DNA from: Selenobaculum gibii
GTDB taxonomy: Bacteria > Bacillota > Negativicutes > ICN-92133
Direction: 5' to 3'
Assembly: GCF_030273445.1 (NCBI RefSeq)
Contig: NZ_CP120678.1
Coordinates: 1,899,501 to 1,963,500 of the forward strand
DNA: 64,000 nt
Within the stretch, counting starts at the first letter, position 1. Each line of letters starts with the position of its first letter. Below the pieces are notes generated by a model that saw only the letters and a program-made list of their open reading frames with translations, searched no databases and was not told the DNA's origin. Both the position numbers and the translations under genes were made by a program. Positions 1 to 64,000 of this stretch are shown one piece after another.

Positions 1-1606
1 GAATGCTTGTAATAAGATTTGTAATTTCCTGTGTTGCATTTTGAGATTGTTCTGCTAATTTTCTTACTTCTTCTGCTACAACGGCAAATCCTCTTCCCTG
101 TTCCCCTGCTCTAGCCGCTTCAATCGCTGCATTTAATGCTAATAAATTAGTTTGTCCTGCAATTCCAGAAATCGTATCAACGATTTGTCCGATTTGTTTT
201 GAGTTTTCTCCTAGTCTTGCTACAACTTCTGCTGAATCAACAACCGTCTTTTCAATTTGTGTCATTTGTTCAATTGCATCCGACATTAATTTTTGACCTT
301 GTTGTGCCTCTGTTGCTGTCTTATTAGAAATTTCACTTACTTTATTTGTTTGGTCTGCTACTTGTGCAACTTCATTTGCTACACCTGCAACTTCACTTGA
401 TGTTGCTTCTAACGTTACCATTTGATTTTGCATTCCTTCTGCCACGTTTACCACTGTTCCTGCAACATGATTTGCTGCTTCTGCAGATTGATGCGCACTT
501 GCTGTCAATTCTTCTGATGATGCTGCAATCATTTCCGAGGAACCGGATACTTGACGAATGAGATCTCTTAGGTTGTCACTCATTGTATTAAATGCCTTAA
601 CTAAAGTACCAATTTCATCATTTGTCGTTACTTGCAGCTTTTCTCCTTGTAAATCTCCATTCGACATCTTTTCAGCGCTATTCGTTAACATGATAATCGG
701 TTTTGTAATCATATTAGAGAAACGTAATCCTAGTACTAACAATACGATAATACTAATAATAGTGATAATAGTATAGTTGATTTTCATCGTTGCTAAATCG
801 CTATAAACAAAGCTTTCTTCAACCATAATACCTACAATCCAACCCATATGTTCTACTTTTGCATAGCTAAAAATCATTTTTTGTCCATTGACGTTCACTT
901 CAAAGTTTCCTTTATCATTAGTCTGCATCTCTTGCCAATGACTTTTAAATAATTCACTTTCTTGCATGTCTTTTTCTTCAATTCCGCCTTCACCTTGCGC
1001 AATTACAACTCCAGCTTTATCTATAATAAAGCCTTTTCCATGCTTATCAATATTTATGTTCTTTGCTATCTCGTTCATAATATCAAGAGAAATATCCATT
1101 GCCAAAACGCCTTGCGTTTTCCCCATAGCATCTTTATATGGAACTGCTGCACTAATAACATTTTTTTTAGTACCAATATCCATATATACATCAGTGAATA
1201 TCAAGGTCCCTGAATTTTTTGCATTTACATACCACCCACGGGTAGTCGGATTATAGTCTGGTGGTAGAATATCTGCTTCATTCGATCTAATAAATAGACC
1301 ATTTTCTCTCCCATTATAAAAATTTTGAACATCTTTATCATTCGCTAATCCCATTACAGACCCTTTTGCATTGATGATATCTTCCGGCATATGTAAAAAA
1401 GTATCTGCAATCATTGTCATTTTATTCGCTTTCGACATCATCCAGCTGTCGACTTCATATGCTTGCTGATCGACAATCATAGCTAACCTGCTTTCAATAC
1501 TTTCTGTTAATTGCTTTTGAGAATTATAATATCCAATCCCCGATACAATAATTAAAATCGCTGCGATAACTGCAATTAACACCAAAAATTTATTTTTCAT
1601 CCCCAT
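1..1606 (-). CDS. Methyl-accepting chemotaxis protein, dCache-type (3' part beyond window)
   Basis: Membrane chemoreceptor that passes an external signal to the CheA/CheW kinase. About 535 codons are visible and the reading frame is open at the window edge, so the C-terminus is missing. A first membrane helix spans about residues 7-27. A periplasmic sensing region of about 215 residues (with RGWYVNA and AMDISLD, typical of double-Cache domains) follows. The second helix is near 266-288, then HAMP, then the coiled-coil signalling domain. The receptor hairpin tip is clear ([19 protein letters not shown], then [18 protein letters not shown]). I chose ATG 1606 because AGAAGGGA lies just upstream; ATG at 1610 runs into a stop after six codons. 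Two TATAAT-like boxes lie within 50 bp upstream. It is monocistronic here. The ligand cannot be named. Confidence 0.93.
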
Positions 1607-1754
1607 ACATATCCCTTCTTTCAGCATATTATACATTTATTATAACAAAATTCTAAAATAAGTTCATTGTTTTTTAGCTATTATTGTTATTTTGTGAAAT
1701 AAGTCCTAGGAAAATTAAAGACTGATTCACGTTGAACTTCTCTAGAGGAAATAA

Positions 1755-2445
1755 GCATGCAAAAAAAATCCACCAGCTTAGCTGGTGGTATTTCATATGA
1801 CGCCTGAAAGGCTACTTTACCAACAACATCAACAGGCGCATATGACGTCCTACAGCCGCATAAGTTTATTACTTGCTACCCGTGAACGGGTTATAGAACT
1901 CCTTAAAACTTAATTGATCATATATTTTATCTTCATGTAACTGATTCGCTATGTACTCTACTATTTTTTATCGTTTTTTCCTGCTGTATCTACATAAAAT
2001 CCTCTACACCAAAATCTTCTGTTTCCATATTTGTATTTAAGATTTGCATATCTATCAAATATCATTAGGCTGCTTTTTCCTTTTAGATATCCTACAAATG
2101 CTGATACACTCATTTTCGGTGGTATTTCTACTAGCATATGTATATGATCTGAACAAACTTCGGCTCGTACTTCCATTCACATAATTCTCTTAATATCTGA
2201 GCGATTTCTTTACGCTTCTCTCCATAAAATATTTTCCTTCTATATTTTGGTGCAAATACTATATGATATTTACATCTCCATTTTGTATGTGCTAGGCTAT
2301 TAGTGTCATCCTTTTGAATAGCCTCCTTTTGATTTTAGTTGCGGCTAATCAGACCTCTTCTAAATTTATCAAAAGGAGTTTTACTATTCATAGCTAAAGC
2401 TTTTCTGAACCACTGGCACAGCCAGTGGTTTTCTTTATACAAAAA
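1755..2445 (-). mobile_element. Degenerate IS200/IS605-family insertion sequence
   Basis: A stretch of about 690 bp, the usual length of IS200-type elements, contains a broken Y1 transposase gene and is bounded by subterminal hairpins instead of terminal inverted repeats. One hairpin (1770-1788, CCACCAGC/GCTGGTGG) lies beyond the 3' end of the transposase and the other (2408-2430, AACCACTGG/CCAGTGGTT) beyond its 5' end. There is no accessory TnpB gene. Exact ends are not certain because this family makes no target duplication. The element lies between the chemoreceptor gene and the nuoN terminator. Confidence 0.8.
1869..2319 (-). pseudogene. tnpA: IS200/IS605-type TnpA transposase, frameshifted
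   Basis: Three frames together rebuild a Y1 HUH single-strand transposase. The N-terminus reads DTNSLAHTKWRCKYHIVF in one frame up to LCEWK. A small out-of-frame deletion follows, and the next frame (2161-1961) carries the HUH pair in CSDHIHMLVEIPPKMSV and runs to FWCRGFYVDTAGKND. An A-run near 1966-1971 has six A where seven would keep the frame. The C-terminus, IVEYIANQLHEDKIYDQLSF to the TAA at 1871, is therefore in a third frame. The catalytic tyrosine expected in VEYIANQ is cut off from the HUH motif. No ATG begins the gene; ATT at 2319 follows a GGAGG. The copy should be inactive. Confidence 0.85.
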
Positions 2446-2480
2446 GACTGATTCAACATAAAAGTTTGAATCAGTCTTTA
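2441..2480 (-). terminator. Intrinsic terminator after nuoN
   Basis: Perfect inverted repeat AAAGACTGATTCAA (2443-2456) and TTGAATCAGTCTTT (2466-2479). In the minus direction it is followed by TTTTT. It lies about 80 bp past the nuoN stop and so ends the nuo operon. Confidence 0.85.
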
Positions 2481-2559
2481 AAATTATAATATAAATCTCT
2501 GGATAGCAATTTTTAAGATTCAGTTGGCCTTAAAACTTCATATGAAACAAGCGCGCCGT

Positions 2560-3987
2560 TTATCTCATAAATGTTTGCGATGCAATGTTCGTAATCAATG
2601 CAACTTTTTCTGGGCAAATCCCAATTAAAATTGTTGCAATTGAGCTAATTAATACTACCGCTCGAATTGCGCCAGAAATTACAATTTTGGTTTCATCTTC
2701 ATCGTATTCCATATACATTGCTTTTGCTACCATCAAATAATAATATACAGAGATCATCGACATGATAAAGCCGACAAATGCCAACCATAAATAGCCTTGT
2801 TCAACAACAGCAGTAAATAAATACAATTTACCAACAAAACCAGCTGTTGGTGGAATTCCAGCCATAGAGAGTAGCGAAATCGTCATCACAGCTGCTAAAA
2901 TTGGAGCTGTCCTCGATAACCCCTTAATATCTTTCGTATCTGTGCCACCTTTATATTTATCAATCACAGCAAGCACAGCAAAAGCACCTACATTCGCAAA
3001 TACATATAAAAGCGCATAAAACATTACCGCTTTCATTCCTGCCACATCAGCGGCTACGATACCGACCATCATATAGCCTGCTTGTGCAATCGAAGAATAT
3101 GCTAGCATTCTTTTTAAATTTTCTTGACGAATTGCCATAATATTACCAAATATCATACAAATTGCTGCAAAAATAGAGAGTATCGGTAACCAATAGTCAG
3201 CAGTAATCGGAAATGCCGTATATAAAATACGCATAAATACTGCTAAGCCTGCGGCTTTAGATCCCATTGCTAAAAGCGCTGTTATAGGAGTTGGTGCTCC
3301 TTGATAAATATCAGGCGCCCACATATGAAATGGAATGACTGATAATTTAAAGAAGAATCCAATCATCACCATTGTAATCCCTGCAAGTCCTGCTGCATAA
3401 AACAAATGATAATTCATACAAATGCCTGCAAAAGTAATCTGACTTGTCACACCATACACCAAACTGATTCCATATAACATCACTGCTGTAGATGCAGAAC
3501 CTATCAATAAATATTTTACTCCGGCTTCACTTGATAAACGATTTCCTAACTTATAGCCAACTAAAATATAAAATGAAATCGTCATTAATTCTAACCCAAC
3601 AAACATTGTTAAGAAATCATTCGCTGATGCCATTACCATCATACCTAATAAAGCAAACAGTAAAATAACATAATATTCACCACGATATTTTGGCAATGTC
3701 TCTACATAATCTAAGGAAAATAAAATGGTAAATCCTACAGATAAAATAAAGAGTTGTTTAAAGAATATCGCAAAGTTATCTAAGATAAATAAATTTTGAT
3801 AAAAATATTCACTATGTCCTAAATGATACTGAGTGAACGTATGAAGAAATAAACCAAGCAGACCAAAAATCGCAATATAACCAATACTGCGTCGTGTCTC
3901 TTTTGCCGGCAGAATTAAATCAACTGCCATTAAAACTAATGCTAATACTAAAACTAGCAGCTCTGTGCTGATTATCGAAAAATTCAT
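2560..3987 (-). CDS. nuoN: NADH-quinone oxidoreductase-type subunit N
   Basis: Antiporter-like membrane subunit of respiratory complex I, one of the three large proton-pumping subunits (L, M, N). The 475-residue protein is a run of about 14 hydrophobic helices with charged residues buried in helices, and segments typical of the family such as GLELMTISFYILVGYKLG and KLSVIPFHMWAPDIYQGAPT (the Mrp-antiporter domain). I placed the start at ATG 3987, which overlaps the nuoM stop as ATGA and has GGAGG nine bases upstream. A GTG two codons earlier is too close to that site. It is the last gene of the operon and is followed by a strong terminator. Confidence 0.97.
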   Translation of the reverse strand: MNFSIISTELLVLVLALVLMAVDLILPAKETRRSIGYIAIFGLLGLFLHTFTQYHLGHSEYFYQNLFILDNFAIFFKQLFILSVGFTILFSLDYVETLPKYRGEYYVILLFALLGMMVMASANDFLTMFVGLELMTISFYILVGYKLGNRLSSEAGVKYLLIGSASTAVMLYGISLVYGVTSQITFAGICMNYHLFYAAGLAGITMVMIGFFFKLSVIPFHMWAPDIYQGAPTPITALLAMGSKAAGLAVFMRILYTAFPITADYWLPILSIFAAICMIFGNIMAIRQENLKRMLAYSSIAQAGYMMVGIVAADVAGMKAVMFYALLYVFANVGAFAVLAVIDKYKGGTDTKDIKGLSRTAPILAAVMTISLLSMAGIPPTAGFVGKLYLFTAVVEQGYLWLAFVGFIMSMISVYYYLMVAKAMYMEYDEDETKIVISGAIRAVVLISSIATILIGICPEKVALITNIASQTFMR

Positions 3988-5519
3988 TTGCACATCCCTC
4001 CCAGTAAAGTCGGTGCATCACTTAATTGAGCAAATAAAGGCATTAGCGGTTCTACACCACTATTAATCACACCCATTAAAAGTTGAGGGAATATACCAAA
4101 ACCAATTAAGACGATACCCAAAAGAATAAGCGGCATTAATTCCACGCCTTTAGCATCACGATATTTATCAAAACGTACTGAACGTGGACCAAACAATACT
4201 TTAGCTAATACCCGTAAGGTATATAAAGCGGTAAAGATAATGCCTGAAATTGCTAAAACCGCACAAACTGGATATTCACCAAAGGAACCAACAAAAATTG
4301 TAAATTCCGGCACGAATCCAATTAATCCAGGTAATCCAAGTGATGCCATCCCTGCAAGCATAAAACCTACTGCTATGCGTGGCATCTGATGAGCTAAACC
4401 ACAAAGCTCATCTACACTGCGTAAATGCGTTTTCTCATAAACATAACCAATCATCGCAAAGAACAATGCACTCATCACACCATGTGCAACCATATTGGCA
4501 ATCGCACCATTCACACTAATTACATTGAGTGCTGCAAAACCTAATAATACATATCCCATATGTGATACCGAAGAATATCCAATCACATATTTTAAATCTT
4601 TTTGCGCTAAAGCAATATACGCTGCATAAACAACATTAATCATTGCCAAAGCCGCAATGAGCGGTGCCCAAAATTTTGCGCCTAAAGGCAATACAAGAAG
4701 ACCTAAACGAATCAAACCATATCCACCAATTTTTTTCAAAACACCAGCATGAATCATCGATACTGCTGTCGGTGCACCTGCGTATCCGTCTGGTGACCAA
4801 CTATGAAAAGGAAACATCGATAAAAGAGATCCAAAACCAATAAGCAATAACAAGAAAGCAAAGATTTGAAATTCTTCGCTAAAATGCCCCATCTGCTGTG
4901 CAGCTACAAGCGCCTCCATACTAAAGGTTCTAAGTGGCCCCGGATAGGCCTGTAAATAAAGCGCAACGATACCAACGAGCATGAATGCTGACCCCATTAA
5001 TAAATATATCGTTAATTTCATACCAGCATATTCTTTGGCAACTCGTTTTGTCGATCCCCAAATAAGTACCATGATATAAATTGGAATAACCACTAACTCA
5101 TAGCACAGTAAGAAAATAAATAAATCACGTGCAATAAATGTGCCTGTTACACCAGCAATCAAAACTAATAATAGAATAAAGAACTCTTTGGAACGATTAT
5201 CTATATTCCAGGAGCTAAATACTGCTGCCAAGCCAATTAAATTCGTTAATAATAACATAGGAAGCGATATTCCATCCACACCAACGGCATAAGCTACACC
5301 TAAGTCCGTAATCCACGGAATTTCTTCCACAAACTGCATTCCACCTAAAGAAATATCATAAGTTACATAAGCAAAAACTGTCATTCCTAAAGCTGCAATC
5401 ATCGATCCAGCAGCAATTAATTTTGCAACTTGTTTTGATTCTTTAGAAACAAAACAAAGCATCAATGAGCCGACAATCGGTGCTAGCAAAATCGCCGTCA
5501 TCAAAGGAAATTCACCCAT
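3984..5519 (-). CDS. nuoM: NADH-quinone oxidoreductase-type subunit M
   Basis: Second antiporter-like pumping subunit of complex I, 511 residues, near the usual length. It is almost wholly hydrophobic. It contains the family signature around ELVVIPIYIMVLIWG, with the conserved Glu on helix 5, and MFPFHSWSPDGYAGAPTAVS, which precedes the lysine-bearing helices of the proton half-channel. The ATG shares one base with the nuoL stop (TAATG), after AGGAGGTG, so translation is coupled. The end overlaps nuoN by four bases. No broken motif was seen. Confidence 0.97.
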   Translation of the reverse strand: MGEFPLMTAILLAPIVGSLMLCFVSKESKQVAKLIAAGSMIAALGMTVFAYVTYDISLGGMQFVEEIPWITDLGVAYAVGVDGISLPMLLLTNLIGLAAVFSSWNIDNRSKEFFILLLVLIAGVTGTFIARDLFIFLLCYELVVIPIYIMVLIWGSTKRVAKEYAGMKLTIYLLMGSAFMLVGIVALYLQAYPGPLRTFSMEALVAAQQMGHFSEEFQIFAFLLLLIGFGSLLSMFPFHSWSPDGYAGAPTAVSMIHAGVLKKIGGYGLIRLGLLVLPLGAKFWAPLIAALAMINVVYAAYIALAQKDLKYVIGYSSVSHMGYVLLGFAALNVISVNGAIANMVAHGVMSALFFAMIGYVYEKTHLRSVDELCGLAHQMPRIAVGFMLAGMASLGLPGLIGFVPEFTIFVGSFGEYPVCAVLAISGIIFTALYTLRVLAKVLFGPRSVRFDKYRDAKGVELMPLILLGIVLIGFGIFPQLLMGVINSGVEPLMPLFAQLSDAPTLLGGMCK

Positions 5520-7426
5520 TAAAAAGCACCTCCTGCCCGCATAAGTGCTAGCATCTTATACGCATAAAACAGACTAAATGCCAATAATGCGATTACACCG
5601 CAGAAAAAGACTGCTGCATATTGTTGTACTTGGCCAGTTTGTCCTCTGCTTAATAAGTTGCTAAACATTCCAGTAAATCTTGCCAATGCATTCACAATGC
5701 CATCGACAATATAAATATCAATTAAATATAAAATCTTACCTATACCATCAACAAAGTATTTTGTGAGTATTGCATAAAACTCATCAATATAATATTTATG
5801 GAAACTCCAGTCATAAAGACAACCAAATTTTTCGCTGATTGCATCCGCCGACCAACGTTTTGCAACATAAATATTCCAAGCTAAATACATTGCAAGTAAC
5901 GATAATATAATAGAGGTTCCCGCAATCGTATAATCAATCCCGCCATGATGCGGAGATCCAAACCGTACCCAATCACCAAAGCCAAAAAGGTGTCCAAACA
6001 AACCACTCACTACTGCAAGTGTAGCCAAAACAATCAATGGTAACTTCATGCTAAATGGTGCTTCATGTGGTGTATGTTCATTTCGCGCTTCGCCGAAGAA
6101 AGTCACGAATAATAATCTAAACATATAGAAGGCCGTCATAAAGGCCGTAAGCGTTGCCAGTAAATATAGTGGCGTACTAACCGCCGCCGCTGCCGCTAAA
6201 ATTTCATCTTTAGAAAAGAAACCGGCAAATGGAGGAAGTCCAGAAATTGCAAGGACACCAATTGTCATTGTAGCAAAGGTAACCGGCAATTTTTTTCTCA
6301 ATCCACCCATTTTAAAGATATCCGCCTCATCATGTAGAGCATGCATAACTGCACCTGCGCCTAAGAATAACAGTGCTTTAAAAAATGCATGTGTCATCAG
6401 GTGAAACATGGATGCAGTAAGCGATCCTACGCCTAAAGCAAGCATCATATAGCCAAGCTGACTTACTGTAGAATATGCCAAAATACGTTTAATTTCACGT
6501 TGTGTAAATGCAATGCTAGCAGCAAAAAATGCAGTAAATGCTCCAAGCCATGCAATCACATCCATCACAAAAGGTAACTGACTAAATAAGAAATAAGCTC
6601 TAGCAATCAAATATACCCCAGCTACGACCATTGTAGCCGCATGAATTAATGCCGATACTGGCGTTGGTCCTTCCATAGCATCAGGAAGCCATACATGCAA
6701 AGGAAACTGACCAGATTTACCGATTGGTCCAACAAAAAGAAGTAACGCAACTACTGTCAAAAATGCTGTACCATAGACTGCAATATAGCCTGGCAACATC
6801 TCACGAAGCGATACAAAATCTAGCGTACCAAACGTAATTTGTAATAATAAAATACCGAGCAGCAAACCAAAATCTCCGACACGCGTTGTAATAAAAGCTT
6901 TTTTCGCCGCTTCTCTTGCCGAGATTTTGTGAAAATAATAACCGATTAATAAATAAGAGCATAAACCTACCAGTTCCCAAAAAACAAATAGTTGAACAAA
7001 GTTTACAGCGATAACTAAACCAAGCATCGAAGCCGCAAACAATGATAAATATGCAAAGAACCGTCCAAAGCCATTGTCTCCATGCATATATCCTACAGAA
7101 TAAATCTGTACTAATAAAGAAACTAACGTAACAACAAATAACATCATCGCCGTCAATGGATCAATTAATACACCCATATCAATATGTAATCCAGGAATGC
7201 TCATCCAAGAAATTCTTTGTACAAATGGCGTTTCAACGGTGATATTTAAATTTAAAACCGCTTGTGCAATTCCAAGTGCCAAAGCAAAACTTGCTGTACT
7301 CATCGTAATCGCAACTGCTGCAGATAACCGCCAGCACTTTCTTACTCCAAGTCCAACAAACAAAAAAGCAATTGCAGGGAGTAGTGGAATCAACCAAGCG
7401 TGATGAAGTGCAAATTCACTAAACAT
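5519..7426 (-). CDS. nuoL: NADH-quinone oxidoreductase-type subunit L
   Basis: Largest antiporter-like subunit of complex I, 635 residues. The N-terminal domain and the proton-conducting antiporter domain are intact (ELVGLCSYLLIGYYFHK, then GPIGKSGQFPLHVWLPDAME and PTPVSALIHAATMV). A C-terminal extension after about residue 500 corresponds to the lateral amphipathic helix that runs along the membrane arm in characterised enzymes. A strong site, GGAAGGAGGAG, precedes the ATG. It is separated from nuoK by 14 bp, the widest gap among the membrane-subunit genes. Confidence 0.97.
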   Translation of the reverse strand: MFSEFALHHAWLIPLLPAIAFLFVGLGVRKCWRLSAAVAITMSTASFALALGIAQAVLNLNITVETPFVQRISWMSIPGLHIDMGVLIDPLTAMMLFVVTLVSLLVQIYSVGYMHGDNGFGRFFAYLSLFAASMLGLVIAVNFVQLFVFWELVGLCSYLLIGYYFHKISAREAAKKAFITTRVGDFGLLLGILLLQITFGTLDFVSLREMLPGYIAVYGTAFLTVVALLLFVGPIGKSGQFPLHVWLPDAMEGPTPVSALIHAATMVVAGVYLIARAYFLFSQLPFVMDVIAWLGAFTAFFAASIAFTQREIKRILAYSTVSQLGYMMLALGVGSLTASMFHLMTHAFFKALLFLGAGAVMHALHDEADIFKMGGLRKKLPVTFATMTIGVLAISGLPPFAGFFSKDEILAAAAAVSTPLYLLATLTAFMTAFYMFRLLFVTFFGEARNEHTPHEAPFSMKLPLIVLATLAVVSGLFGHLFGFGDWVRFGSPHHGGIDYTIAGTSIILSLLAMYLAWNIYVAKRWSADAISEKFGCLYDWSFHKYYIDEFYAILTKYFVDGIGKILYLIDIYIVDGIVNALARFTGMFSNLLSRGQTGQVQQYAAVFFCGVIALLAFSLFYAYKMLALMRAGGAF

Positions 7427-7440
7427 AAAACTCCTCCTTC

Positions 7441-7752
7441 CTACCCTTTCATGCCATCTAATTCGTCTGCATTCACAGTAAATTTATCGCGATAAATTCT
7501 AAACGCCAAGGCAAAACCTATTGCAACTTCAGCAGCCGCAACGGTAATTGAAAATATCGTCATTACTTGTCCCGTAAGATCACTTACTGGAACAAAATGA
7601 TTAAAAGCAATAAAATTAATATTCACTGCATTGAGCATTAACTCAATACACATCAAAATAGCAATAATATTTCTCTTTACAAATAAACCGTATAAACCTA
7701 TACAAAACAAGAGCGCGGCTAAAACTAAAAAATGTGTTAGACCAATCGTCAT
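7441..7752 (-). CDS. nuoK: NADH-quinone oxidoreductase-type subunit K
   Basis: Small membrane subunit of complex I (103 residues, three helices), homologous to MrpC. The two conserved buried glutamates of the central proton path are present, in [18 protein letters not shown] and in [11 protein letters not shown]. The start overlaps the nuoJ stop by four bases (ATGA). Length and charge pattern match the family exactly. Confidence 0.97.
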
Positions 7753-8252
7753 ACTTCATCCGCCCCTTTTGCTAAAATAATTGCCCCGACCATTGCTACT
7801 AATAACAATGCAGCTGCAACTTCAAATGCGACAATATATTGATTAAGTAATAACTCAGCAATCCCGCCTACCGTATCAGTAAACAAATTCGCATCTAATT
7901 GCCAAGGTGTAGCAACAAAAATGCTAATCATTACAATGGCAAATAAACCGACTAAAAATAGCGATGTCATTTTATGTCCATGATCCGGATTTGAATCATC
8001 CATACTTTCACGTCTTGTTAACATTACCCCAAGCGTAATCAAAATCGCAACTGCTCCTGCATAGACAAGAATTTGAACTGCCGCTAGAAAATCTGCATGT
8101 AATAAGATATAAACACCAGCTACACCAATAAAAGATACAGTAAGAAGCAATGCACTATGCACTAAGTTTTTCTTTGCAACAACACCAATTGCTGCAAACA
8201 AAGTAACTGCTGCAAGCAGATAAAAAGCAACTGAATACACTAACTCATTCAT
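7749..8252 (-). CDS. nuoJ: NADH-quinone oxidoreductase-type subunit J
   Basis: Membrane subunit of complex I next to NuoK and NuoA, 167 residues with five predicted helices. The third helix is recognisable ([22 protein letters not shown]); it carries the conserved Tyr and the pi-bulge segment implicated in coupling. The gene begins eight bases inside the end of nuoI and its stop overlaps nuoK. The loop after helix three ([15 protein letters not shown]) is hydrophilic, as expected for the cytoplasmic side. Confidence 0.95.
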
Positions 8253-8652
8253 CTTCTTTCACCTCTTGCTGTTTTATTTTTATACAATCATACTCTGTAT
8301 CTTTTTTGAAATAAACCGCATTTTCATAGTTTTTATCCCATGTTAAACACTTTACTGGACATGCTTCTAAGCATAAATTGCAATACATACATCTTCCTGA
8401 ATGATGTATATACTTCTCAAGATGCCTTTTTTTATTTTCATCTACACTAACATCAATGGAAATTGCTTCGTTTGGGCAAGAAATCGAACACATTTTACAT
8501 CCGATACATTTATCCTGATCAACAATTAATTGCCCACCGCGAAAACGCTCTGACATCGGCAATTTTTCTTCTGGATATTGAACGGTTTCCTTTTTCCCAA
8601 AACAATGTTTCCATGTGATGCCCATTCCGGTTAGTAAACCTTTGCCCCACAT
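8245..8652 (-). CDS. nuoI: NADH-quinone oxidoreductase-type subunit I, 2x[4Fe-4S] protein
   Basis: Peripheral ferredoxin-like subunit holding clusters N6a and N6b, which pass electrons to N2 in NuoB. Two full cluster motifs are present: CIGCKMCSISCP near residue 50 and CMYCNLCLEACP near residue 90. The protein is 135 residues, shorter than the enteric form because the C-terminal tail is reduced. An N-terminal amphipathic segment (LLTGMGITWKHCFG) fits the known membrane-facing helix. Because no nuoE, nuoF or nuoG is present, this is the most distal iron-sulphur subunit the operon encodes and so a plausible entry point for electrons. Confidence 0.95.
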   Translation of the reverse strand: MWGKGLLTGMGITWKHCFGKKETVQYPEEKLPMSERFRGGQLIVDQDKCIGCKMCSISCPNEAISIDVSVDENKKRHLEKYIHHSGRCMYCNLCLEACPVKCLTWDKNYENAVYFKKDTEYDCIKIKQQEVKEDE

Positions 8653-8664
8653 GTCATTTCACTC

Positions 8665-9702
8665 CTAACATAACCATCTATACACGTATACACCAATACC
8701 TGTTAATAATACATTAACTAATGCTACAGGCAATAGTACTTTCCAACCAAAAGATAGCATCTGATCTACCCTAAAGCGTGGGAATGTCCATCTAAACCAC
8801 ATAAAGATAAAAATCATTGCAAACACTTTAATCCAGAACCATAACATTCCCGGCAAATACGGACCATGCCAACCACCTAAAAATAAAGTCGTTGTCAAAA
8901 TAGATGCCGCCAATAAATTTGCATATTCGGCTAAGAAAAATAAAGCCCAGCGCATACCACTATACTCAGTAAATGGGCCACCAATAATCTCTGATTCCCC
9001 TTCTACTAAGTCAAACGGAGTACGATTCGTTTCCGCAGTCGCACAAATAACAAAAATTAAAAAAGCTAGAGGTTGTAATGCAATAAACCAAACTTCAGAC
9101 TGCATTTCTACAATTGTACTCATTTTCATTGAACCGGTAATCATCACAATACCAAGCAATGCAAACACCAGTGGAATTTCATAGCTAAGCATCTGCGCTA
9201 CCGTACGCATTGCACCAATAAGCGAGTATTTATTATTCGATGCAAAACCACCCATTAAAAAAGGCAATACCGATTGAGCAGAAATTGCAATCACAAAGAA
9301 AATCCCAATATTCAAATCTGCAAAAATCGCACCATCATCAAAAGGAAACACAGAATATACAAGTGCCGCTGGCACAAATAACAACATTGGTGAAAGCGCC
9401 CAGACAATTTTATCTACCCGTTCGGGGATAATATCCTCTTTTCCTAACAGCTTCAACATATCAGCTACCGATTGTAAAGTTCCTCGTGGGCCAACACGAT
9501 TCGGCCCTAGCCGAACCTGCATAAACCCGCATATTTTTCGCTCCATATAAACAAGAACAATTGCGGATGTTAAAACAACACCAAATATTCCACCAATTTT
9601 TACAAAAAGCATAATTATACTAACGATATCCATATTGCCGATGAACGCCATAAGTAAATTTTCTATCCAATCGGCAACAGACATCAATATCCCGCTATGC
9701 AT
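8665..9702 (-). CDS. nuoH: NADH-quinone oxidoreductase-type subunit H
   Basis: Membrane subunit that links the peripheral arm to the pump and forms much of the quinone chamber. It has 345 residues and about eight helices. Family signatures are present: MERKICGFMQVRLGPNRVGP near residue 55 and AETNRTPFDLVEGESEIIGG near 225, with the acid-rich loop of the E-channel. A C-terminal motif (WFRWTFPRFRVDQML) is also conserved. The gene follows nuoD by 27 bp and precedes nuoI by 12 bp. Confidence 0.97.
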   Translation of the reverse strand: MHSGILMSVADWIENLLMAFIGNMDIVSIIMLFVKIGGIFGVVLTSAIVLVYMERKICGFMQVRLGPNRVGPRGTLQSVADMLKLLGKEDIIPERVDKIVWALSPMLLFVPAALVYSVFPFDDGAIFADLNIGIFFVIAISAQSVLPFLMGGFASNNKYSLIGAMRTVAQMLSYEIPLVFALLGIVMITGSMKMSTIVEMQSEVWFIALQPLAFLIFVICATAETNRTPFDLVEGESEIIGGPFTEYSGMRWALFFLAEYANLLAASILTTTLFLGGWHGPYLPGMLWFWIKVFAMIFIFMWFRWTFPRFRVDQMLSFGWKVLLPVALVNVLLTGIGVYVYRWLC

Positions 9703-9729
9703 ACTCTCACCTGCCTAAACAAAAGTTTA

Positions 9730-10830
9730 CTAACAATCCACTTCACCCATCAGTGGATCTATCGTTGACAATACCGCTACTACATCACCGATTAACATTC
9801 CCTTACACATCGTATCTAGTGCCTGCAAGTTAATAAACGACGGTCTTCTAATATGTATGCGATATGGCTTTAATGTTCCGTTGCTTACAATATAAAACCC
9901 TAGTTCACCACGAGGATTTTCCACACTATGATAAATTTCACCAGCCGGCGGTTTTAACGCCCGTGGCACTTTCGCCATAATTTCGCCTTCTGGCAATTGA
10001 TCTAAAGCCTGACGGATAATCTTCGTGCTTTCCTCAATCTCTTTAAATCGAACGATATATCGATCCCAGTTATCGCCGTTTTTCCCTATCGGTATATCAA
10101 AATCAAAACGGTTATAAATACCATAGCCACCATCGGCTTTTCTCAAATCATATGCGATGCCGCTAGCACGAAGCGTAGGACCTGTTACACCAAAATGCAT
10201 TGCCTCTTCTGCTGTCAAAATAGATGTCCCTTTCAAACGCATTTGAAAAATTTCATTTCCAGAAAGCAAATCATCATATTCTTTTAACATTTTAGGTACA
10301 TAATCAAGAAAATCATAAGTATCTTTGATAAACTCTGGCTGTGCATCAGCAGCTACCCCACCGATACGTATATAGTGAAAAGTCATTCGTGCGCCACAAA
10401 TCAAATTAAACAAATCAAGAATTTTCTCTCTATCACGAAATGCATAAATCATTCCCGTGCTTGCACCTAAATCAATTGCTAGAGTACCAATGAAAATTAA
10501 ATGACTGGCAATACGATTAAGTTCAGCTACAATTACTCTAATATATTCAGCCCGCTGTGGCACCGTAATATTCGCTAATTTTTCAACCGTTTGACAATAT
10601 GCCAAGTTGTTATTCATTGAAGAAACATAATCCAATCGATCTGTATAAGGAACTGCTTGCACATAATTTCTGCTTTCCAATAATTTTTCAATTCCACGAT
10701 GTAAATATCCCATATGGGGTGTAACTTTTATTACTCGTTCACCATCAAGCTCCAATTCAACTTGTAAAACCCCATGCGTACTTGGATGCTGGGGTCCCAT
10801 ATTTAAGGTGTATTTTTCTGTAATAGGCAT
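9730..10830 (-). CDS. nuoD: NADH-quinone oxidoreductase-type subunit D (49 kDa)
   Basis: Quinone-binding subunit homologous to the large subunit of [NiFe] hydrogenases. The hallmark N-terminus is intact ([14 protein letters not shown]), including the His that helps bind quinone, and it is followed by [10 protein letters not shown] and the Tyr-containing [15 protein letters not shown]. At 366 residues it is a stand-alone NuoD, not the fused NuoCD of enterics. The nickel-binding cysteines of hydrogenases are absent, so this is a complex I protein and not a hydrogenase. It is four bases downstream of nuoC. Confidence 0.97.
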
Positions 10831-10833
10831 TCT

Positions 10834-11304
10834 CTAGCACCCCGTTTCCCGTTTTAAAGCTTTAAAGTTCTTTTGTAATGGATGTCCTTCAAAATCATCT
10901 GGTAATAAAATTCGTTTTAAATTTGAATGACCTTCAAAAATAATTCCCATTAAATCATAAATTTCCCGTTCTTGAAAATCTGCACTCTGCCAAATTTTAG
11001 TGATGCTTGGTACAACTGGATTTTCCTTTGGCAATCTAACTTTTACCACTACTGTATGACCCACCATCTGAGAATACAAATGATATACCATTTCGTAATA
11101 CTCCGGATAATCTACAGCCGTTTCATTACTCAGCATATTTAGCCATATTGCCGGTTCCTTTTTTAAATATGTTAATACATCTAATAAATGTTTCGCATCT
11201 GTAAGAATCGCTGGAGAGTCTTCTTCACCGATAAACTCTACTGAATCCTTAAATATATTTTCAATTTTCCCCAATAAAACTTTATTCAGATATTTCCTGC
11301 TCAT
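10834..11304 (-). CDS. nuoC: NADH-quinone oxidoreductase-type subunit C (30 kDa)
   Basis: Peripheral-arm subunit that packs against NuoD. The family signature is clear in the second half ([23 protein letters not shown], shown here in two parts: [14 protein letters not shown] and [15 protein letters not shown]). The 156-residue length is normal for a separate NuoC. The start lies 23 bases inside the end of nuoB with GGATGGGAAAAG upstream. It carries no cofactor. Confidence 0.94.
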
Positions 11305-11800
11305 CTTTTCCCATCCTTACTACTTCAGGATTTTGAATTTTTTCTTTTAATTGCATTAGACCATAGATTAAAGCTTCTGGTCTTGGCGGACATCCTGGTA
11401 CATATACGTCCACCGGTAAAATTTGATCAACGCCTGGGACAACAGAATATGAATCTGCAAATGGGCCTCCAGCATTTGCACAATTTCCCATTGCAATTAC
11501 ATATTTAGGTTCTGGCATTTGCTCATATAATCTTTTTAATGGCGGTGCCATTTTCCAAGTCAACGTCCCTGCAACGATTAATAAATCAGCTTGACGCGGC
11601 GAAGGTCTAAATACCTCATAGCCAAAACGAGACACATCAAAACGGGCTGCTGCCGAACACATCATTTCGATAGAGCAACATGCAAGGCCTGAAGTTAGCG
11701 GCCATAAAGAATTTCCTCTAGCCCATTTAAACAAACTATCCACACTTGTCACGATTACATTATCCTTTAACGAAGGTGGTACTAAATCAACTATTTCCAT
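11282..11800 (-). CDS. nuoB: NADH-quinone oxidoreductase-type subunit B (N2 cluster)
   Basis: Carries the terminal [4Fe-4S] cluster N2 that reduces quinone. All four ligands are visible: the adjacent pair in [10 protein letters not shown], one in [10 protein letters not shown] and one in [14 protein letters not shown] 11800 (172 residues) is preferred because GAAAGGAG stands eight bases upstream and because the frame then overlaps nuoA by only ten bases. An in-frame start thirty bases earlier would lie deep in nuoA. Confidence 0.96.
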
Positions 11801-12144
11801 GTCAAAGCTCCTTTCTTCCAGGCATACCATAGACCCATAACTAAGATGCCCAAAAAGATAAACATTTCAATTAAAGCAAATAACCCTAGTTCACCAAACT
11901 TAACTGCCCATGGATATAAAAATACAGTTTCAATATCAAACACTAAAAATACTAATGCATATAAAAAATAACTCACTCGATATTGAACCCAGCTCTTGCC
12001 GATTGTATCGACGCCACATTCATAAGGCTTTTGTTTTTCCTCGGTTGGCTGACGAGGTTGTATAAGCCACGATGGTAATAATGCCATCAATGGAAAAAAT
12101 AATGCAATAACAAGAAAAATTCCAACGCCACTAAATTCAGCCAT
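11791..12144 (-). CDS. nuoA: NADH-quinone oxidoreductase-type subunit A
   Basis: First gene of the operon and a small membrane subunit of complex I (117 residues, three helices). The conserved loop is present ([11 protein letters not shown], with the Cys used as a conformational marker in studied enzymes), followed by [28 protein letters not shown] site precedes the ATG. The upstream 669 bases hold no gene, so the operon promoter should lie there. Confidence 0.95.
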
Positions 12145-12181
12145 TTTATCCTCTCCTTAAATTATTTTAAGTATATTATGA

Positions 12182-12210
12182 AAATTAAAATATAAATAAA
12201 GCTATTGCAA
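12182..12210 (-). promoter_or_regulatory. Possible nuo operon promoter
   Basis: TTGCAA (12210-12205) and TAATTT (12187-12182) are separated by 17 bp, about 40 bp before nuoA. An inverted repeat AAGTATTT/AAATACTT (12213-12220 and 12236-12243) sits just upstream of the -35 and could be an operator. The boxes are imperfect and the region is very AT-rich, so this is tentative. Confidence 0.4.
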
Positions 12211-12294
12211 TAAAGTATTTCACTTTCTGTAATAAAAATACTTAATCCACAAATTTCTAATTTTTTATTTTTATATGCTAAGCAACAAGATAAT

Positions 12295-12317
12295 AAAAGC
12301 CCTCATCGAGGGCTTTT
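12295..12317. terminator. Short GC-rich hairpin in the nuo upstream region
   Basis: AAAAGCCCTC and GAGGGCTTTT form a compact stem. The minus strand gives TTTTATTATCTT after it and the plus strand TTTT. It lies upstream of nuoA and may end transcripts arriving from higher coordinates. Confidence 0.5.
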
Positions 12318-12321
12318 CCAG

Positions 12322-12643
12322 GCTCAAGATAAAAACATAGTAAAAATAATCAAATAATTTCAAATAAATAACAGTAATACCTTAATAAATCCTAACTATT
12401 TTACAGACATAAAAAAAAGCTGACTATAAAGCGGTCAACAAAATGACATCATTAAGTGATTCTATTAATAATATCAATTACAGACAATTATACTTATCGT
12501 CTAGATAATTGTCAATAAAATATACAAAAAAATACACAATCATTCATTTTTTATCTATAACTGTAAAGACATAATTCTCATTTATAGGTAAATCCATTTT
12601 ATTGAAGATTCTAACTTCTTTCTTTACTTTTTATAGAAATATA
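12322..12643. other. AT-rich non-coding stretch with one inverted repeat
   Basis: No credible reading frame was seen on either strand. The only clear structure is a 9-bp perfect inverted repeat, GACAATTAT (12483-12491) and ATAATTGTC (12505-12513), with a 13-base spacer. It lacks a T-run, so it is more like a binding site or remnant than a terminator. Confidence 0.5.
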
Positions 12644-12690
12644 AAAATGCAGCAAAAAGATTGAGAAATCTAATTTACTGCATTTTATTT
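12644..12690. terminator. Bidirectional terminator beside repeat element A
   Basis: AAATGCAG (12645-12652) pairs with CTGCATTT (12678-12685), and AGATT/AATCT forms an inner stem. T-rich tails occur on both strands. Read on the minus strand it would end transcripts from the gene at 12814-13326 after passing through the repeat element. Confidence 0.65.
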
Positions 12691-12812
12691 TTATCCGATG
12701 GCTAACGTGCTCTAATACCCCTGCTTCTTTAAGTGGAAGTAAAGACCTTGTAAGCCCCTGGATTACGCGTCTGATTTCAGTGTGAGTTAAAACGCCTACT
12801 GAAACAGCCTTG
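12688..12812 (+). repeat. Unidentified intergenic element, copy A
   Basis: Begins TTTATCCGATGGCTAA (12690-12705), identical to the start of copy B at 62254. It ends with a hairpin, TTTCAGT (12775-12781) and ACTGAAA (12798-12804). Between them the segment CTGGATTACG resembles CTGGATACG in copy C. It fills the gap between a terminator and the stop codon of the next minus-strand gene. Function and preferred strand are unknown. Confidence 0.6.
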
Positions 12813-12813
12813 T

Positions 12814-13326
12814 TTATGCTGCTTTATCTGATTTCTTCTCCAATTTTGCTTTGCCCGTTAAAAGCTGATTAAACTCTTTATAAAATTGTTTCGTTGCATC
12901 TTCATATAATTTAGCTGATTGTGCTCCACTCACACTAACACGCTCACTATAAATTAACTTTTGAGTAGTAACTTCATACACTTCAAAAAATATATGTGTA
13001 TTTCGTTGTCTAACAACAGTTGGTACCATATAGACCTCTGCGTATTTCGCTAATGAGCTTAATTGGTCTTGATTGATTTTTCCCGTATAATCTCTTATCC
13101 CACTAATTTGCAAATTTACCTTATCAGGTCTAGTCAAAAAAGCGTGATAAAGAGCATCATTCGTTAAGGAATCCTTTTCAGTTGAATTATTTGCTTCACA
13201 AACAATCAATCTTCTAATGCTTGTAAAATCGAAATCTGAATCCGTTAGAATATTCTGCGCCCCTGCGACTTGTCCGTTAGATATGAATGTCCCTACCATA
13301 AATAACACTAATGCTAACTTTTTCAA
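12814..13326 (-). CDS. Small exported protein of unknown function
   Basis: I do not recognise the family. The protein of about 170 residues starts with a classic signal peptide (KKLALVLFMVGTFIS, likely cleaved after VAGA) and has no lipobox cysteine. The mature part is mixed alpha/beta with RLIVCEANNSTEKDSL near its start and a lysine-rich end (GKAKLEKKSDKAA). The frame opens at TTG 13335, directly against GGGG. TTG 13326, nine bases from that site, is the better start. It stands alone between the HAD phosphatase and repeat element A. It is probably periplasmic or cell-envelope located. Confidence 0.75.
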   Translation of the reverse strand: MKKLALVLFMVGTFISNGQVAGAQNILTDSDFDFTSIRRLIVCEANNSTEKDSLTNDALYHAFLTRPDKVNLQISGIRDYTGKINQDQLSSLAKYAEVYMVPTVVRQRNTHIFFEVYEVTTQKLIYSERVSVSGAQSAKLYEDATKQFYKEFNQLLTGKAKLEKKSDKAA

Positions 13327-13391
13327 AACACTCAACCCCGTTTCCTATATTTAACTATACATGACAAATTATACAACAAAATAGAAAAATT

Positions 13392-14048
13392 TTAAATAGA
13401 AAAATCAATAATATCCAATAATCTTTGTGGCGTATGAATAATATGGTCTGCCTTTGAATTTTCTAAAACCGTACAATCACGAAATCCCCAAGTAACTCCA
13501 ACTGATATTACTCCTGCATTTTTCGCGGTCATTATATCCACTTCAGAGTCACCAACATATAAAGCATTTTCTGTCTTTACTCCGAGTTCTTCTAACGCTG
13601 CAAATACACCTGAGGGGTTCGGTTTTTTTGGCACTGTAATGGATTCGCCAATAGCTACCTGTATATATTCACTAAATAACTCTTTCTTTAATTCTTTTAC
13701 TGCAGCATCAAATTTGTTGGATACAATTGCCATTTTTATCTTTCGTTCATTTAATCCTTGGAGGAGTTCTTTTATTCCTTCATATAAACATGTTTTATTT
13801 CGCATATTTTTTGCGTAATAATTACGAAAGACTTCCAAACAAGCCAAAGTCTTTTCCATAGTCGTCTGCTCTGGTACAGCACGTTCTATTAATTTTTGTA
13901 CACCATTACCAACGAAAGCACGAACTTCTGCAATGGTTCTTATTGGATAACCAAATTGCTTTAGAGCAAAATTTACACTATCAGCTAAGTCTTCCAATGT
14001 ATTTAATAAAGTTCCGTCCAAATCAAAAATTACTGCTTGATACTTCAT
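13392..14048 (-). CDS. gph: HAD-family phosphatase, phosphoglycolate phosphatase-like
   Basis: Haloacid dehalogenase superfamily hydrolase, 218 residues. All four HAD motifs are visible: FDLDGTLLNT (nucleophile Asp 9 and acid Asp 11), VSNK near residue 117, KKPNPSG near 146 with the Lys, and GDSEVDI near 170. The helical cap inserted between motifs one and two is of the subclass used by phosphoglycolate phosphatases and PpaX-type pyrophosphatases. Substrate cannot be told apart from sequence alone; phosphoglycolate is the default. It lies directly downstream of the rpsI terminator. Confidence 0.85.
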   Translation of the reverse strand: MKYQAVIFDLDGTLLNTLEDLADSVNFALKQFGYPIRTIAEVRAFVGNGVQKLIERAVPEQTTMEKTLACLEVFRNYYAKNMRNKTCLYEGIKELLQGLNERKIKMAIVSNKFDAAVKELKKELFSEYIQVAIGESITVPKKPNPSGVFAALEELGVKTENALYVGDSEVDIMTAKNAGVISVGVTWGFRDCTVLENSKADHIIHTPQRLLDIIDFSI

Positions 14049-14083
14049 CTTTCTCCCTCATTTTTTAATAAAATCAAAATAGT

Positions 14084-14119
14084 ACAAAAAACCCTGCAAC
14101 CTTGAGGTTTGCAGGGTTT
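14084..14119 (-). terminator. Intrinsic terminator after rpsI
   Basis: AAACCCTGCAA and TTGCAGGGTTT arms (14089-14119 on the plus strand) form a strong stem. The minus strand continues TTTTTTG. It lies 27 bp past the rpsI stop and separates the L13/S9 operon from the HAD gene. Confidence 0.88.
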
Positions 14120-14145
14120 GCAATTTCCATATGAAAATATAAATA

Positions 14146-14538
14146 TTAACGTTTGGAGAATTGGGATGCTTTACGAGCTTTTTTCAAGCCGTATTTACGA
14201 CGTTCTTTTTCACGTGGGTCACGTGTCAAGAAACCAGCTTTTTTAAGAGCAGGACGTAATTCAGCATCTACTTTTAAAAGAGCACGGGAAATACCATGAC
14301 GGATAGCGCCAGCTTGTCCGGATGGACCGCCACCTTCTACCTTTGTAATTACATCGTATTTACCAAGAGTATCAGTCAAGTTTAAAGGTTGTTTAATAAT
14401 CAATTCAAGAGTTTTCAAACCAAAGTATTCTTTAAGTTCACTACCGTTGATAATGATTTTTCCTTCACCTGGAACCAGACGAACTCTAGCAACGGAAGTT
14501 TTTCTGCGGCCTGTGCCGTAGTAAGTAACTAATGCCAT
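14146..14538 (-). CDS. rpsI: 30S ribosomal protein S9
   Basis: Small-subunit protein whose basic C-terminal tail reaches toward the P-site tRNA. It has 130 residues, the normal length, with the [14 protein letters not shown] start, the [19 protein letters not shown] core and the tail ending QFSKR, whose final Arg contacts the tRNA anticodon in known structures. It is the second gene of the rplM-rpsI pair, 24 bp behind rplM. Confidence 0.98.
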
Positions 14539-14562
14539 TAATGATGTTCCTCCTTCCAGTTA

Positions 14563-15003
14563 TTATCTAATATTTAAATTAAGTACTTCCGGCTGTTGAG
14601 CAGCATGTGGATGCTCAGAACCAGCGTATACATTTAATTTAGTGTACATTTTTGCACCAAGTCTATTTTTTGGTAACATTCCTTTAACAGCCATTTCTAC
14701 GACTCTCTCAGGTCTTGTTGCTAGCATCTTGCCAGCTGTTGTAAATGTAGTTCCTCCTGGATAACCCGAATGGCGGAAATAAGTTTTTTGGATTAATTTT
14801 TTACCAGTGAATACTACTTTATCTGCATTGATAACGATGACATGATCACCAGTATCAACATGAGGTGTAAAAGTCGGTTTATGTTTACCGCGAAGCACTT
14901 TCGCAACTTCAGCAGCTAATCTACCTACAGTTTGACCTTCAGCGTCTACTACGTACCATTTACGTTCAATGTTTGATACGTTTGCCATAAACGTTGTTTT
15001 CAT
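14563..15003 (-). CDS. rplM: 50S ribosomal protein L13
   Basis: Early-assembly large-subunit protein, 146 residues from ATG 15003. This start has AAGGAGGG nine bases upstream and gives the expected [20 protein letters not shown]; an upstream in-frame ATG would add twelve unconserved residues. Conserved parts include [19 protein letters not shown] and [16 protein letters not shown] leader of about 100 bases and a good promoter precede it. Confidence 0.98.
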
Positions 15004-15104
15004 TCGATATTTCCCTCCTTGTAACAAACTTTCATACAATTCATAATCGTTGTGAAGATTTGTCCGTATTCCCGGGGCTAGTGGGAACTTGGTAAAAGCC
15101 TCAT
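15004..15104 (-). promoter_or_regulatory. Candidate L13 autoregulatory leader
   Basis: The 100-base 5' UTR of rplM holds a GC-rich hairpin (TTCCC with GGGAA around 15070-15085) after ATGACTCTATGAGG. In Firmicutes this position usually carries the L13 leader RNA, bound by L13. I recognise it by position and general shape only; a covariance-model search would settle it. Confidence 0.45.
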
Positions 15105-15110
15105 AGAGTC

Positions 15111-15139
15111 ATTTTAATAAAAATAGTAAGTAAAGTCAA
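15111..15139 (-). promoter_or_regulatory. rplM-rpsI promoter
   Basis: TTGACT (15139-15134), 17-bp spacer, TAAAAT (15116-15111). It predicts a transcript start near 15104 and a 100-base leader. Confidence 0.75.
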
Positions 15140-15209
15140 GCTATTTTTACTTTTTTAACAAAGTTTTCAATTCATCCAACTTCTCTAATCTACTCAATCC
15201 GCCCAAATC

Positions 15210-15372
15210 TTATCCACATACTTCTTGTGGATAATTAACAACACGAAATATTATACCAGTCTAGAATCCTCTTGTATAGCCTTTATTTAAAAAATCATTA
15301 TATTTTTGCATAAAATAAACTTAATTAAAGTAGTTTTTAACTCTTTTGAAAATCTAATCGCTTTTATCCACA
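15210..15372. promoter_or_regulatory. Cluster of three perfect DnaA boxes
   Basis: TTATCCACA occurs at 15210-15218 and 15364-15372 and its complement TGTGGATAA at 15226-15234. The first two face each other with a seven-base gap. The surrounding 350 bp between truA and rplM is AT-rich and has no gene. There is no dnaA or dnaN nearby, so this is not evidently oriC. It lies upstream of the rplM promoter. Confidence 0.6.
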
Positions 15373-15391
15373 TTTTCTTGTTCTTTTCTTG

Positions 15392-16159
15392 TCAATAGTT
15401 CACTTCTTTTAAATAAAGTCCTTGTGCAGGTGCCGTCGCACCTGCTTTCTTTCGATCCTTTGAGTAAAAAATTTCTCTAAATTTTTCAATTGAGGTTTTT
15501 TCTAATCCCACATTAACAATTGTTCCAACAATATTACGCACCATATGATAGAGAAAACCATTTCCCCAAAAAGTAAAAATAATTTCATTATTTTGCTTTT
15601 CACAATCTGCACGATAAATCGTCCGAACTGGATGCATAGGTGCACTGCCAGCTGCTTGAAAAGCCGAAAAATCATGTTCCCCAACGAGCATTGCCAATGC
15701 TTGATTCATTAAATCAATATTGAGGCTCTTTTTAACAAACCAAGTGTAACTGCGTAAAAATGGATCTAACAACTCTCCCTGCTGTACTCGATAAATATAA
15801 GTTTTATCTTTTGCCGAATGCCTTGCACTAAACTCCATATCCATTTCTCTTGCCTTTTGTACTACAATATCATCAGGTAATAAACTATTGATTGCTTTTA
15901 CCACACGATCAATAGGAATTGTACCTATAGTAAAAAAATTGACAACTTGTCCATAAGCATGTACACCTGCATCTGTTCTTCCCGACGCTGCAAGTTCAAT
16001 TGTATGACCAAATAGAACAGCTAGCTTCTGTTCTAAAATATTTTGTACTGATATAGCATTTTTCTGCCGCTGAAAGCCATGATATTGTCCTCCATCATAG
16101 GCAAGAACTAACATGATATTCCTCGCATTTTCTTTTAATTTCATTGATAAGTCAACCAT
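15392..16159 (-). CDS. truA: tRNA pseudouridine(38-40) synthase
   Basis: Converts uridines 38, 39 and 40 in the anticodon arm to pseudouridine. The catalytic Asp lies in ASGRTDAGVHAYGQV. YHGFQRQK near the start, FSARHSAKDKTYIYR and GNGFLYHMVRNIVG near the end are all conserved. ATG 16159 follows the ecfT stop by one base and suggests coupling. ATG 16114 has a better site (GAGG) but would cut into the conserved RNIMLVLAYDGG segment. In Firmicutes truA commonly closes the ecfA1-ecfA2-ecfT cluster, as here. Confidence 0.95.
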   Translation of the reverse strand: MVDLSMKLKENARNIMLVLAYDGGQYHGFQRQKNAISVQNILEQKLAVLFGHTIELAASGRTDAGVHAYGQVVNFFTIGTIPIDRVVKAINSLLPDDIVVQKAREMDMEFSARHSAKDKTYIYRVQQGELLDPFLRSYTWFVKKSLNIDLMNQALAMLVGEHDFSAFQAAGSAPMHPVRTIYRADCEKQNNEIIFTFWGNGFLYHMVRNIVGTIVNVGLEKTSIEKFREIFYSKDRKKAGATAPAQGLYLKEVNY

Positions 16160-16160
16160 A

Positions 16161-16964
16161 CTAATACCCACACATATTTAGTAAAATTAATACTCCAAAA
16201 AAAATTACCATAATCCCATAAGATATGTAATCAATATATTTCAATTTTAGTTCTTTCATTCGTGTCCTATTTTCCCCACCACGATAACAACGAGCTTCCA
16301 TTGCTGTTGCCAGATCATCAGCACGGCGAAAAGCACTAATAAATAAAGGAACTAATAATGGAATCATATGTTGCACACGCTTTTTTAAAGAACCTGTGGT
16401 AAAGTCTGCACCTCTAGATTCTTGCGCTTTCATTATTCGATCCGTTTCTTCTAACAACGTCGGAATAAATCTAAGTGCAATCGTCATCATCATTGCCAAT
16501 TCATGAGCAGGCACTCCAAATTTTTTCAATGGATTTAATAAGCTCTCAAGTCCATCCGTTAAGGCCAGAGGAGATGTCGTCAAGGTTAATATAGAAGATA
16601 ATACAATCAGTAAAATTAATCGAATTGAAATAAGTGCAGCCTGCGCAATACCTTCTTGCGTAATCGACAAAAATCCTATAGTCCATACTGTGATTCCCGG
16701 TGTAGAAATTAAATGGATAAGTATCGTGAATACTATAATCCATAAAAGAGGCTTTATTGATTTTAACAACATAATTATCGGTAACCGCGACAGAATAATA
16801 ATAACTGCTGTAAAAGCAATTAAAAGACTATATGCAGAAAATGAATGTATCATAAAGATTATGCTAATCAAAGCAAGTAACTGAAGAATTTTTGTTCTCG
16901 GATCAAGTTTATATAAAAAAGAATTCCCCGGGAAATATTGACCTATGATTATATCACTTAGCAT
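16161..16964 (-). CDS. ecfT: ECF transporter transmembrane subunit EcfT
   Basis: Membrane coupling subunit of the shared energy-coupling-factor module, which drives uptake of vitamins or metals with separate substrate-binding S proteins. It has 267 residues with about five helices. Two cytoplasmic coupling-helix motifs with the Ala-Arg-Gly pattern are visible: AQESRGADF and AMEARCYRGG. The N-terminus FPGNSFLYKLDPRTKI is typical. No S component lies in this window, so substrates are not defined here. Overlaps ecfA2 by eleven bases. Confidence 0.95.
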   Translation of the reverse strand: MLSDIIIGQYFPGNSFLYKLDPRTKILQLLALISIIFMIHSFSAYSLLIAFTAVIIILSRLPIIMLLKSIKPLLWIIVFTILIHLISTPGITVWTIGFLSITQEGIAQAALISIRLILLIVLSSILTLTTSPLALTDGLESLLNPLKKFGVPAHELAMMMTIALRFIPTLLEETDRIMKAQESRGADFTTGSLKKRVQHMIPLLVPLFISAFRRADDLATAMEARCYRGGENRTRMKELKLKYIDYISYGIMVIFFGVLILLNMCGY

Positions 16965-17820
16965 GATTTTTCCCCCTTAAAGCTGATAAAATGCTATCTA
17001 CAGCTTGATTTATTGTTAATACATCCGTATTAACAGGAAGTCCTCGTTTTTCTAAAGCACGCATAAGCGATATAATTTGTGGTATGTCAAGTCCAGTATT
17101 TACTAACGTTTCTGTTTCTTTAAATACATCTGCCGGTTTACCATCAACTGCTACTTCACCTGATTTCATCACGATAAGTCTAGAGGCCATCTTTGCTACA
17201 TCATCCATATTATGTGATACTAAAATAACTGCTATCCCAGTCTTTTTATGTAATTCAACAATTTTATTGAAAATTGCATCTCGTCCACATGGGTCTAGCC
17301 CTGCTGCTGGTTCATCAAGGACTAAATAATCTGGCTGTAACGCAACAACTCCAGCAATTGCTACACGCCTCATCTGCCCCCCACTAAGCTGAAATGGAGA
17401 ACGTTCCTTGTACATATCGTAATCAAGATTAACAAAATTCATAGCACGGCGGACACGCTTATCAATTTCTTTTTTACCCAATCCCAAATTTTTAGGACCA
17501 AACGCGATATCCGCATAAATCGTCTCTTCAAATAGTTGATGTTCTGGATACTGAAATACCATGCCAACCTTTTTTCTCGCCAATTTAGATTTTTCATCTT
17601 TTTTACCAAGAACTATTTCATCAATTGTAATGGAACCATTTGTCGGCTTTAATAGCCCATTTAAATGCTGTACAAGTGTAGATTTTCCAGAACCAGTATG
17701 CCCAATAATCGCAACAAACTCACCCTTTTTTATTTCAAGATTGATATTCTTAATTGCTTGTTTCTCAAAAGGTGTCCTTGCCATATAAGTGTAAGATACA
17801 TTGTTTAATTGTATTGACAT
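16954..17820 (-). CDS. ecfA2: ECF transporter ATPase EcfA2
   Basis: One of the paired ATPases of the ECF module, 288 residues. Walker A is GHTGSGKST near residue 40, the Q-loop lies in VFQYPEHQLFEE, the signature is LSGGQMRRVAIAG, Walker B is YLVLDEPAAGLD and the H-loop SHNMDD. The wording of the signature and the C-terminal domain assign it to the A2 type. The start overlaps ecfA1 by sixteen bases, so the pair is probably made in equal amounts. Confidence 0.95.
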   Translation of the reverse strand: MSIQLNNVSYTYMARTPFEKQAIKNINLEIKKGEFVAIIGHTGSGKSTLVQHLNGLLKPTNGSITIDEIVLGKKDEKSKLARKKVGMVFQYPEHQLFEETIYADIAFGPKNLGLGKKEIDKRVRRAMNFVNLDYDMYKERSPFQLSGGQMRRVAIAGVVALQPDYLVLDEPAAGLDPCGRDAIFNKIVELHKKTGIAVILVSHNMDDVAKMASRLIVMKSGEVAVDGKPADVFKETETLVNTGLDIPQIISLMRALEKRGLPVNTDVLTINQAVDSILSALRGKNHAK

Positions 17821-18644
17821 AATGCCTCCACCAAAGCTTTATCTGTAATAATATTTTGTGGAATATCTATTCCTTTTTTTCTTAGTTTATATACGATTTG
17901 CGCTGCTAAAGGGACATCTAATCCTAACTCTTGCAATTTTTCTACTTCTGAAAAAACTTGTACAGGATTCCCTTGCATACAAATACTTCCTTTTTCCATA
18001 ACAATAACACGATCTGCTTCTACAGCTTCTTCCATAAAATGTGTAATTAAAATAATTGTAATGCCTGATTCTTTATGTAAATTTTTTAATGTTTCTAATA
18101 CTTCTGAACGTCCTTGTGGATCTAACATCGCTGTTGGCTCATCAAGTACAAGACACTCCGTTTGCATAGCCAAAGTTCCAGCAATCGCGACACGTTGTTT
18201 TTGTCCGCCTGATAATAAATGTGGTGCATGACTTCGATAAGATTCCATCCCTACCTGCTTCAATGCTTTTGTGACACGTGCTTTTATTTCATCACTTGGA
18301 ACCCCTAGATTTTCTGGACCAAAAGCAATATCCTCTTCAACAATTGCTGCAACAATCTGATTATCTGGATTTTGAAAAACCATTCCTACCTTCTGTCTTA
18401 TTTTCCATAAATCTTCTGATGATTTAGTATCTAATCCATCTACTTTACAAGTACCATTGGAGGGCATAAGAAGTGCATTAAAATGTTTTGCCAATGTCGA
18501 TTTTCCTGAACCATTCGTACCAATAATAACTAAAAATTCCCCTTCATGTACATTTAAATTAATATCATGCAAAGCAATAAATTCATTTCCTGTATTCTCA
18601 TGATAAATATGACTTAAATTTTTAACTTCTATTATGTTTTTCAT
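17805..18644 (-). CDS. ecfA1: ECF transporter ATPase EcfA1
   Basis: Partner ATPase of EcfA2, 279 residues. Walker A GTNGSGKST, Q-loop VFQNPDNQIVA, signature LSGGQKQRVAIAG, Walker B CLVLDEPTAMLD and H-loop THFMEEA are all intact. The VFQNPDNQ wording is typical of the A1 type. Two adjacent ATG codons are possible; 18644 has the better spacing from GAGAGG. It is the first gene of the module and has its own upstream promoter candidate. Confidence 0.95.
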   Translation of the reverse strand: MKNIIEVKNLSHIYHENTGNEFIALHDINLNVHEGEFLVIIGTNGSGKSTLAKHFNALLMPSNGTCKVDGLDTKSSEDLWKIRQKVGMVFQNPDNQIVAAIVEEDIAFGPENLGVPSDEIKARVTKALKQVGMESYRSHAPHLLSGGQKQRVAIAGTLAMQTECLVLDEPTAMLDPQGRSEVLETLKNLHKESGITIILITHFMEEAVEADRVIVMEKGSICMQGNPVQVFSEVEKLQELGLDVPLAAQIVYKLRKKGIDIPQNIITDKALVEALCQYN

Positions 18645-18717
18645 CATTCACCTCTCAGATTAACAAATATAGTTCAGCAAGATTTAAATCTCCATTGAAA
18701 ATGGATACACAGCCTAA

Positions 18718-18750
18718 AGATCTTTGTTTCCTCCTAAACCTGCAGGAGAT
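18718..18750 (-). other. Hairpin in the ecfA1 5' leader
   Basis: On the minus strand CTCCTGCAGG followed by TTTAGGAGG gives a CTCCT/AGGAG stem inside the roughly 140-base untranslated leader of ecfA1. There is no T-run, so it is not a terminator. I do not recognise a known riboswitch in this leader. Confidence 0.35.
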
Positions 18751-18784
18751 TATTCTAAATAATATATAAAAAATCTTTTGCATC

Positions 18785-18823
18785 TTACTTAGTTCTTTAT
18801 AATTATTTAATAGACTAAGTAAA
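18785..18823 (-). promoter_or_regulatory. ecfA1 promoter with overlapping inverted repeat
   Basis: TTTACT (18823-18818), 16-bp spacer, TATAAA (18801-18796). A perfect 9-bp inverted repeat, TTACTTAGT (18785-18793) and ACTAAGTAA (18814-18822), covers the -35 and extends past the -10, as an operator would. Confidence 0.55.
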
Positions 18824-18833
18824 CCTTCTTATA

Positions 18834-18900
18834 CAAAAAAATCGCCTTTATTGACGATTAAAAGTTTTAACCGTCAATAAAGGCGACCTTCAAGGTCGCC
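18834..18900 (-). terminator. Terminator after rplQ with alternative hairpins
   Basis: In the minus direction a short stem GGCGACC/GGTCGCC (18900-18882) comes first. A 15-bp stem CGCCTTTATTGACG/CGTCAATAAAGGCG (18886-18842) follows and ends in TTTTTTTG. The two stems share the CGCC bases and cannot form together. It ends the ribosomal superoperon. Confidence 0.88.
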
Positions 18901-18914
18901 TCATTAAATACTTA

Positions 18915-19253
18915 TTACACTAATTCAAGAATTGCCATCGGCGCAGCATCACCGCGACGAGGACCAAGTTTTAGTACACGAGTGTAACCACCTTGGCGTT
19001 CATTGTATTTAGGTGCAATTTCATCAAATAGTTTTTTCACAACTTCTTCGTCCATAAGACGTGCTAAAACTTGACGGCGAGCATGTAAGTCGCCACGCTT
19101 AGCCAAAGTAATTAGTTGATCTGCAAGACCACTAATTTCTTTTGCTTTCGCTTCAGTAGTTTCAATACGCTCATATTTAAAGAAGGAAGTCAAAATACTA
19201 CGAAATAATGCTTTACGTGCGCTTGAATCACGGCCTAATTTTCTGTAGCCCAT
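18915..19253 (-). CDS. rplQ: 50S ribosomal protein L17
   Basis: Large-subunit protein, 112 residues, last gene of the alpha operon. The N-terminus [20 protein letters not shown] and the end [14 protein letters not shown] are typical. It follows rpoA by 14 bp with GGAGGAGGGAAGAG-type ribosome binding and is followed by a strong terminator. Confidence 0.98.
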
Positions 19254-19267
19254 TCTCTTCCCTCCTC

Positions 19268-20227
19268 CTATTCTTCAAATTCAACAAGTGATAATTCTAG
19301 CTCATCAAGTTTTTTCTTAACTTCTTCAAGAGACTTGCGACCAAGGTTTCTCACTTTCATCATATCTTCTTCACTCTTTTGAGCTAATTCAGCAACTGTG
19401 TTAATGCCAGCTCTTTTTAAGCAATTGTAGGAACGAACTGATAAATCCAAATCTTCAATTGTCATTTCTAAAGTTTTAGAAACAGCACTTTCCGCTGGTT
19501 CAGTAAATGTTCCTTCAGTTTCTTCGTCTTCTTGAGGAACTCCGGCCATGTTCTGGAATAGTCTAAGATGAGCAATCATAATGCTTGCAGCTTTACTAAC
19601 TGCTTCTTCCGGTCTCATACTACCGTCAGTCCATACTTCCAAAGTTAATTTGTCGTAATCTGTGACGTTACCCACACGAGTATCTGTTACCGTATAGTTA
19701 ACCCTCTGAATTGGCGAAAAAATTGAATCGATAGGAATAATCCCAATGACATGATCAGGTTTTTTATTCTTATCGGAAGGGACATAGCCGCGGCCACGTT
19801 CAACGGTAAGTTCCATTTTCAGTGAACCGCTGGCATCTACTGTAGCAATGTGTAATTCAGGATTTAAAATTTCTACATCCGCATCAGTGATGATATCAGC
19901 TGCAGTAACGTTTTTTTCACCGCTTACATCAATTCTGATTACTTTTGGCTCTTCACAGTATGTTTTTAGGCAAAGTGATTTTAAATTTAAAATGATGTTA
20001 GTAACGTCTTCCCGAACACCTGGCACAGTAGAAAATTCATGAAGAACTCCTTCAATCCTAACTGATGTAACAGCTGCACCTTGCAAGGATGATAACAAGA
20101 TTCGGCGCAAACTATTGCCAAGTGTAGTTCCATAACCACGCTCTAACGGTTCGCAGACAAATTTGCCATAACGATTGTCTTCACTAATTTCCACTATCTC
20201 AATCTTCGGTTTTTCGATTTCGATCAT
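19268..20227 (-). CDS. rpoA: DNA-directed RNA polymerase subunit alpha
   Basis: Alpha subunit, 319 residues, which nucleates polymerase assembly and contacts promoter UP elements. The N-terminal dimerisation domain ([20 protein letters not shown]) and the DNA-binding C-terminal domain ([20 protein letters not shown], then [19 protein letters not shown]) are both complete, joined by an acidic linker near residues 230-245. It sits in the usual rpsD-rpoA-rplQ order. Confidence 0.98.
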
Positions 20228-20291
20228 CTGGAATAACCCTCCTCATTTATGCGCAATACCAAGTTACGCTATGCCCACGGGTGAGGGCAGC

Positions 20292-20885
20292 TTATCTGGA
20301 GTACAATTCAATGATCATTTGTTCTTCGATAGGTACATCAATTTCATCACGATTAGGGAATCTTGTTACTGTACCGCCTAAGTTTTGCGCATCTACAGTA
20401 AGCCAAGCTGGTGTACTTAAAGAATCAAATGATTCTGCAAGACCTTTAAAGAATTCGTTTGCACGACTGGATTCTTTAATTGAAATTACATCGCCAACTC
20501 TTACTAAAGCGGATGGAATATCAAGGCGCTTGCCATTTACTAGGATATGACCATGAGAAACTAATTGGCGGGATTGTCTGCGAGTAGCAGCTAATCCTAA
20601 ACGATAAACAACGTTATCTAATCTTCTTTCTAAAAGACCAAGTAGGTTTTCACCAGTAATACCAGGCATTTTTTTCGCTTTATCATAATAAGCTCTAAAT
20701 GGTTTTTCTAAAACACCATAAATGAATTTTGCTTTTTGTTTTTCTCTTAATTGGATTCCGTATTCACTCATTTTTTTGCCAGCACGTCTTGGTTGACGTT
20801 TGGATTCTTTACTTAATCCAACTACAGCTGGTTCAATTCCAAGTGCTCTACATCTTTTAAGAGCAGGAACTCTATCTATTGCCAT
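20292..20885 (-). CDS. rpsD: 30S ribosomal protein S4
   Basis: Primary 16S rRNA-binding protein, 197 residues. The S4 RNA-binding domain is visible near residues 88-150 (RRLDNVVYRLGLAATRRQSR, then SHGHILVNGKRLDIPS). The N-terminal region lacks zinc-binding cysteines, so this is the zinc-free form. Unlike in Bacillus, where rpsD stands alone, here it lies inside the alpha operon between rpsK and rpoA. Confidence 0.97.
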   Translation of the reverse strand: MAIDRVPALKRCRALGIEPAVVGLSKESKRQPRRAGKKMSEYGIQLREKQKAKFIYGVLEKPFRAYYDKAKKMPGITGENLLGLLERRLDNVVYRLGLAATRRQSRQLVSHGHILVNGKRLDIPSALVRVGDVISIKESSRANEFFKGLAESFDSLSTPAWLTVDAQNLGGTVTRFPNRDEIDVPIEEQMIIELYSR

Positions 20886-20902
20886 CTATTTTGCACCTCC
20901 TA

Positions 20903-21295
20903 TTAAACTCTTCTACGTTTTGGTGGGCGACATCCATTATGAGGAATTGGAGTAACATCTTTAATTAAGTTAACTTCCAATCCAGTCGCTTGTAATGATC
21001 TGATTGCAGCTTCACGACCTGATCCAGGACCTTTTACAAATACTTCTACTTGTTTAAGACCATGCTCCATAGCGGCTTTTGCTGCTACTTCAGCTGCCAT
21101 TTGCGCAGCAAATGGTGTGCTTTTTCTGGAACCTCTAAAACCAAGTCCGCCTGCACTTGCCCAAGAAAGTGCATTTCCTTTTGTATCCGTAATCGTTACG
21201 ATTGTATTGTTAAAAGTAGAACGAATATGAGCAATACCATGCTCGATATTTTTACGTTCTCTTCTTTTTGGACGAGCAACTTTTTTAGCTACCAA
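20903..21295 (-). CDS. rpsK: 30S ribosomal protein S11
   Basis: Platform protein of the small subunit, 130 residues. It has [20 protein letters not shown] and the C-terminal [15 protein letters not shown]. The gene lies between rpsM and rpsD in the standard order with short spacers. No unusual feature was seen. Confidence 0.98.
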
Positions 21296-21309
21296 TGCTT
21301 AACCCTCCC

Positions 21310-21681
21310 TTACTTTTTCTTTTTAGCGCCAACAGCTCTTTTTGGACCTTTACGAGTACGCGCATTAGTTTTAGTTTTTTGACCTCTAACAGGAAGACCC
21401 ATACGATGTCTTCTACCACGATAGCAACCAATTTCAACTAAACGTTTAATATTTAAAGAAATTTCACGACGTAAGTCGCCTTCTACTCTATAATTTTTAT
21501 CGATGATCTCACGAAGTTTTGCAACTTCATCTTCAGTTAAATCACGAGTACGAGTATCAGGATTAATACCAGTAGCTGCTAAAATCTCTTTTGAAGTTGT
21601 AAGACCGATACCAAAAATGTATGTTAAAGCGATTTCGATTCTCTTATCACGAGGTAAATCTACTCCGGCAATACGTGCCAT
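21310..21681 (-). CDS. rpsM: 30S ribosomal protein S13
   Basis: Head protein of the small subunit, part of the bridge to the 50S subunit; 123 residues. Marked by [20 protein letters not shown] at the start, [20 protein letters not shown] and a very basic tail ([13 protein letters not shown]). It follows rpmJ by 14 bp. Confidence 0.98.
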
Positions 21682-21695
21682 ATAATAAGCACCTC

Positions 21696-21842
<147 letters not shown>

Positions 21843-21882
21843 TTACTTGCCTGATGCCTGTTTGCACCAGACATCAAAAAGA

Positions 21883-22101
21883 CTATTTGAAACGGTAGGT
21901 TATACGGCCACGTTTTAAATCATATGGCGTAAGCTCAATTGTAACTTTATCACCAGGTAAGATACGAATAAAATTCATCCGAATTTTACCTGAAACATGT
22001 GCCAATACAACATGACCATTTTCTAATTCAACTTGGAACATTGCGTTTGGCAATGCTTCAAGTACTTTTCCTTCAACCTCAATTACGTCTTGCTTGGACA
22101 T
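21883..22101 (-). CDS. infA: Translation initiation factor IF-1
   Basis: S1-like OB-fold factor that binds the ribosomal A site during initiation. ATG 22101 gives the conserved [20 protein letters not shown] and 72 residues, and has AGGAGGGAG upstream. An earlier in-frame start would add ten unconserved residues. It ends with [12 protein letters not shown] as expected. It lies between the KOW protein and rpmJ. Confidence 0.97.
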
Positions 22102-22127
22102 GAGATCTCTCCCTCCTCGTCCGCTTG

Positions 22128-22409
22128 TCACAAATTATCCGATGTGCACTTGACGATAGCTAGGCGAATATCTTCATCCGTAACTTTTTTGTTACTTGCA
22201 AATTTATCAGCCACAGCCTCAGCAATCCACTTGTAAACTTTGACATGCCGAATATTTTTTTTCTTTGGATTGGCAAGCTTTCTTTCTCTGCCATTAGCGA
22301 GAAATACTTCCTTCCCTTTTATTGCGACAACCAGATAAATCTTATTTGCATCACGACCGGTAATGCTTTCGACTTTCTGACCTAATGATATAGGATAAAC
22401 GCTCTTCAC
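22128..22409 (-). CDS. KOW-domain RNA-binding protein (L14e/L27e-like)
   Basis: A 93-residue basic protein with an N-terminal KOW-like motif ([20 protein letters not shown]) followed by a helical tail. Clostridia and relatives commonly carry such a gene between map and infA, annotated as an L14E/L6E/L27E-like RNA-binding protein, and the position here is the same. Its role is not established. Probably it binds rRNA or mRNA. Confidence 0.8.
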
Positions 22410-22422
22410 TTTTTAGATCACC

Positions 22423-23169
22423 TCAGCGTTTTGTTAAAATCTCGGGCTTACCATCAGTAACAACGATTGTATGCTCGAAATGTGCCGAAGGCTTTTTATC
22501 TTTTGTTACAACCGTCCATCCATCATGTAATGTCTTTACTTCGTGAGTTCCTAAATTAATCATCGGCTCTATCGCTAATGCCATACCAGCTTTCAACCGT
22601 GGTCCGCGACCAGCAGCACCGAAATTCGGTATCTGAGGATCTTCATGCATTTTTCTGCCAATTCCATGCCCCACATAGTCACGGACGATTCCGTAACTAT
22701 GTTTTTCGGCGCATGTTTGAACAGCATTAGATATATCTCCGAGACGATTACCATCAATTGCTTGTTCAATACCCTTGTATAAAGACTGCTCGGTAACATT
22801 TAATAGTTCCTGCATCTCATCTGTAACTTCACCAACTGGAAAAGTCACAGCCGAGTCACCATTATAACCATTAATTACCGCACCAACATCAATACTGACA
22901 TTATCTCCATTTTTTAACTTTTTTAAACCAGGGATTCCATGAACAACTTCTTCATTAATTGATGAACAAATTGTCGCTGGAAAACCACCATAGCCTTTAA
23001 AAGCGGGAATTGCTCCGCAGCTTATTATATATTTCTCGGCGATTTTATCAAGCTCGAGTGTACTAACTCCCGGCTTAACAGCGTTCTGAATCTCAACCAG
23101 CGTTTGTGCTACAATCTTACCAGCATCACGCATGTAGTCAATTTCTCGATCAGACTTTAGGATGATCAT
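22423..23169 (-). CDS. map: Methionine aminopeptidase, type I
   Basis: Removes the initiator Met from new proteins. The metal ligands are visible: Asp in [20 protein letters not shown] (two), His in [15 protein letters not shown], Glu in [10 protein letters not shown] and Glu in [11 protein letters not shown]. The 248-residue length is that of the short type Ia enzyme without an N-terminal zinc finger. It follows adk by one base and is probably coupled to it. Confidence 0.97.
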
Positions 23170-23170
23170 C

Positions 23171-23830
<660 letters not shown>

Positions 23831-25087
23831 CTACTTCATGAATCCTTGATAGTGACGCATTAAGACCATAGCCTCAATTTGCTTCATCGTATCAAGTGCT
23901 ACACCGACAATGATCAGTAGGGCAGTACCACCAAAATAAACCCCATCAATATTTGTAACAGCCGCGATAAAATTTGGTAAGATTGCGATTAAAGCAAGGA
24001 AAACTGCTCCAGCGAGAGTAATTCTGGTCATAACGCGGTCTAAATATTCTGCCGTTGGCTTGCCAGGACGTAATCCCGGAATAAAACCACCGTATTTTTT
24101 CAGATTCTCTGCCATATCCGATATATTTACAGTAACCGCAGTATAGAAATACGTGAAGAAAATAATCATAAGCGCATAAAGCACTGTTTGAAGTGGAGTT
24201 CCCCACGCAAAATATTCCGCAATTGTTTTTACCCATCCAATATCAATAAACTGGGCAATAGTTACTGGAAACATCAGCACGGATGACGCAAAGATTATTG
24301 GAATAACACCCGCTTGATTTACTTTAAGCGGAATGTGTGTTGAATGACCACCATACATTTTGCGACCAACGACACGTTTTGCATATTGTACAGGAATGCG
24401 ACGTTGACCTTGTTGTATTGCAATTACAAATACAATCATCGCAATTGCAATAATTGCAAACAATAAAACATTGAATAAATTAATTGCGCCTGCTTGTAAG
24501 TACTGCCAAATGTGCATTACCCCTTCAGGCAATCTTGAAACTATACCAGCAAAGATAATAAGAGATATCCCATTACCGATGCCTTTTTCAGTAATCTGTT
24601 CACCAATCCACATCAAAAATGTAGTACCAGCTGTAAGCGTAATTGCTATTAAAAGAATTGACGCGAACCCTGGATTTATGATCGCAGCTTTTAATCCATA
24701 AGCCATACCAATCGCTTGAATAAAAGCTAAAAAAACAGTTGCATACCGAGTAATACGGGTAATCTTCTTTCGCCCTTCTACTCCTTCCTTAGACCATTGC
24801 TCTAATTGTGGTACAACTACTGTTAATAATTGCATAATAATTGAAGCATTGATATAAGGTGTAATACTCATCGCAAATACTGAGAATTTACTTAAAGCAC
24901 CACCGGAAAATAAATCCAAAAGGCCAAAAAGGTTGCCGCTCGTGAACAATTTTTCGATTACACTCGCATCAACACCCGGAACAGGAATATGAGTTCCTAG
25001 TCTGAAGATAGCAAACATCGTCAGTGTGAATACGATTTTTTGTCTGAGCTCAGTTATCTTGAGTATATTTGACAGGGCCGAAAGCAC
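23831..25087 (-). CDS. secY: Protein translocase subunit SecY
   Basis: Channel-forming subunit of the Sec translocon. 418 residues and ten predicted membrane helices. The plug region (GSGGALSKFSVFAMSITPYI-like, seen here as LFSGGALSKFSVFAMSITPY) and the cytoplasmic loops with GQRRIPVQYAKRVVGRKMYG are conserved. It lies between rplO and adk. SecE is also encoded in this window at 50362. Confidence 0.98.
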   Translation of the reverse strand: MLSALSNILKITELRQKIVFTLTMFAIFRLGTHIPVPGVDASVIEKLFTSGNLFGLLDLFSGGALSKFSVFAMSITPYINASIIMQLLTVVVPQLEQWSKEGVEGRKKITRITRYATVFLAFIQAIGMAYGLKAAIINPGFASILLIAITLTAGTTFLMWIGEQITEKGIGNGISLIIFAGIVSRLPEGVMHIWQYLQAGAINLFNVLLFAIIAIAMIVFVIAIQQGQRRIPVQYAKRVVGRKMYGGHSTHIPLKVNQAGVIPIIFASSVLMFPVTIAQFIDIGWVKTIAEYFAWGTPLQTVLYALMIIFFTYFYTAVTVNISDMAENLKKYGGFIPGLRPGKPTAEYLDRVMTRITLAGAVFLALIAILPNFIAAVTNIDGVYFGGTALLIIVGVALDTMKQIEAMVLMRHYQGFMK

Positions 25088-25088
25088 C

Positions 25089-25529
25089 TTAGATCACCTC
25101 GACTTTTCCGCCAGCTGCAGTGATCTTTGCTTCAGCGGATTTTGTAAAGCCGTTAGCGATTACAGTTAATTTCTTTGTTAATTCGCCGTTACCTAAAATA
25201 CGTACACCATCGCGTACATTTTTAAGAATACCAGCTTCAATTAAAGTTACTGGCGTTACTTCAGCACCGTCTTCAAAACGATTTAAGTCAGCAATATTCA
25301 CTTCTGCGTATTCTTTTCCAAATATGTTAGTAAAACCACGTTTTGGTAGTCTACGATAAAGTGGCATTTGACCGCCTTCAAATCCTGTACGAACGCCACC
25401 ACCGGAACGAGCGTTTTGTCCTTTATGACCTCTACCGGATGTTTTACCTAGGCCAGAACCTAAACCACGACCAACACGGGTACGTACTTTTTTAGATCCA
25501 GGCGCTGGAGCTAATTCGTGTAATTTCAT
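25089..25529 (-). CDS. rplO: 50S ribosomal protein L15
   Basis: Late-assembly large-subunit protein. ATG 25529 gives the standard [20 protein letters not shown] with GGAGG upstream and 146 residues. The glycine- and arginine-rich region ([20 protein letters not shown]) is typical. It follows rpmD and its stop almost abuts the secY start. Confidence 0.97.
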
Positions 25530-25548
25530 GCATAGCACCTCCTTGAAC

Positions 25549-25734
25549 TTAGTCTTGCAATTCTTCAACTGTAACAAGATGTTCAATTTTATGAACCATG
25601 CCGCGAATCACCGCATTATCTTCTTGTTCTACTGATGAATTGATTTTTCTTAAACCTAAAGCCTTAACAGTAGCTCTTTGTTTTTCAGGTCTGCCGATCA
25701 GGCTTCTGGTAAGAGTGATTTTTAGTTTTGCCAT
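25549..25734 (-). CDS. rpmD: 50S ribosomal protein L30
   Basis: A 61-residue protein from ATG 25734 ([20 protein letters not shown]), with GGAGG nearby. It is of the short bacterial L30 type. The upstream part of the open frame lies inside rpsE and is not used. Confidence 0.96.
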
Positions 25735-25747
25735 CAAAAATTCCTCC

Positions 25748-26248
25748 TTAACCCAAAAGTTCTTGAACAGTTTTACCACGAAGTTCAGCTACTAATTCAG
25801 CTTTTTTCAATTGTTCTAACCCTTTTAACGTTGCACGAACCATGTTATTTGGATTAGATGAACCAAGTGATTTTGTTAGGATGTTATGAATACCAGCAAG
25901 CTCAAGCACGGCACGTGCAGGACCACCAGCAATAACTCCAGTACCTTCAGCAGCAGGTTTTAAAAGTACGCGACCTGCACCAAATACACCAATAATTTGA
26001 TGTGGAATTGATCTCTCTACTAGCGATACGCTAATAAGATTTTTCTTAGCATCTTCGATGCCTTTTCTAATTGCTTCAGGAACTTCGCCGGCTTTACCTA
26101 AACCAGCACCAACGTGACCGTTTCCATCTCCAACAACAACAAGTGCGCTGAATGAGAAACGACGTCCGCCTTTAACAACTTTCGCAACTCTGTTGATATA
26201 AACAACTTTCTCTTGTAATTCTAGAGAAGTGTAGTCTATTCTGGCCAT
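25748..26248 (-). CDS. rpsE: 30S ribosomal protein S5
   Basis: Small-subunit protein near the decoding centre, with roles in fidelity; 166 residues. The double-stranded RNA-binding domain ([20 protein letters not shown]) and the C-terminal domain ([20 protein letters not shown]) are complete. It sits between rplR and rpmD as in the standard spc order. Confidence 0.98.
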
Positions 26249-26272
26249 AATTTACCTCCTTTTTTAAAACTT

Positions 26273-26635
26273 TTAGAATTTTAGTCCAGCTTCACGAGCT
26301 GCCTCTGCTAATGCTTTAATTCTACCATGATAGATATAACCACCACGATCAAAAACTACATCTTCAATACCTTTTTCTAATGCGCGTTTTGCAACTGCTG
26401 CACCAACTGCTTTTGCAGCTTCGATATTTCCGCCATAGTTCAATGCTAAATCTTTATCTTTAGAACTTGCTGCAACTAAAGTTACACCATTCACATCATC
26501 AATGATTTGCGCATAAACATTACTTAAGCTACGGAACACGTTTAAACGTGGTTTTTGAGCTGTACCAGAAATATTTTTACGTACTCTTAAATGACGTTTT
26601 TGACGAGCTTTATTTTTATCTGCTTTAAGAAGCAA
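26273..26635 (-). CDS. rplR: 50S ribosomal protein L18
   Basis: 5S rRNA-binding protein of about 120 residues ([20 protein letters not shown] at the start; [19 protein letters not shown] at the end). No ATG is available. TTG 26635 has AAAGGAG eight bases upstream, while the earlier GTG 26653 lies before that site. TTG is therefore the likely start. It lies between rplF and rpsE. Confidence 0.95.
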
Positions 26636-26660
26636 GTTAGTCACTCCTTTCACTTAAAGA

Positions 26661-27209
26661 TTACTTCTTGCCTTTACCGCCGGCTTTACCAACTTTACGA
26701 CGAATAGTTTCACCTTCGTATTTAATACCTTTACCTTTGTAAGGTTCTGGTTCTCTGTATCCACGAATGTTAGCTGCCATTGCGCCAACTTCTTCTTTAT
26801 TAATACCGGATACAATGATTTTATTTGGAGCAGGAACATCTAAAGTAATACCTTTAGGTGGTTCAACTACTACTGGATGAGAGAAACCAAGTGATAAGTT
26901 TACATTGTTACCAGCTTTCGCCGCTCTGTAACCAACACCATTGATTTCAAGAGTTTTTGTAAAACCGGTTGTTACGCCGATTACCATATTATTGATTAAT
27001 GTGCGAGTAAGACCATGCAATGATCTATGTTCTTTTACATCGGAAGGACGTTTTACTGTAAGAACGTTACCTTCAATTTCAATAATCATATCTTTATGAA
27101 AAGCGCGAGTTAATTCGCCTTTTGGACCCTTTACAGTCACCGTATTATCTTCCATTTTTACTGTTACGCCAGCTGGAATCTCAATAGGTGCTCTACCAAT
27201 TCTTGACAT
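26661..27209 (-). CDS. rplF: 50S ribosomal protein L6
   Basis: Large-subunit protein with two repeated alpha/beta domains, 182 residues. Begins [20 protein letters not shown] and carries the C-terminal signature [16 protein letters not shown]. Clean GGAGGTG site upstream. Standard position between rpsH and rplR. Confidence 0.98.
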
Positions 27210-27238
27210 TCGTACACCTCCTAGCTACACAAACTATA

Positions 27239-27637
27239 TTACCAAACGTAAGCGATTACTTCGCCACCAAGACCATTGCGACGAGCTTGCTTATCGCTCA
27301 TCATTCCTTTTGAAGTAGAAACAATCGCGATCCCAAGTCCACCAAGTACACGAGGTAATTGCTCACTTTTTGCATATACACGTAAACCAGGTTTGGAAAT
27401 ACGTTTAATGCCAGTGATTACTTTTTCGCGATTAGGACCATATTTCAGGCTAATGCGAATAACACCTTGTTTATTGTCAGAAACGAAATCAAAATCTTTA
27501 ATGAAGCCTTCTTCTTTTAAAATGTTAGCAATTGCTTCTTTAATTTTTGATCCCGGTATTTCTACTTTCTCATGATATACAGAATTTGCATTACGCAAAC
27601 GAGTCAGCATATCAGCAATTGGATCAGTCATTACCAT
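27239..27637 (-). CDS. rpsH: 30S ribosomal protein S8
   Basis: Primary 16S rRNA-binding protein, 132 residues. Contains [20 protein letters not shown] and ends [20 protein letters not shown]. The first ATG (27637) is ten bases from GGAGG and is preferred over the ATG two codons later. In many bacteria S8 also represses the spc operon, but no binding site was identified here. Confidence 0.97.
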
Positions 27638-27664
27638 AGGTAGATATCCTCCTTCCGTTAATGT

Positions 27665-27850
27665 TTACCAGCTAGCTTTGGTTACCCCAGGGATAGCACC
27701 TTTGTAGCTTTGTTCTCTGAAACAAATACGGCACATTTCAAACTTACGAATAAATCCATGTGGACGGCCGCAAATTTTACATCTGTTATACGCACGAACT
27801 TTAAATTTAGGTTCGCGATTCCATTTCTCAATCATCGCCTTTTTGGCCAC
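27665..27850 (-). CDS. rpsZ: 30S ribosomal protein S14, zinc type
   Basis: The short 61-residue S14 form with two zinc-binding pairs, CKIC and CRIC. The rest, [20 protein letters not shown] and the end [11 protein letters not shown], is typical. Bacteria with this form often keep a longer zinc-free paralogue for zinc starvation; none lies in this window. Confidence 0.97.
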
Positions 27851-27864
27851 AATAAGTACCTCCT

Positions 27865-28404
27865 TTACGCGCTAAATGGCATTCCCATTAATTTTAGAAG
27901 CTCTCTCGCTTCTTCGTCTGTTTTTGCAGTTGTTACAATGATAATATTCATTCCACGAACTTTATCAATTTTGTCATACTCGATTTCAGGAAAAATTAAT
28001 TGCTCTTTCAGACCCATGGAGTAATTTCCACGTCCATCGAATGCTTTTGCACTGATACCACGGAAGTCACGTACACGTGGAAGAGCAACATTCATAAATT
28101 TATCCATGAAATTGTACATGCGTTCACCGCGAAGTGTTACTTTCGCACCAATTGGCATGCCTTGACGTAATTTCCAAGCAGCTAAAGATTTCTTAGCACG
28201 AGTAAGCACTGGTTTTTGACCAGAAATAAGAGTTAAATCTGCTACTGCTGAATCAAGAACTTTAGGATTACCTACAGCCTCACCAACACCCATGTTAATT
28301 ACGATTTTTTCTACTTTAGGAATTTCCATTACGTTTTTATATCCGAACTTTTCAGTCATAGCCGGAGCTACTTCATTAAGGTATTTCTCTTTCAGTCTAT
28401 CCAC
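27865..28404 (-). CDS. rplE: 50S ribosomal protein L5
   Basis: 5S rRNA-binding protein of the central protuberance, 179 residues. Typical segments are [20 protein letters not shown] and [20 protein letters not shown]. Normal order rplX-rplE-rpsZ. Confidence 0.98.
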
Positions 28405-28432
28405 TGACAGGTTACCTCCTTTCCATCATTTC

Positions 28433-28768
28433 TTATTTATCAACGATTTCGCCGCATTTTTTGCATGCGCGAACGAATTTACCATTTAATTCTTTTTTTG
28501 CAATACGAGTTGCTTTAGAGCATGCAGGACAAACCAACATAACTTTTGCAACATTCATTGGAGCTTCTTTTACCACGATGCCACCTTGTGGAGCACTTTG
28601 GCTAGGTTTTGTATGACGTTTCACTTTGTTTACGCCTTCAATAACAACCTTAGCTTTTTTCGGTAATGCTTCAATGATTTTCGCTTGTTTGCCTTTATCT
28701 TTGCCGGATAAAACAAGAACTGTATCGCCTTTTTTTACGTGCAATTTACTTTGTGACAAACTAGGCAC
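28433..28768 (-). CDS. rplX: 50S ribosomal protein L24
   Basis: Assembly-initiator protein, 111 residues, with a KOW motif ([20 protein letters not shown]). The C-terminal half has two cysteine pairs (CPAC and CKKC), a possible zinc site seen in many Firmicute L24 proteins. It follows rplN by eight bases. Confidence 0.97.
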
Positions 28769-28776
28769 CTCCTACC

Positions 28777-29145
28777 TTAGATTACTTCTGGAGCTAGGGA
28801 TACGATCTTCATAAAATCTTTTTCACGTAACTCTCTAGCTACTGGTCCAAATATACGAGTACCTCTAGGTGTCTTATCATCTTTGATCACTACCGCAGCA
28901 TTTTCATCAAAGCGAATATAAGAACCGTCAGGACGACGTAAACCTTTTTTAGAACGTACAACTACAGCTTTAACAACATCACCTTTTTTCACCATACCAC
29001 CTGGAGATGCGGATTTAACTGCAGCTACAATTACGTCACCAATGTTAGCAAATTTACGGTAAGAACCACCAAGCACACGAATGCACATGATCTCTTTCGC
29101 ACCAGTATTATCACCAACATTAAGCATTGTTTGTTGTTGAATCAT
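28777..29145 (-). CDS. rplN: 50S ribosomal protein L14
   Basis: Interface protein near the sarcin-ricin loop, 122 residues. ATG 29145 gives the highly conserved [20 protein letters not shown] with GGAGGG upstream; an earlier in-frame start is not conserved. Ends [19 protein letters not shown]. Confidence 0.98.
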
Positions 29146-29204
29146 TGTTTTCCCTCCTTTATGAAATTCTTCCATTCATAGAGAATACAAAAGTCGTTGT
29201 ATTC

Positions 29205-29462
29205 TTATTTAGCTCTTTCAAGAACTTCAATAACTCTCCAACGTTTGTCTTTAGACAATGGACGAGTTTCCATGATTTCAACAGTATCGCCAATATGGCT
29301 GTCATTGTTTTCATCATGAGCTTTAAATTTTACAGTCTTTTTCACTGCTTTTTTGTAAAGTGGATGTTGCTCTAAATCTTCAACAGCAACTACAACTGTT
29401 TTATCCATTTTGTCGCTCACAACTTTACCGATTCTAGTTTTACGTTCATTTCTTTCACTCAT
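29205..29462 (-). CDS. rpsQ: 30S ribosomal protein S17
   Basis: Early-assembly OB-fold protein, 85 residues from ATG 29462 ([20 protein letters not shown]), with GGAGG eleven bases upstream. The conserved [20 protein letters not shown] is present. Lies between rpmC and rplN. Confidence 0.97.
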
Positions 29463-29508
29463 GTAAAAAGCCTCCTTCCGTTGCATATCATTCTAGCCGT
29501 CGAAATCC

Positions 29509-29712
29509 TTACGCTTGCTCAGCTTTTAACTCTTGCTCACGTTGGATTGTCTTAATACGGGCAATCGTTTTCTTTACTTCTTTGATACGCATTGGATTTT
29601 CAAGCTGACCAGTAGCAAGTTGAAATCTGAGGTTAAATAATTCTTCTTTTAGGGAAGCAAGTTTTTGGTTAAGTTCACCAGCACTCATATCGCGTATATC
29701 ATTAACCTTCAT
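29509..29712 (-). CDS. rpmC: 50S ribosomal protein L29
   Basis: Small coiled-coil protein near the exit tunnel, 67 residues, with [20 protein letters not shown]. Its start overlaps the end of rplP by eleven bases, so the two are likely coupled. Confidence 0.97.
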
Positions 29713-30163
29713 TTACTTCACCGCCCTCCGCTTGCGCTTTCGCCTGCGCTATTGATTGTGCTTTTGTTACGAATTTTGTTTTAATAGGAAGTTTGTGTGC
29801 TGCAAGACGCATAGCTTCTTTAGCTACTTCTTCAGCAACGCCATCCATTTCAAACATGATACGACCTGGTTTTACTACTGCTACCCAGTATTCAGGTGAA
29901 CCTTTACCACTACCCATACGAGTTTCAGCAGGTTTTGCAGTTACAGGCTTATCAGGGAATATTTTAATCCAAACTTTACCACCACGTTTGATGTAACGAG
30001 TCATCGCAATACGTGCAGCTTCAATTTGTCTATTTGTAATCCATGCTGGTTCAAGCGCTTGTAAGCCAAATTCACCATGACTTACTGTGTTACCTCTTAG
30101 CGCTTTACCTTTCATACGACCACGGAACTGTTTACGGTGTTTCACTCTTTTTGGTAATAACAT
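29702..30163 (-). CDS. rplP: 50S ribosomal protein L16
   Basis: Large-subunit protein next to the peptidyl-transferase centre, 153 residues against about 140-145 in most species. The core ([40 protein letters not shown]) is standard. The added length is an Ala/Gln/Glu-rich C-terminal tail ([17 protein letters not shown]). The start shares a base with the end of rpsC. Confidence 0.97.
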
Positions 30164-30834
30164 TATGCTTCGCTCCCTTCCACTTCGGCAGCAGCAGGTC
30201 TTTTTACTTCTGGTAAAACTTCACCTTTGAAAATCCATACTTTTACGCCAATTAAGCCGTAAGTTGTATGTGCTTCAGCAGTACCGTAATCAATGTCAGC
30301 TCTTAAAGTATGAAGTGGAATACTACCTTCACGATAAGATTCACTTCTTGCAATTTCAGCACCGCCTAAACGACCGCCTACCATTACTTTAATACCTTTC
30401 GCGCCCATACGCATTGTACGACCAACAGCTTGCTTCATCGCACGACGGAACGCAATACGACGTTCTAATTGAGCTGCAATATTTTCAGCAACTAATGTTG
30501 AATCAAGATCAGGTTGTTTAATTTCAGCAATATTGATATCAACGTGTTTAGTTGTTAATTTTTTTAAGCCTTTTTTAATAGTTTCAATTCCTGAACCGCC
30601 ACGACCGATAACCATACCTGGTTTCGCTGTGTGAATCGTTAATTTTAAACGATTTTGTCCACGTTCAGTTTCAATTTTTGATACGCCCGCAGTACGAAGT
30701 GATTCTTTCAAATACTTACGAACTTTTATATCTTCATGCAAATTATTTGCATAATCTTTATCAGCATACCACTTAGCATCCCATGTTTTTACAACACCAA
30801 GACGTAAGCCATGTGGATTAACTTTTTGACCCAA
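30163..30834 (-). CDS. rpsC: 30S ribosomal protein S3
   Basis: Part of the mRNA entry-tunnel helicase of the 30S head, 223 residues. The KH domain is seen at [20 protein letters not shown], and the C-terminal domain at [20 protein letters not shown]. Starts [20 protein letters not shown]. Normal order rplV-rpsC-rplP. Confidence 0.98.
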
Positions 30835-30850
30835 TTCGTTTCCCTCCTTC

Positions 30851-31183
30851 TTATCTTTCTTTTACAACAACTGTTACATGACTGGAACGTTTTAGGATTT
30901 TAAACGCTTGCCCACGGGAACGTGGATGAATGCGTTTTAATGTAGGTCCTTGATCTACATATGCTTCTGCAACGTATAATTTATCAACATTCATATCAAA
31001 GTTATGTTCAGCATTTGCTACCGCTGAGCCTAACACTTTTTCTATTACATCAGCACCAACTTTTGGTGTGAATTTTAAAATCGCAAACGCTTCTGCAACG
31101 TTTTTGCCACGGATTAAGTTCATGACAATACGAATTTTACGAGGCGTAATACGAATATATTTTGCAACTGCTTTAGCTTCCAC
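30851..31183 (-). CDS. rplV: 50S ribosomal protein L22
   Basis: Lines the peptide exit tunnel, 110 residues. The core ([20 protein letters not shown]) and the beta-hairpin loop region ending [20 protein letters not shown] are present. Lies between rpsS and rpsC with a good ribosome site. Confidence 0.98.
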
Positions 31184-31206
31184 AGATTAGCCTCCTTTCG
31201 GCAAAA

Positions 31207-31488
31207 CTACTTAAGTGATGTACGTCTTTCTTCGCCAGAATGACCCTTAAATGTACGAGTCGGTGCGAATTCACCAAGTTTGTGACCTACCATATCTTCT
31301 GTTACATAAACAGGTACATGTTTACGTCCGTCATGTACTGCAATAGTATGACCAACAAAACTAGGAAGAATAGTAGAACTACGTGACCAAGTCTTTATAA
31401 CCTTTTTTTCATTAGCATCATTCATAGCGTCAATTTTTTTCACTACGCTTTCATGCACATAAGGTCCTTTTTTAATCGATCTTGACAA
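31207..31488 (-). CDS. rpsS: 30S ribosomal protein S19
   Basis: Head protein paired with S13, 93 residues. No ATG fits. TTG 31488 stands eight bases after AAAGGAGG and gives (M)[18 protein letters not shown], matching the family start. An earlier ATG at 31509 overlaps the ribosome site and adds unconserved residues. The end GEERRTSLK is complete. Confidence 0.96.
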
Positions 31489-31550
31489 CGATGTATCCTC
31501 CTTTCGCAAGGCAGCGATGCTGCTCGTATAAAATGTGTTTTAATTATTTA

Positions 31551-32378
31551 TTATTTCGTGCGAGCTTTAACAATAAGTTTGTCAGAAGCTTTTTTACGAC
31601 GAGTTTTAGCACCCATAGCACATTTACCCCATTTAGTAACTGGATTTTTACGACCAACTGGGCTACGGCCTTCACCACCACCATGTGGATGGTCATTAGG
31701 GTTCATTGCAACACCGCGGTTTTCTGGGCGAACGCCTTTCCAACGATTACGGCCTGCTTTACCAATTGTAATATTTTCATGTTCAAGATTACCAACTTGA
31801 CCGATTGTTGCACGGCAGTTGATGTGAACTTTTCTTAGTTCACCTGATGGCATACGAAGCAGTGCATAATCTCCCTCTTTCGCCATTAATTGAGCACCTG
31901 TACCAGCAGAGCGAACTAACTGTCCACCTTTACCGATTTTCAACTCAATGTTATGAAGCATAGTACCAACTGGAATATTTTTAATAGGTAATGCATTACC
32001 TGGTTTAATATCAGCATCAGGACCACTTACAACTTTATCTCCAACTTTTAAACCGTTTGGAGCTAAGATATAACGTTTTTCACCGTCAACATAGTTTAAA
32101 AGTGCAATACGCGCTGAACGATTAGGATCATATTCAATTGTTGCAACATTTGCAACAATACCATCCTTATTACGTTTGAAGTCAATGATTCTATAACGAC
32201 GTTTATGACCGCCGCCTTGATGTCTTACAGTTAAACGACCTTGTTGATTACGACCGCCAGTTTTATTAAGCGATACAACAAGAGATTTTTCTGGTTTATC
32301 AGTAGTAATTTCATCGAAACTAGCTACTGTCATAAATCTTCTACCTGCAGAATATGGTTTAAAACTTTTTACTGCCAT
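31551..32378 (-). CDS. rplB: 50S ribosomal protein L2
   Basis: Core large-subunit protein needed for subunit joining and peptidyl transfer, 275 residues. Contains the critical His region ([20 protein letters not shown]) and [20 protein letters not shown]. Standard order rplW-rplB-rpsS. Confidence 0.98.
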
Positions 32379-32409
32379 TGGGTTACCTCCTTTTCCAAAA
32401 AATCAGCTA

Positions 32410-32697
32410 TTATACGCCTTCGAAGAATTCAATGCTTTCTCCTGGAGCAAGTTTAACAATAGCTTTTTTATAGTCTGGGCGTTTACCTTGAGTACGCCCC
32501 ATACGTTTTGTTTTTCCTAAAACACGAACTGTGTTTACACTTGCAACTTTTACTTTGAAGATTTCTTCGACAGCTGCGCCGATTTCAATCTTGTTAGCAC
32601 CCTTTGCTACAACGAAAGTATATTTACCTTCTTGCATTAAAGCAGTGGACTTTTCAGTTACAAGTGGACGGATTAAAATATCACGTGCATTTGCCAT
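32410..32697 (-). CDS. rplW: 50S ribosomal protein L23
   Basis: Exit-tunnel protein and docking site for trigger factor and SRP, 95 residues. Conserved [20 protein letters not shown] start and [20 protein letters not shown] loop. The start shares a base with the rplD stop. Confidence 0.98.
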
Positions 32698-33320
32698 TAC
32701 GCAAGTACCTCCTCAATGCGGGTAACTGCATCTTTAGTAATGAAAAGCTTATTATGATTTAAGATATCATAAACATTAAGCCCACAAGAACTAATAGCTT
32801 TTACACCAGGAATATTACGGGAAGATTTCTCCACGTTTTCAATCATATCAGCTGTAATGATAAGAGCTTTCTTATCAAAACCAAAATCTTTCATCATTTG
32901 TACAACGTTTTTAGTTTTAGGTGCTGCAAAATCAATGCTGTCAACTACCACTAATTCACCATTTTGTACTTTTGAAGATAACGCACATTTAATTGCTAAA
33001 CGACGTTGTTTGCGAGGCATTCTGAATGCATAAGAACGAGGTGTTGGTCCAAAAACTGTACCACCGCCTACCCAAATTGGGGAACGAGTACTTCCTGAAC
33101 GAGCACGACCTGTACCTTTTTGTTTCCAAGGCTTACGGCCACCACCACGTACTAAACCTCTAGTTTTTGTTGCATGAGTACCAAGACGTTGGCTTGCAAG
33201 TTGCATTACCACAGCTTGATGAACAAGAGCTTCATTCACTTCTACGCCAAATACGCTTTCATTTAATTCTAACTCGCCGGCCTCTTTGCCTGCGATTGTA
33301 TAGACTGCTACTTTAGGCAT
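32697..33320 (-). CDS. rplD: 50S ribosomal protein L4
   Basis: Exit-tunnel protein, 207 residues from ATG 33320 ([20 protein letters not shown]). The tunnel-loop region reads [20 protein letters not shown]. In gamma-proteobacteria L4 also represses its own operon; nothing in this sequence shows that here. An ATG four codons earlier is too near the ribosome site. Confidence 0.97.
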
Positions 33321-33354
33321 AATATAGCACATCCTCCTTTCGAGCTACAAGAGC

Positions 33355-33996
33355 TTATTTCTTAGGTTTTACAGTATTTCTTATCACTACGAAGCTACCC
33401 TTAGGTCCAGGAATAGCACCTTTAATTAAAACTAAATTACGTTCAGCATCTACTCTAACAATGCTTAAACGTTGAATTGTTACTTTATGAGCACCCATGC
33501 GGCCTGGTAATTTTTTACCTTTTAGTACTCTACCGCCGCCACCACTGATCATTGCACCAGTTGAACCTGGTTCACGATGTGACTTGGAGCCATGCCCCAT
33601 AGGTCCGCGTCTGAAATTGTGACGTTTGATACCGCCAGCAAAGCCTTTACCTTTTGCAGTACCAGTTACATCAATCAATTCACCAGCACTAAATATGTCA
33701 ACGCCGATAACATCACCGACTTTATATTCAGAAGCATCAGTTAAGCGCATTTCACGAATAAATTTTACAGGAGTTACACCAGCTTTAGTGAAATGACCTT
33801 TCATTGGTTTCGTAACTTTTTTATCTTTAACAGTACCAAAACCTAATTGTACCGCATTATATCCATCGTTTTCAACAGTTTTGTTTTGAACAACAAAGTT
33901 TTTACCGGATTCAACAACAGTTACAGGAACTACTTTGCCTTCTTCAGTAAAGATCTGTGTCATACCAAGTTTTTTACCTATAATTGCTTTAGCCAT
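33355..33996 (-). CDS. rplC: 50S ribosomal protein L3
   Basis: One of the first proteins in 50S assembly, 213 residues. Begins [20 protein letters not shown]; the loop reaching the catalytic centre is seen at [20 protein letters not shown]. Follows rpsJ by 15 bp with GGAGGTGG upstream. Confidence 0.98.
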
Positions 33997-34011
33997 TTAT
34001 TCCACCTCCTC

Positions 34012-34323
34012 TTACAATTTAATCTCGATATCCACACCAGCTGGCAAATCTAAGCGCATTAAAGCATCTACAGTTTTGGAAGTTGGTTCTAAAATGTCAA
34101 TTAGACGTTTATGTGTGCGCATTTCAAATTGCTCACGGGAGTCTTTATTAACATGTGGAGAACGTAGGATTGTAAAGATTTTTTTCTCCGTAGGTAGTGG
34201 AATTGGACCAGATACCATTGCACCTGTTCTTTTTGCAGTTTCAACAATTTTCACCGCGCTTTGATCAAGTGCTTTATGGTCGTATGCTTTTAAACGAATT
34301 CTAATTTTTTGTTGTTTTGGCAA
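34012..34323 (-). CDS. rpsJ: 30S ribosomal protein S10 (NusE)
   Basis: Head protein that also serves in transcription antitermination with NusB and NusG. The core [20 protein letters not shown] through [12 protein letters not shown] is intact. TTG 34323, eight bases after AAGGAGG, gives 103 residues starting (M)PKQQKIRI, as in relatives. An ATG further upstream would add 17 unconserved residues and place the ribosome site inside the gene. Confidence 0.96.
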
Positions 34324-34435
34324 TTTAATTTCCTCCTTATCGCCCTTTTCTAGAACGGACATTTCTCCGCGCAAGTTCCCTTATCAATGATAAGCAATCT
34401 TCCACGTCATCGCATTTGGGGTACCAAAAGCCTTT

Positions 34436-34467
34436 TTTATAGGGGCGACTTCTGTCGCCCCTATAAA
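34436..34467. other. Strong hairpin between tuf and rpsJ
   Basis: TTTATAGGGGCGAC and GTCGCCCCTATAAA form a perfect 14-bp stem with a TTCT/AGAA loop. Neither strand has a clean T-run next to it. It may be a partial terminator, a processing site or an mRNA-stability element between the str and S10 parts of the superoperon. Confidence 0.6.
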
Positions 34468-34480
34468 GCTAAGACTATAA

Positions 34481-35668
34481 TTATGCTTCAATGGAAGTTA
34501 CTACGCCAGCGCCTACTGTACGGCCACCTTCACGAATAGCGAAACGAAGACCTTCTTCAATAGCGATTGGAGTGATAAGTTCGATTGACATTTGAATGTT
34601 ATCACCAGGCATAACCATTTCTACACCTTCTGGTAAGTTAACTACGCCAGTAACGTCAGTTGTACGGAAGTAGAACTGTGGACGATAGTTAGTGAAGAAA
34701 GGAGTATGACGTCCGCCTTCTTCTTTGGATAAAACGTAAACTTCACCTTTGAATTTAGTGTGAGGTTTAATTGAACCTGGTTTTGCAAGTACTTGACCAC
34801 GTTCGATTTCTTTACGATCAACACCACGAAGTAATGCACCAATGTTATCACCAGCAACTGCACTATCAAGCAATTTGCGGAACATTTCAACACCTGTTAC
34901 AGTAGTTGATTTAGGTTCATCGTTCATACCAACGATTTCAATAACATCGCCAACTTTAACTTCTCCACGTTCAACACGGCCAGTAGCTACTGTACCACGA
35001 CCAGTGATTGTGAAAACGTCTTCGACTGGCATTAAGAAAGTTTTATCAGTATCACGAACTGGAGTTGGGATGTATTCATCAACAGCATCCATTAATTCAA
35101 AAATTTTAGCTGTATAAGTTGCATCACCTTCAAGAGCTTTAAGAGCTGAACCAGTGATTACAGGAATGTCATCACCAGGGAAGTCATAGCTGGAAAGAAG
35201 TTCGCGAACTTCCATTTCTACCAATTCCATAAGTTCTTCATCATCAACCATATCTGCTTTGTTTAAGAAAACAACCATAGCAGGTACGCCTACTTGACGG
35301 GAAAGAAGAATATGTTCACGAGTTTGTGGCATAGGACCATCAGCAGCACTTACAACTAAGATAGCACCATCCATTTGCGCAGCACCAGTGATCATGTTTT
35401 TTACATAGTCAGCATGGCCTGGGCAGTCAACGTGAGCATAATGTCTTTTCTCAGTTTCATACTCAACGTGGGAAGTGTTGATTGTGATACCACGTTCTCT
35501 TTCTTCTGGAGCTTTATCGATCATGGAGTAATCCATGAAATCAGCGCCGCCTTTTTCTGCTAATACTTTTGTAATTGCAGCAGTTAAAGTAGTTTTACCA
35601 TGGTCAACGTGACCAATTGTACCAATGTTTACATGTGGTTTACTTCTTTCAAACTTTTGTTTTGCCAT
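34481..35668 (-). CDS. tuf: Elongation factor Tu
   Basis: GTPase that delivers aminoacyl-tRNA to the ribosome, 395 residues. G1 [16 protein letters not shown]3 [10 protein letters not shown] and G4 NKADMVDD are intact, and the C-terminus ends [10 protein letters not shown]. Only one tuf copy is in the window. It follows fusA by 17 bp. Confidence 0.99.
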
Positions 35669-35685
35669 TGTTAAAAAATCCTCCC

Positions 35686-37764
35686 TTATTCGCCTTTGTT
35701 TTTAGCTGTAATAGCTTCTGATATATTTTTAGGAACTTCATCATAATGTGAAATTTCCATAGAGTAATTACCACGACCTTGTGTTTTAGAACGTAGGTCT
35801 GTTGCGTAACCAAACATTTCAGAAAGTGGAACGAATGCATTTACTACTTGAGCACCTGCGCGTGGTTCCATTCCTTCTATACGGCCACGTCTCGAGTTGA
35901 TATCACCGATAACATCGCCCATATACTCTTCTGGAACAACAACTTCAACTTTCATATATGGTTCTAAAAGTACTGGAGATGCTTTTTGAGCACCAGCTCT
36001 AAAGCCCATGGAACCAGCAATTTTGAACGCCATTTCTGAAGAGTCAACATCATGATAAGAACCATCATAAACAATAACTTTAATATCAACCATTGGATAA
36101 CCAGCAACAACACCGTTTTCCATAGCTTCTTTTACACCAGCTTCGATTGGACTGATATATTCTCTAGGAATCGCCCCACCGACAACCTTATTTTCAAAGC
36201 TAAATCCTACACCAGGTTCTTGAGGAACAAGTTCAAGCCAACAATGACCATATTGACCACGACCACCAGATTGACGAACAAATTTTCCTTCAGATTTAAC
36301 TGTTTTACGGATCGTTTCACGATAAGCAACTTGTGGTTTACCTACGTTACAATCCACTTTGAATTCACGAAGCATACGGTCAACAATGATATCAAGATGA
36401 AGTTCACCCATACCGGAAATGATACATTGACCTGTTTCTTGGTCGGTAGCCATACGGAATGTAGGATCTTCCTCAGCAAGTCTTGCAAGTGCAATACCCA
36501 TTTTTTCCTGATCGGCTTTTGTTTTTGGTTCAACAGCAACCGAAATAACAGGGTCTGGGAATTCCATGGATTCTAAAATGATAGGTGCTTTGTCATCACA
36601 AAGAGTATCACCTGTTGTAGTATCTTTTAAACCAACGGCTGCCGCAATATCACCACTGTAAACCATTTCGATTTCTTCACGACGATTCGCATGCATTTGT
36701 AAGATACGACCAATACGTTCTTTCTTGCCTTTTGTGGAGTTAAACACATAAGAACCAGAACCGATTGTACCAGAGTACACACGGAAGAACGCCAATTTAC
36801 CAACATAAGGGTCAGCCATAATTTTAAACGCTAAAGCAGAGAATGGAATCTCGTCACTAGCTTCACGATGATCTTCTTCACCGCTATCAGGATTAACACC
36901 TTTAATAGCTGGAATATCAAGTGGAGATGGCATATATTCAATTACTGCATCAAGCATCGGTTGAACACCTTTATTTTTGTAGGAAGAACCACAAAGAACA
37001 GGAGTCATTTTGCAATCAATTGTAGCTTTACGAACAGCCGCTTTAATTTCTTCTGTTGTTAATTCTTCGCCTTCAAGATATTTCATCATCAACTCATCAT
37101 CAGATTCTGCAACAGCATCCAATAAGATTTGACGATACTCTTCAGCCTTTTCCTTCATTTCATCAGGAATTGCTACTTCTTCACTCACTTTACCAAGTTC
37201 ATCTGAATAGATGATAGCATCCATTTTAATCAAATCAACCATACCAATAAAATCTTCTTCAGAACCGATTGGTAATTGAAGTGCTACTGGATTAGCATTT
37301 AAGCGAGTTTTCATCATATCAAGAACACGGTAAAAATCCGCACCCAAGATATCCATTTTATTTACGTAAGCCATACGTGGAACATGATATTTATCTGCTT
37401 GACGCCATACTGTTTCAGATTGAGGTTCAACTCCACCTTTTGCACAGAATACAGCAACAGAACCATCAAGCACTCTCAACGAACGTTCTACCTCAACTGT
37501 AAAGTCCACGTGTCCTGGTGTGTCAATGATGTTAATGCGATGATCTAGCCATTGGCAAGTAGTAGCAGCAGAAGTAATGGTAATACCTCTTTCTTGCTCC
37601 TGCGCCATCCAGTCCATAGTTGCCGCACCTTCATGAGTTTCACCAATCTTGTGCACTTTCCCAGTGTAAAATAGAATACGTTCAGTAGTAGTGGTTTTTC
37701 CGGCATCTATATGAGCCATAATACCAATGTTCCGAGTCTTTTCAAGTGGAAACTGTCTACCCAC
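35686..37764 (-). CDS. fusA: Elongation factor G
   Basis: Translocase GTPase, 692 residues. G1 [19 protein letters not shown], the switch [17 protein letters not shown] and G4 NKMDILGAD are present, followed by domains II-V ending near [15 protein letters not shown]. Its position between rpsG and tuf and its full set of G motifs make it the housekeeping factor and not a tetracycline-resistance or EF-G2 paralogue. Confidence 0.99.
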
Positions 37765-37813
37765 TATTACATCGCTCCTTAATTAAGTATAGAGATAAAA
37801 TTCTATTTAGATA

Positions 37814-38305
<492 letters not shown>

Positions 38306-38316
38306 TTATCTTCAAA

Positions 38317-38697
38317 TTATTTTTTTTGTTTAGCGCGTTTCGCACCGTATTTAGATCTACCTTGCATTCGATTTTGAACACCAGCAGTATCTAAAGCACC
38401 GCGAACGATATGATAACGAACACCTGGTAAATCTTTTACCCTGCCGCCTCTAATCAATACAACGCTATGTTCCTGAAGATTGTGACCAATACCAGGGATA
38501 TATGCAGTTACTTCAATGCTATTAGTTAAACGAACCCTTGCGACTTTTCTTAATGCAGAGTTAGGTTTTTTAGGAGTAGTTGTATATACTCTCGTACACA
38601 CACCGCGCTTTTGTGGACATTCTTTCAAAGCTGGCGCTGTGGATTTCTTCGTCATACTTTCTCTACTTTTACGTATTAATTGGCTAATTGTAGGCAT
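38317..38697 (-). CDS. rpsL: 30S ribosomal protein S12
   Basis: Decoding-centre protein, 126 residues from ATG 38697 ([20 protein letters not shown]) after GGAGG. The streptomycin-site lysines are wild-type: [16 protein letters not shown] and [16 protein letters not shown]. It carries a longer N-terminal spacer than E. coli, as in other Gram-positive lineages. An in-frame ATG eleven codons earlier precedes the ribosome site and is rejected. Confidence 0.98.
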
Positions 38698-38781
38698 ACA
38701 TGCACCTCCTTCCTCAAAATAAAGATTCATTATTTAATAACTTCAACTCAATTTATAAAAGAGTTGAAATTTTTAACAAAA

Positions 38782-39027
38782 TTACTTTAGAATAGCGACC
38801 GCCGCTGCCCCAACTTCAATTTTGCAGGCTTCACCAAGTTCAGCCATCGTATATTCTTCAGAAAAAAGAATATTTTTCGCTTCGCATAAATTTTTTAGCG
38901 GAACAATTACACGCGCATCAGCATCATTTCCTAAAAAAACACTTTCTACTACATCTTTATTAATAGATTTTGTGACTTGCTTGATGCCAATAACCCGATT
39001 CGCATTCTTCAAACGATTAAGCGCCAT
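38782..39027 (-). CDS. L7Ae/L30e-family RNA-binding protein (YbxF-like)
   Basis: An 81-residue protein of the kink-turn-binding L7Ae family, with the fold signature around VVESVFLGNDADARVIVPLK. Firmicutes usually keep such a gene between rpoC and rpsL, as here. The Bacillus homologue binds kink-turns in vitro; its cellular role is not fixed. ATG 39027, after GGGAG, is chosen over GTG 39036. It is the first gene after the str promoter. Confidence 0.88.
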   Translation of the reverse strand: MALNRLKNANRVIGIKQVTKSINKDVVESVFLGNDADARVIVPLKNLCEAKNILFSEEYTMAELGEACKIEVGAAAVAILK

Positions 39028-39080
39028 AATTTTCACTCCCGTGTTTCACAGATGATTCTTCTCATTTCTGGCACTCGTAT

Positions 39081-39109
39081 ATAATACCATTTGAAATAAT
39101 CATTGTCAA
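39081..39109 (-). promoter_or_regulatory. str operon promoter
   Basis: TTGACA (39109-39104), 17-bp spacer, TATTAT (39086-39081): near consensus. It lies 54 bp before the L7Ae-like gene and can drive the rpsL-rpsG-fusA-tuf genes. The rest of the 39110-39310 gap has no gene. Confidence 0.82.
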
Positions 39110-39311
39110 CACTTATTTAATCAATATTTTTAAGTACACGGTGCGTGGTGTGTCATTAATTCATTATAACAAAAATCCAGAAAATTATACCTTTTATTTC
39201 TATTTTTTAATTTTTTTAATCGTCTATTATTAATCTACATCTATATTAAAAGAAAGATTTTAAAATTTTCATAATATGAAAGCAACAAATTCCTATTAAT
39301 TCTTTATAAAA

Positions 39312-39341
39312 GAAAAAAGAGGACGAAAATCGTCCTCTTTT
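39312..39341 (-). terminator. Intrinsic terminator after rpoC
   Basis: AAAGAGGACG and CGTCCTCTTT stem (39315-39341). On the minus strand TTTTTTCTTTT follows. It starts two bases past the rpoC stop. Confidence 0.9.
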
Positions 39342-39342
39342 C

Positions 39343-42300
39343 TTATTCTTCAGTTGCAACAACTTCATCTTGTGATGGATGATTTTTTACAACATTAATA
39401 TTACGATAACGTGTCATGCCCGTACCAGCTGGTACTAATTTACCGATAATAACATTTTCCTTTAAGCCGAGCAATGGATCAACTTTACCCTTTATTGCTG
39501 CATCAGTAAGAACACGTGTTGTTTCTTGGAATGATGCTGCAGATAAGAAGGAATCAGTAGCAAGAGAAGCTTTTGTAATACCAAGTAAAATTGGTCTAGC
39601 AACTGCGGGTTCTCCGCCAACTTCAATTGCTTTTGCATTTTCAGTCTCAAAGTTGTTTACATCAATATATTCACCAGGTAAGAAATCCGTATCACCAGAT
39701 TCTTCAACTTTAACTTTATGAAGCATTTGACGAACCATAACCTCAATATGTTTATCATTAATTTCAACACCTTGAGATTTATATACTTTTTGTACTTCAT
39801 ATACTAAGTAACGTTGTGTAGCCTTTAAACCACAAACCCTTAGAATATCGTGTGGATTGATAGATCCTTCTGTAAGTCTATCTCCAGCTTCTACCATTTG
39901 TCCGTCTTTCGCAATAATGCGTGCACCGTAAGGAATTTGGTAAACACGTTCTTCGCCAGTTTCTGGGAAGATAGTTACTTTGCGCATCCCTTTTGTATCT
40001 TTAACTTCAGCGCGACCATCAATTTCAGCAATGATGGATTGACGTTTCGGTTTACGAGCTTCAAATAACTCTTCGACACGTGGCAAACCTTGTGTAATAT
40101 CGTCACCGGCTACCCCACCCGTATGGAACGTACGCATTGTAAGCTGTGTACCAGGTTCACCGATAGATTGAGCTGCGATAATACCAACCGCTTCACCGAC
40201 ATCCACCTGATGACCTGTTGCCAAATTACGCCCATAACATTTGATACATACACCAAATTGTGACTTACAAGTAAGTACAGAACGAATTTTTACTTTTTTA
40301 CGTACTTTACAAATACGTTCTGCTAAATCTTCATCTACTGCTTGATTAATTGCTGCAATAACTTCTCCTGTTTCAGGCTCAACAATATCTTCTGCAAGAA
40401 CACGACCGGCAATACGATCTTTTAAGTGTTCAATAACAGCAGCACCTTCCATAATTGCCTGAACTTCAATACCGCGAATATTATTGTTACGAACTCGTAC
40501 CTCTTTTGCATCGCTAGCTAGAATTGCTTCAATATGATCTTCTGTAAGCGGTACATTTGCAGGTACAATTTCATTTTCATTTTGATCAAATACAGCACTT
40601 GTTGTATTTTTACCAAGCATTTCGCGAATCATTGATTTTTTGATTGTCTCACGAACATGTTCTTCTGGCGCACCTAATGTGATTGTTTCTGTTGTCGTTG
40701 CATTGCTGATATCTCCTTCATAAGAAGTACCACGTACAACGATTTCAGGAATTGAATGTTCAGCAATCAGTTTAAGCTTTTCTTCATCAAGCACTGTTTC
40801 AATAGGAATGATTACTTCGCCCGTTTTCGGATCAGTTACTTCCGCTGCAAGCAAGCGTCCTAATAAAGAGTCTTTTAAGAACTCAATTGCTCCACTTGTA
40901 GAGTTTGCCAATTTCGCACGTTCACGAACTAAATTGATACCTACAATATCACAATCATCTTCACGAACAATTACATCTTGTGCAACGTCAACAAGACGAC
41001 GTGTCAAATATCCAGAATCGGCTGTTCTAAGCGCTGTATCCGCAAGTCCTTTACGAGCACCATGCGTAGAAATAAAGTACTCTAATACCGTTAATCCTTC
41101 ACGGAAATTTGCTTTAATTGGTAAGTCGATAATTTTACCTGATGGATCCGCCATAAGTCCGCGCATACCAGCGAGCTGACGCATCTGTTGGATATTACCG
41201 CGGGCTCCAGAGTTAGCCATCATGTAAATCGGATTAAATCTATCCAAGTTATCCATCATGGCTTTTGTTACATCATCTGTAGCTTTCGTCCATAAGCTGA
41301 TAACTTTGTTATATCTTTCATCATCGGTGATGAGTCCACGACGATATTGTCTTTCGATCGAATTAACTTGTGCTTCCGTATTTGCAAGAATTTCTTTCTT
41401 CTCTTTCGGAATTTTGATGTCGGCAATCGCAACTGTCATACCAGCACGACAAGCATAAGAATAACCAAGATTTTTTACACGGTCAATAACTTCTGCAGTT
41501 TTTGCATTACCAAAGTTACGGTAACAGTTACCAACAAGTTTACCAAGGTTTTTCTTATCCATAAGAATACCTAAGCACCATTCCTCATTATCATCCTTAT
41601 AATAATAACGAATTTCTGGTGGCAAGCTTTCATTAAAGATCATACGGCCAAGCGTGGTGTTAACCATACCATAACCTTCAACGCGCACTTTAATTTGCGC
41701 TTGCAATGATAATTCTTTATGTTGATAAGCAAGCAATGCTTCATTAATGCCAGTCATTACTTTGCCTTCACCTAAAGCACCTGGTTTAACAATTGTTAAA
41801 TAGTACGCTCCAAGTACCATATCCTGCGTAGGAACAGCAACTGGGCGACCATCTTTCGTCGAAAGAATATTGTGTGCGGAAAGCATTAAGATACGTGCTT
41901 CTGCTTGTGCTTCTGCTGATAGTGGTAAATGGATCGCCATTTGGTCACCATCAAAATCGGCATTGTAAGCAGTACATACAAGTGGATGTAATTTTAACGC
42001 ACGCCCTTCTGTAAGTACAGGTTCAAATGCTTGAATTCCTAATCTATGAAGCGTTGGTGCACGATTTAAAAGTACTGGATGCTCTTTAATAACTTCTTCA
42101 AGTACATCCCAAACTTCTGGCCTAATTCTTTCCACCATACGTTTTGCACTCTTAATATTATGTGCGTGACCAGCATTCACTAATTTTTTCATTACAAATG
42201 GCTTGAATAATTCAAGTGCCATTTCTTTAGGTAAACCACATTGATGTAACTTAAGTTCCGGTCCAACAACGATAACGGAACGACCAGAATAGTCAACACG

Positions 42301-43302
42301 TTTACCAAGTAAGTTTTGACGGAAACGCCCTTGTTTACCTTTAAGCATATCGCTCAAAGATTTAAGCGGACGATTTCCTGGGCCTGTTACTGGACGGCCA
42401 CGACGACCATTATCGATTAATGCATCCACCGCTTCTTGTAACATTCTTTTTTCGTTACGAACAATAATATCGGGTGCACCCAAATCAAGTAACCGTTTTA
42501 AACGATTATTACGATTAATAACACGACGATATAAATCATTTAAATCAGAAGTAGCAAAACGGCCACCATCTAGTTGAACCATTGGACGTAATTCCGGTGG
42601 AATTACTGGTACAACATCCATGATCATCCACTCTGGTTTATTGCCAGATTTGCGGAAAGCTTCAACTACTTCCAAGCGACGAATCGCACGAATTTTACGT
42701 TGCCCGCTCACTTCTTTTAATTCTTGACGTAATTCTTTGCTCATTTTTTCTAAATCAAGTTCAGCAAGAAGCTTTTTAATAGATTCAGCACCCATACCAA
42801 CTTTAAATGCTGCACCGTATTTATCTCGGTTTTCACGATACTCATTTTCTGTTAAAAGTTGTTTTTTTATCAAAGGAGTATCTGCAGGATCAAGTACGAT
42901 ATAAGAAGCAAAATATAAAACTTTTTCTAATGATCTAGGTGATATATCTAGAATCAATCCCATGCGACTTGGTATGCCCTTGAAATACCAAATATGCGAT
43001 ACTGGGGCAGCAAGTTCAATGTGCCCCATTCTATCACGACGTACTTTCGAACGCGTAACTTCAACACCGCAACGATCGCAAATAATACCTTTATAACGAA
43101 TACGTTTATACTTACCGCAATGACATTCCCAGTCACGTGTTGGTCCAAAAATTTTTTCACAGAATAAACCCTCACGTTCTGGTTTCAATGTACGATAATT
43201 AATTGTCTCTGGTTTTTTCACTTCACCATGTGACCATTCTCTGATCTTTTCTGGCGAAGCTAAACCTATACGCATCGAATCAAAATTGTTTACATCCAAC
43301 AA
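39343..43302 (-). CDS. rpoC: DNA-directed RNA polymerase subunit beta'
   Basis: Catalytic clamp subunit, 1319 residues. The N-terminal zinc ribbon ([19 protein letters not shown]), the active-site [16 protein letters not shown] and the bridge-helix/trigger-loop regions are intact. Four cysteines near 870-960 ([18 protein letters not shown]) form the second zinc site. It begins at a TTG codon ([20 protein letters not shown]), as does the Bacillus gene. There is no large lineage insert. Follows rpoB by 20 bp. Confidence 0.99.
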
Positions 43303-43322
43303 GGGGGTGTCACTCCCTTCTA

Positions 43323-46300
43323 TTATTCGAAGTCATCTTCGACTAAATCATCAATTTCTAAAGATACATCAGCATCTTCATCGTCCAAATTCTCATCATT
43401 CGGGAATTTTCCAAGTTCAGCAATAATATCTAAATCAGCTGTATCAGGTTCAGCCTCTTCATTTCCTTCAGCATCATCGTTATATGCCTCAGGTTTTAAA
43501 GCTGGCTCCGTTGGTGGCTTTGGTTGTACGCCATCCACATTTAAATCTAATTGTTTTGCTGTTTCATTAATATCTTCATCTGTATCACGAATCATAATTT
43601 CTTGCGCATCTTCAGTTAATACTTTAATGTCAAGTCCGATACTTTGTAGCTCTTTAATCAATACTTTAAATGATTCTGGTACACCTGGTTCTGGTATATT
43701 TTCGCCTTTTACGATCGCTTCATACGTCTTAACACGTCCGACGACATCATCAGATTTTACTGTTAAGATTTCTTGCAATGTATAAGCAGCACCATAAGCT
43801 TCTAATGCCCAAACTTCCATTTCCCCAAAACGTTGTCCACCAAATTGAGCTTTACCACCCAATGGTTGTTGCGTTACTAAGGAGTATGGACCAGTTGACC
43901 GAGCATGAATCTTATCGTCAACTAAATGCGCCAATTTTAACATATAAACACAGCCAACAGTTACAGGGTTATCAAATGGATCTCCTGTACGACCATCGTA
44001 AAGAATCGTTTTACCATCATCACGAAGCCCTGCTGCTTTTAACGTTGAAAACACTTCTGTCTCTTTCGCGCCGTCGAATACTGGGGTTGAAATATGAATA
44101 CCCGCAACATCAGGTACCGGCATACCATTTTTATCTATATCATAACCTAAGTCACGTAATCTAGTTTCTACTGTAGGATCACCAGCTTTAATCTGCATAC
44201 CAAGCGCACGAGCTGCCATACCTAAGTGAGTTTCAAGTACCTGACCAATATTCATACGCGAAGGTACACCTAATGGGTTAAGTACAATCTGTACTGGCGT
44301 TCCATCTGGTAAAAACGGCATATCTTCCTCACGCATAATACGTGAAACAACCCCTTTATTACCATGGCGACCGGCCATTTTATCGCCGACAGAAATCTTA
44401 CGTTTCTGTGCAATATAACAACGTACAAGATGATTTACTCCTGGTGGCAATTCGTCACCATTTTCACGACTGAACACCTTAACATCAACAATCTTACCAG
44501 CTTCTCCATGTGGTACACGAAGTGATGTATCACGTACTTCACGAGCTTTTTCACCGAAAATTGCCCGAAGTAACCGTTCTTCCGCCGTAAGCTCAGTTTC
44601 GCCTTTCGGCGTTACTTTACCTACTAAGATATCTCCTGGACGAACTTCAGCACCAATGCAGATAATACCGCGATCATCTAAATCACGTAAAGCTTCTTCA
44701 GCTACATTTGGAATATCACGTGTAATTTCTTCTGGCCCAAGTTTTGTATCACGAGCATCACATTCATATTCTTCAATATGTATGGAAGTATAGATATCTT
44801 CTTTTACTAATTTTTCACTAAGTAAAATCGCATCCTCGTAATTGTAACCTTCCCAAGGCATAAATGCTACCAACACATTATAACCAAGAGCTAATTCTCC
44901 ATTGTCAGTCGCCGGACCATCAGCAAGAACTTGTTTTTTTACAATTACATCGTCTTTATGAACAATTGGACGCTGATTAATGCAAGTACCTTGGTTAGAA
45001 CGAAGGTACTTTTGCATTTTATAAATATCTAACGCACCTTTTTCAGTGCGAATATGAATTTCATCTGCTGTTACTTTTTCAACCACACCAGAATTTTTAG
45101 CAAGAATCATTACCCCTGAATCGCAAGCAGCTTTATATTCCATACCAGTTCCAACAATCGGAGCTTGTGTACGAAGTAACGGTACCGCTTGACGTTGCAT
45201 GTTCGCCCCCATTAAGGCACGATTCGCATCATCGTTTTCAAGGAAAGGAATCATTGCCGTTGCTATAGATACAACTTGTTTTGGCGAAACGTCCATATAG
45301 TCTACGCTTTCCCCCGGAACGAGTAATGTATCATGTTTATAACGCGCTGTAACGCGCTCATCAGCAAACCATCCATCATCATTTAATTCTTGGTTTGCCT
45401 GTGCAACAATCATTTCATCTTCTTCATCGGCAGTTAGATAACGAACATCATCTGTAACTTTGCGATTTACTTTATCTACTTTACGATATGGAGTTTCAAT
45501 AAAACCAAATTCATTAATTCTACCATAAGTAGAAAGCGAACCAATCAAACCGATGTTAGGACCTTCTGGTGTTTCAATTGGACACATACGGCCATAGTGA
45601 GAGTGATGGACGTCACGAACTTCGAAGCCCGCGCGTTCACGACTTAAACCACCAGGACCTAATGCACTTAAACGGCGTTTATGTGTCAATTCACTTAATG
45701 GATTATGTTGGTCCATGAACTGTGACAACTGGCTGGAACCAAAGAATTCTTTAATCGCAGCTACAACTGGACGGATGTTAATTAAAGCCTGAGGGGTAAT
45801 TACATCAACGTCTTGAATTGTCATACGTTCTTTTACGACACGTTCCATTCTGGATAAACCAATTCTAAATTGATTTTGCAACAATTCACCAACAGAACGA
45901 ACACGTCTATTCCCTAGATGATCGATATCATCAGTATTGCCGAACCCATCCATTAAGTTTAATAAGTAGTTAATTGAAGCAATAATATCTTCTTTTGTAA
46001 TTGTTCTATGTTTATACGGTAAAGTAGGCGAACAAATCATTTTGATTGGATTACCTTCTTTATCCTTAATTTTAATTTCAATTACTTGATCTGCTTCAAA
46101 TAATTTAACTTCATCAAGCTCTTCTAGCATACTTTCAGTAACAACAGTATCTGCTGGAAGAATGATTTCCCCTGTTTCTTTATCAACAATAGGCTGATAA
46201 AGAGTTTTACCCATCAAACGTCTCTTCCAACCTAATTTTTTCGTCAATTTATAACGACCAACCGTAGCTAAATCATAACGTTTTGGATCAAAGAATAATG

Positions 46301-47075
46301 ATTCTAATAATTGGGTAGCATTATCTACAGTTGGAGGTTCACCTGGACGAAGTCTTTTATAGATTTCAACCAAGGCTTCTTCTCTTGAATCCGTATTATC
46401 GCGTTCTAAAGTCGCTTTAATACGAACATCGTCACCAAATAATTCTGAAATCATCGTATTAGACCCATAGCCTAATGCACGAATCAATACAGTTACAGGT
46501 AACTTACGAGTTCTATCAACTCGTACCGAAATAACATCATTCGCATCTGTTTCTAATTCTAGCCACGCACCGCGATTCGGAATTACCGTAGCATTGTACA
46601 ATTTTTTACCACTAGCATCAATCGTTTCACCATAGTACGCTCCTGGAGAACGTACTAACTGACTTACAATAACACGTTCCGCACCGTTAATAATGAACGT
46701 ACCAGTATCAGTCATTAACGGAAAATCGCCCATAAACACTTCTTGTTCTTTTATTTCGCCTGTTTCACGATTAATCAATCGTACATTTACTCTTAGTGGT
46801 GCAGAATGCGTGACATCACGTTCTTTGCATTCATCAACATCGTATTTTGCTTCACCTAAGTTAAAAGCTTCAAACGATAACACTAAGTTTCCTGTAAAAT
46901 CCTGAATAGGTGAAATATCGTGGAAGATTTCCTGTAAACCTTCCTTCAAAAACCACTCATAGGAATTTCTTTGAATATCAAGAAGATGAGGCATGTCCAG
47001 TACTTCTTTAATTTTTGCATAGCTATACCTGACTCTTTTGCCCACCGGAACAGGATTGAACATTAAATCCTTCAC
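43323..47075 (-). CDS. rpoB: DNA-directed RNA polymerase subunit beta
   Basis: Catalytic subunit, 1250 residues. The rifampicin-pocket region reads [31 protein letters not shown] (given in parts: [30 protein letters not shown]) and matches the sensitive wild type. The active-site and beta-flap motifs are present ([15 protein letters not shown]). A strongly acidic tail after about residue 1180 (ends DLVEDDFE) is longer than in many relatives. Preceded by an own promoter and a leader of about 260 bases. Confidence 0.99.
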
Positions 47076-47149
47076 CCCTTAGCCCAATTTGACTAAACTT
47101 CGCAGTCATGGCAGGATAAAAATGATAAATGGAGAAGATATATAATATC

Positions 47150-47189
47150 AAAAAAAGACAAGGCTTTTGCTAAATAACATTTCACCTTG
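47150..47189 (-). terminator. Possible attenuator in the rpoBC leader
   Basis: In the minus direction CAAGG (47189-47185) and CCTTG (47163-47159) pair across a 21-base loop region and run straight into TCTTTTTTTG. The stem is short. It lies between the rpoB promoter and rpoB, so it could set how much polymerase mRNA is finished. Confidence 0.4.
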
Positions 47190-47338
47190 CTTTTTTATTG
47201 ATGAGATACCATCTTCATCCTCCATTATATTACTATTTCCTACCAGTTCGCATGTTATACCTAAATTGAATATTTTTATTGCAGAAACCTACACAATCGT
47301 AGAAATATGTATTTTTATTATACGTTCTGCATTAAAAA

Positions 47339-47367
47339 ATATTATCACAAACATCTTCATTTGTCAA
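47339..47367 (-). promoter_or_regulatory. rpoB-rpoC promoter
   Basis: TTGACA (47367-47362), 17-bp spacer, TAATAT (47344-47339), just past the rplL terminator. It gives rpoBC its own start separate from the L10/L12 operon. Confidence 0.8.
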
Positions 47368-47390
47368 TCTTTTATTTATGAATTTATAGC

Positions 47391-47422
47391 AAAATTAAAG
47401 AGTACCTTTTGGGTACTCTTTA
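47391..47422 (-). terminator. Intrinsic terminator after rplL
   Basis: TAAAGAGTACC and GGTACTCTTTA perfect arms (47396-47422) followed on the minus strand by ATTTTG. Lies 20 bp past the rplL stop. Confidence 0.85.
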
Positions 47423-47442
47423 ATTTTTCATATCAGTTAAAA

Positions 47443-47811
47443 TTATTTAACTTCTACAGTTGCGCCAGCTTCTTCAAGTTTTGCTTTAAGAGCATCAGCA
47501 TCAGCTTTACTTACTTTTTCTTTTACAGCTTTAGGAGCACCATCAACTAATTCTTTAGCTTCTTTAAGACCTAAGCCAGTTGCTTCGCGAACAGCTTTGA
47601 TAACATTAATTTTGCTAGCACCAGCAGATGCTAAGATAACGTCAAATTCGCTTTTTTCTTCAGCAGCAGCAGCGCCAGCTACAGGAGCAGCAGCCATAGC
47701 TACAGGAGCAGCAGCGGATACACCAAATTTTTCCTCTAAAGCTTTCACTAATTCAGATAATTCAAGAACTGTCATGTTCTCAATAGCTTCCATAATTTGT
47801 TCTTTATTCAT
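47443..47811 (-). CDS. rplL: 50S ribosomal protein L7/L12
   Basis: Stalk protein that recruits translation GTPases, 122 residues from ATG 47811 ([20 protein letters not shown]). The Ala-rich hinge ([20 protein letters not shown]) and the factor-binding C-terminal domain ([20 protein letters not shown]) are typical. An upstream in-frame ATG adds eight unconserved residues. Confidence 0.98.
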
Positions 47812-47868
47812 TATAAAATACCTCCAAAAATTCATTTTTATTAATTTATTGTTTTATTAATTCACGCA

Positions 47869-48399
47869 TCACGCAGATTCTTTTTGTTGACGAATTGCAT
47901 CAAGCGCATAAACCACATTGCGGATAGAACCTTGCAATACATTGACAAGACCGGCAATTGGGGATTGCATACCAGCAAGAACTTGTGCAATAAGCACTTC
48001 GCGTGCAGGTAATGCAGCAAGAGCTTTAACGCCATCGGCGTCAATTACTTTGCCTTCTACAAGACCAGCTTTTACTTCTAGAGCTTTTAATTTGTTTTCT
48101 TTAATAAACTCAGAAATAAGTTTTGCCGGAGCTACTGGATCAGTCGCAGAAATTGCGATTGCAGTAGTACCTTCAAGATATTGTTCTAAACCTTCAATAC
48201 CTAACTCATTAGTCGCAATGCGAAGCATCGTATTTTTTACAACACGATACTCAACACCCGCTTCACGTAGTCTAGCACGAAGTTCAGTATCTTGAGCAAC
48301 ACTTAAACCACTATAAGTAGTTAATACAGCACCTTGGGCACTGCCAATTTTTTCTTTTAAACTAGCAACAACTGCTTGTTTTGCTGAAGTTACAGCCAT
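47869..48399 (-). CDS. rplJ: 50S ribosomal protein L10
   Basis: Stalk base protein that holds L12 dimers, 176 residues. Contains the rRNA-binding N-terminal half (VLTTYSGLSVAQDTELRARL) and the C-terminal helix that binds L12 (IAGLVNVLQGSIRNVVYALD). With L12 it is the expected regulator of the leader upstream. GAGGAGGTG precedes the ATG. Confidence 0.98.
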   Translation of the reverse strand: MAVTSAKQAVVASLKEKIGSAQGAVLTTYSGLSVAQDTELRARLREAGVEYRVVKNTMLRIATNELGIEGLEQYLEGTTAIAISATDPVAPAKLISEFIKENKLKALEVKAGLVEGKVIDADGVKALAALPAREVLIAQVLAGMQSPIAGLVNVLQGSIRNVVYALDAIRQQKESA

Positions 48400-48404
48400 G
48401 AACT

Positions 48405-48571
48405 ACACCTCCTCTCATTAAATAACGCGAAAAGACCTCCGGCAGTAAATACCGGAGGTCGTAAATGGCAATGTAAGCCACACTTAAATCTCCGACCTCG
48501 GCAGGAGGACTACTCCATTATGCATACGCACCTGCTATCTACAGCCTTAAAAATTATTAAGTTGTAAGACT
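48405..48571 (-). ncRNA. L10 ribosomal protein leader with attenuator
   Basis: The untranslated region before rplJ contains the segment characteristic of L10 leaders (GGAGTAGTCCTCCTGCCGAG at 48513-48494). It is followed by an intrinsic terminator, GACCTCCGG/CCGGAGGTC (48434-48460) and TTTT, ahead of the ribosome site. In Firmicutes this RNA binds the L10-L12 complex and controls rplJL by premature termination. Confidence 0.85.
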
Positions 48572-48575
48572 AAAA

Positions 48576-49274
48576 TTAGCCTTTGGCGGAAACTTTAAGT
48601 GGATTAACCTTAATGCCAGGGCCCATAGTTGCGCTTACAGAAATTGAACGCATATATTGACCTTTAGCAGCAGCAGGTTTCACTTTATTTAATGTATCAA
48701 TTAAGGTCTGGAAGTTTTCTAATAACTTCTCAGCATCGAATGACACTTTACCGATAGGGGCATGGATATTCCCAGCTTTATCTGTACGGTATTCGATTTT
48801 ACCTGCTTTAATTTCATTAATAGCACGAGTAAGGTCTAAAGTTACAGTACCAACTTTAGGATTTGGCATTAAACCTCTTGGACCAAGGATTTTACCTAAA
48901 CGTCCAACCGTACCCATCATATCAGGAGTAGCTACAGCAACATCAAAGTCTGCCCAGCCTCCTTGAATTTTTGCAACAAGTTCATCAGAACCAACAAAAT
49001 CAGCACCAGCTGCTTCTGCTTCTTTCACTTTGTCGCCCTTAGCAAATACTAACACACGTTTACTTTTACCAGTACCATGTGGTAATACAACAGCACCACG
49101 AACTTGTTGATCAGCATGTTTAGGATCTACACCTAATTTTACAGCAAGTTCAACACTTTCGTCAAATTTAGCTGTAGCCGTTTTTTTCACAAGTTCAATC
49201 GCTTCTTGCGGATCATATAATTTATCTTCAATAAGTTTTGCAACTTCTTGATATTTCTTACCGAATTTTGGCAT
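48576..49274 (-). CDS. rplA: 50S ribosomal protein L1
   Basis: L1-stalk protein that moves deacylated tRNA to the E site, 232 residues from ATG 49274 ([20 protein letters not shown]). Conserved [20 protein letters not shown] near the middle. The open frame extends 17 codons further upstream, but no ribosome site serves that start. Follows rplK. Confidence 0.98.
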
Positions 49275-49333
49275 CTTTCTTTCCCCTTTCGTGGTAATAG
49301 CGGTTATTCCTCCCACAGATATCAAATGCAGAA

Positions 49334-49759
49334 TTAATCTACGATTTCAATACCCATGCTGCGAGCAGTACCTTCAATCATGCGAGTAGCAGCTTCAAGG
49401 TTAGCAGCATTTAAATCTTTCATTTTACTTTCAGCAATTTCCATAGCTTTAGCACGTGGTAATTTAGCAACTTTCTTCTTGTTAGGTTCACCAGAAGCAG
49501 TTTCAATACCAGCAGCTTTTTTAAGAAGAACAGCAGCTGGAGGAGTCTTCGTGATAAATGTAAAGGATCTATCTTCAAAAACTGTAATCTCAACTGGAAT
49601 AATAAGACCAGCTTGTTGTGCAGTTCTTTCGTTAAAGTCTTTTACGAAAGCCATGATATTAACACCAGCTTGACCTAGTGCAGGACCAACTGGAGGAGCT
49701 GGAGTAGCTTTACCAGCAGGAACTTGCAATTTTACAAGTTTAACAACTTTTTTCGGCAT
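49334..49759 (-). CDS. rplK: 50S ribosomal protein L11
   Basis: GTPase-centre protein, 141 residues. Begins [20 protein letters not shown] with the proline-rich thiostrepton region and [17 protein letters not shown]. Its end [13 protein letters not shown] is normal. Follows nusG by 28 bp. Confidence 0.98.
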
Positions 49760-49787
49760 TTGTATTACACCTCCTTAATATAAACCA

Positions 49788-50318
49788 TTAAATCTTTTCT
49801 ACTTGAGTAAAATCCAGTTCAACTGGAGTTTCACGTCCAAACATACTAACAAGAACTTTTATCTTGCTACGTTCAGGATTAATTTCTGTCACTGTAGCTT
49901 CAAAATTCTCAAAAGCACCAGAAGTAATTTTCACCGCTTGTGATACTTCAATATCAAACTTCGGCTTCAACTCTTCAATCCCCATGGATTTAAGAATTCG
50001 TTTCACTTCAGCATCTGTCAAAGGTATAGGCTTCGTTCCAGAACCAACAAACCCAGTAACACCCGGTGTATTACGAACAATATACCAAGATTTATCACTT
50101 ACAATCATTTCAACCAATGCATATCCAGGAAAAACTTTTTTCTTCGTGACTTTTTTTTGGTCACCTTTGTATTCAACTTCATCTTCCATAGGAACTACAA
50201 TGCGAAAAATCTCATCTTCCATTCCCATAGAATGAACTTTACGTTCTAGATTAGCTTTTACTTTATTTTCATAGCCTGAATATGTATGGATTACATACCA
50301 TTTTTTTTCGGATTCCAT
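49788..50318 (-). CDS. nusG: Transcription termination/antitermination protein NusG
   Basis: Polymerase-binding elongation factor, 176 residues. The NGN domain (KKWYVIHTYSGYENKVKANL, then GYALVEMIVSDKSWYIVRNT) and the KOW domain (FENFEATVTEINPERSKIKV) are both present. ATG 50318 is taken; a GTG directly before it is also open. The ribosome site is weak, and the gene may rely on coupling from secE, 43 bases upstream. Confidence 0.97.
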   Translation of the reverse strand: MESEKKWYVIHTYSGYENKVKANLERKVHSMGMEDEIFRIVVPMEDEVEYKGDQKKVTKKKVFPGYALVEMIVSDKSWYIVRNTPGVTGFVGSGTKPIPLTDAEVKRILKSMGIEELKPKFDIEVSQAVKITSGAFENFEATVTEINPERSKIKVLVSMFGRETPVELDFTQVEKI

Positions 50319-50361
50319 CACTTAAGGGACGACAACTACGTCCCCCACCCCCTTAGCCGAA

Positions 50362-50580
50362 TTAACGTAAAAAAAGTTCTAGCAAACGCGCAAATACACC
50401 GTCAATTAAACCGATAAGCGCAGCTATAAACACTACAGAAATAAAAACCACACCTGTATACGCTATAAGTTCCTTTTTATTAGGCCATGATACTTTACGC
50501 ATCTCCGCCTTTACTTCACGGAAAAATTTCTTAACACGTGAACCGTTAGCTTGAACAGCTGTTTCTTGAGCAGCCATCAT
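50362..50580 (-). CDS. secE: Protein translocase subunit SecE
   Basis: Essential clamp of the SecYE channel, 72 residues. It has the single-helix short form: an amphipathic segment (VKKFFREVKAEMRKVSWPNK) and one membrane helix (VVFISVVFIAALIGLIDGVF). Two adjacent ATG codons follow GGGG; 50580 is chosen. The longer open frame upstream overlaps tRNA-Trp and is not coding. Confidence 0.95.
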   Translation of the reverse strand: MMAAQETAVQANGSRVKKFFREVKAEMRKVSWPNKKELIAYTGVVFISVVFIAALIGLIDGVFARLLELFLR

Positions 50581-50624
50581 TTCACATCCCCGTAACATAC
50601 TGCTAGATACACCACAAAGTAAAT

Positions 50625-50700
50625 TGGCAGGGGCAGTAGGACTTGAACCCACAACCAATGGTTTTGGAGACCACTACTCTACCAATTGAGCTATACCCCT
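50625..50700 (-). tRNA. trnW: tRNA-Trp (CCA)
   Basis: 76 nt including encoded CCA. The acceptor AGGGGTA pairs with TGCCCCT, and the anticodon loop is CTCCAAA. It lies inside the rpmG-secE-nusG transcript. Confidence 0.95.
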
Positions 50701-50726
50701 ATATCAAAACAAATTTAAGCAAAATT

Positions 50727-50876
50727 TTATTTTGTTTCTTTGTGTAAAGTGTGTTTTTTGCAAAACTTGCAGTATTTGTTGAATTCTAATCTATCCGGGT
50801 CATTTTTTTTGTTTTTATTGGTCTGATAATTACGTTGTTTACATTCAACGCAGGCCAATGTAACTGCATTACGCAT
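50727..50876 (-). CDS. rpmG: 50S ribosomal protein L33, zinc type
   Basis: A 49-residue protein ([20 protein letters not shown]) with two zinc pairs, CVEC and CKFC. ATG 50876 has GAGGGG eight bases before it. It starts the rpmG-tRNA-Trp-secE-nusG-rplK-rplA transcript. Confidence 0.95.
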
Positions 50877-50930
50877 CCTATGCACCCCTCTTGCCTGAAA
50901 ATATACTACATTTCAAAATGTCACTAATAT

Positions 50931-50959
50931 AATTTATCATAATTAATCCAAGCTGTCAA
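50931..50959 (-). promoter_or_regulatory. rpmG-secE-nusG-rplKA promoter
   Basis: TTGACA (50959-50954), 17-bp spacer, TAAATT (50936-50931). A perfect DnaA-box sequence (TTATCCACA, 50964-50972) lies four bases upstream of the -35. Confidence 0.75.
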
Positions 50960-51028
50960 CAGCTTATCCACACCTTTTTCTATCAAGATTATTCCAGCAA
51001 AAACTTATTTTAAAAACCTTCACAGTAA

Positions 51029-51120
51029 TAAGTTGAAATAAACAGATACTTATGTAGATATTTTACTTATTATATACATTAATAAAACCTATATACATAA
51101 GTTTATGATAAACAGATACC
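51029..51120. repeat. Two imperfect 22-23 bp direct repeats
   Basis: ATAAGTTGAA followed by ATAAACAGATAC at 51029-51050, and ATAAGTTTATG followed by ATAAACAGATAC at 51098-51120. They lie in the gap between the tRNA cluster and rpmG. No known function. Confidence 0.5.
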
Positions 51121-51127
51121 TTGACAT

Positions 51128-51152
51128 AAATAAAAACCCCAATAGGGGTTTG
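51128..51152 (-). terminator. Intrinsic terminator after the tRNA cluster
   Basis: AAACCCC/GGGGTTT stem (51134-51151) with TTTTTATTT following on the minus strand, 10 bp past tRNA-Met. Confidence 0.82.
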
Positions 51153-51161
51153 TTTTTTTGT

Positions 51162-51238
51162 TGGTGGCGGCGCAGAGATTCGAACTCCGGACACTGCGGG
51201 TATGAACCGCATGCTCTAGCCAACTGAGCTACGCCGCC
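51162..51238 (-). tRNA. tRNA-Met (CAT), elongator type
   Basis: 77 nt with encoded CCA. The acceptor GGCGGCG/CGCCGCC is fully paired at position 1, so it is not an initiator. The anticodon loop is TTCATAC. A CAT anticodon could instead be lysidine-modified tRNA-Ile; elongator Met is the simpler reading. Confidence 0.9.
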
Positions 51239-51245
51239 GTATTTA

Positions 51246-51321
51246 TGGAGCTAATGACCGGGATTGAACCGGTGACCTTATCCTTACCAAGGATACGCTC
51301 TACCGACTGAGCTACATCAGC
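51246..51321 (-). tRNA. tRNA-Thr (GGT)
   Basis: 76 nt with encoded CCA. The acceptor GCTGATG pairs with CATTAGC, and the anticodon loop is TTGGTAA. Confidence 0.93.
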
Positions 51322-51339
51322 GATCACTAACTTTTGTTT

Positions 51340-51415
<76 letters not shown>

Positions 51416-51427
51416 ATATTAAATTAA

Positions 51428-51512
51428 TGGTGGATGGGGTTGGATTCGAACCAACGAAGGCAGAGCCGGCAGATTTACAGTCTGCTCCCTTTAGCCACTC
51501 GGGAACCCATCC
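51428..51512 (-). tRNA. tRNA-Tyr (GTA)
   Basis: 85 nt with encoded CCA and a long variable arm. The anticodon loop is CTGTAAA and the acceptor GGATGGG pairs with CCCATCC. Confidence 0.94.
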
Positions 51513-51518
51513 TTATTA

Positions 51519-51594
51519 TGGAGCTGGCAAGAGGACTTGAACCCCCAACCTGCTGATTACAAGTCAGCTGCTCTACCAATTGAGCTACACCAGC
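51519..51594 (-). tRNA. tRNA-Thr (TGT)
   Basis: 76 nt with encoded CCA. The acceptor GCTGGTG pairs with TGCCAGC, and the anticodon loop is CTTGTAA. Confidence 0.93.
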
Positions 51595-51610
51595 GTTAAC
51601 AACCTCATTT

Positions 51611-51639
51611 ATTGTACACCGTTTCTTTTGCTTTGTCAA
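51611..51639 (-). promoter_or_regulatory. Promoter for the five-tRNA unit
   Basis: TTGACA (51639-51634), 17-bp spacer, TACAAT (51616-51611): close to consensus, between the upstream fMet gene and tRNA-Thr(TGT). Confidence 0.85.
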
Positions 51640-51649
51640 CACTTTTTTT

Positions 51650-51725
<76 letters not shown>

Positions 51726-51755
51726 ATGTGTTTTATCAACCGGTGACGATATATA

Positions 51756-51784
51756 ATATTATCACATGTTTTTTGATTTGTAAA
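51756..51784 (-). promoter_or_regulatory. Promoter for the outer tRNA-fMet
   Basis: TTTACA (51784-51779), 17-bp spacer, TAATAT (51761-51756), about 30 bp before the tRNA. Confidence 0.65.
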
Positions 51785-51830
51785 TACCTTTTTGAAAATA
51801 TTTTATTTATTTTTTAAAAAATTATACACA

Positions 51831-51857
51831 TTCTTAACATTTTACTAAAAATGTTAA
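51831..51857. other. Hairpin next to repeat element C
   Basis: CTTAACATTTT and AAATGTTAAG form a stem with no clean T-run. It may be part of element C or a weak terminator. Confidence 0.35.
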
Positions 51858-51863
51858 GGTAAT

Positions 51864-52007
51864 ACTTGATCCAGGTAAAGTTTTCACTCTATCTGAACCT
51901 TAGTTGATCGTATCCAGAAACTTAGCCGCTCGCCTATGCCTGTGGGTATAACTAACTCCTCCTTATAAAGGTTAAAAGTCTTAGCGCAGCTTAGCTATCA
52001 GATAAAA
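51864..52007 (-). repeat. Unidentified intergenic element, copy C (longest)
   Basis: In the minus direction it begins TTTTATCTGATAGCTAAG (52007-51990), a variant of the start of copies A and B. It ends with a hairpin-forming stretch (GGTTCAGATAG with CTTTACCTGGATC) and CAAGT, matching copy B's end. The middle, about 90 bases, has paired segments such as CCTT/AAGG and a GCGAGCGGCTAAG stretch. It lies just past the pfp terminator. Confidence 0.6.
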
Positions 52008-52038
52008 GATGAAGAAAAATCAATTTTCTTCATCTTTC
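52004..52038 (-). terminator. Intrinsic terminator after pfp
   Basis: AGATGAAGAAAA (52007-52018) and TTTTCTTCATCT (52024-52035), a perfect 12-bp stem. On the minus strand TTTTATC follows and merges into repeat element C. Confidence 0.85.
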
Positions 52039-52044
52039 CATTCT

Positions 52045-53301
52045 CTATTTTACAAGATATTCGTATTTTTCTTTAAAGCGTTCAGGTGTTAAGTTAAATT
52101 CTTTTGCTAAAATTTTCAATTTATCCTCATTTATAAAATCATCTTTTACTAAACGAATCATATATTCTGTAGCAATAAAATAATTTAATGAATGAATATC
52201 CACATATCTTACTTTTGTTTTTCCTGTATTTTCATCGCGAATTTCTTCATATTTCAAAGGAACAATTTTATTATTTTGAATACTTACAACTGCATCCGTT
52301 CCACCGTCCATAAGGAAACTTACTGCTGCATAGCCAAGCGATCGCGTATAATCAATATCAAAAGAAATCGGTGCAGCGCAACGAAGCTCATAACCAATTT
52401 CCTTATCTATAATCGTTACGTTCAAACCAATCTTTTTCAATTCTATTATCACTAATTTTTTTAATACATCACCAAAATCAAGTTCCGAATAGCGAAGATG
52501 ACCATGATCATCAAAACAAGCTGCGCCTAGCACACTAAAATCTTCTGGGGCAATCCTGTCGATAACACCTTCTGCGATAACCGCTACACCATAGTTACGA
52601 CCAGTTGCATTCCTTTTTACAATCGAACCAACAAGTAAATCAACTACATGTTGCAGCCTAACTTCCTTTGTTTTAAACTCTTCAGGAATGATTGTAATAA
52701 TCGCTCCAGCACTTTTTCCCATGCCGAGCGCTAAATGTCCAGCTGTACGCCCCATAGCAATTGCAAAATACCAACGATTATTTGTCGTACGTGCATCTTC
52801 CATCAAATTTTCTAACTCTGTAGTGCCTAATGCTCTAGCTGTTTCAAAACCAAACGTACTAATCCCTTCTGGCAAAGGTAAATCATTGTCTATTGTTTTA
52901 GGTACATGAACGGAATTGATTACTTTTCCACATTTTCGTGCATATTCTGAAACCTTTGAAGCACTGAAAGCAGTATCATCCCCACCTATTGTGACCATAT
53001 ACGTTACACCAAGTTCAAGCAAAGTATCTACCACTCTAGCTAAATCATCTTCATTCTTTGTTGGGTTGTATCTAGACATATGTAGAATACAGCCACCATT
53101 TAAATGAATGCGACTTACCATATCATAATTCAAAACTACATAGTTTTTCTTTCCTTGTGCTAGATGTGAAAAACCATCATACATTCCCAATACTTCAATG
53201 CCTTGTTTATGCGCTTCCATCGTAACTGCACTAATTACACTATTCATTCCTGGTGCTGGACCACCGCCGCAAATAATCGCCAATCTTTTCTTGTTTGTCA
53301 T
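52045..53301 (-). CDS. pfp: 6-phosphofructokinase, pyrophosphate-dependent type
   Basis: Phosphorylates fructose 6-phosphate in glycolysis. Two positions that set the phosphoryl donor point to pyrophosphate. The phosphate loop reads GGDDT where ATP enzymes have GGDGS, and the catalytic motif reads PKTIDND where ATP enzymes have PGTIDND. The donor-site start is CGGGPAPGMN and the substrate Met-Gly-Arg is in AMGRTAGH. 418 residues from ATG 53301 (GGGAGGAA upstream) is longer than the 320-residue ATP form. With pyrophosphate the step is reversible and could serve gluconeogenesis too. Monocistronic. Confidence 0.9.
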   Translation of the reverse strand: MTNKKRLAIICGGGPAPGMNSVISAVTMEAHKQGIEVLGMYDGFSHLAQGKKNYVVLNYDMVSRIHLNGGCILHMSRYNPTKNEDDLARVVDTLLELGVTYMVTIGGDDTAFSASKVSEYARKCGKVINSVHVPKTIDNDLPLPEGISTFGFETARALGTTELENLMEDARTTNNRWYFAIAMGRTAGHLALGMGKSAGAIITIIPEEFKTKEVRLQHVVDLLVGSIVKRNATGRNYGVAVIAEGVIDRIAPEDFSVLGAACFDDHGHLRYSELDFGDVLKKLVIIELKKIGLNVTIIDKEIGYELRCAAPISFDIDYTRSLGYAAVSFLMDGGTDAVVSIQNNKIVPLKYEEIRDENTGKTKVRYVDIHSLNYFIATEYMIRLVKDDFINEDKLKILAKEFNLTPERFKEKYEYLVK

Positions 53302-53490
53302 TCCATTTCCTCCCAAAATTTTTATCCTTGCTATCAGCTAAAAATTCACTTACAGATAGACAACGTTAAAAGAATATTCTTTAAAACTTTATATTATGAA
53401 TATCTTGGTAAATAATTCCGGATAAAAGTTTTATCATTTATGTATTCGTCAAAATTACTATTTCATCCTTCATACAATACAAAACATACC
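53302..53490. other. Non-coding gap upstream of pfp
   Basis: No reading frame or convincing promoter was found. AT-rich throughout. The pfp promoter must lie here or the gene must be read from sigH past the terminator at 53491. Confidence 0.5.
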
Positions 53491-53530
53491 ATAAAAAAGG
53501 CATCTAATCATTTAATAGATGCCTTTTTTA
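53491..53530 (-). terminator. Intrinsic terminator after sigH
   Basis: AAAAAAGGCATCTA and TAGATGCCTTTTTT arms (53493-53528) with T-runs on both strands, about 100 bp past the sigH stop. Confidence 0.88.
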
Positions 53531-53628
53531 TATGACACAATCTCAATTTTTCTTTTATAAATGAGTATTTCTAATCAATTTTAACCTTGTCCACTTTTTA
53601 TATTCGCATTAACTTTCTATGCTTTTTA

Positions 53629-54363
53629 TCAATCGTGTCCCAGTCCACCACATAATCCATGTAGTTGCTTATTTATCGTCGTAAGTCCATTGTATACAGT
53701 ATTTACATCTGTATCATCACTACGATTTTCTAAATAGCGTTCTAATTTACGTTTTACACGTTGCAAAGCATTATCTATAGATTTTACATGACGATCAAGC
53801 TCTACTGCAATTTCCTGATAAGATTTTCCATCAAGATATGCCATTAAAACTTTCCATTCAAGATCACTTAGGATTTGTCCCATTTTGGACTCAATATCTA
53901 TAAATTCTTCTCTGCTAATTACTAATTCCTCTGGATCTGAAATTTTCGAACCAGATAGTACATCAAGTAATGTGCGATCTGAATCTTCATCATATATAGG
54001 TTTATTTAAAGAAACATAAGAATTTAACGGAATATGTTTCTGTCTTGTAGCTGTTTTTATTGCTGTAATAATCTGTCTGGTAACACAAAGCTCAGCAAAA
54101 GCCCGAAAAGAAGATAACTTATCGTTACGAAAATCACGAATTGCTTTGTATAAACCAATCATACCTTCTTGAATAATATCCTCACGGTCAGCACCAATCA
54201 AAAAGTAAGAACGAGCCTTCGCTCTAACGAAATTACGATACTTATTAATTAGATAATTTAGTGCGATAGTATTATTATTTTCTTTGGCTTCAGCAACAAT
54301 CTCTTCATCTGTCATGTTCTCAAAGACACTATACAAATCTTCACTTTGAGTATTTGTACGCAT
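53629..54363 (-). CDS. sigH: RNA polymerase sigma factor SigH
   Basis: Sigma-30-type factor that in spore formers starts the transition to sporulation and competence. Region 2 is near-identical to the Bacillus protein (NKYRNFVRAKARSYFLIGAD, then QEGMIGLYKAIRDF), as is region 3-4 (SYQEIAVELDRHVKSIDNAL, QRVKRKLERYLE). ATG 54363 follows GGAGGTGG; the longer frame is unconserved. An extra tail of about 27 residues, Asp/Asn-rich then Gly-rich (ends HGLCGGLGHD), goes beyond the usual end. It follows rae1 as in Bacillus but has its own promoter. Confidence 0.95.
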   Translation of the reverse strand: MRTNTQSEDLYSVFENMTDEEIVAEAKENNNTIALNYLINKYRNFVRAKARSYFLIGADREDIIQEGMIGLYKAIRDFRNDKLSSFRAFAELCVTRQIITAIKTATRQKHIPLNSYVSLNKPIYDEDSDRTLLDVLSGSKISDPEELVISREEFIDIESKMGQILSDLEWKVLMAYLDGKSYQEIAVELDRHVKSIDNALQRVKRKLERYLENRSDDTDVNTVYNGLTTINKQLHGLCGGLGHD

Positions 54364-54498
54364 CGCACCACCTCCTAACGGCATTTCCCAAACACTATAT
54401 TTAATATAAACCAAACTCTTTCATGAAGAGTAACACCTAAAACTTCTAAATGAATTCAAAATAAACACTTTCGTTTAACTTGCAGACCAATAAAACAG

Positions 54499-54522
54499 AA
54501 AAAAAAACGCAATTAAGCGCCT
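54499..54522 (-). terminator. Hairpin with T9 in the sigH leader
   Basis: On the minus strand GGCGCTTAATTGCG runs into TTTTTTTTT. The stem is short (CGC/GCG core) but the T-run is long. It lies about 35 bases after the predicted start of the sigH transcript and could act as an attenuator. Confidence 0.4.
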
Positions 54523-54557
54523 CCAAAAAAGCAACAGACATGTTTACTTTACTGCAA

Positions 54558-54586
54558 ATTATACCCTAGCACCCCATACTAGTCAA
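54558..54586 (-). promoter_or_regulatory. sigH promoter
   Basis: TTGACT (54586-54581), 17-bp spacer, perfect TATAAT (54563-54558). The leader to sigH is then about 190 bases. Confidence 0.8.
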
Positions 54587-54622
54587 GCATTTTAAGAAAT
54601 ACTCCTCATATTTCCATACTTT

Positions 54623-55150
54623 CTATTGCTTTTTCCGCAAAATATCTAATTTTTTTGCAATATCATCATTTATTCGACCGCCTAATTCACGTCTCTGAAT
54701 TTTATGTTTAGGCAAAGTATATTCCTCTGCTATTTTCTTCTTTGTCTTTTTTACATTCCTTAACATTTCTTTTGATGGAATACGATATGCTCCTGCTCCT
54801 AATATCACACTTTGTTCAATTCCGTCCGAGGTAACTACATACACTTCTTTGCCCTCGCGTACCAATTGATAAGCAAATTTTTCAATATAGCTATCTGCGG
54901 TCTCTCCTTCCTCAGTGTATACAACCACTAAATTTTCATTTATTTCATAATGTGATTCATTTCCACCAACAAATAATGCATCAAAAACTATCGTTATATC
55001 ATAATGTTCAAACGCTCCATATTCAGCCATAATATCAATTAGACGATCTCTAGCATAGGATAAATTATCACGTAGTGCAACAAGCTCTGGCCATGAATTT
55101 ATTACATTATATCCATCAATGATGTAGTGCTCTTTTTTATGCTTTTTCAT
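54623..55150 (-). CDS. rae1: NYN-domain ribosome-associated endoribonuclease (YacP/Rae1)
   Basis: PIN-like nuclease of the NYN family, 175 residues. In Bacillus the homologue cuts mRNA in the ribosomal A site. Acidic active-site residues are visible in YIIDGYNVINSWPEL near the start, TIVFDALFVGG near residue 55 and TSDGIEQ near 105. A basic, helical C-terminus (KKTKKKIAEEYTLPKHKIQRR) follows. The order rlmB-rae1-sigH is the Firmicute standard. Confidence 0.9.
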   Translation of the reverse strand: MKKHKKEHYIIDGYNVINSWPELVALRDNLSYARDRLIDIMAEYGAFEHYDITIVFDALFVGGNESHYEINENLVVVYTEEGETADSYIEKFAYQLVREGKEVYVVTSDGIEQSVILGAGAYRIPSKEMLRNVKKTKKKIAEEYTLPKHKIQRRELGGRINDDIAKKLDILRKKQ

Positions 55151-55198
55151 CTTGTATCTCCTATGAATCTACAATCTCTATTCATTATAAACTACCCT

Positions 55199-55246
55199 TA
55201 ATATAAAAGAAAGAGATACTCTTACAGTACCTCTTTCTTTTATATT
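55199..55246 (-). terminator. Intrinsic terminator after rlmB
   Basis: ATAAAAGAAAGAG and CTCTTTCTTTTAT perfect arms (55203-55243), T-rich on both strands, 16 bp past the rlmB stop. Confidence 0.82.
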
Positions 55247-55261
55247 GGCTTAATCCTATTC

Positions 55262-56011
55262 TCATTTAATTTGACGTTGTTTCATAGATTCATACATTAA
55301 AATTGATCCTGCTACCGATGCATTAAGTGAGTTTATTTTCCCCTGCATCGGAATCCTTACGAGAAAATCACACACTTCTTTGGTTAATCTGCCAATTCCT
55401 TTACCTTCGCTACCAATGACCAATACTAACGGACCTGTTAAATCCGCTTCATAATAATCTTTATCGCCGTCCATATCTGCCCCGACAACCCACATGCCAA
55501 GTCTTTGCAATTCCTTAATCGTTTGTGCGACATTGCCAATTTTCGCAACGGGTACATATTCTACCGCACCCGCCGAAGTTTTTGCAACTGTAGCCGAAAG
55601 TGGACAACTACGACGTTTTGGTATAAGCACACCATGTACTCCTGCTGCGTCAGCAGTCCGAAGAATCGCCCCTAAATTATGTGGGTCTTCTAATTCATCT
55701 AATAAAACAATAAAAGGTGGCTGACCAGCAGCCTCCGCTTTTGCTAAAATATCTTCAAGCTCAACATATTCAACAGGTGCAACATACGCCAAAACGCCTT
55801 GATGTCTCAAGCCTTTTGCCAAATCATTAATTTTCTTTATATCAACATCTTGAATCAGTATACCTTTTTCTTTTGCCACACCAATAACTTCACGAATCGA
55901 ACCCTGTCTATCACCTTTTGCCAACAAAATCTTATTTACCCGTCCACTTTTTATAGCTTCCATCACACTGTTTCTGCCAACAATCATCTCATCTGTCATA
56001 TTGTTTTCCAT
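55262..56011 (-). CDS. rlmB: 23S rRNA (guanosine-2'-O-)-methyltransferase RlmB-type (SpoU family)
   Basis: TrmH/SpoU-type methyltransferase that modifies a ribose in 23S rRNA. The N-terminal substrate-binding domain starts VGRNSVMEAIKSGRVNKILL. The knotted SAM-binding domain shows LLDELEDPHNLGAILRTADA, LVIGSEGKGIGRLTKEVCD and IPMQGKINSLNASVAGSIL. ATG 56011 is seven to eight bases from AAGGAAG and gives 249 residues. Follows the ThyX-like gene by 16 bp. Confidence 0.94.
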   Translation of the reverse strand: MENNMTDEMIVGRNSVMEAIKSGRVNKILLAKGDRQGSIREVIGVAKEKGILIQDVDIKKINDLAKGLRHQGVLAYVAPVEYVELEDILAKAEAAGQPPFIVLLDELEDPHNLGAILRTADAAGVHGVLIPKRRSCPLSATVAKTSAGAVEYVPVAKIGNVAQTIKELQRLGMWVVGADMDGDKDYYEADLTGPLVLVIGSEGKGIGRLTKEVCDFLVRIPMQGKINSLNASVAGSILMYESMKQRQIK

Positions 56012-56027
56012 AGCCATCTTCCTTTTA

Positions 56028-57356
56028 TTAAAGTTTTGCAAATAACTCCCGAACTTTTCCTGCTTGTCCACAAGACATTTTTCCTTCACGACAAATACCT
56101 TTTACACAAGAAGGTAAAGCTTTTTCATATAATACAGGTGATAAAGTTCTAAGCGCGATCACTTTTTTAATTGCCAATTCACGAATTTCCCATTGCGCAT
56201 TCATACAAGTTCGATCTGCAAGCATGGAAATATCCGCCCGTGCATTTGTGGAAATCATCAATTTTATTTGATCACAATTTAATAAAAAGCACATTGCTTT
56301 ATCCATACCATAACGCTTAGCTATATCTAAACGAAAATCTTTAAATTTTCTCGTCAATTCAATAAAGCGCTCTTTAAATTTAGAATTATTAATCGTCTGT
56401 GGAATTTTCACTTCACGATTTTCATCTAAGATTACTTTTACAAAATCCTCCCGATAATTCGATGTGATTCTATGGCGTTCTTGTTGATGATACGTCACTA
56501 AACTACACATCATCGCAAAACGGACTCTTGCCTGTTCGGCAATGCTGTCATGTCCATATCCCAAAACACGCTCTACTACTCCGCGAGCCTTTGTATCTGC
56601 TTCCTCACCCCAGCGTGCAATCACAGCTGACGGCGCGTCTTTCATCGTACTCGTCAACGCACCAAATCCTACTTTTTTATCTAGTTCCCCACATTGATCG
56701 AAAAAAACTAAATTATCCGTCGGTGATAATTTAGCAAACATCTCTGCATAAAAACTTTCCACTAATTCTGAATGTATCTCACGATTATTTTGCTGACAAA
56801 TTAGCATAAATAAACGCTTTGGAACGAACTCTTGCAAACTTTCAGCGATTTCATCAAATAATGCACCATACTGTACATCATTAAATAAACGAAATAAATC
56901 AATTAGTTTGTCTCCTGCCATTGCTGTACATACATTTGTTTTTGCCATTAAAGGCAAAATATAGCGTGCATCTTCAATTGGGATCCCATGTAAGTAATGC
57001 TCAATTTTGGGACGACCTTTAAACTCGCCCGCTTTTTTTTCTGACATTTCGGCGTATAGAGAAAAGGCTTCTTTTAACAATGATTTCGCTTGAGTTTCAT
57101 CCTCTTTGCTCAACTCCGGCAAGTCATAAGCCTCTTCCGTTAATGACACATATCGTTGACTCTGCTGCACATAGGAGTCTTTGCATTCACAAATTAACGT
57201 ACTTTGCAAGCGATTGATATCCTCATAAATAAACGACAAGTTAATCGTCTTTAATAAACTTCTTAATTCACTTTCGCCAATTCGATTAATTTCATTCATC
57301 TCTAAACAAGCTTCTAATTCCTGTAAGCCAGTTGCGGTAAATTGCGTAATTTTCAT
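56028..57356 (-). CDS. thyX: Double-length ThyX-like protein (FAD-dependent thymidylate synthase family)
   Basis: A 442-residue protein, about twice the length of ThyX, which makes dTMP from dUMP with FAD and folate. Each half looks like a diverged ThyX domain. The first half has QQSQRYVSLTEEAYDLPEL and GIPIEDARYILPLMAKTNVC, but no RHR. The second half has YHQQERHRITSNYREDF, with the RHR triplet, and ends MLADRTCMNAQWEIRELAIK, but lacks the SxRY partner. The parts of the ThyX motif are thus split between halves. ATG 57356 follows GGGGG. Activity as thymidylate synthase is not assured. Lies between mrnC and rlmB. Confidence 0.8.
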   Translation of the reverse strand: MKITQFTATGLQELEACLEMNEINRIGESELRSLLKTINLSFIYEDINRLQSTLICECKDSYVQQSQRYVSLTEEAYDLPELSKEDETQAKSLLKEAFSLYAEMSEKKAGEFKGRPKIEHYLHGIPIEDARYILPLMAKTNVCTAMAGDKLIDLFRLFNDVQYGALFDEIAESLQEFVPKRLFMLICQQNNREIHSELVESFYAEMFAKLSPTDNLVFFDQCGELDKKVGFGALTSTMKDAPSAVIARWGEEADTKARGVVERVLGYGHDSIAEQARVRFAMMCSLVTYHQQERHRITSNYREDFVKVILDENREVKIPQTINNSKFKERFIELTRKFKDFRLDIAKRYGMDKAMCFLLNCDQIKLMISTNARADISMLADRTCMNAQWEIRELAIKKVIALRTLSPVLYEKALPSCVKGICREGKMSCGQAGKVRELFAKL

Positions 57357-57449
57357 CAATATCCCCCTAAATTTACACAAATCAAAACAACAAGAGAACG
57401 CTGGCTGGCAAAACCAAGGTTCTACCAGCCAACATTATGATCTTCGAAA

Positions 57450-57935
57450 TCATTTTTTTCGTGTTTTTTGCATCATCGCTTTTGCAATAATTTGAAAAGA
57501 TTTTTCTACAAGGTCATTTAAGCGGTCAAACCTCTCACTTAAATAGAGTGCTCCCAATAATGATTCAAAGCCGGTACTTGCACGATACTCAGCAACTGTC
57601 GCACTTTTAGGCACATGACTTTTTGCGTTACGCCCTCGCTTAAAAAATGTTTGCTCTTCTTCTGTTAATTCTTCAGCAATTCCTTGATAAGCAACTGCCT
57701 GCCAAGCTGCCGAAACAATTTTCGCCCCAAAACTATGCAGTACTTGCACCTTGTTCTGTTCATAAGCCAAAAGTTTTCCCCGTACATATAAGTTGAAATA
57801 TGCATCACCAATATATGCTAAGACCAATGGATTCATTGCTTCTACTTTTATATCGTAATACTTCTGTTTCAATCCGCCTGTTTCTTCTTCTTGAAACATC
57901 GTATCCACAAGATATTTAAAATGTTCAAATTGCAT
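57450..57935 (-). CDS. mrnC: Mini-ribonuclease III
   Basis: RNase III-type domain without an RNA-binding domain, 161 residues; in Bacillus it matures 23S rRNA ends. The catalytic helix is seen at LVLAYIGDAYFNLYVRGKLL, and the second metal-site region at STGFESLLGALYLSERFDRL. ATG 57935 shares a base with the cysS stop (TAATG), so translation is coupled. The cysS-mrnC order is conserved in Firmicutes. Confidence 0.95.
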   Translation of the reverse strand: MQFEHFKYLVDTMFQEEETGGLKQKYYDIKVEAMNPLVLAYIGDAYFNLYVRGKLLAYEQNKVQVLHSFGAKIVSAAWQAVAYQGIAEELTEEEQTFFKRGRNAKSHVPKSATVAEYRASTGFESLLGALYLSERFDRLNDLVEKSFQIIAKAMMQKTRKK

Positions 57936-59377
57936 TATTTTTTCCACCTAACGCCTGTTGGTGAATCTTCTAAGGTCACACCAATTGCATTTAATCCATC
58001 GCGAATTTTATCTGCAGTTGCCCAGTCCTTATTTTGACGTGCTTCTTGACGTAACTCAATAATAATCTTCATCAAATCTTCAACCATTTCTTGATTCTCC
58101 TCTTGTTTTCCCTCGCGTACATCAATTAAAATTCCCAAGATATCCGCCATATCAAAATAAACATCACGGGCAATGATAAAATCTTCTTTCGCGTGTGTAA
58201 TTTTCCCTGTTGTTATCGCATTATAATATACATTAATTTCTTTTGCTAAGGCAAACATACTGCTTAGTGCTAATGCAGTATTAAAATCATCATCCATTGC
58301 CGCATAGAAATCTGCTTTTGCCTGTTTCGCAGCATCAACTAAAGACTTGCTAATTTCACTTGTTTCTCCTTCTGCATGTTTTTCTAATTCCATACAGTTT
58401 TCCATTGCCGTTTTTAGACGGTCAAGGCTGCGCGCTGCTTCGTTTAAGCGTTCATCACTAAAGTCAAGCGGACTACGATAATGTGTAGCAACAATAAAGA
58501 AACGTAAAACTTCTGCCGGATATTTTTCCAAAATATCTAATACAGTAAAGAAATTATTTAGCGATTTGCTCATTTTTTCTTCATTAATTGTAATAAAGCC
58601 ATTATGTAGCCAATATTTTACGAAGCTATCATGATTAGAGCAACAAGCCTGTGATTGGGCAATTTCATTTTCATGATGAGGGAAAATCAAATCACTGCCA
58701 CCACCATGAAAGTCAAACGTTTCCCCTAAATATTTAAGCGACATTGCCGAGCATTCAATATGCCAACCCGGTCTGCCTTTTCCCCAAGGACTTTCCCAAG
58801 CCGGTTCACCCGGTTTCGCACTTTTCCATAGAGCAAAATCCATTGGTTTTTGTTTACGTTCATCTATATCCACACGTGCACCAGCTTGCATATCTTCTAA
58901 TTTTCTACCACTTAACTTACCATAACCTTCAAATCTTTCAACACTATAATATACATCACCATCTAATGGATAAGCGTAACCTTTTTCCACTAGAACTTCA
59001 ATCATATGAATAATCTCATCCATATGCTCAGATACTTTTGGATAAACATCGGCGCGCTCTACATGTAATTGATCCATCACTTTAAAATATGCATCAATGT
59101 AACGATTGGAAATGTCTGACCATTTTACCCCTTCTTGATTTGCCGTCCGAATAATCTTATCATCAACATCTGTAAAATTTTGAATATGTTTTACTTTATA
59201 CCCTGACTTTCTTAAGTAACGTTTAATTACATCCCATGTAACAAAAGGTCTTGCATTTCCTATATGAGGATGATTATACGGTGTAACTCCACATACATAA
59301 ATACTTGCTTCACCTGCTACTTGTGGTACAAATTCTTCTTTTCGTTTCGTCAATGTATTATATACTCTCAAACTCAC
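57935..59377 (-). CDS. cysS: Cysteinyl-tRNA synthetase
   Basis: Class I synthetase, 480 residues. Zinc ligands Cys in YVCGVTPYNHPHIGNARP (with the HIGN motif), Cys in WHIECSAMS and the His pair in FPHHENEIAQS are present; KMSKS reads EEKMSKSLNNF. The C-terminal anticodon-binding domain is full length. Five bases after cysE, under the same T-box. Confidence 0.98.
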   Translation of the reverse strand: MSLRVYNTLTKRKEEFVPQVAGEASIYVCGVTPYNHPHIGNARPFVTWDVIKRYLRKSGYKVKHIQNFTDVDDKIIRTANQEGVKWSDISNRYIDAYFKVMDQLHVERADVYPKVSEHMDEIIHMIEVLVEKGYAYPLDGDVYYSVERFEGYGKLSGRKLEDMQAGARVDIDERKQKPMDFALWKSAKPGEPAWESPWGKGRPGWHIECSAMSLKYLGETFDFHGGGSDLIFPHHENEIAQSQACCSNHDSFVKYWLHNGFITINEEKMSKSLNNFFTVLDILEKYPAEVLRFFIVATHYRSPLDFSDERLNEAARSLDRLKTAMENCMELEKHAEGETSEISKSLVDAAKQAKADFYAAMDDDFNTALALSSMFALAKEINVYYNAITTGKITHAKEDFIIARDVYFDMADILGILIDVREGKQEENQEMVEDLMKIIIELRQEARQNKDWATADKIRDGLNAIGVTLEDSPTGVRWKK

Positions 59378-59382
59378 TGTTT

Positions 59383-60036
59383 CTACTCCTTTTCCAAATG
59401 CTTAATACGTTCTTCCAGCTGTTGAATGTTACGATGCATACACAACCACATTTCTTCTTCTGGATCTGGTAAATTATTATGTTCCAAATCAATAGATCTC
59501 GAATCTTCGTCTATTTTTTTACCATACATTAATACAACTTTCCCTGGAATACCTACTACTGTCGCATACGGTGGTACAGGTTTTAAAACAACAGAACCTG
59601 CACCAATTTTCGCATGTTCTCCAACGGTGAAAGATCCCAATACTTTAGCTCCACAGGCTACAACAACATTGTTTTTAATCGTCGGATGACGCTTCCCTTT
59701 CTCTTTACCAGTACCACCCAAAGTAACGCCTTGATATAGCGTTACATTATTACCAATTTCTGCTGTTTCTCCAATGACAACACCAGAACCATGATCAATG
59801 AATAAACCTTTGCCAATCGTTGCTCCTGGATGAATTTCAATTCCCGTTAAAAAGCGAGCAAAATTTGAAATCATTCTCGGCAAAACGACCCAACCACGTA
59901 CAAATAAATAGTGTGCAATCCGATACAACCAAATCGCATGCAAGCCTTGGTAGCAAAATAACACTTCCCAAACACTCTTTGCCGCAGGATCACGATCAAA
60001 AACTACATCAATATCCTCTTTTATACGAGCAAACAT
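59383..60036 (-). CDS. cysE: Serine O-acetyltransferase
   Basis: First step of cysteine synthesis: acetyl-CoA + L-serine to O-acetylserine. The left-handed beta-helix of hexapeptide repeats is visible ([20 protein letters not shown], then [20 protein letters not shown] and [20 protein letters not shown]). The N-terminal helical domain is shorter than in enterics. 217 residues from ATG 60036; the ATG just before is closer to GGAGG than usual. First gene behind a T-box, so its level should follow charging of a tRNA, probably tRNA-Cys. Confidence 0.96.
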
Positions 60037-60060
60037 CATATTCCTCCTTTAAAAATGAAT

Positions 60061-60262
60061 AAAAAAAGACCGCCATCTCATACAGAGACGGTGGTCCGCG
60101 GTTCCACTCTGTTTAGACAAATAAAAATAAATGTCTCACTTACACAATAACGGTTGTTGCCGATTTGACCTACTATCTTCAGCCAAATAACTCCGAGGTG
60201 CATTTGGGTGATCGCCCCTTAGCATTGCTTCCAGCTTTGCAACGCCTCTCTGTCAAGATTCG
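60061..60262 (-). promoter_or_regulatory. T-box riboswitch (probably cysteine) ahead of cysE-cysS
   Basis: The T-box sequence AGAGTGGAACCGCGG is exact at 60110-60096. The terminator GACCACCGTCTC/GAGATGGCGGTC (60096-60068) ends in TTTTTTT; the T-box overlaps its 5' arm, as the antiterminator does in this class. Stem I lies upstream to about 60262. A TGC triplet (60202-60200) followed by A, in AAATGCACCTC, is the best specifier candidate, matching cysteine and the downstream genes. Confidence 0.93.
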
Positions 60263-60331
60263 ATTCACTTACTCTCCTCATCATTGTTTTTACCTTGTAT
60301 TCTATGATATACATCGTAAAATAATGCTTAC

Positions 60332-61810
60332 TTATCCTCTAACACTCTGCATTGTTTTATCAATGCGTTGAATAACTCTTTCACGACCTAATACTGCAAT
60401 TAATTGTACTAAATCTGGACCATGCATCTGACCAGTCATTGCAATACGAATTGGCATGAATACTTTTTTCCCGCCCACTTTTAACTCTTTTGTAATCGCT
60501 TTTAAAATTGGTTTTACTCCTGTAGCATCTACTATTTCTAAAGCATTCAATTTTTCTTTAAATAATGCAATCACTGCTGGAATTTCTTCATCGAGTAGCA
60601 TTGCTTTTGCTTCCTCTGCATCTTCACCTTCGATAACAACATCATCATTAAAATAAATGCCTGCATAATCTACAATTTGTGCTGCATAACTTAAATGATC
60701 TTGTACAACTGCTACGAACTCTTTAAGTTTCGCTTTTCCCTCATCAGTTAACTCACCTTTAATATATCCAGCTTCAACTAGATGTGGAACTGCTAAATCC
60801 GTAATTAACTGTGGATCAGCTTCCTTCATGTAGTGTGCATTAATCCAATTTAATTTATCAATATCAAAAACAGCTGGATTTTTTGCAACTCTATCCATAG
60901 AGAATTCTTGAATTAATTCTTCACTTGAGAAAATTTCCTGTTCACTATTTGGTGCCCACCCAAGTAAGGCTAAGAAATTTACAATTGCTTCTGGCAAATA
61001 TCCAAGTTTACGATATTGTTCAACCGAAGTAGCACCGTGACGCTTACTCATTTTTGTTTTATCTTTACCTAGAATTAAAGAAATGTGCCCAAAGGTCGGA
61101 ACTTTTAATCCTAAAGCTTCATAAAGCACAACTTGACGAGGCGTATTGGAAAGATGCTCTTCGGCACGAATAACATGTGTAATTTTCATCGATGCATCAT
61201 CAATAACTACAGCATAATTATAAACTGGAATTCCATCTGATTTTACGATAACAAAATCACCAACACCATTAGATTCAAAACACATTTTCCCACGAACTAA
61301 ATCATCGAACACAATCTGCCCGTTTTCCGGTGTTCTAAAACGAATTGTCGGTTTACGCCCTTCAGCAATAAATTTCGCTTTTTGCTCTTCCGTTAAATGG
61401 CGACAGCGCCCTTGGTAAATCGGCATTTCATTTTTTTCCATCAACGATTTACGTTCCGCTTCTAACTCTTCATCCGTGCAGTAACAATAATATGCTTTAC
61501 CTTCAGCAATTAATCTATCTGTATATTCTTTATAAATATCAAGGCGTTCTGTTTGGCGATATGGACCATACTCACCACCTACATCTATCCCCTCATCCCA
61601 AGTAATACCTAACCACTTTAGTGCTTCTTTGATGTTTTCTTCTGATTCTTTTGTCGATCTTGCGCGATCTGTATCTTCAATACGTAAAATTAATTTCCCA
61701 TTTTGATATTTTTTTGCCAATAACCAATTAAACAATGCAGATCTTGCTCCACCAATATGAAATGGTCCGGTTGGACTTGGCGCAAACCGTACACGTATTT
61801 CTTCTGACAT
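60332..61810 (-). CDS. gltX: Glutamyl-tRNA synthetase
   Basis: Class I synthetase, 492 residues. The HIGH motif is FAPSPTGPFHIGGARSALFN and the KMSKS motif is KMSKRHGA. Zinc-type cysteines YCYCTDEELEAERK and CRHL are present. Without an evident gln-tRNA synthetase in the window it may be the non-discriminating form used with GatCAB, but sequence alone does not settle that. ATG 61810 follows GGAGG; the longer frame is unconserved. Stands upstream of the cysE T-box. Confidence 0.97.
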   Translation of the reverse strand: MSEEIRVRFAPSPTGPFHIGGARSALFNWLLAKKYQNGKLILRIEDTDRARSTKESEENIKEALKWLGITWDEGIDVGGEYGPYRQTERLDIYKEYTDRLIAEGKAYYCYCTDEELEAERKSLMEKNEMPIYQGRCRHLTEEQKAKFIAEGRKPTIRFRTPENGQIVFDDLVRGKMCFESNGVGDFVIVKSDGIPVYNYAVVIDDASMKITHVIRAEEHLSNTPRQVVLYEALGLKVPTFGHISLILGKDKTKMSKRHGATSVEQYRKLGYLPEAIVNFLALLGWAPNSEQEIFSSEELIQEFSMDRVAKNPAVFDIDKLNWINAHYMKEADPQLITDLAVPHLVEAGYIKGELTDEGKAKLKEFVAVVQDHLSYAAQIVDYAGIYFNDDVVIEGEDAEEAKAMLLDEEIPAVIALFKEKLNALEIVDATGVKPILKAITKELKVGGKKVFMPIRIAMTGQMHGPDLVQLIAVLGRERVIQRIDKTMQSVRG

Positions 61811-61868
61811 ATGTAAAAACCTCCAAAACAATAATATGTATATTCTATCAAATAATATCTATACATGC

Positions 61869-61911
61869 AAAATAGCTAAGACAAGAAAAATCTTATCCTA
61901 GCTATTTTATG
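61869..61911. terminator. Bidirectional terminator between gltX and the small exported protein
   Basis: AAAATAGCTA and TAGCTATTTT arms plus an inner AGA/TCT-containing stem. On the minus strand it lies just past the stop of the gene at 61924. Confidence 0.65.
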
Positions 61912-61923
61912 CTATTTTTTTCA

Positions 61924-62187
61924 TTAATGCAATTTAAAAACGAAAAAACCTGACTCAATTTCCGGAGTAATGATAACCGTTTTACCATCACTTTGATTTG
62001 CCACTGCTGGCCGTGCATAATCTTTTCCAGCAAAAAAAACTGACCAAATCAATTGATTATCATACCAAAGCCGCCCCGATAAATGAGAATCTTCGCCCAT
62101 TGATAACTCCAGATTTAATCCATTTGCTTGTACACAACTTGCAGCCATCATGAAATAAATTAATATAGTACAAATAAAAGTACGCAT
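61924..62187 (-). CDS. Small exported protein of unknown function
   Basis: I do not recognise this 87-residue protein. It has a signal peptide (MRTFICTILIYFMMAASCVQ, likely cleaved after VQA) and a short beta-rich mature part (ELSMGEDSHLSGRLWYDNQL and IITPEIESGFFVFKLH). ATG 62187 follows GGGAGGA. The Cys in ASCVQA is not in a convincing lipobox. It lies downstream of ispF and repeat element B. Location is probably periplasmic or outer surface. Confidence 0.7.
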   Translation of the reverse strand: MRTFICTILIYFMMAASCVQANGLNLELSMGEDSHLSGRLWYDNQLIWSVFFAGKDYARPAVANQSDGKTVIITPEIESGFFVFKLH

Positions 62188-62253
62188 CGCAAGTCCTCCC
62201 TGCCAAATCATTACTTTTAATATATACCATTAGAAAAAAATTATACAAATAAA

Positions 62254-62306
62254 TTTATCCGATGGCTAAGATTTAGGCGAAGTGAACACTCCACCTAAAT
62301 CAAGTC
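62254..62306 (+). repeat. Unidentified intergenic element, copy B (short)
   Basis: TTTATCCGATGGCTAA (62254-62269) is followed at once by a hairpin, GATTTAGG (62270-62277) and CCTAAATC (62294-62301), then AAGT. It lacks the middle segment of copies A and C. It stands between the stop of ispF and the next minus-strand gene, in the opposite orientation to both. Confidence 0.6.
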
Positions 62307-62310
62307 TACT

Positions 62311-62787
62311 TTATACTTTTTTAATTCCAACAACAGCGTATGAAGCAATTCCTTCTTGCATACCCGCAAAACCTAGCCCTTCTGTTGTCGTCGCTTTTAC
62401 ATTCACACCATCTAAATCAATTTCCAAAACTTCGGAAATATTTTTATTCATTTGTAGAATAAATCCCGCTAATTTTGGTTTTTGTGCAACAATTGTTGCA
62501 TCGATATTATTTACCATATACCCTTTTTTCATTAATAAATTTTTTACATGTTTTAGTAAAACCAAACTAGAAATTCCTTTATATTTTTCATCTGTATCGG
62601 GGAAATGACGTCCTATATCGCCGAGTGCAGCGGCACCAAGCAACGCATCTGAAATTGCATGTAATAAAACATCTGCATCCGAATGTCCTAATAACCCTAA
62701 TGTATGTGGTATTTCTACGCCTCCTAAAATCAATTTACGTCCTTCGACTAATTTATGTACATCATAGCCCATTCCAAATCTAATCAT
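62311..62787 (-). CDS. ispF: 2-C-methyl-D-erythritol 2,4-cyclodiphosphate synthase
   Basis: Non-mevalonate isoprenoid pathway enzyme, 158 residues. The metal-binding [11 protein letters not shown] (Asp and His) and [20 protein letters not shown] are intact, as is the end [17 protein letters not shown]. Overlaps ispD by four bases; the pair makes consecutive-stage enzymes of one pathway. Confidence 0.97.
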
Positions 62788-63473
62788 TGATTACTCCTCC
62801 GTTTGATAAACGATTCCGCCATAATTAAATCTTCCGGTGTCGTTATTTTTATATTTGTATAATCGCCTTCCACGACTTTGACTTTTCTGCCCATTCGTTC
62901 TACTAAGCTAGCATCATCAGTTCCAAGAAAATCATCTTCTTTTGCTTTTTGATAAGCATCCTTCAAAACATCTGCTTGAAACCCTTGCGGTGTCTGAACC
63001 GCCCACAGTCCATTACGCTGGGGAGTATCAATAACAATTCCCTTTTCATCAACCACTTTAATCGTGTCCTTAGCTCGGACCGCAGTAATCGTCGCACCAT
63101 GATGACGGGTTTCCTCTATGACCTTTTCTATAATTTTAGTTGAAATTATAGGCCTAGCCGCATCATGCACTAAAATAATTTTAGTTCCCGGGGAAACGAC
63201 TTCAAGCGCATTCTCAATTGAGTATTGTCTTTCTAAGCCGCCTGCAACTACCTGCCAAGGTTTCAAGCCATCCATTGTCTTTAATAATTCACGTACAACT
63301 GTTACCTCTTCTGGCGAAGCAACTACAACCAACTCATCAATCATTTCACACTTTGAAAAAGTATATAGCGTATGATATAAAACTGTTTTTCCCCCTAAAG
63401 ACAAAAAAATTTTATTTACTTTCATCCCCATGCGTTTGCCTTGACCGGCAGCAGGAAAAATCGCTGTTATCAT
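62784..63473 (-). CDS. ispD: 2-C-methyl-D-erythritol 4-phosphate cytidylyltransferase
   Basis: Adds CMP to methylerythritol phosphate, 229 residues. CTP-binding [20 protein letters not shown] near the start and the [10 protein letters not shown] metal loop are present, with [12 protein letters not shown] at the end. ATG 63473 gives [12 protein letters not shown]; an ATG six codons earlier overlaps the GAGGG site. Upstream neighbour is the PIN-TRAM gene, as in Bacillus. Confidence 0.96.
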
Positions 63474-63535
63474 GATTATTATTTCCCTCATTTTCCGAAA
63501 TACTTTTTTCCGATATTATAAAAGTTCAACCAAAA

Positions 63536-63574
63536 CAAAAAAAGTCCTACTTTCTTTTACAAAAGTAGAACTTT
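63536..63574 (-). terminator. Intrinsic terminator after the PIN-TRAM gene
   Basis: CTACTTT and AAAGTAG core with AAAGT/ACTTT flanks (63540-63572). On the minus strand TTTTTTTG follows. Confidence 0.85.
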
Positions 63575-63600
63575 TTCTTTAGTGAAATTCAAAATTAGGC

Positions 63601-64000
63601 TCATGCGCCTTTTTCTACCGCAGTTTTAGGTTTCGCAAAAATCATTCTACCTGCCGCAGTCTGCAACACAGAAGTTACAACTACTTCAATCGTTTCTCCC
63701 ATGAATTTTTTACCGCCTTCAACAACAATCATCGTGCCGTCATCTAGATAGGCAACACCTTGACCAAATTCTTTACCGTCTTTTACTACACAAACAATCA
63801 TATCCTCACCTGGAATCACAACCGGCTTTACGGCATTTGAAAGCTCATTGATATTCAAGACAGGTACCCCCTGCAATTCTGCAACTTTATTTAAATTATA
63901 GTCATTGGTAATGATTTTCCCCTGCACCACTTGTGCTAGTTTAATTAATTTTGAATCAACTTCACTAACATCTTCAAAGTCTCGTTCATCAATTTCAACA
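63601..64000 (-). CDS. PIN and TRAM domain protein (YacL-like), 5' part beyond window
   Basis: The last 132 codons of a membrane-linked PIN-TRAM protein; the start lies outside. The end of the PIN domain reads [20 protein letters not shown], where TNDYN is the typical last acidic motif, and the TRAM RNA-binding fold is seen at [20 protein letters not shown] and [20 protein letters not shown]. Homologues (YacL) have an N-terminal membrane region and precede ispD in Firmicutes, as here. Exact function is unknown; RNA cleavage or binding is inferred from domains. Confidence 0.9.

Follow-up and report, generated by a model that had tools for sequence, protein, structure and literature searches.

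Background

The movement of BOX, bcr1 and other small folded repeats has long been an open question. In Streptococcus pneumoniae, BOX elements are composite: two outer modules enclose an inner module that is repeated in tandem a variable number of times (boxA-boxBn-boxC), for total lengths of 67-637 bp (PMC3049150). They are folded and intergenic and occur in more than 100 copies per genome; terminal inverted repeats and target duplications have been reported for them, and their mobiliser is not established (PMC3049150). The bcr1 repeats are interspersed, mobile-like sequences of 100-400 bp whose movement is tied to TTTAT motifs, and they are described as restricted to the Bacillus cereus group, where some plasmid copies have been reported (PMC6542083). 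By comparison, IS200/IS605 miniature elements and REP/RAYT systems have subterminal hairpins, lack inverted repeats, and insert in a polar manner 3' of a short target (PMC6006769, PMC2817692).

Here we analyze an intergenic sequence, element C, in a 64-kb window (the whole stretch of Selenobaculum gibii DNA under study). Very probably, element C is one decayed copy of a miniature, non-autonomous mobile repeat of the BOX/bcr1 kind. The repeat family is, provisionally, apparently undescribed, and a search of the open-licence literature with its conserved 12-mer as query returned no relevant match.

Copies in the window

A covariance model (R1) was built from 34 copies of the family, including C and excluding the two further window copies A and B. 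Element C occupies positions 51855-52006 on the minus strand, reading from 52006 to 51855, and scores 105 bits in cmsearch with this model (E = 1.8e-21, C being among the 34 model copies). Independently of the model, BLAST matches C to other copies in the S. gibii genome with E-values down to 7.6e-23. Based on alignment to R1 and folding, C comprises hairpin H1 at 51909-52006 (minus strand; left arm TTTATCTGATAGCTAAG.., right arm ..GCTAAGTTTCTGGATACG) and hairpin H2 at 51864-51905 (minus strand; AACTAAGGTTCAG..AGT GAAA ACT..CTGGATCAAGT). Its left TTTAT (52002-52006, minus strand), taken as the insertion target from the sequence, the end profile of 179 left flanks and the Pelosinus empty sites described below, is the end of an upstream terminator T-run. 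The sequence places C directly after, and on the T-run of, a terminator-like hairpin (52004-52034, minus strand; GATGAAGAAAA-TTGA-TTTTTCTTCATC followed by TTTT) that belongs to a phosphofructokinase gene (52045-53316; PF00365). The right end of C (51855-51863, minus strand) is decayed against the right-end profile, reading ATTACCTTA vs the consensus CTACTTTAT.

Element A (12690-12817, plus strand) is an intact copy that R1 finds from outside its training set at E = 1e-13, and its terminal TTTAT includes the TAA stop of a minus-strand ORF at 12814-13335. Element B (62254-62314, plus strand; E = 1.9e-5, likewise outside the model) is an internal-deletion derivative in which the left end is joined to H2, with its terminal TTTAT including the TAA codon that ends ispF (62311-62787, minus strand; PF02542). 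Its structure is consistent with recombination or deletion between the two GRCTAA repeats, and the mirror case, H1 without H2, is seen at another locus (L067). C and B belong to subfamily I, with right end CAAGTCTACTTTAT (decayed in C), and A to subfamily II, ending in ACTGAAACAGCCTTGTTTAT; the S. gibii genome has both. The three related intergenic copies that the earlier note had reported are thus real, with small changes of coordinates, and all three are present in the family; the count of three was too low, since R1 gives 70 matches genome-wide and a fourth, badly decayed copy lies in the window. This remnant, element D (about 2417-2561, plus strand; E = 3.6e-5), resembles the family over about its last 70 bases only and adjoins a broken IS200-type transposase gene. 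The gene itself (1967-2283, minus strand) consists of Y1_Tnp fragments in two frames, with terminal hairpins flanking it.

The start sequence shared by the copies, TTTTATCYGATRGCTAA, is matched five times when up to three mismatches are allowed, and three of these matches have no more than one mismatch; 0.94 are expected by chance, and five matches were reached in 1 of 100 shuffles. C on its own does not fold better than its shuffles (z = -1.4), being too decayed; it is old and probably inert.

Fold and conservation

Each unit consists of two imperfect hairpins, H1 and H2, bounded on both sides by TTTAT, with the working plan TTTAT / CCGAT-H1-GGATAAG-H2-TTC-TTTAT /. The common form is 132 nt long, and its H1 part reads TTTATCC-GAT-GACTAA-CCGCTC..GAGCGG-CTAAGTC-CCT-GGATAAG, followed by H2 (GACTAAGATTCAG..CTGAATCAAGTC) and then TTCTTTAT; both hairpins share the foot GACTAA..AAGTC. 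This form has a folding energy of -58.8 kcal/mol, vs a mean of -26.3 for shuffled sequences (z = -9.3). In the alignment of 34 sequences, 30 of the 46 pairs change on both sides, a number reached by none of 500 shuffles, and pairing amounts to 88% in register vs 29-47% once the partner is slid by 1-3 columns. When 99 sequences are fitted to the model, two-sided change is found in 41 of the 46 pairs. The conserved structure that the earlier note had suspected is therefore borne out by covariation. Family lengths range from about 61 to 638 bp, and no copy carries or has room for a gene. In four loci of three genomes (L319, L321, L332 and L070; G067, G033 and G007), H2 is preceded not by H1 but by another hairpin, CCTTCGCACAGCCTGTAA..AACAGGCTGTAGCTCGAAG. 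As judged from such sequences, modules seem to be exchanged.

A strongly conserved fold might also be expected if the family had been dispersed to the advantage of the host, as a functional RNA, a site for an RNA-binding protein or a regulatory element, and this explanation could draw on the orientation of the S. gibii copies (antisense in 23 cases vs sense in 8, relative to co-directional flanking genes) and on the several copies that abut stop codons and are therefore predicted to be transcribed as 3' tails. We consider it very improbable. G-U pairs are about as frequent as C-A pairs on the modelled strand (168 vs 143, no clear excess), unlike the usual trace of selection on one RNA strand; neighbouring genes do not recur, and orthologous sites may be empty. 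The placement at stop codons is a consequence of the target, as TTTAT becomes ATAAA when read from the opposite strand. Among the possibilities offered by the earlier note, the non-autonomous repeat is supported, whereas a small RNA and an RNA-binding-protein site gain no support, given the unrelated sites, the lack of a recurrent neighbour, the precise insertion at TTTAT, copies 98-100% identical to each other and the G-U count above. Effects of copies on neighbouring transcripts, as for BOX, are possible.

Rfam gives no match at the gathering score at C, A or B, in agreement with the earlier view that no known RNA family fits; permissive thresholds yield only sub-threshold, chance-level matches in C and two other copies (L058 and L025), many of them to eukaryotic miRNAs on long hairpins. 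Rfam RNAs elsewhere in the window, all on the minus strand and in expected positions, are a T-box (60081-60293), an L10 leader (48419-48562) and an S10-Clostridia leader (34337-34418).

Family size and distribution

The 70 matches of R1 (E <= 0.01) in the S. gibii genome, a single contig of 2.68 Mb, include some places matched on both strands and correspond to about 60-65 separate places, while BLAST with the family consensus gives 47 matches. Two other complete or near-complete genomes have 61 and 67 model matches, and among 61 genomes from the same class, taken to be Negativicutes, 22 contain relatives of the family. A pattern scan of named genomes found at least 120 loci, with Desulfosporosinus, Syntrophomonas, Sporomusa, Pelosinus, Pectinatus and Massilibacillus among the matches listed. 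The covariance model proposed earlier as a check thus finds further copies in this genome and in relatives, with covariation present and without an Rfam match, so that none of the outcomes held to speak against the family (no further copies, no covariation in homologues, a clear Rfam hit) was seen.

Viral contigs, plasmids and phages gave no match to the family, and blastn of the consensus against 72,556 plasmids returned nothing; the family therefore looks chromosomal. No recurrent proteins were found beside the copies, only common families (ABC ATPases, LysR and MCPs, named by eye). In S. gibii, most copies share 70-92% identity with the query or consensus, and they look old. In one Pelosinus genome (G005), eight copies of 235 bp are 98-100% identical, as are five copies of 132 bp, and this near-identity indicates recent spread there.

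Ends and insertion site

In profiles of 179 left and 171 right flanks, conservation starts sharply at the left TTTAT and ends after the right TTTAT, with flat flanks on both sides; as the right flanks were anchored on TTTA, the information on that side comes from the final T and the bases beyond it. Two clean empty sites were identified by comparison between Pelosinus genomes. The first, opposite the occupied locus L082 (vs L259 and L262, from two genomes), reads CACAAATG-TTTAT-TTACGG, and the second, opposite L079 (vs L261), reads CTAAG-TTTAT-GCGAC, each with a single TTTAT. A third locus (L058 vs L260) has an imprecise empty site, with an indel at the junction. As the occupied site has two TTTAT and the empty site one, the element inserts at TTTAT. 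The flanks of a further Pelosinus copy (L060, in G056 and relatives) belong to an unrelated high-copy repeat of the ACCACAAAGACACAAAGGACACAAAG.. type, which is present dozens of times in each Pelosinus genome and has one copy of the TTTAT-bounded family sitting inside it.

One TTTAT in empty sites and two in occupied sites would also be produced by an ordinary MITE whose double-strand transposase duplicates a TTTAT target. Such duplication predicts that deviant ends match. Among 111 copies, deviation from TTTAT is confined to the left end in 24 and to the right end in 6, and in 1 the two ends deviate in the same way (McNemar p = 0.0014); put differently, 24 of the 25 copies with a deviating left end still have TTTAT on the right, and the one exception, L106, with TTAAT at both ends, is the copy that fits a MITE. 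Further, no terminal inverted repeats are seen by eye at the ends TTTATCCGATGAC and GTCTTCTTTAT. This alternative is accordingly quite unlikely. The pattern of a variable left and a largely constant right TTTAT is best read as a right TTTAT borne by the element and a left TTTAT belonging to the target, and it speaks against simple target duplication. With ATAAA as the complement of the target, copies frequently come to lie on the TAA stops of genes pointing towards them, leaving the gene unbroken, as A and B do.

Cassette arrays

Copies in two Pelosinus genomes (G005 and G044) form an end-to-end length ladder of 132, about 235, about 336, 538 and 638 bp, whose steps correspond to 0, 1, 2, 4 or 5 tandem units of 101 bp in the loop of H1; the arrays of five and of four units were confirmed. 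Each unit folds as two hairpins. At two pairs of orthologous sites (L059/L285 and L078/L284), one genome is without the unit and the other has one. The long S. gibii copies have half a unit at a nearby position. This half cassette, hairpin AAGCGATTCACACAAAATC..GATTTTGGTTCTCTGCTT, is also seen beside tRNA genes at L073 (G004), and it stands alone in other genomes.

From these sequences we infer that the 101-bp unit may be a second repeat inserted into the first. In another genome (G146), a 128-bp relative of the cassette is repeated four times in tandem at positions ~1110-1640 of L320, ending in CTTAT and accompanied by neither H1 nor H2, and this standalone array is a sign that the cassette is a mobile repeat of its own.

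Proposed mechanism

Taken together, the data are best explained by an element that inserts 3' of a TTTAT target, so that an occupied site has TTTAT on both sides, the left one supplied by the target and the right one by the element; the loop of H1 can hold, in tandem, copies of a second structured unit (about 101 bp). Since all copies are gene-free, movement needs an enzyme acting in trans, which would probably recognise the hairpins in folded single strands of DNA. The GGATAA that separates the two hairpins is able to pair with the TTATCC of the left end and, via ATAA, with the TTAT of the right end, and may serve as a guide. Both the hairpins and the polar ends point to single-strand transposition, to which we give slightly less than even chances. 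The family, its fold, its ends, the clean insertion at TTTAT, the recent spread, the modular length ladder and the absence of genes are directly supported, with the insertions deduced from comparison of species and the clean empty sites numbering two.

One specific form of this mechanism, which concerns how the element moves and not whether it does, is that it is a miniature derived from IS200/IS605 and moved on single-stranded DNA by a Y1 HUH transposase (TnpA or RAYT-like). Its subterminal hairpins, the lack of terminal inverted repeats, the element-borne right TTTAT with a target-borne left one, and the possible guide match are all features that such an origin could account for. Y1_Tnp is present in all 22 carrier genomes vs 25 of 39 non-carriers (Fisher p = 0.001), but genome size and family are confounding factors here, carriers being mostly larger genomes, and we give the association little weight. 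Element ends were found at 0 of 32 Y1 loci, the sole matches being those of remnant D beside the broken IS200 gene. Further, the Pelosinus genome with the recent copies (G005) has one Y1 gene, with an unrelated flank (GGGGACGGTTC..), and Desulfosporosinus sp. PR has dozens of copies and only a sub-threshold Y1 fragment, with no intact Y1 gene. No consistent replication-strand orientation bias was seen in a tally that assumed the origin position. We therefore regard this origin as possible but somewhat doubtful.

A Y1 transposase as the carrier of the element is not supported, with no Y1 locus having element ends, and no mobilising enzyme was found among the candidates examined. The S. gibii genome has two single-copy genes for RAYT-like Y1 proteins of about 250-260 amino acids (at L022 and L023), the latter flanked by inverted repeats of the GGGGACGTTCCTTTTTTGTC type. 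When left ends were paired with right ends across two Pelosinus genomes, no autonomous copy emerged, as no pair fell between 640 bp and 5 kb; a single pair of 5.3 kb was provisionally judged to consist of unrelated ends, and no other pair exceeded 640 bp.

A more far-reaching proposal, which we consider unlikely, is that of a BOX-like modular element spread across several classes of Bacillota and moved by a type of transposase not yet tied to such repeats, which would read two hairpins and a built-in guide, with the inner 101-bp unit being a mobile element in its own right, stacked in tandem within the outer one.

Comparison with known systems

The occurrence of the family in culturable Pelosinus and Sporomusa, with clean empty sites, near-identical recent copies, a defined target and quantised lengths, allows a direct search for the mobilising enzyme. 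The family also provides a searchable repeat for the annotation of many Negativicutes genomes, in which copies overlap stop codons and terminators.

Like IS200/IS605 miniatures, the family inserts 3' of a short target, apparently without target duplication, and its left TTTAT is variable and its right one constant. However, no Y1-encoding autonomous element sharing the ends of the family was found, and the GTAG-type tag beside the hairpin of many REPs is not seen in the family. With bcr1, compared by description only, it shares a TTTAT at each end, as found in the end profiles and empty sites, whereas its hosts lie outside the B. cereus group, its consensus has no blastn match in the plasmid collection, some bcr1 copies being reported from plasmids, and modular cassette arrays are not described for bcr1 in PMC6542083. 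BOX has other hosts, and in contrast to BOX the family shows no inverted repeats by eye and has asymmetric ends (unmatched in 24 of 25 copies with a deviating left end). Nevertheless, the plan of the family matches that of BOX: it is composite and folded, needs no genes of its own for movement, spans about 61-638 bp vs 67-637 bp for BOX, and in the Pelosinus copies has outer modules that flank 0 to n tandem inner modules.
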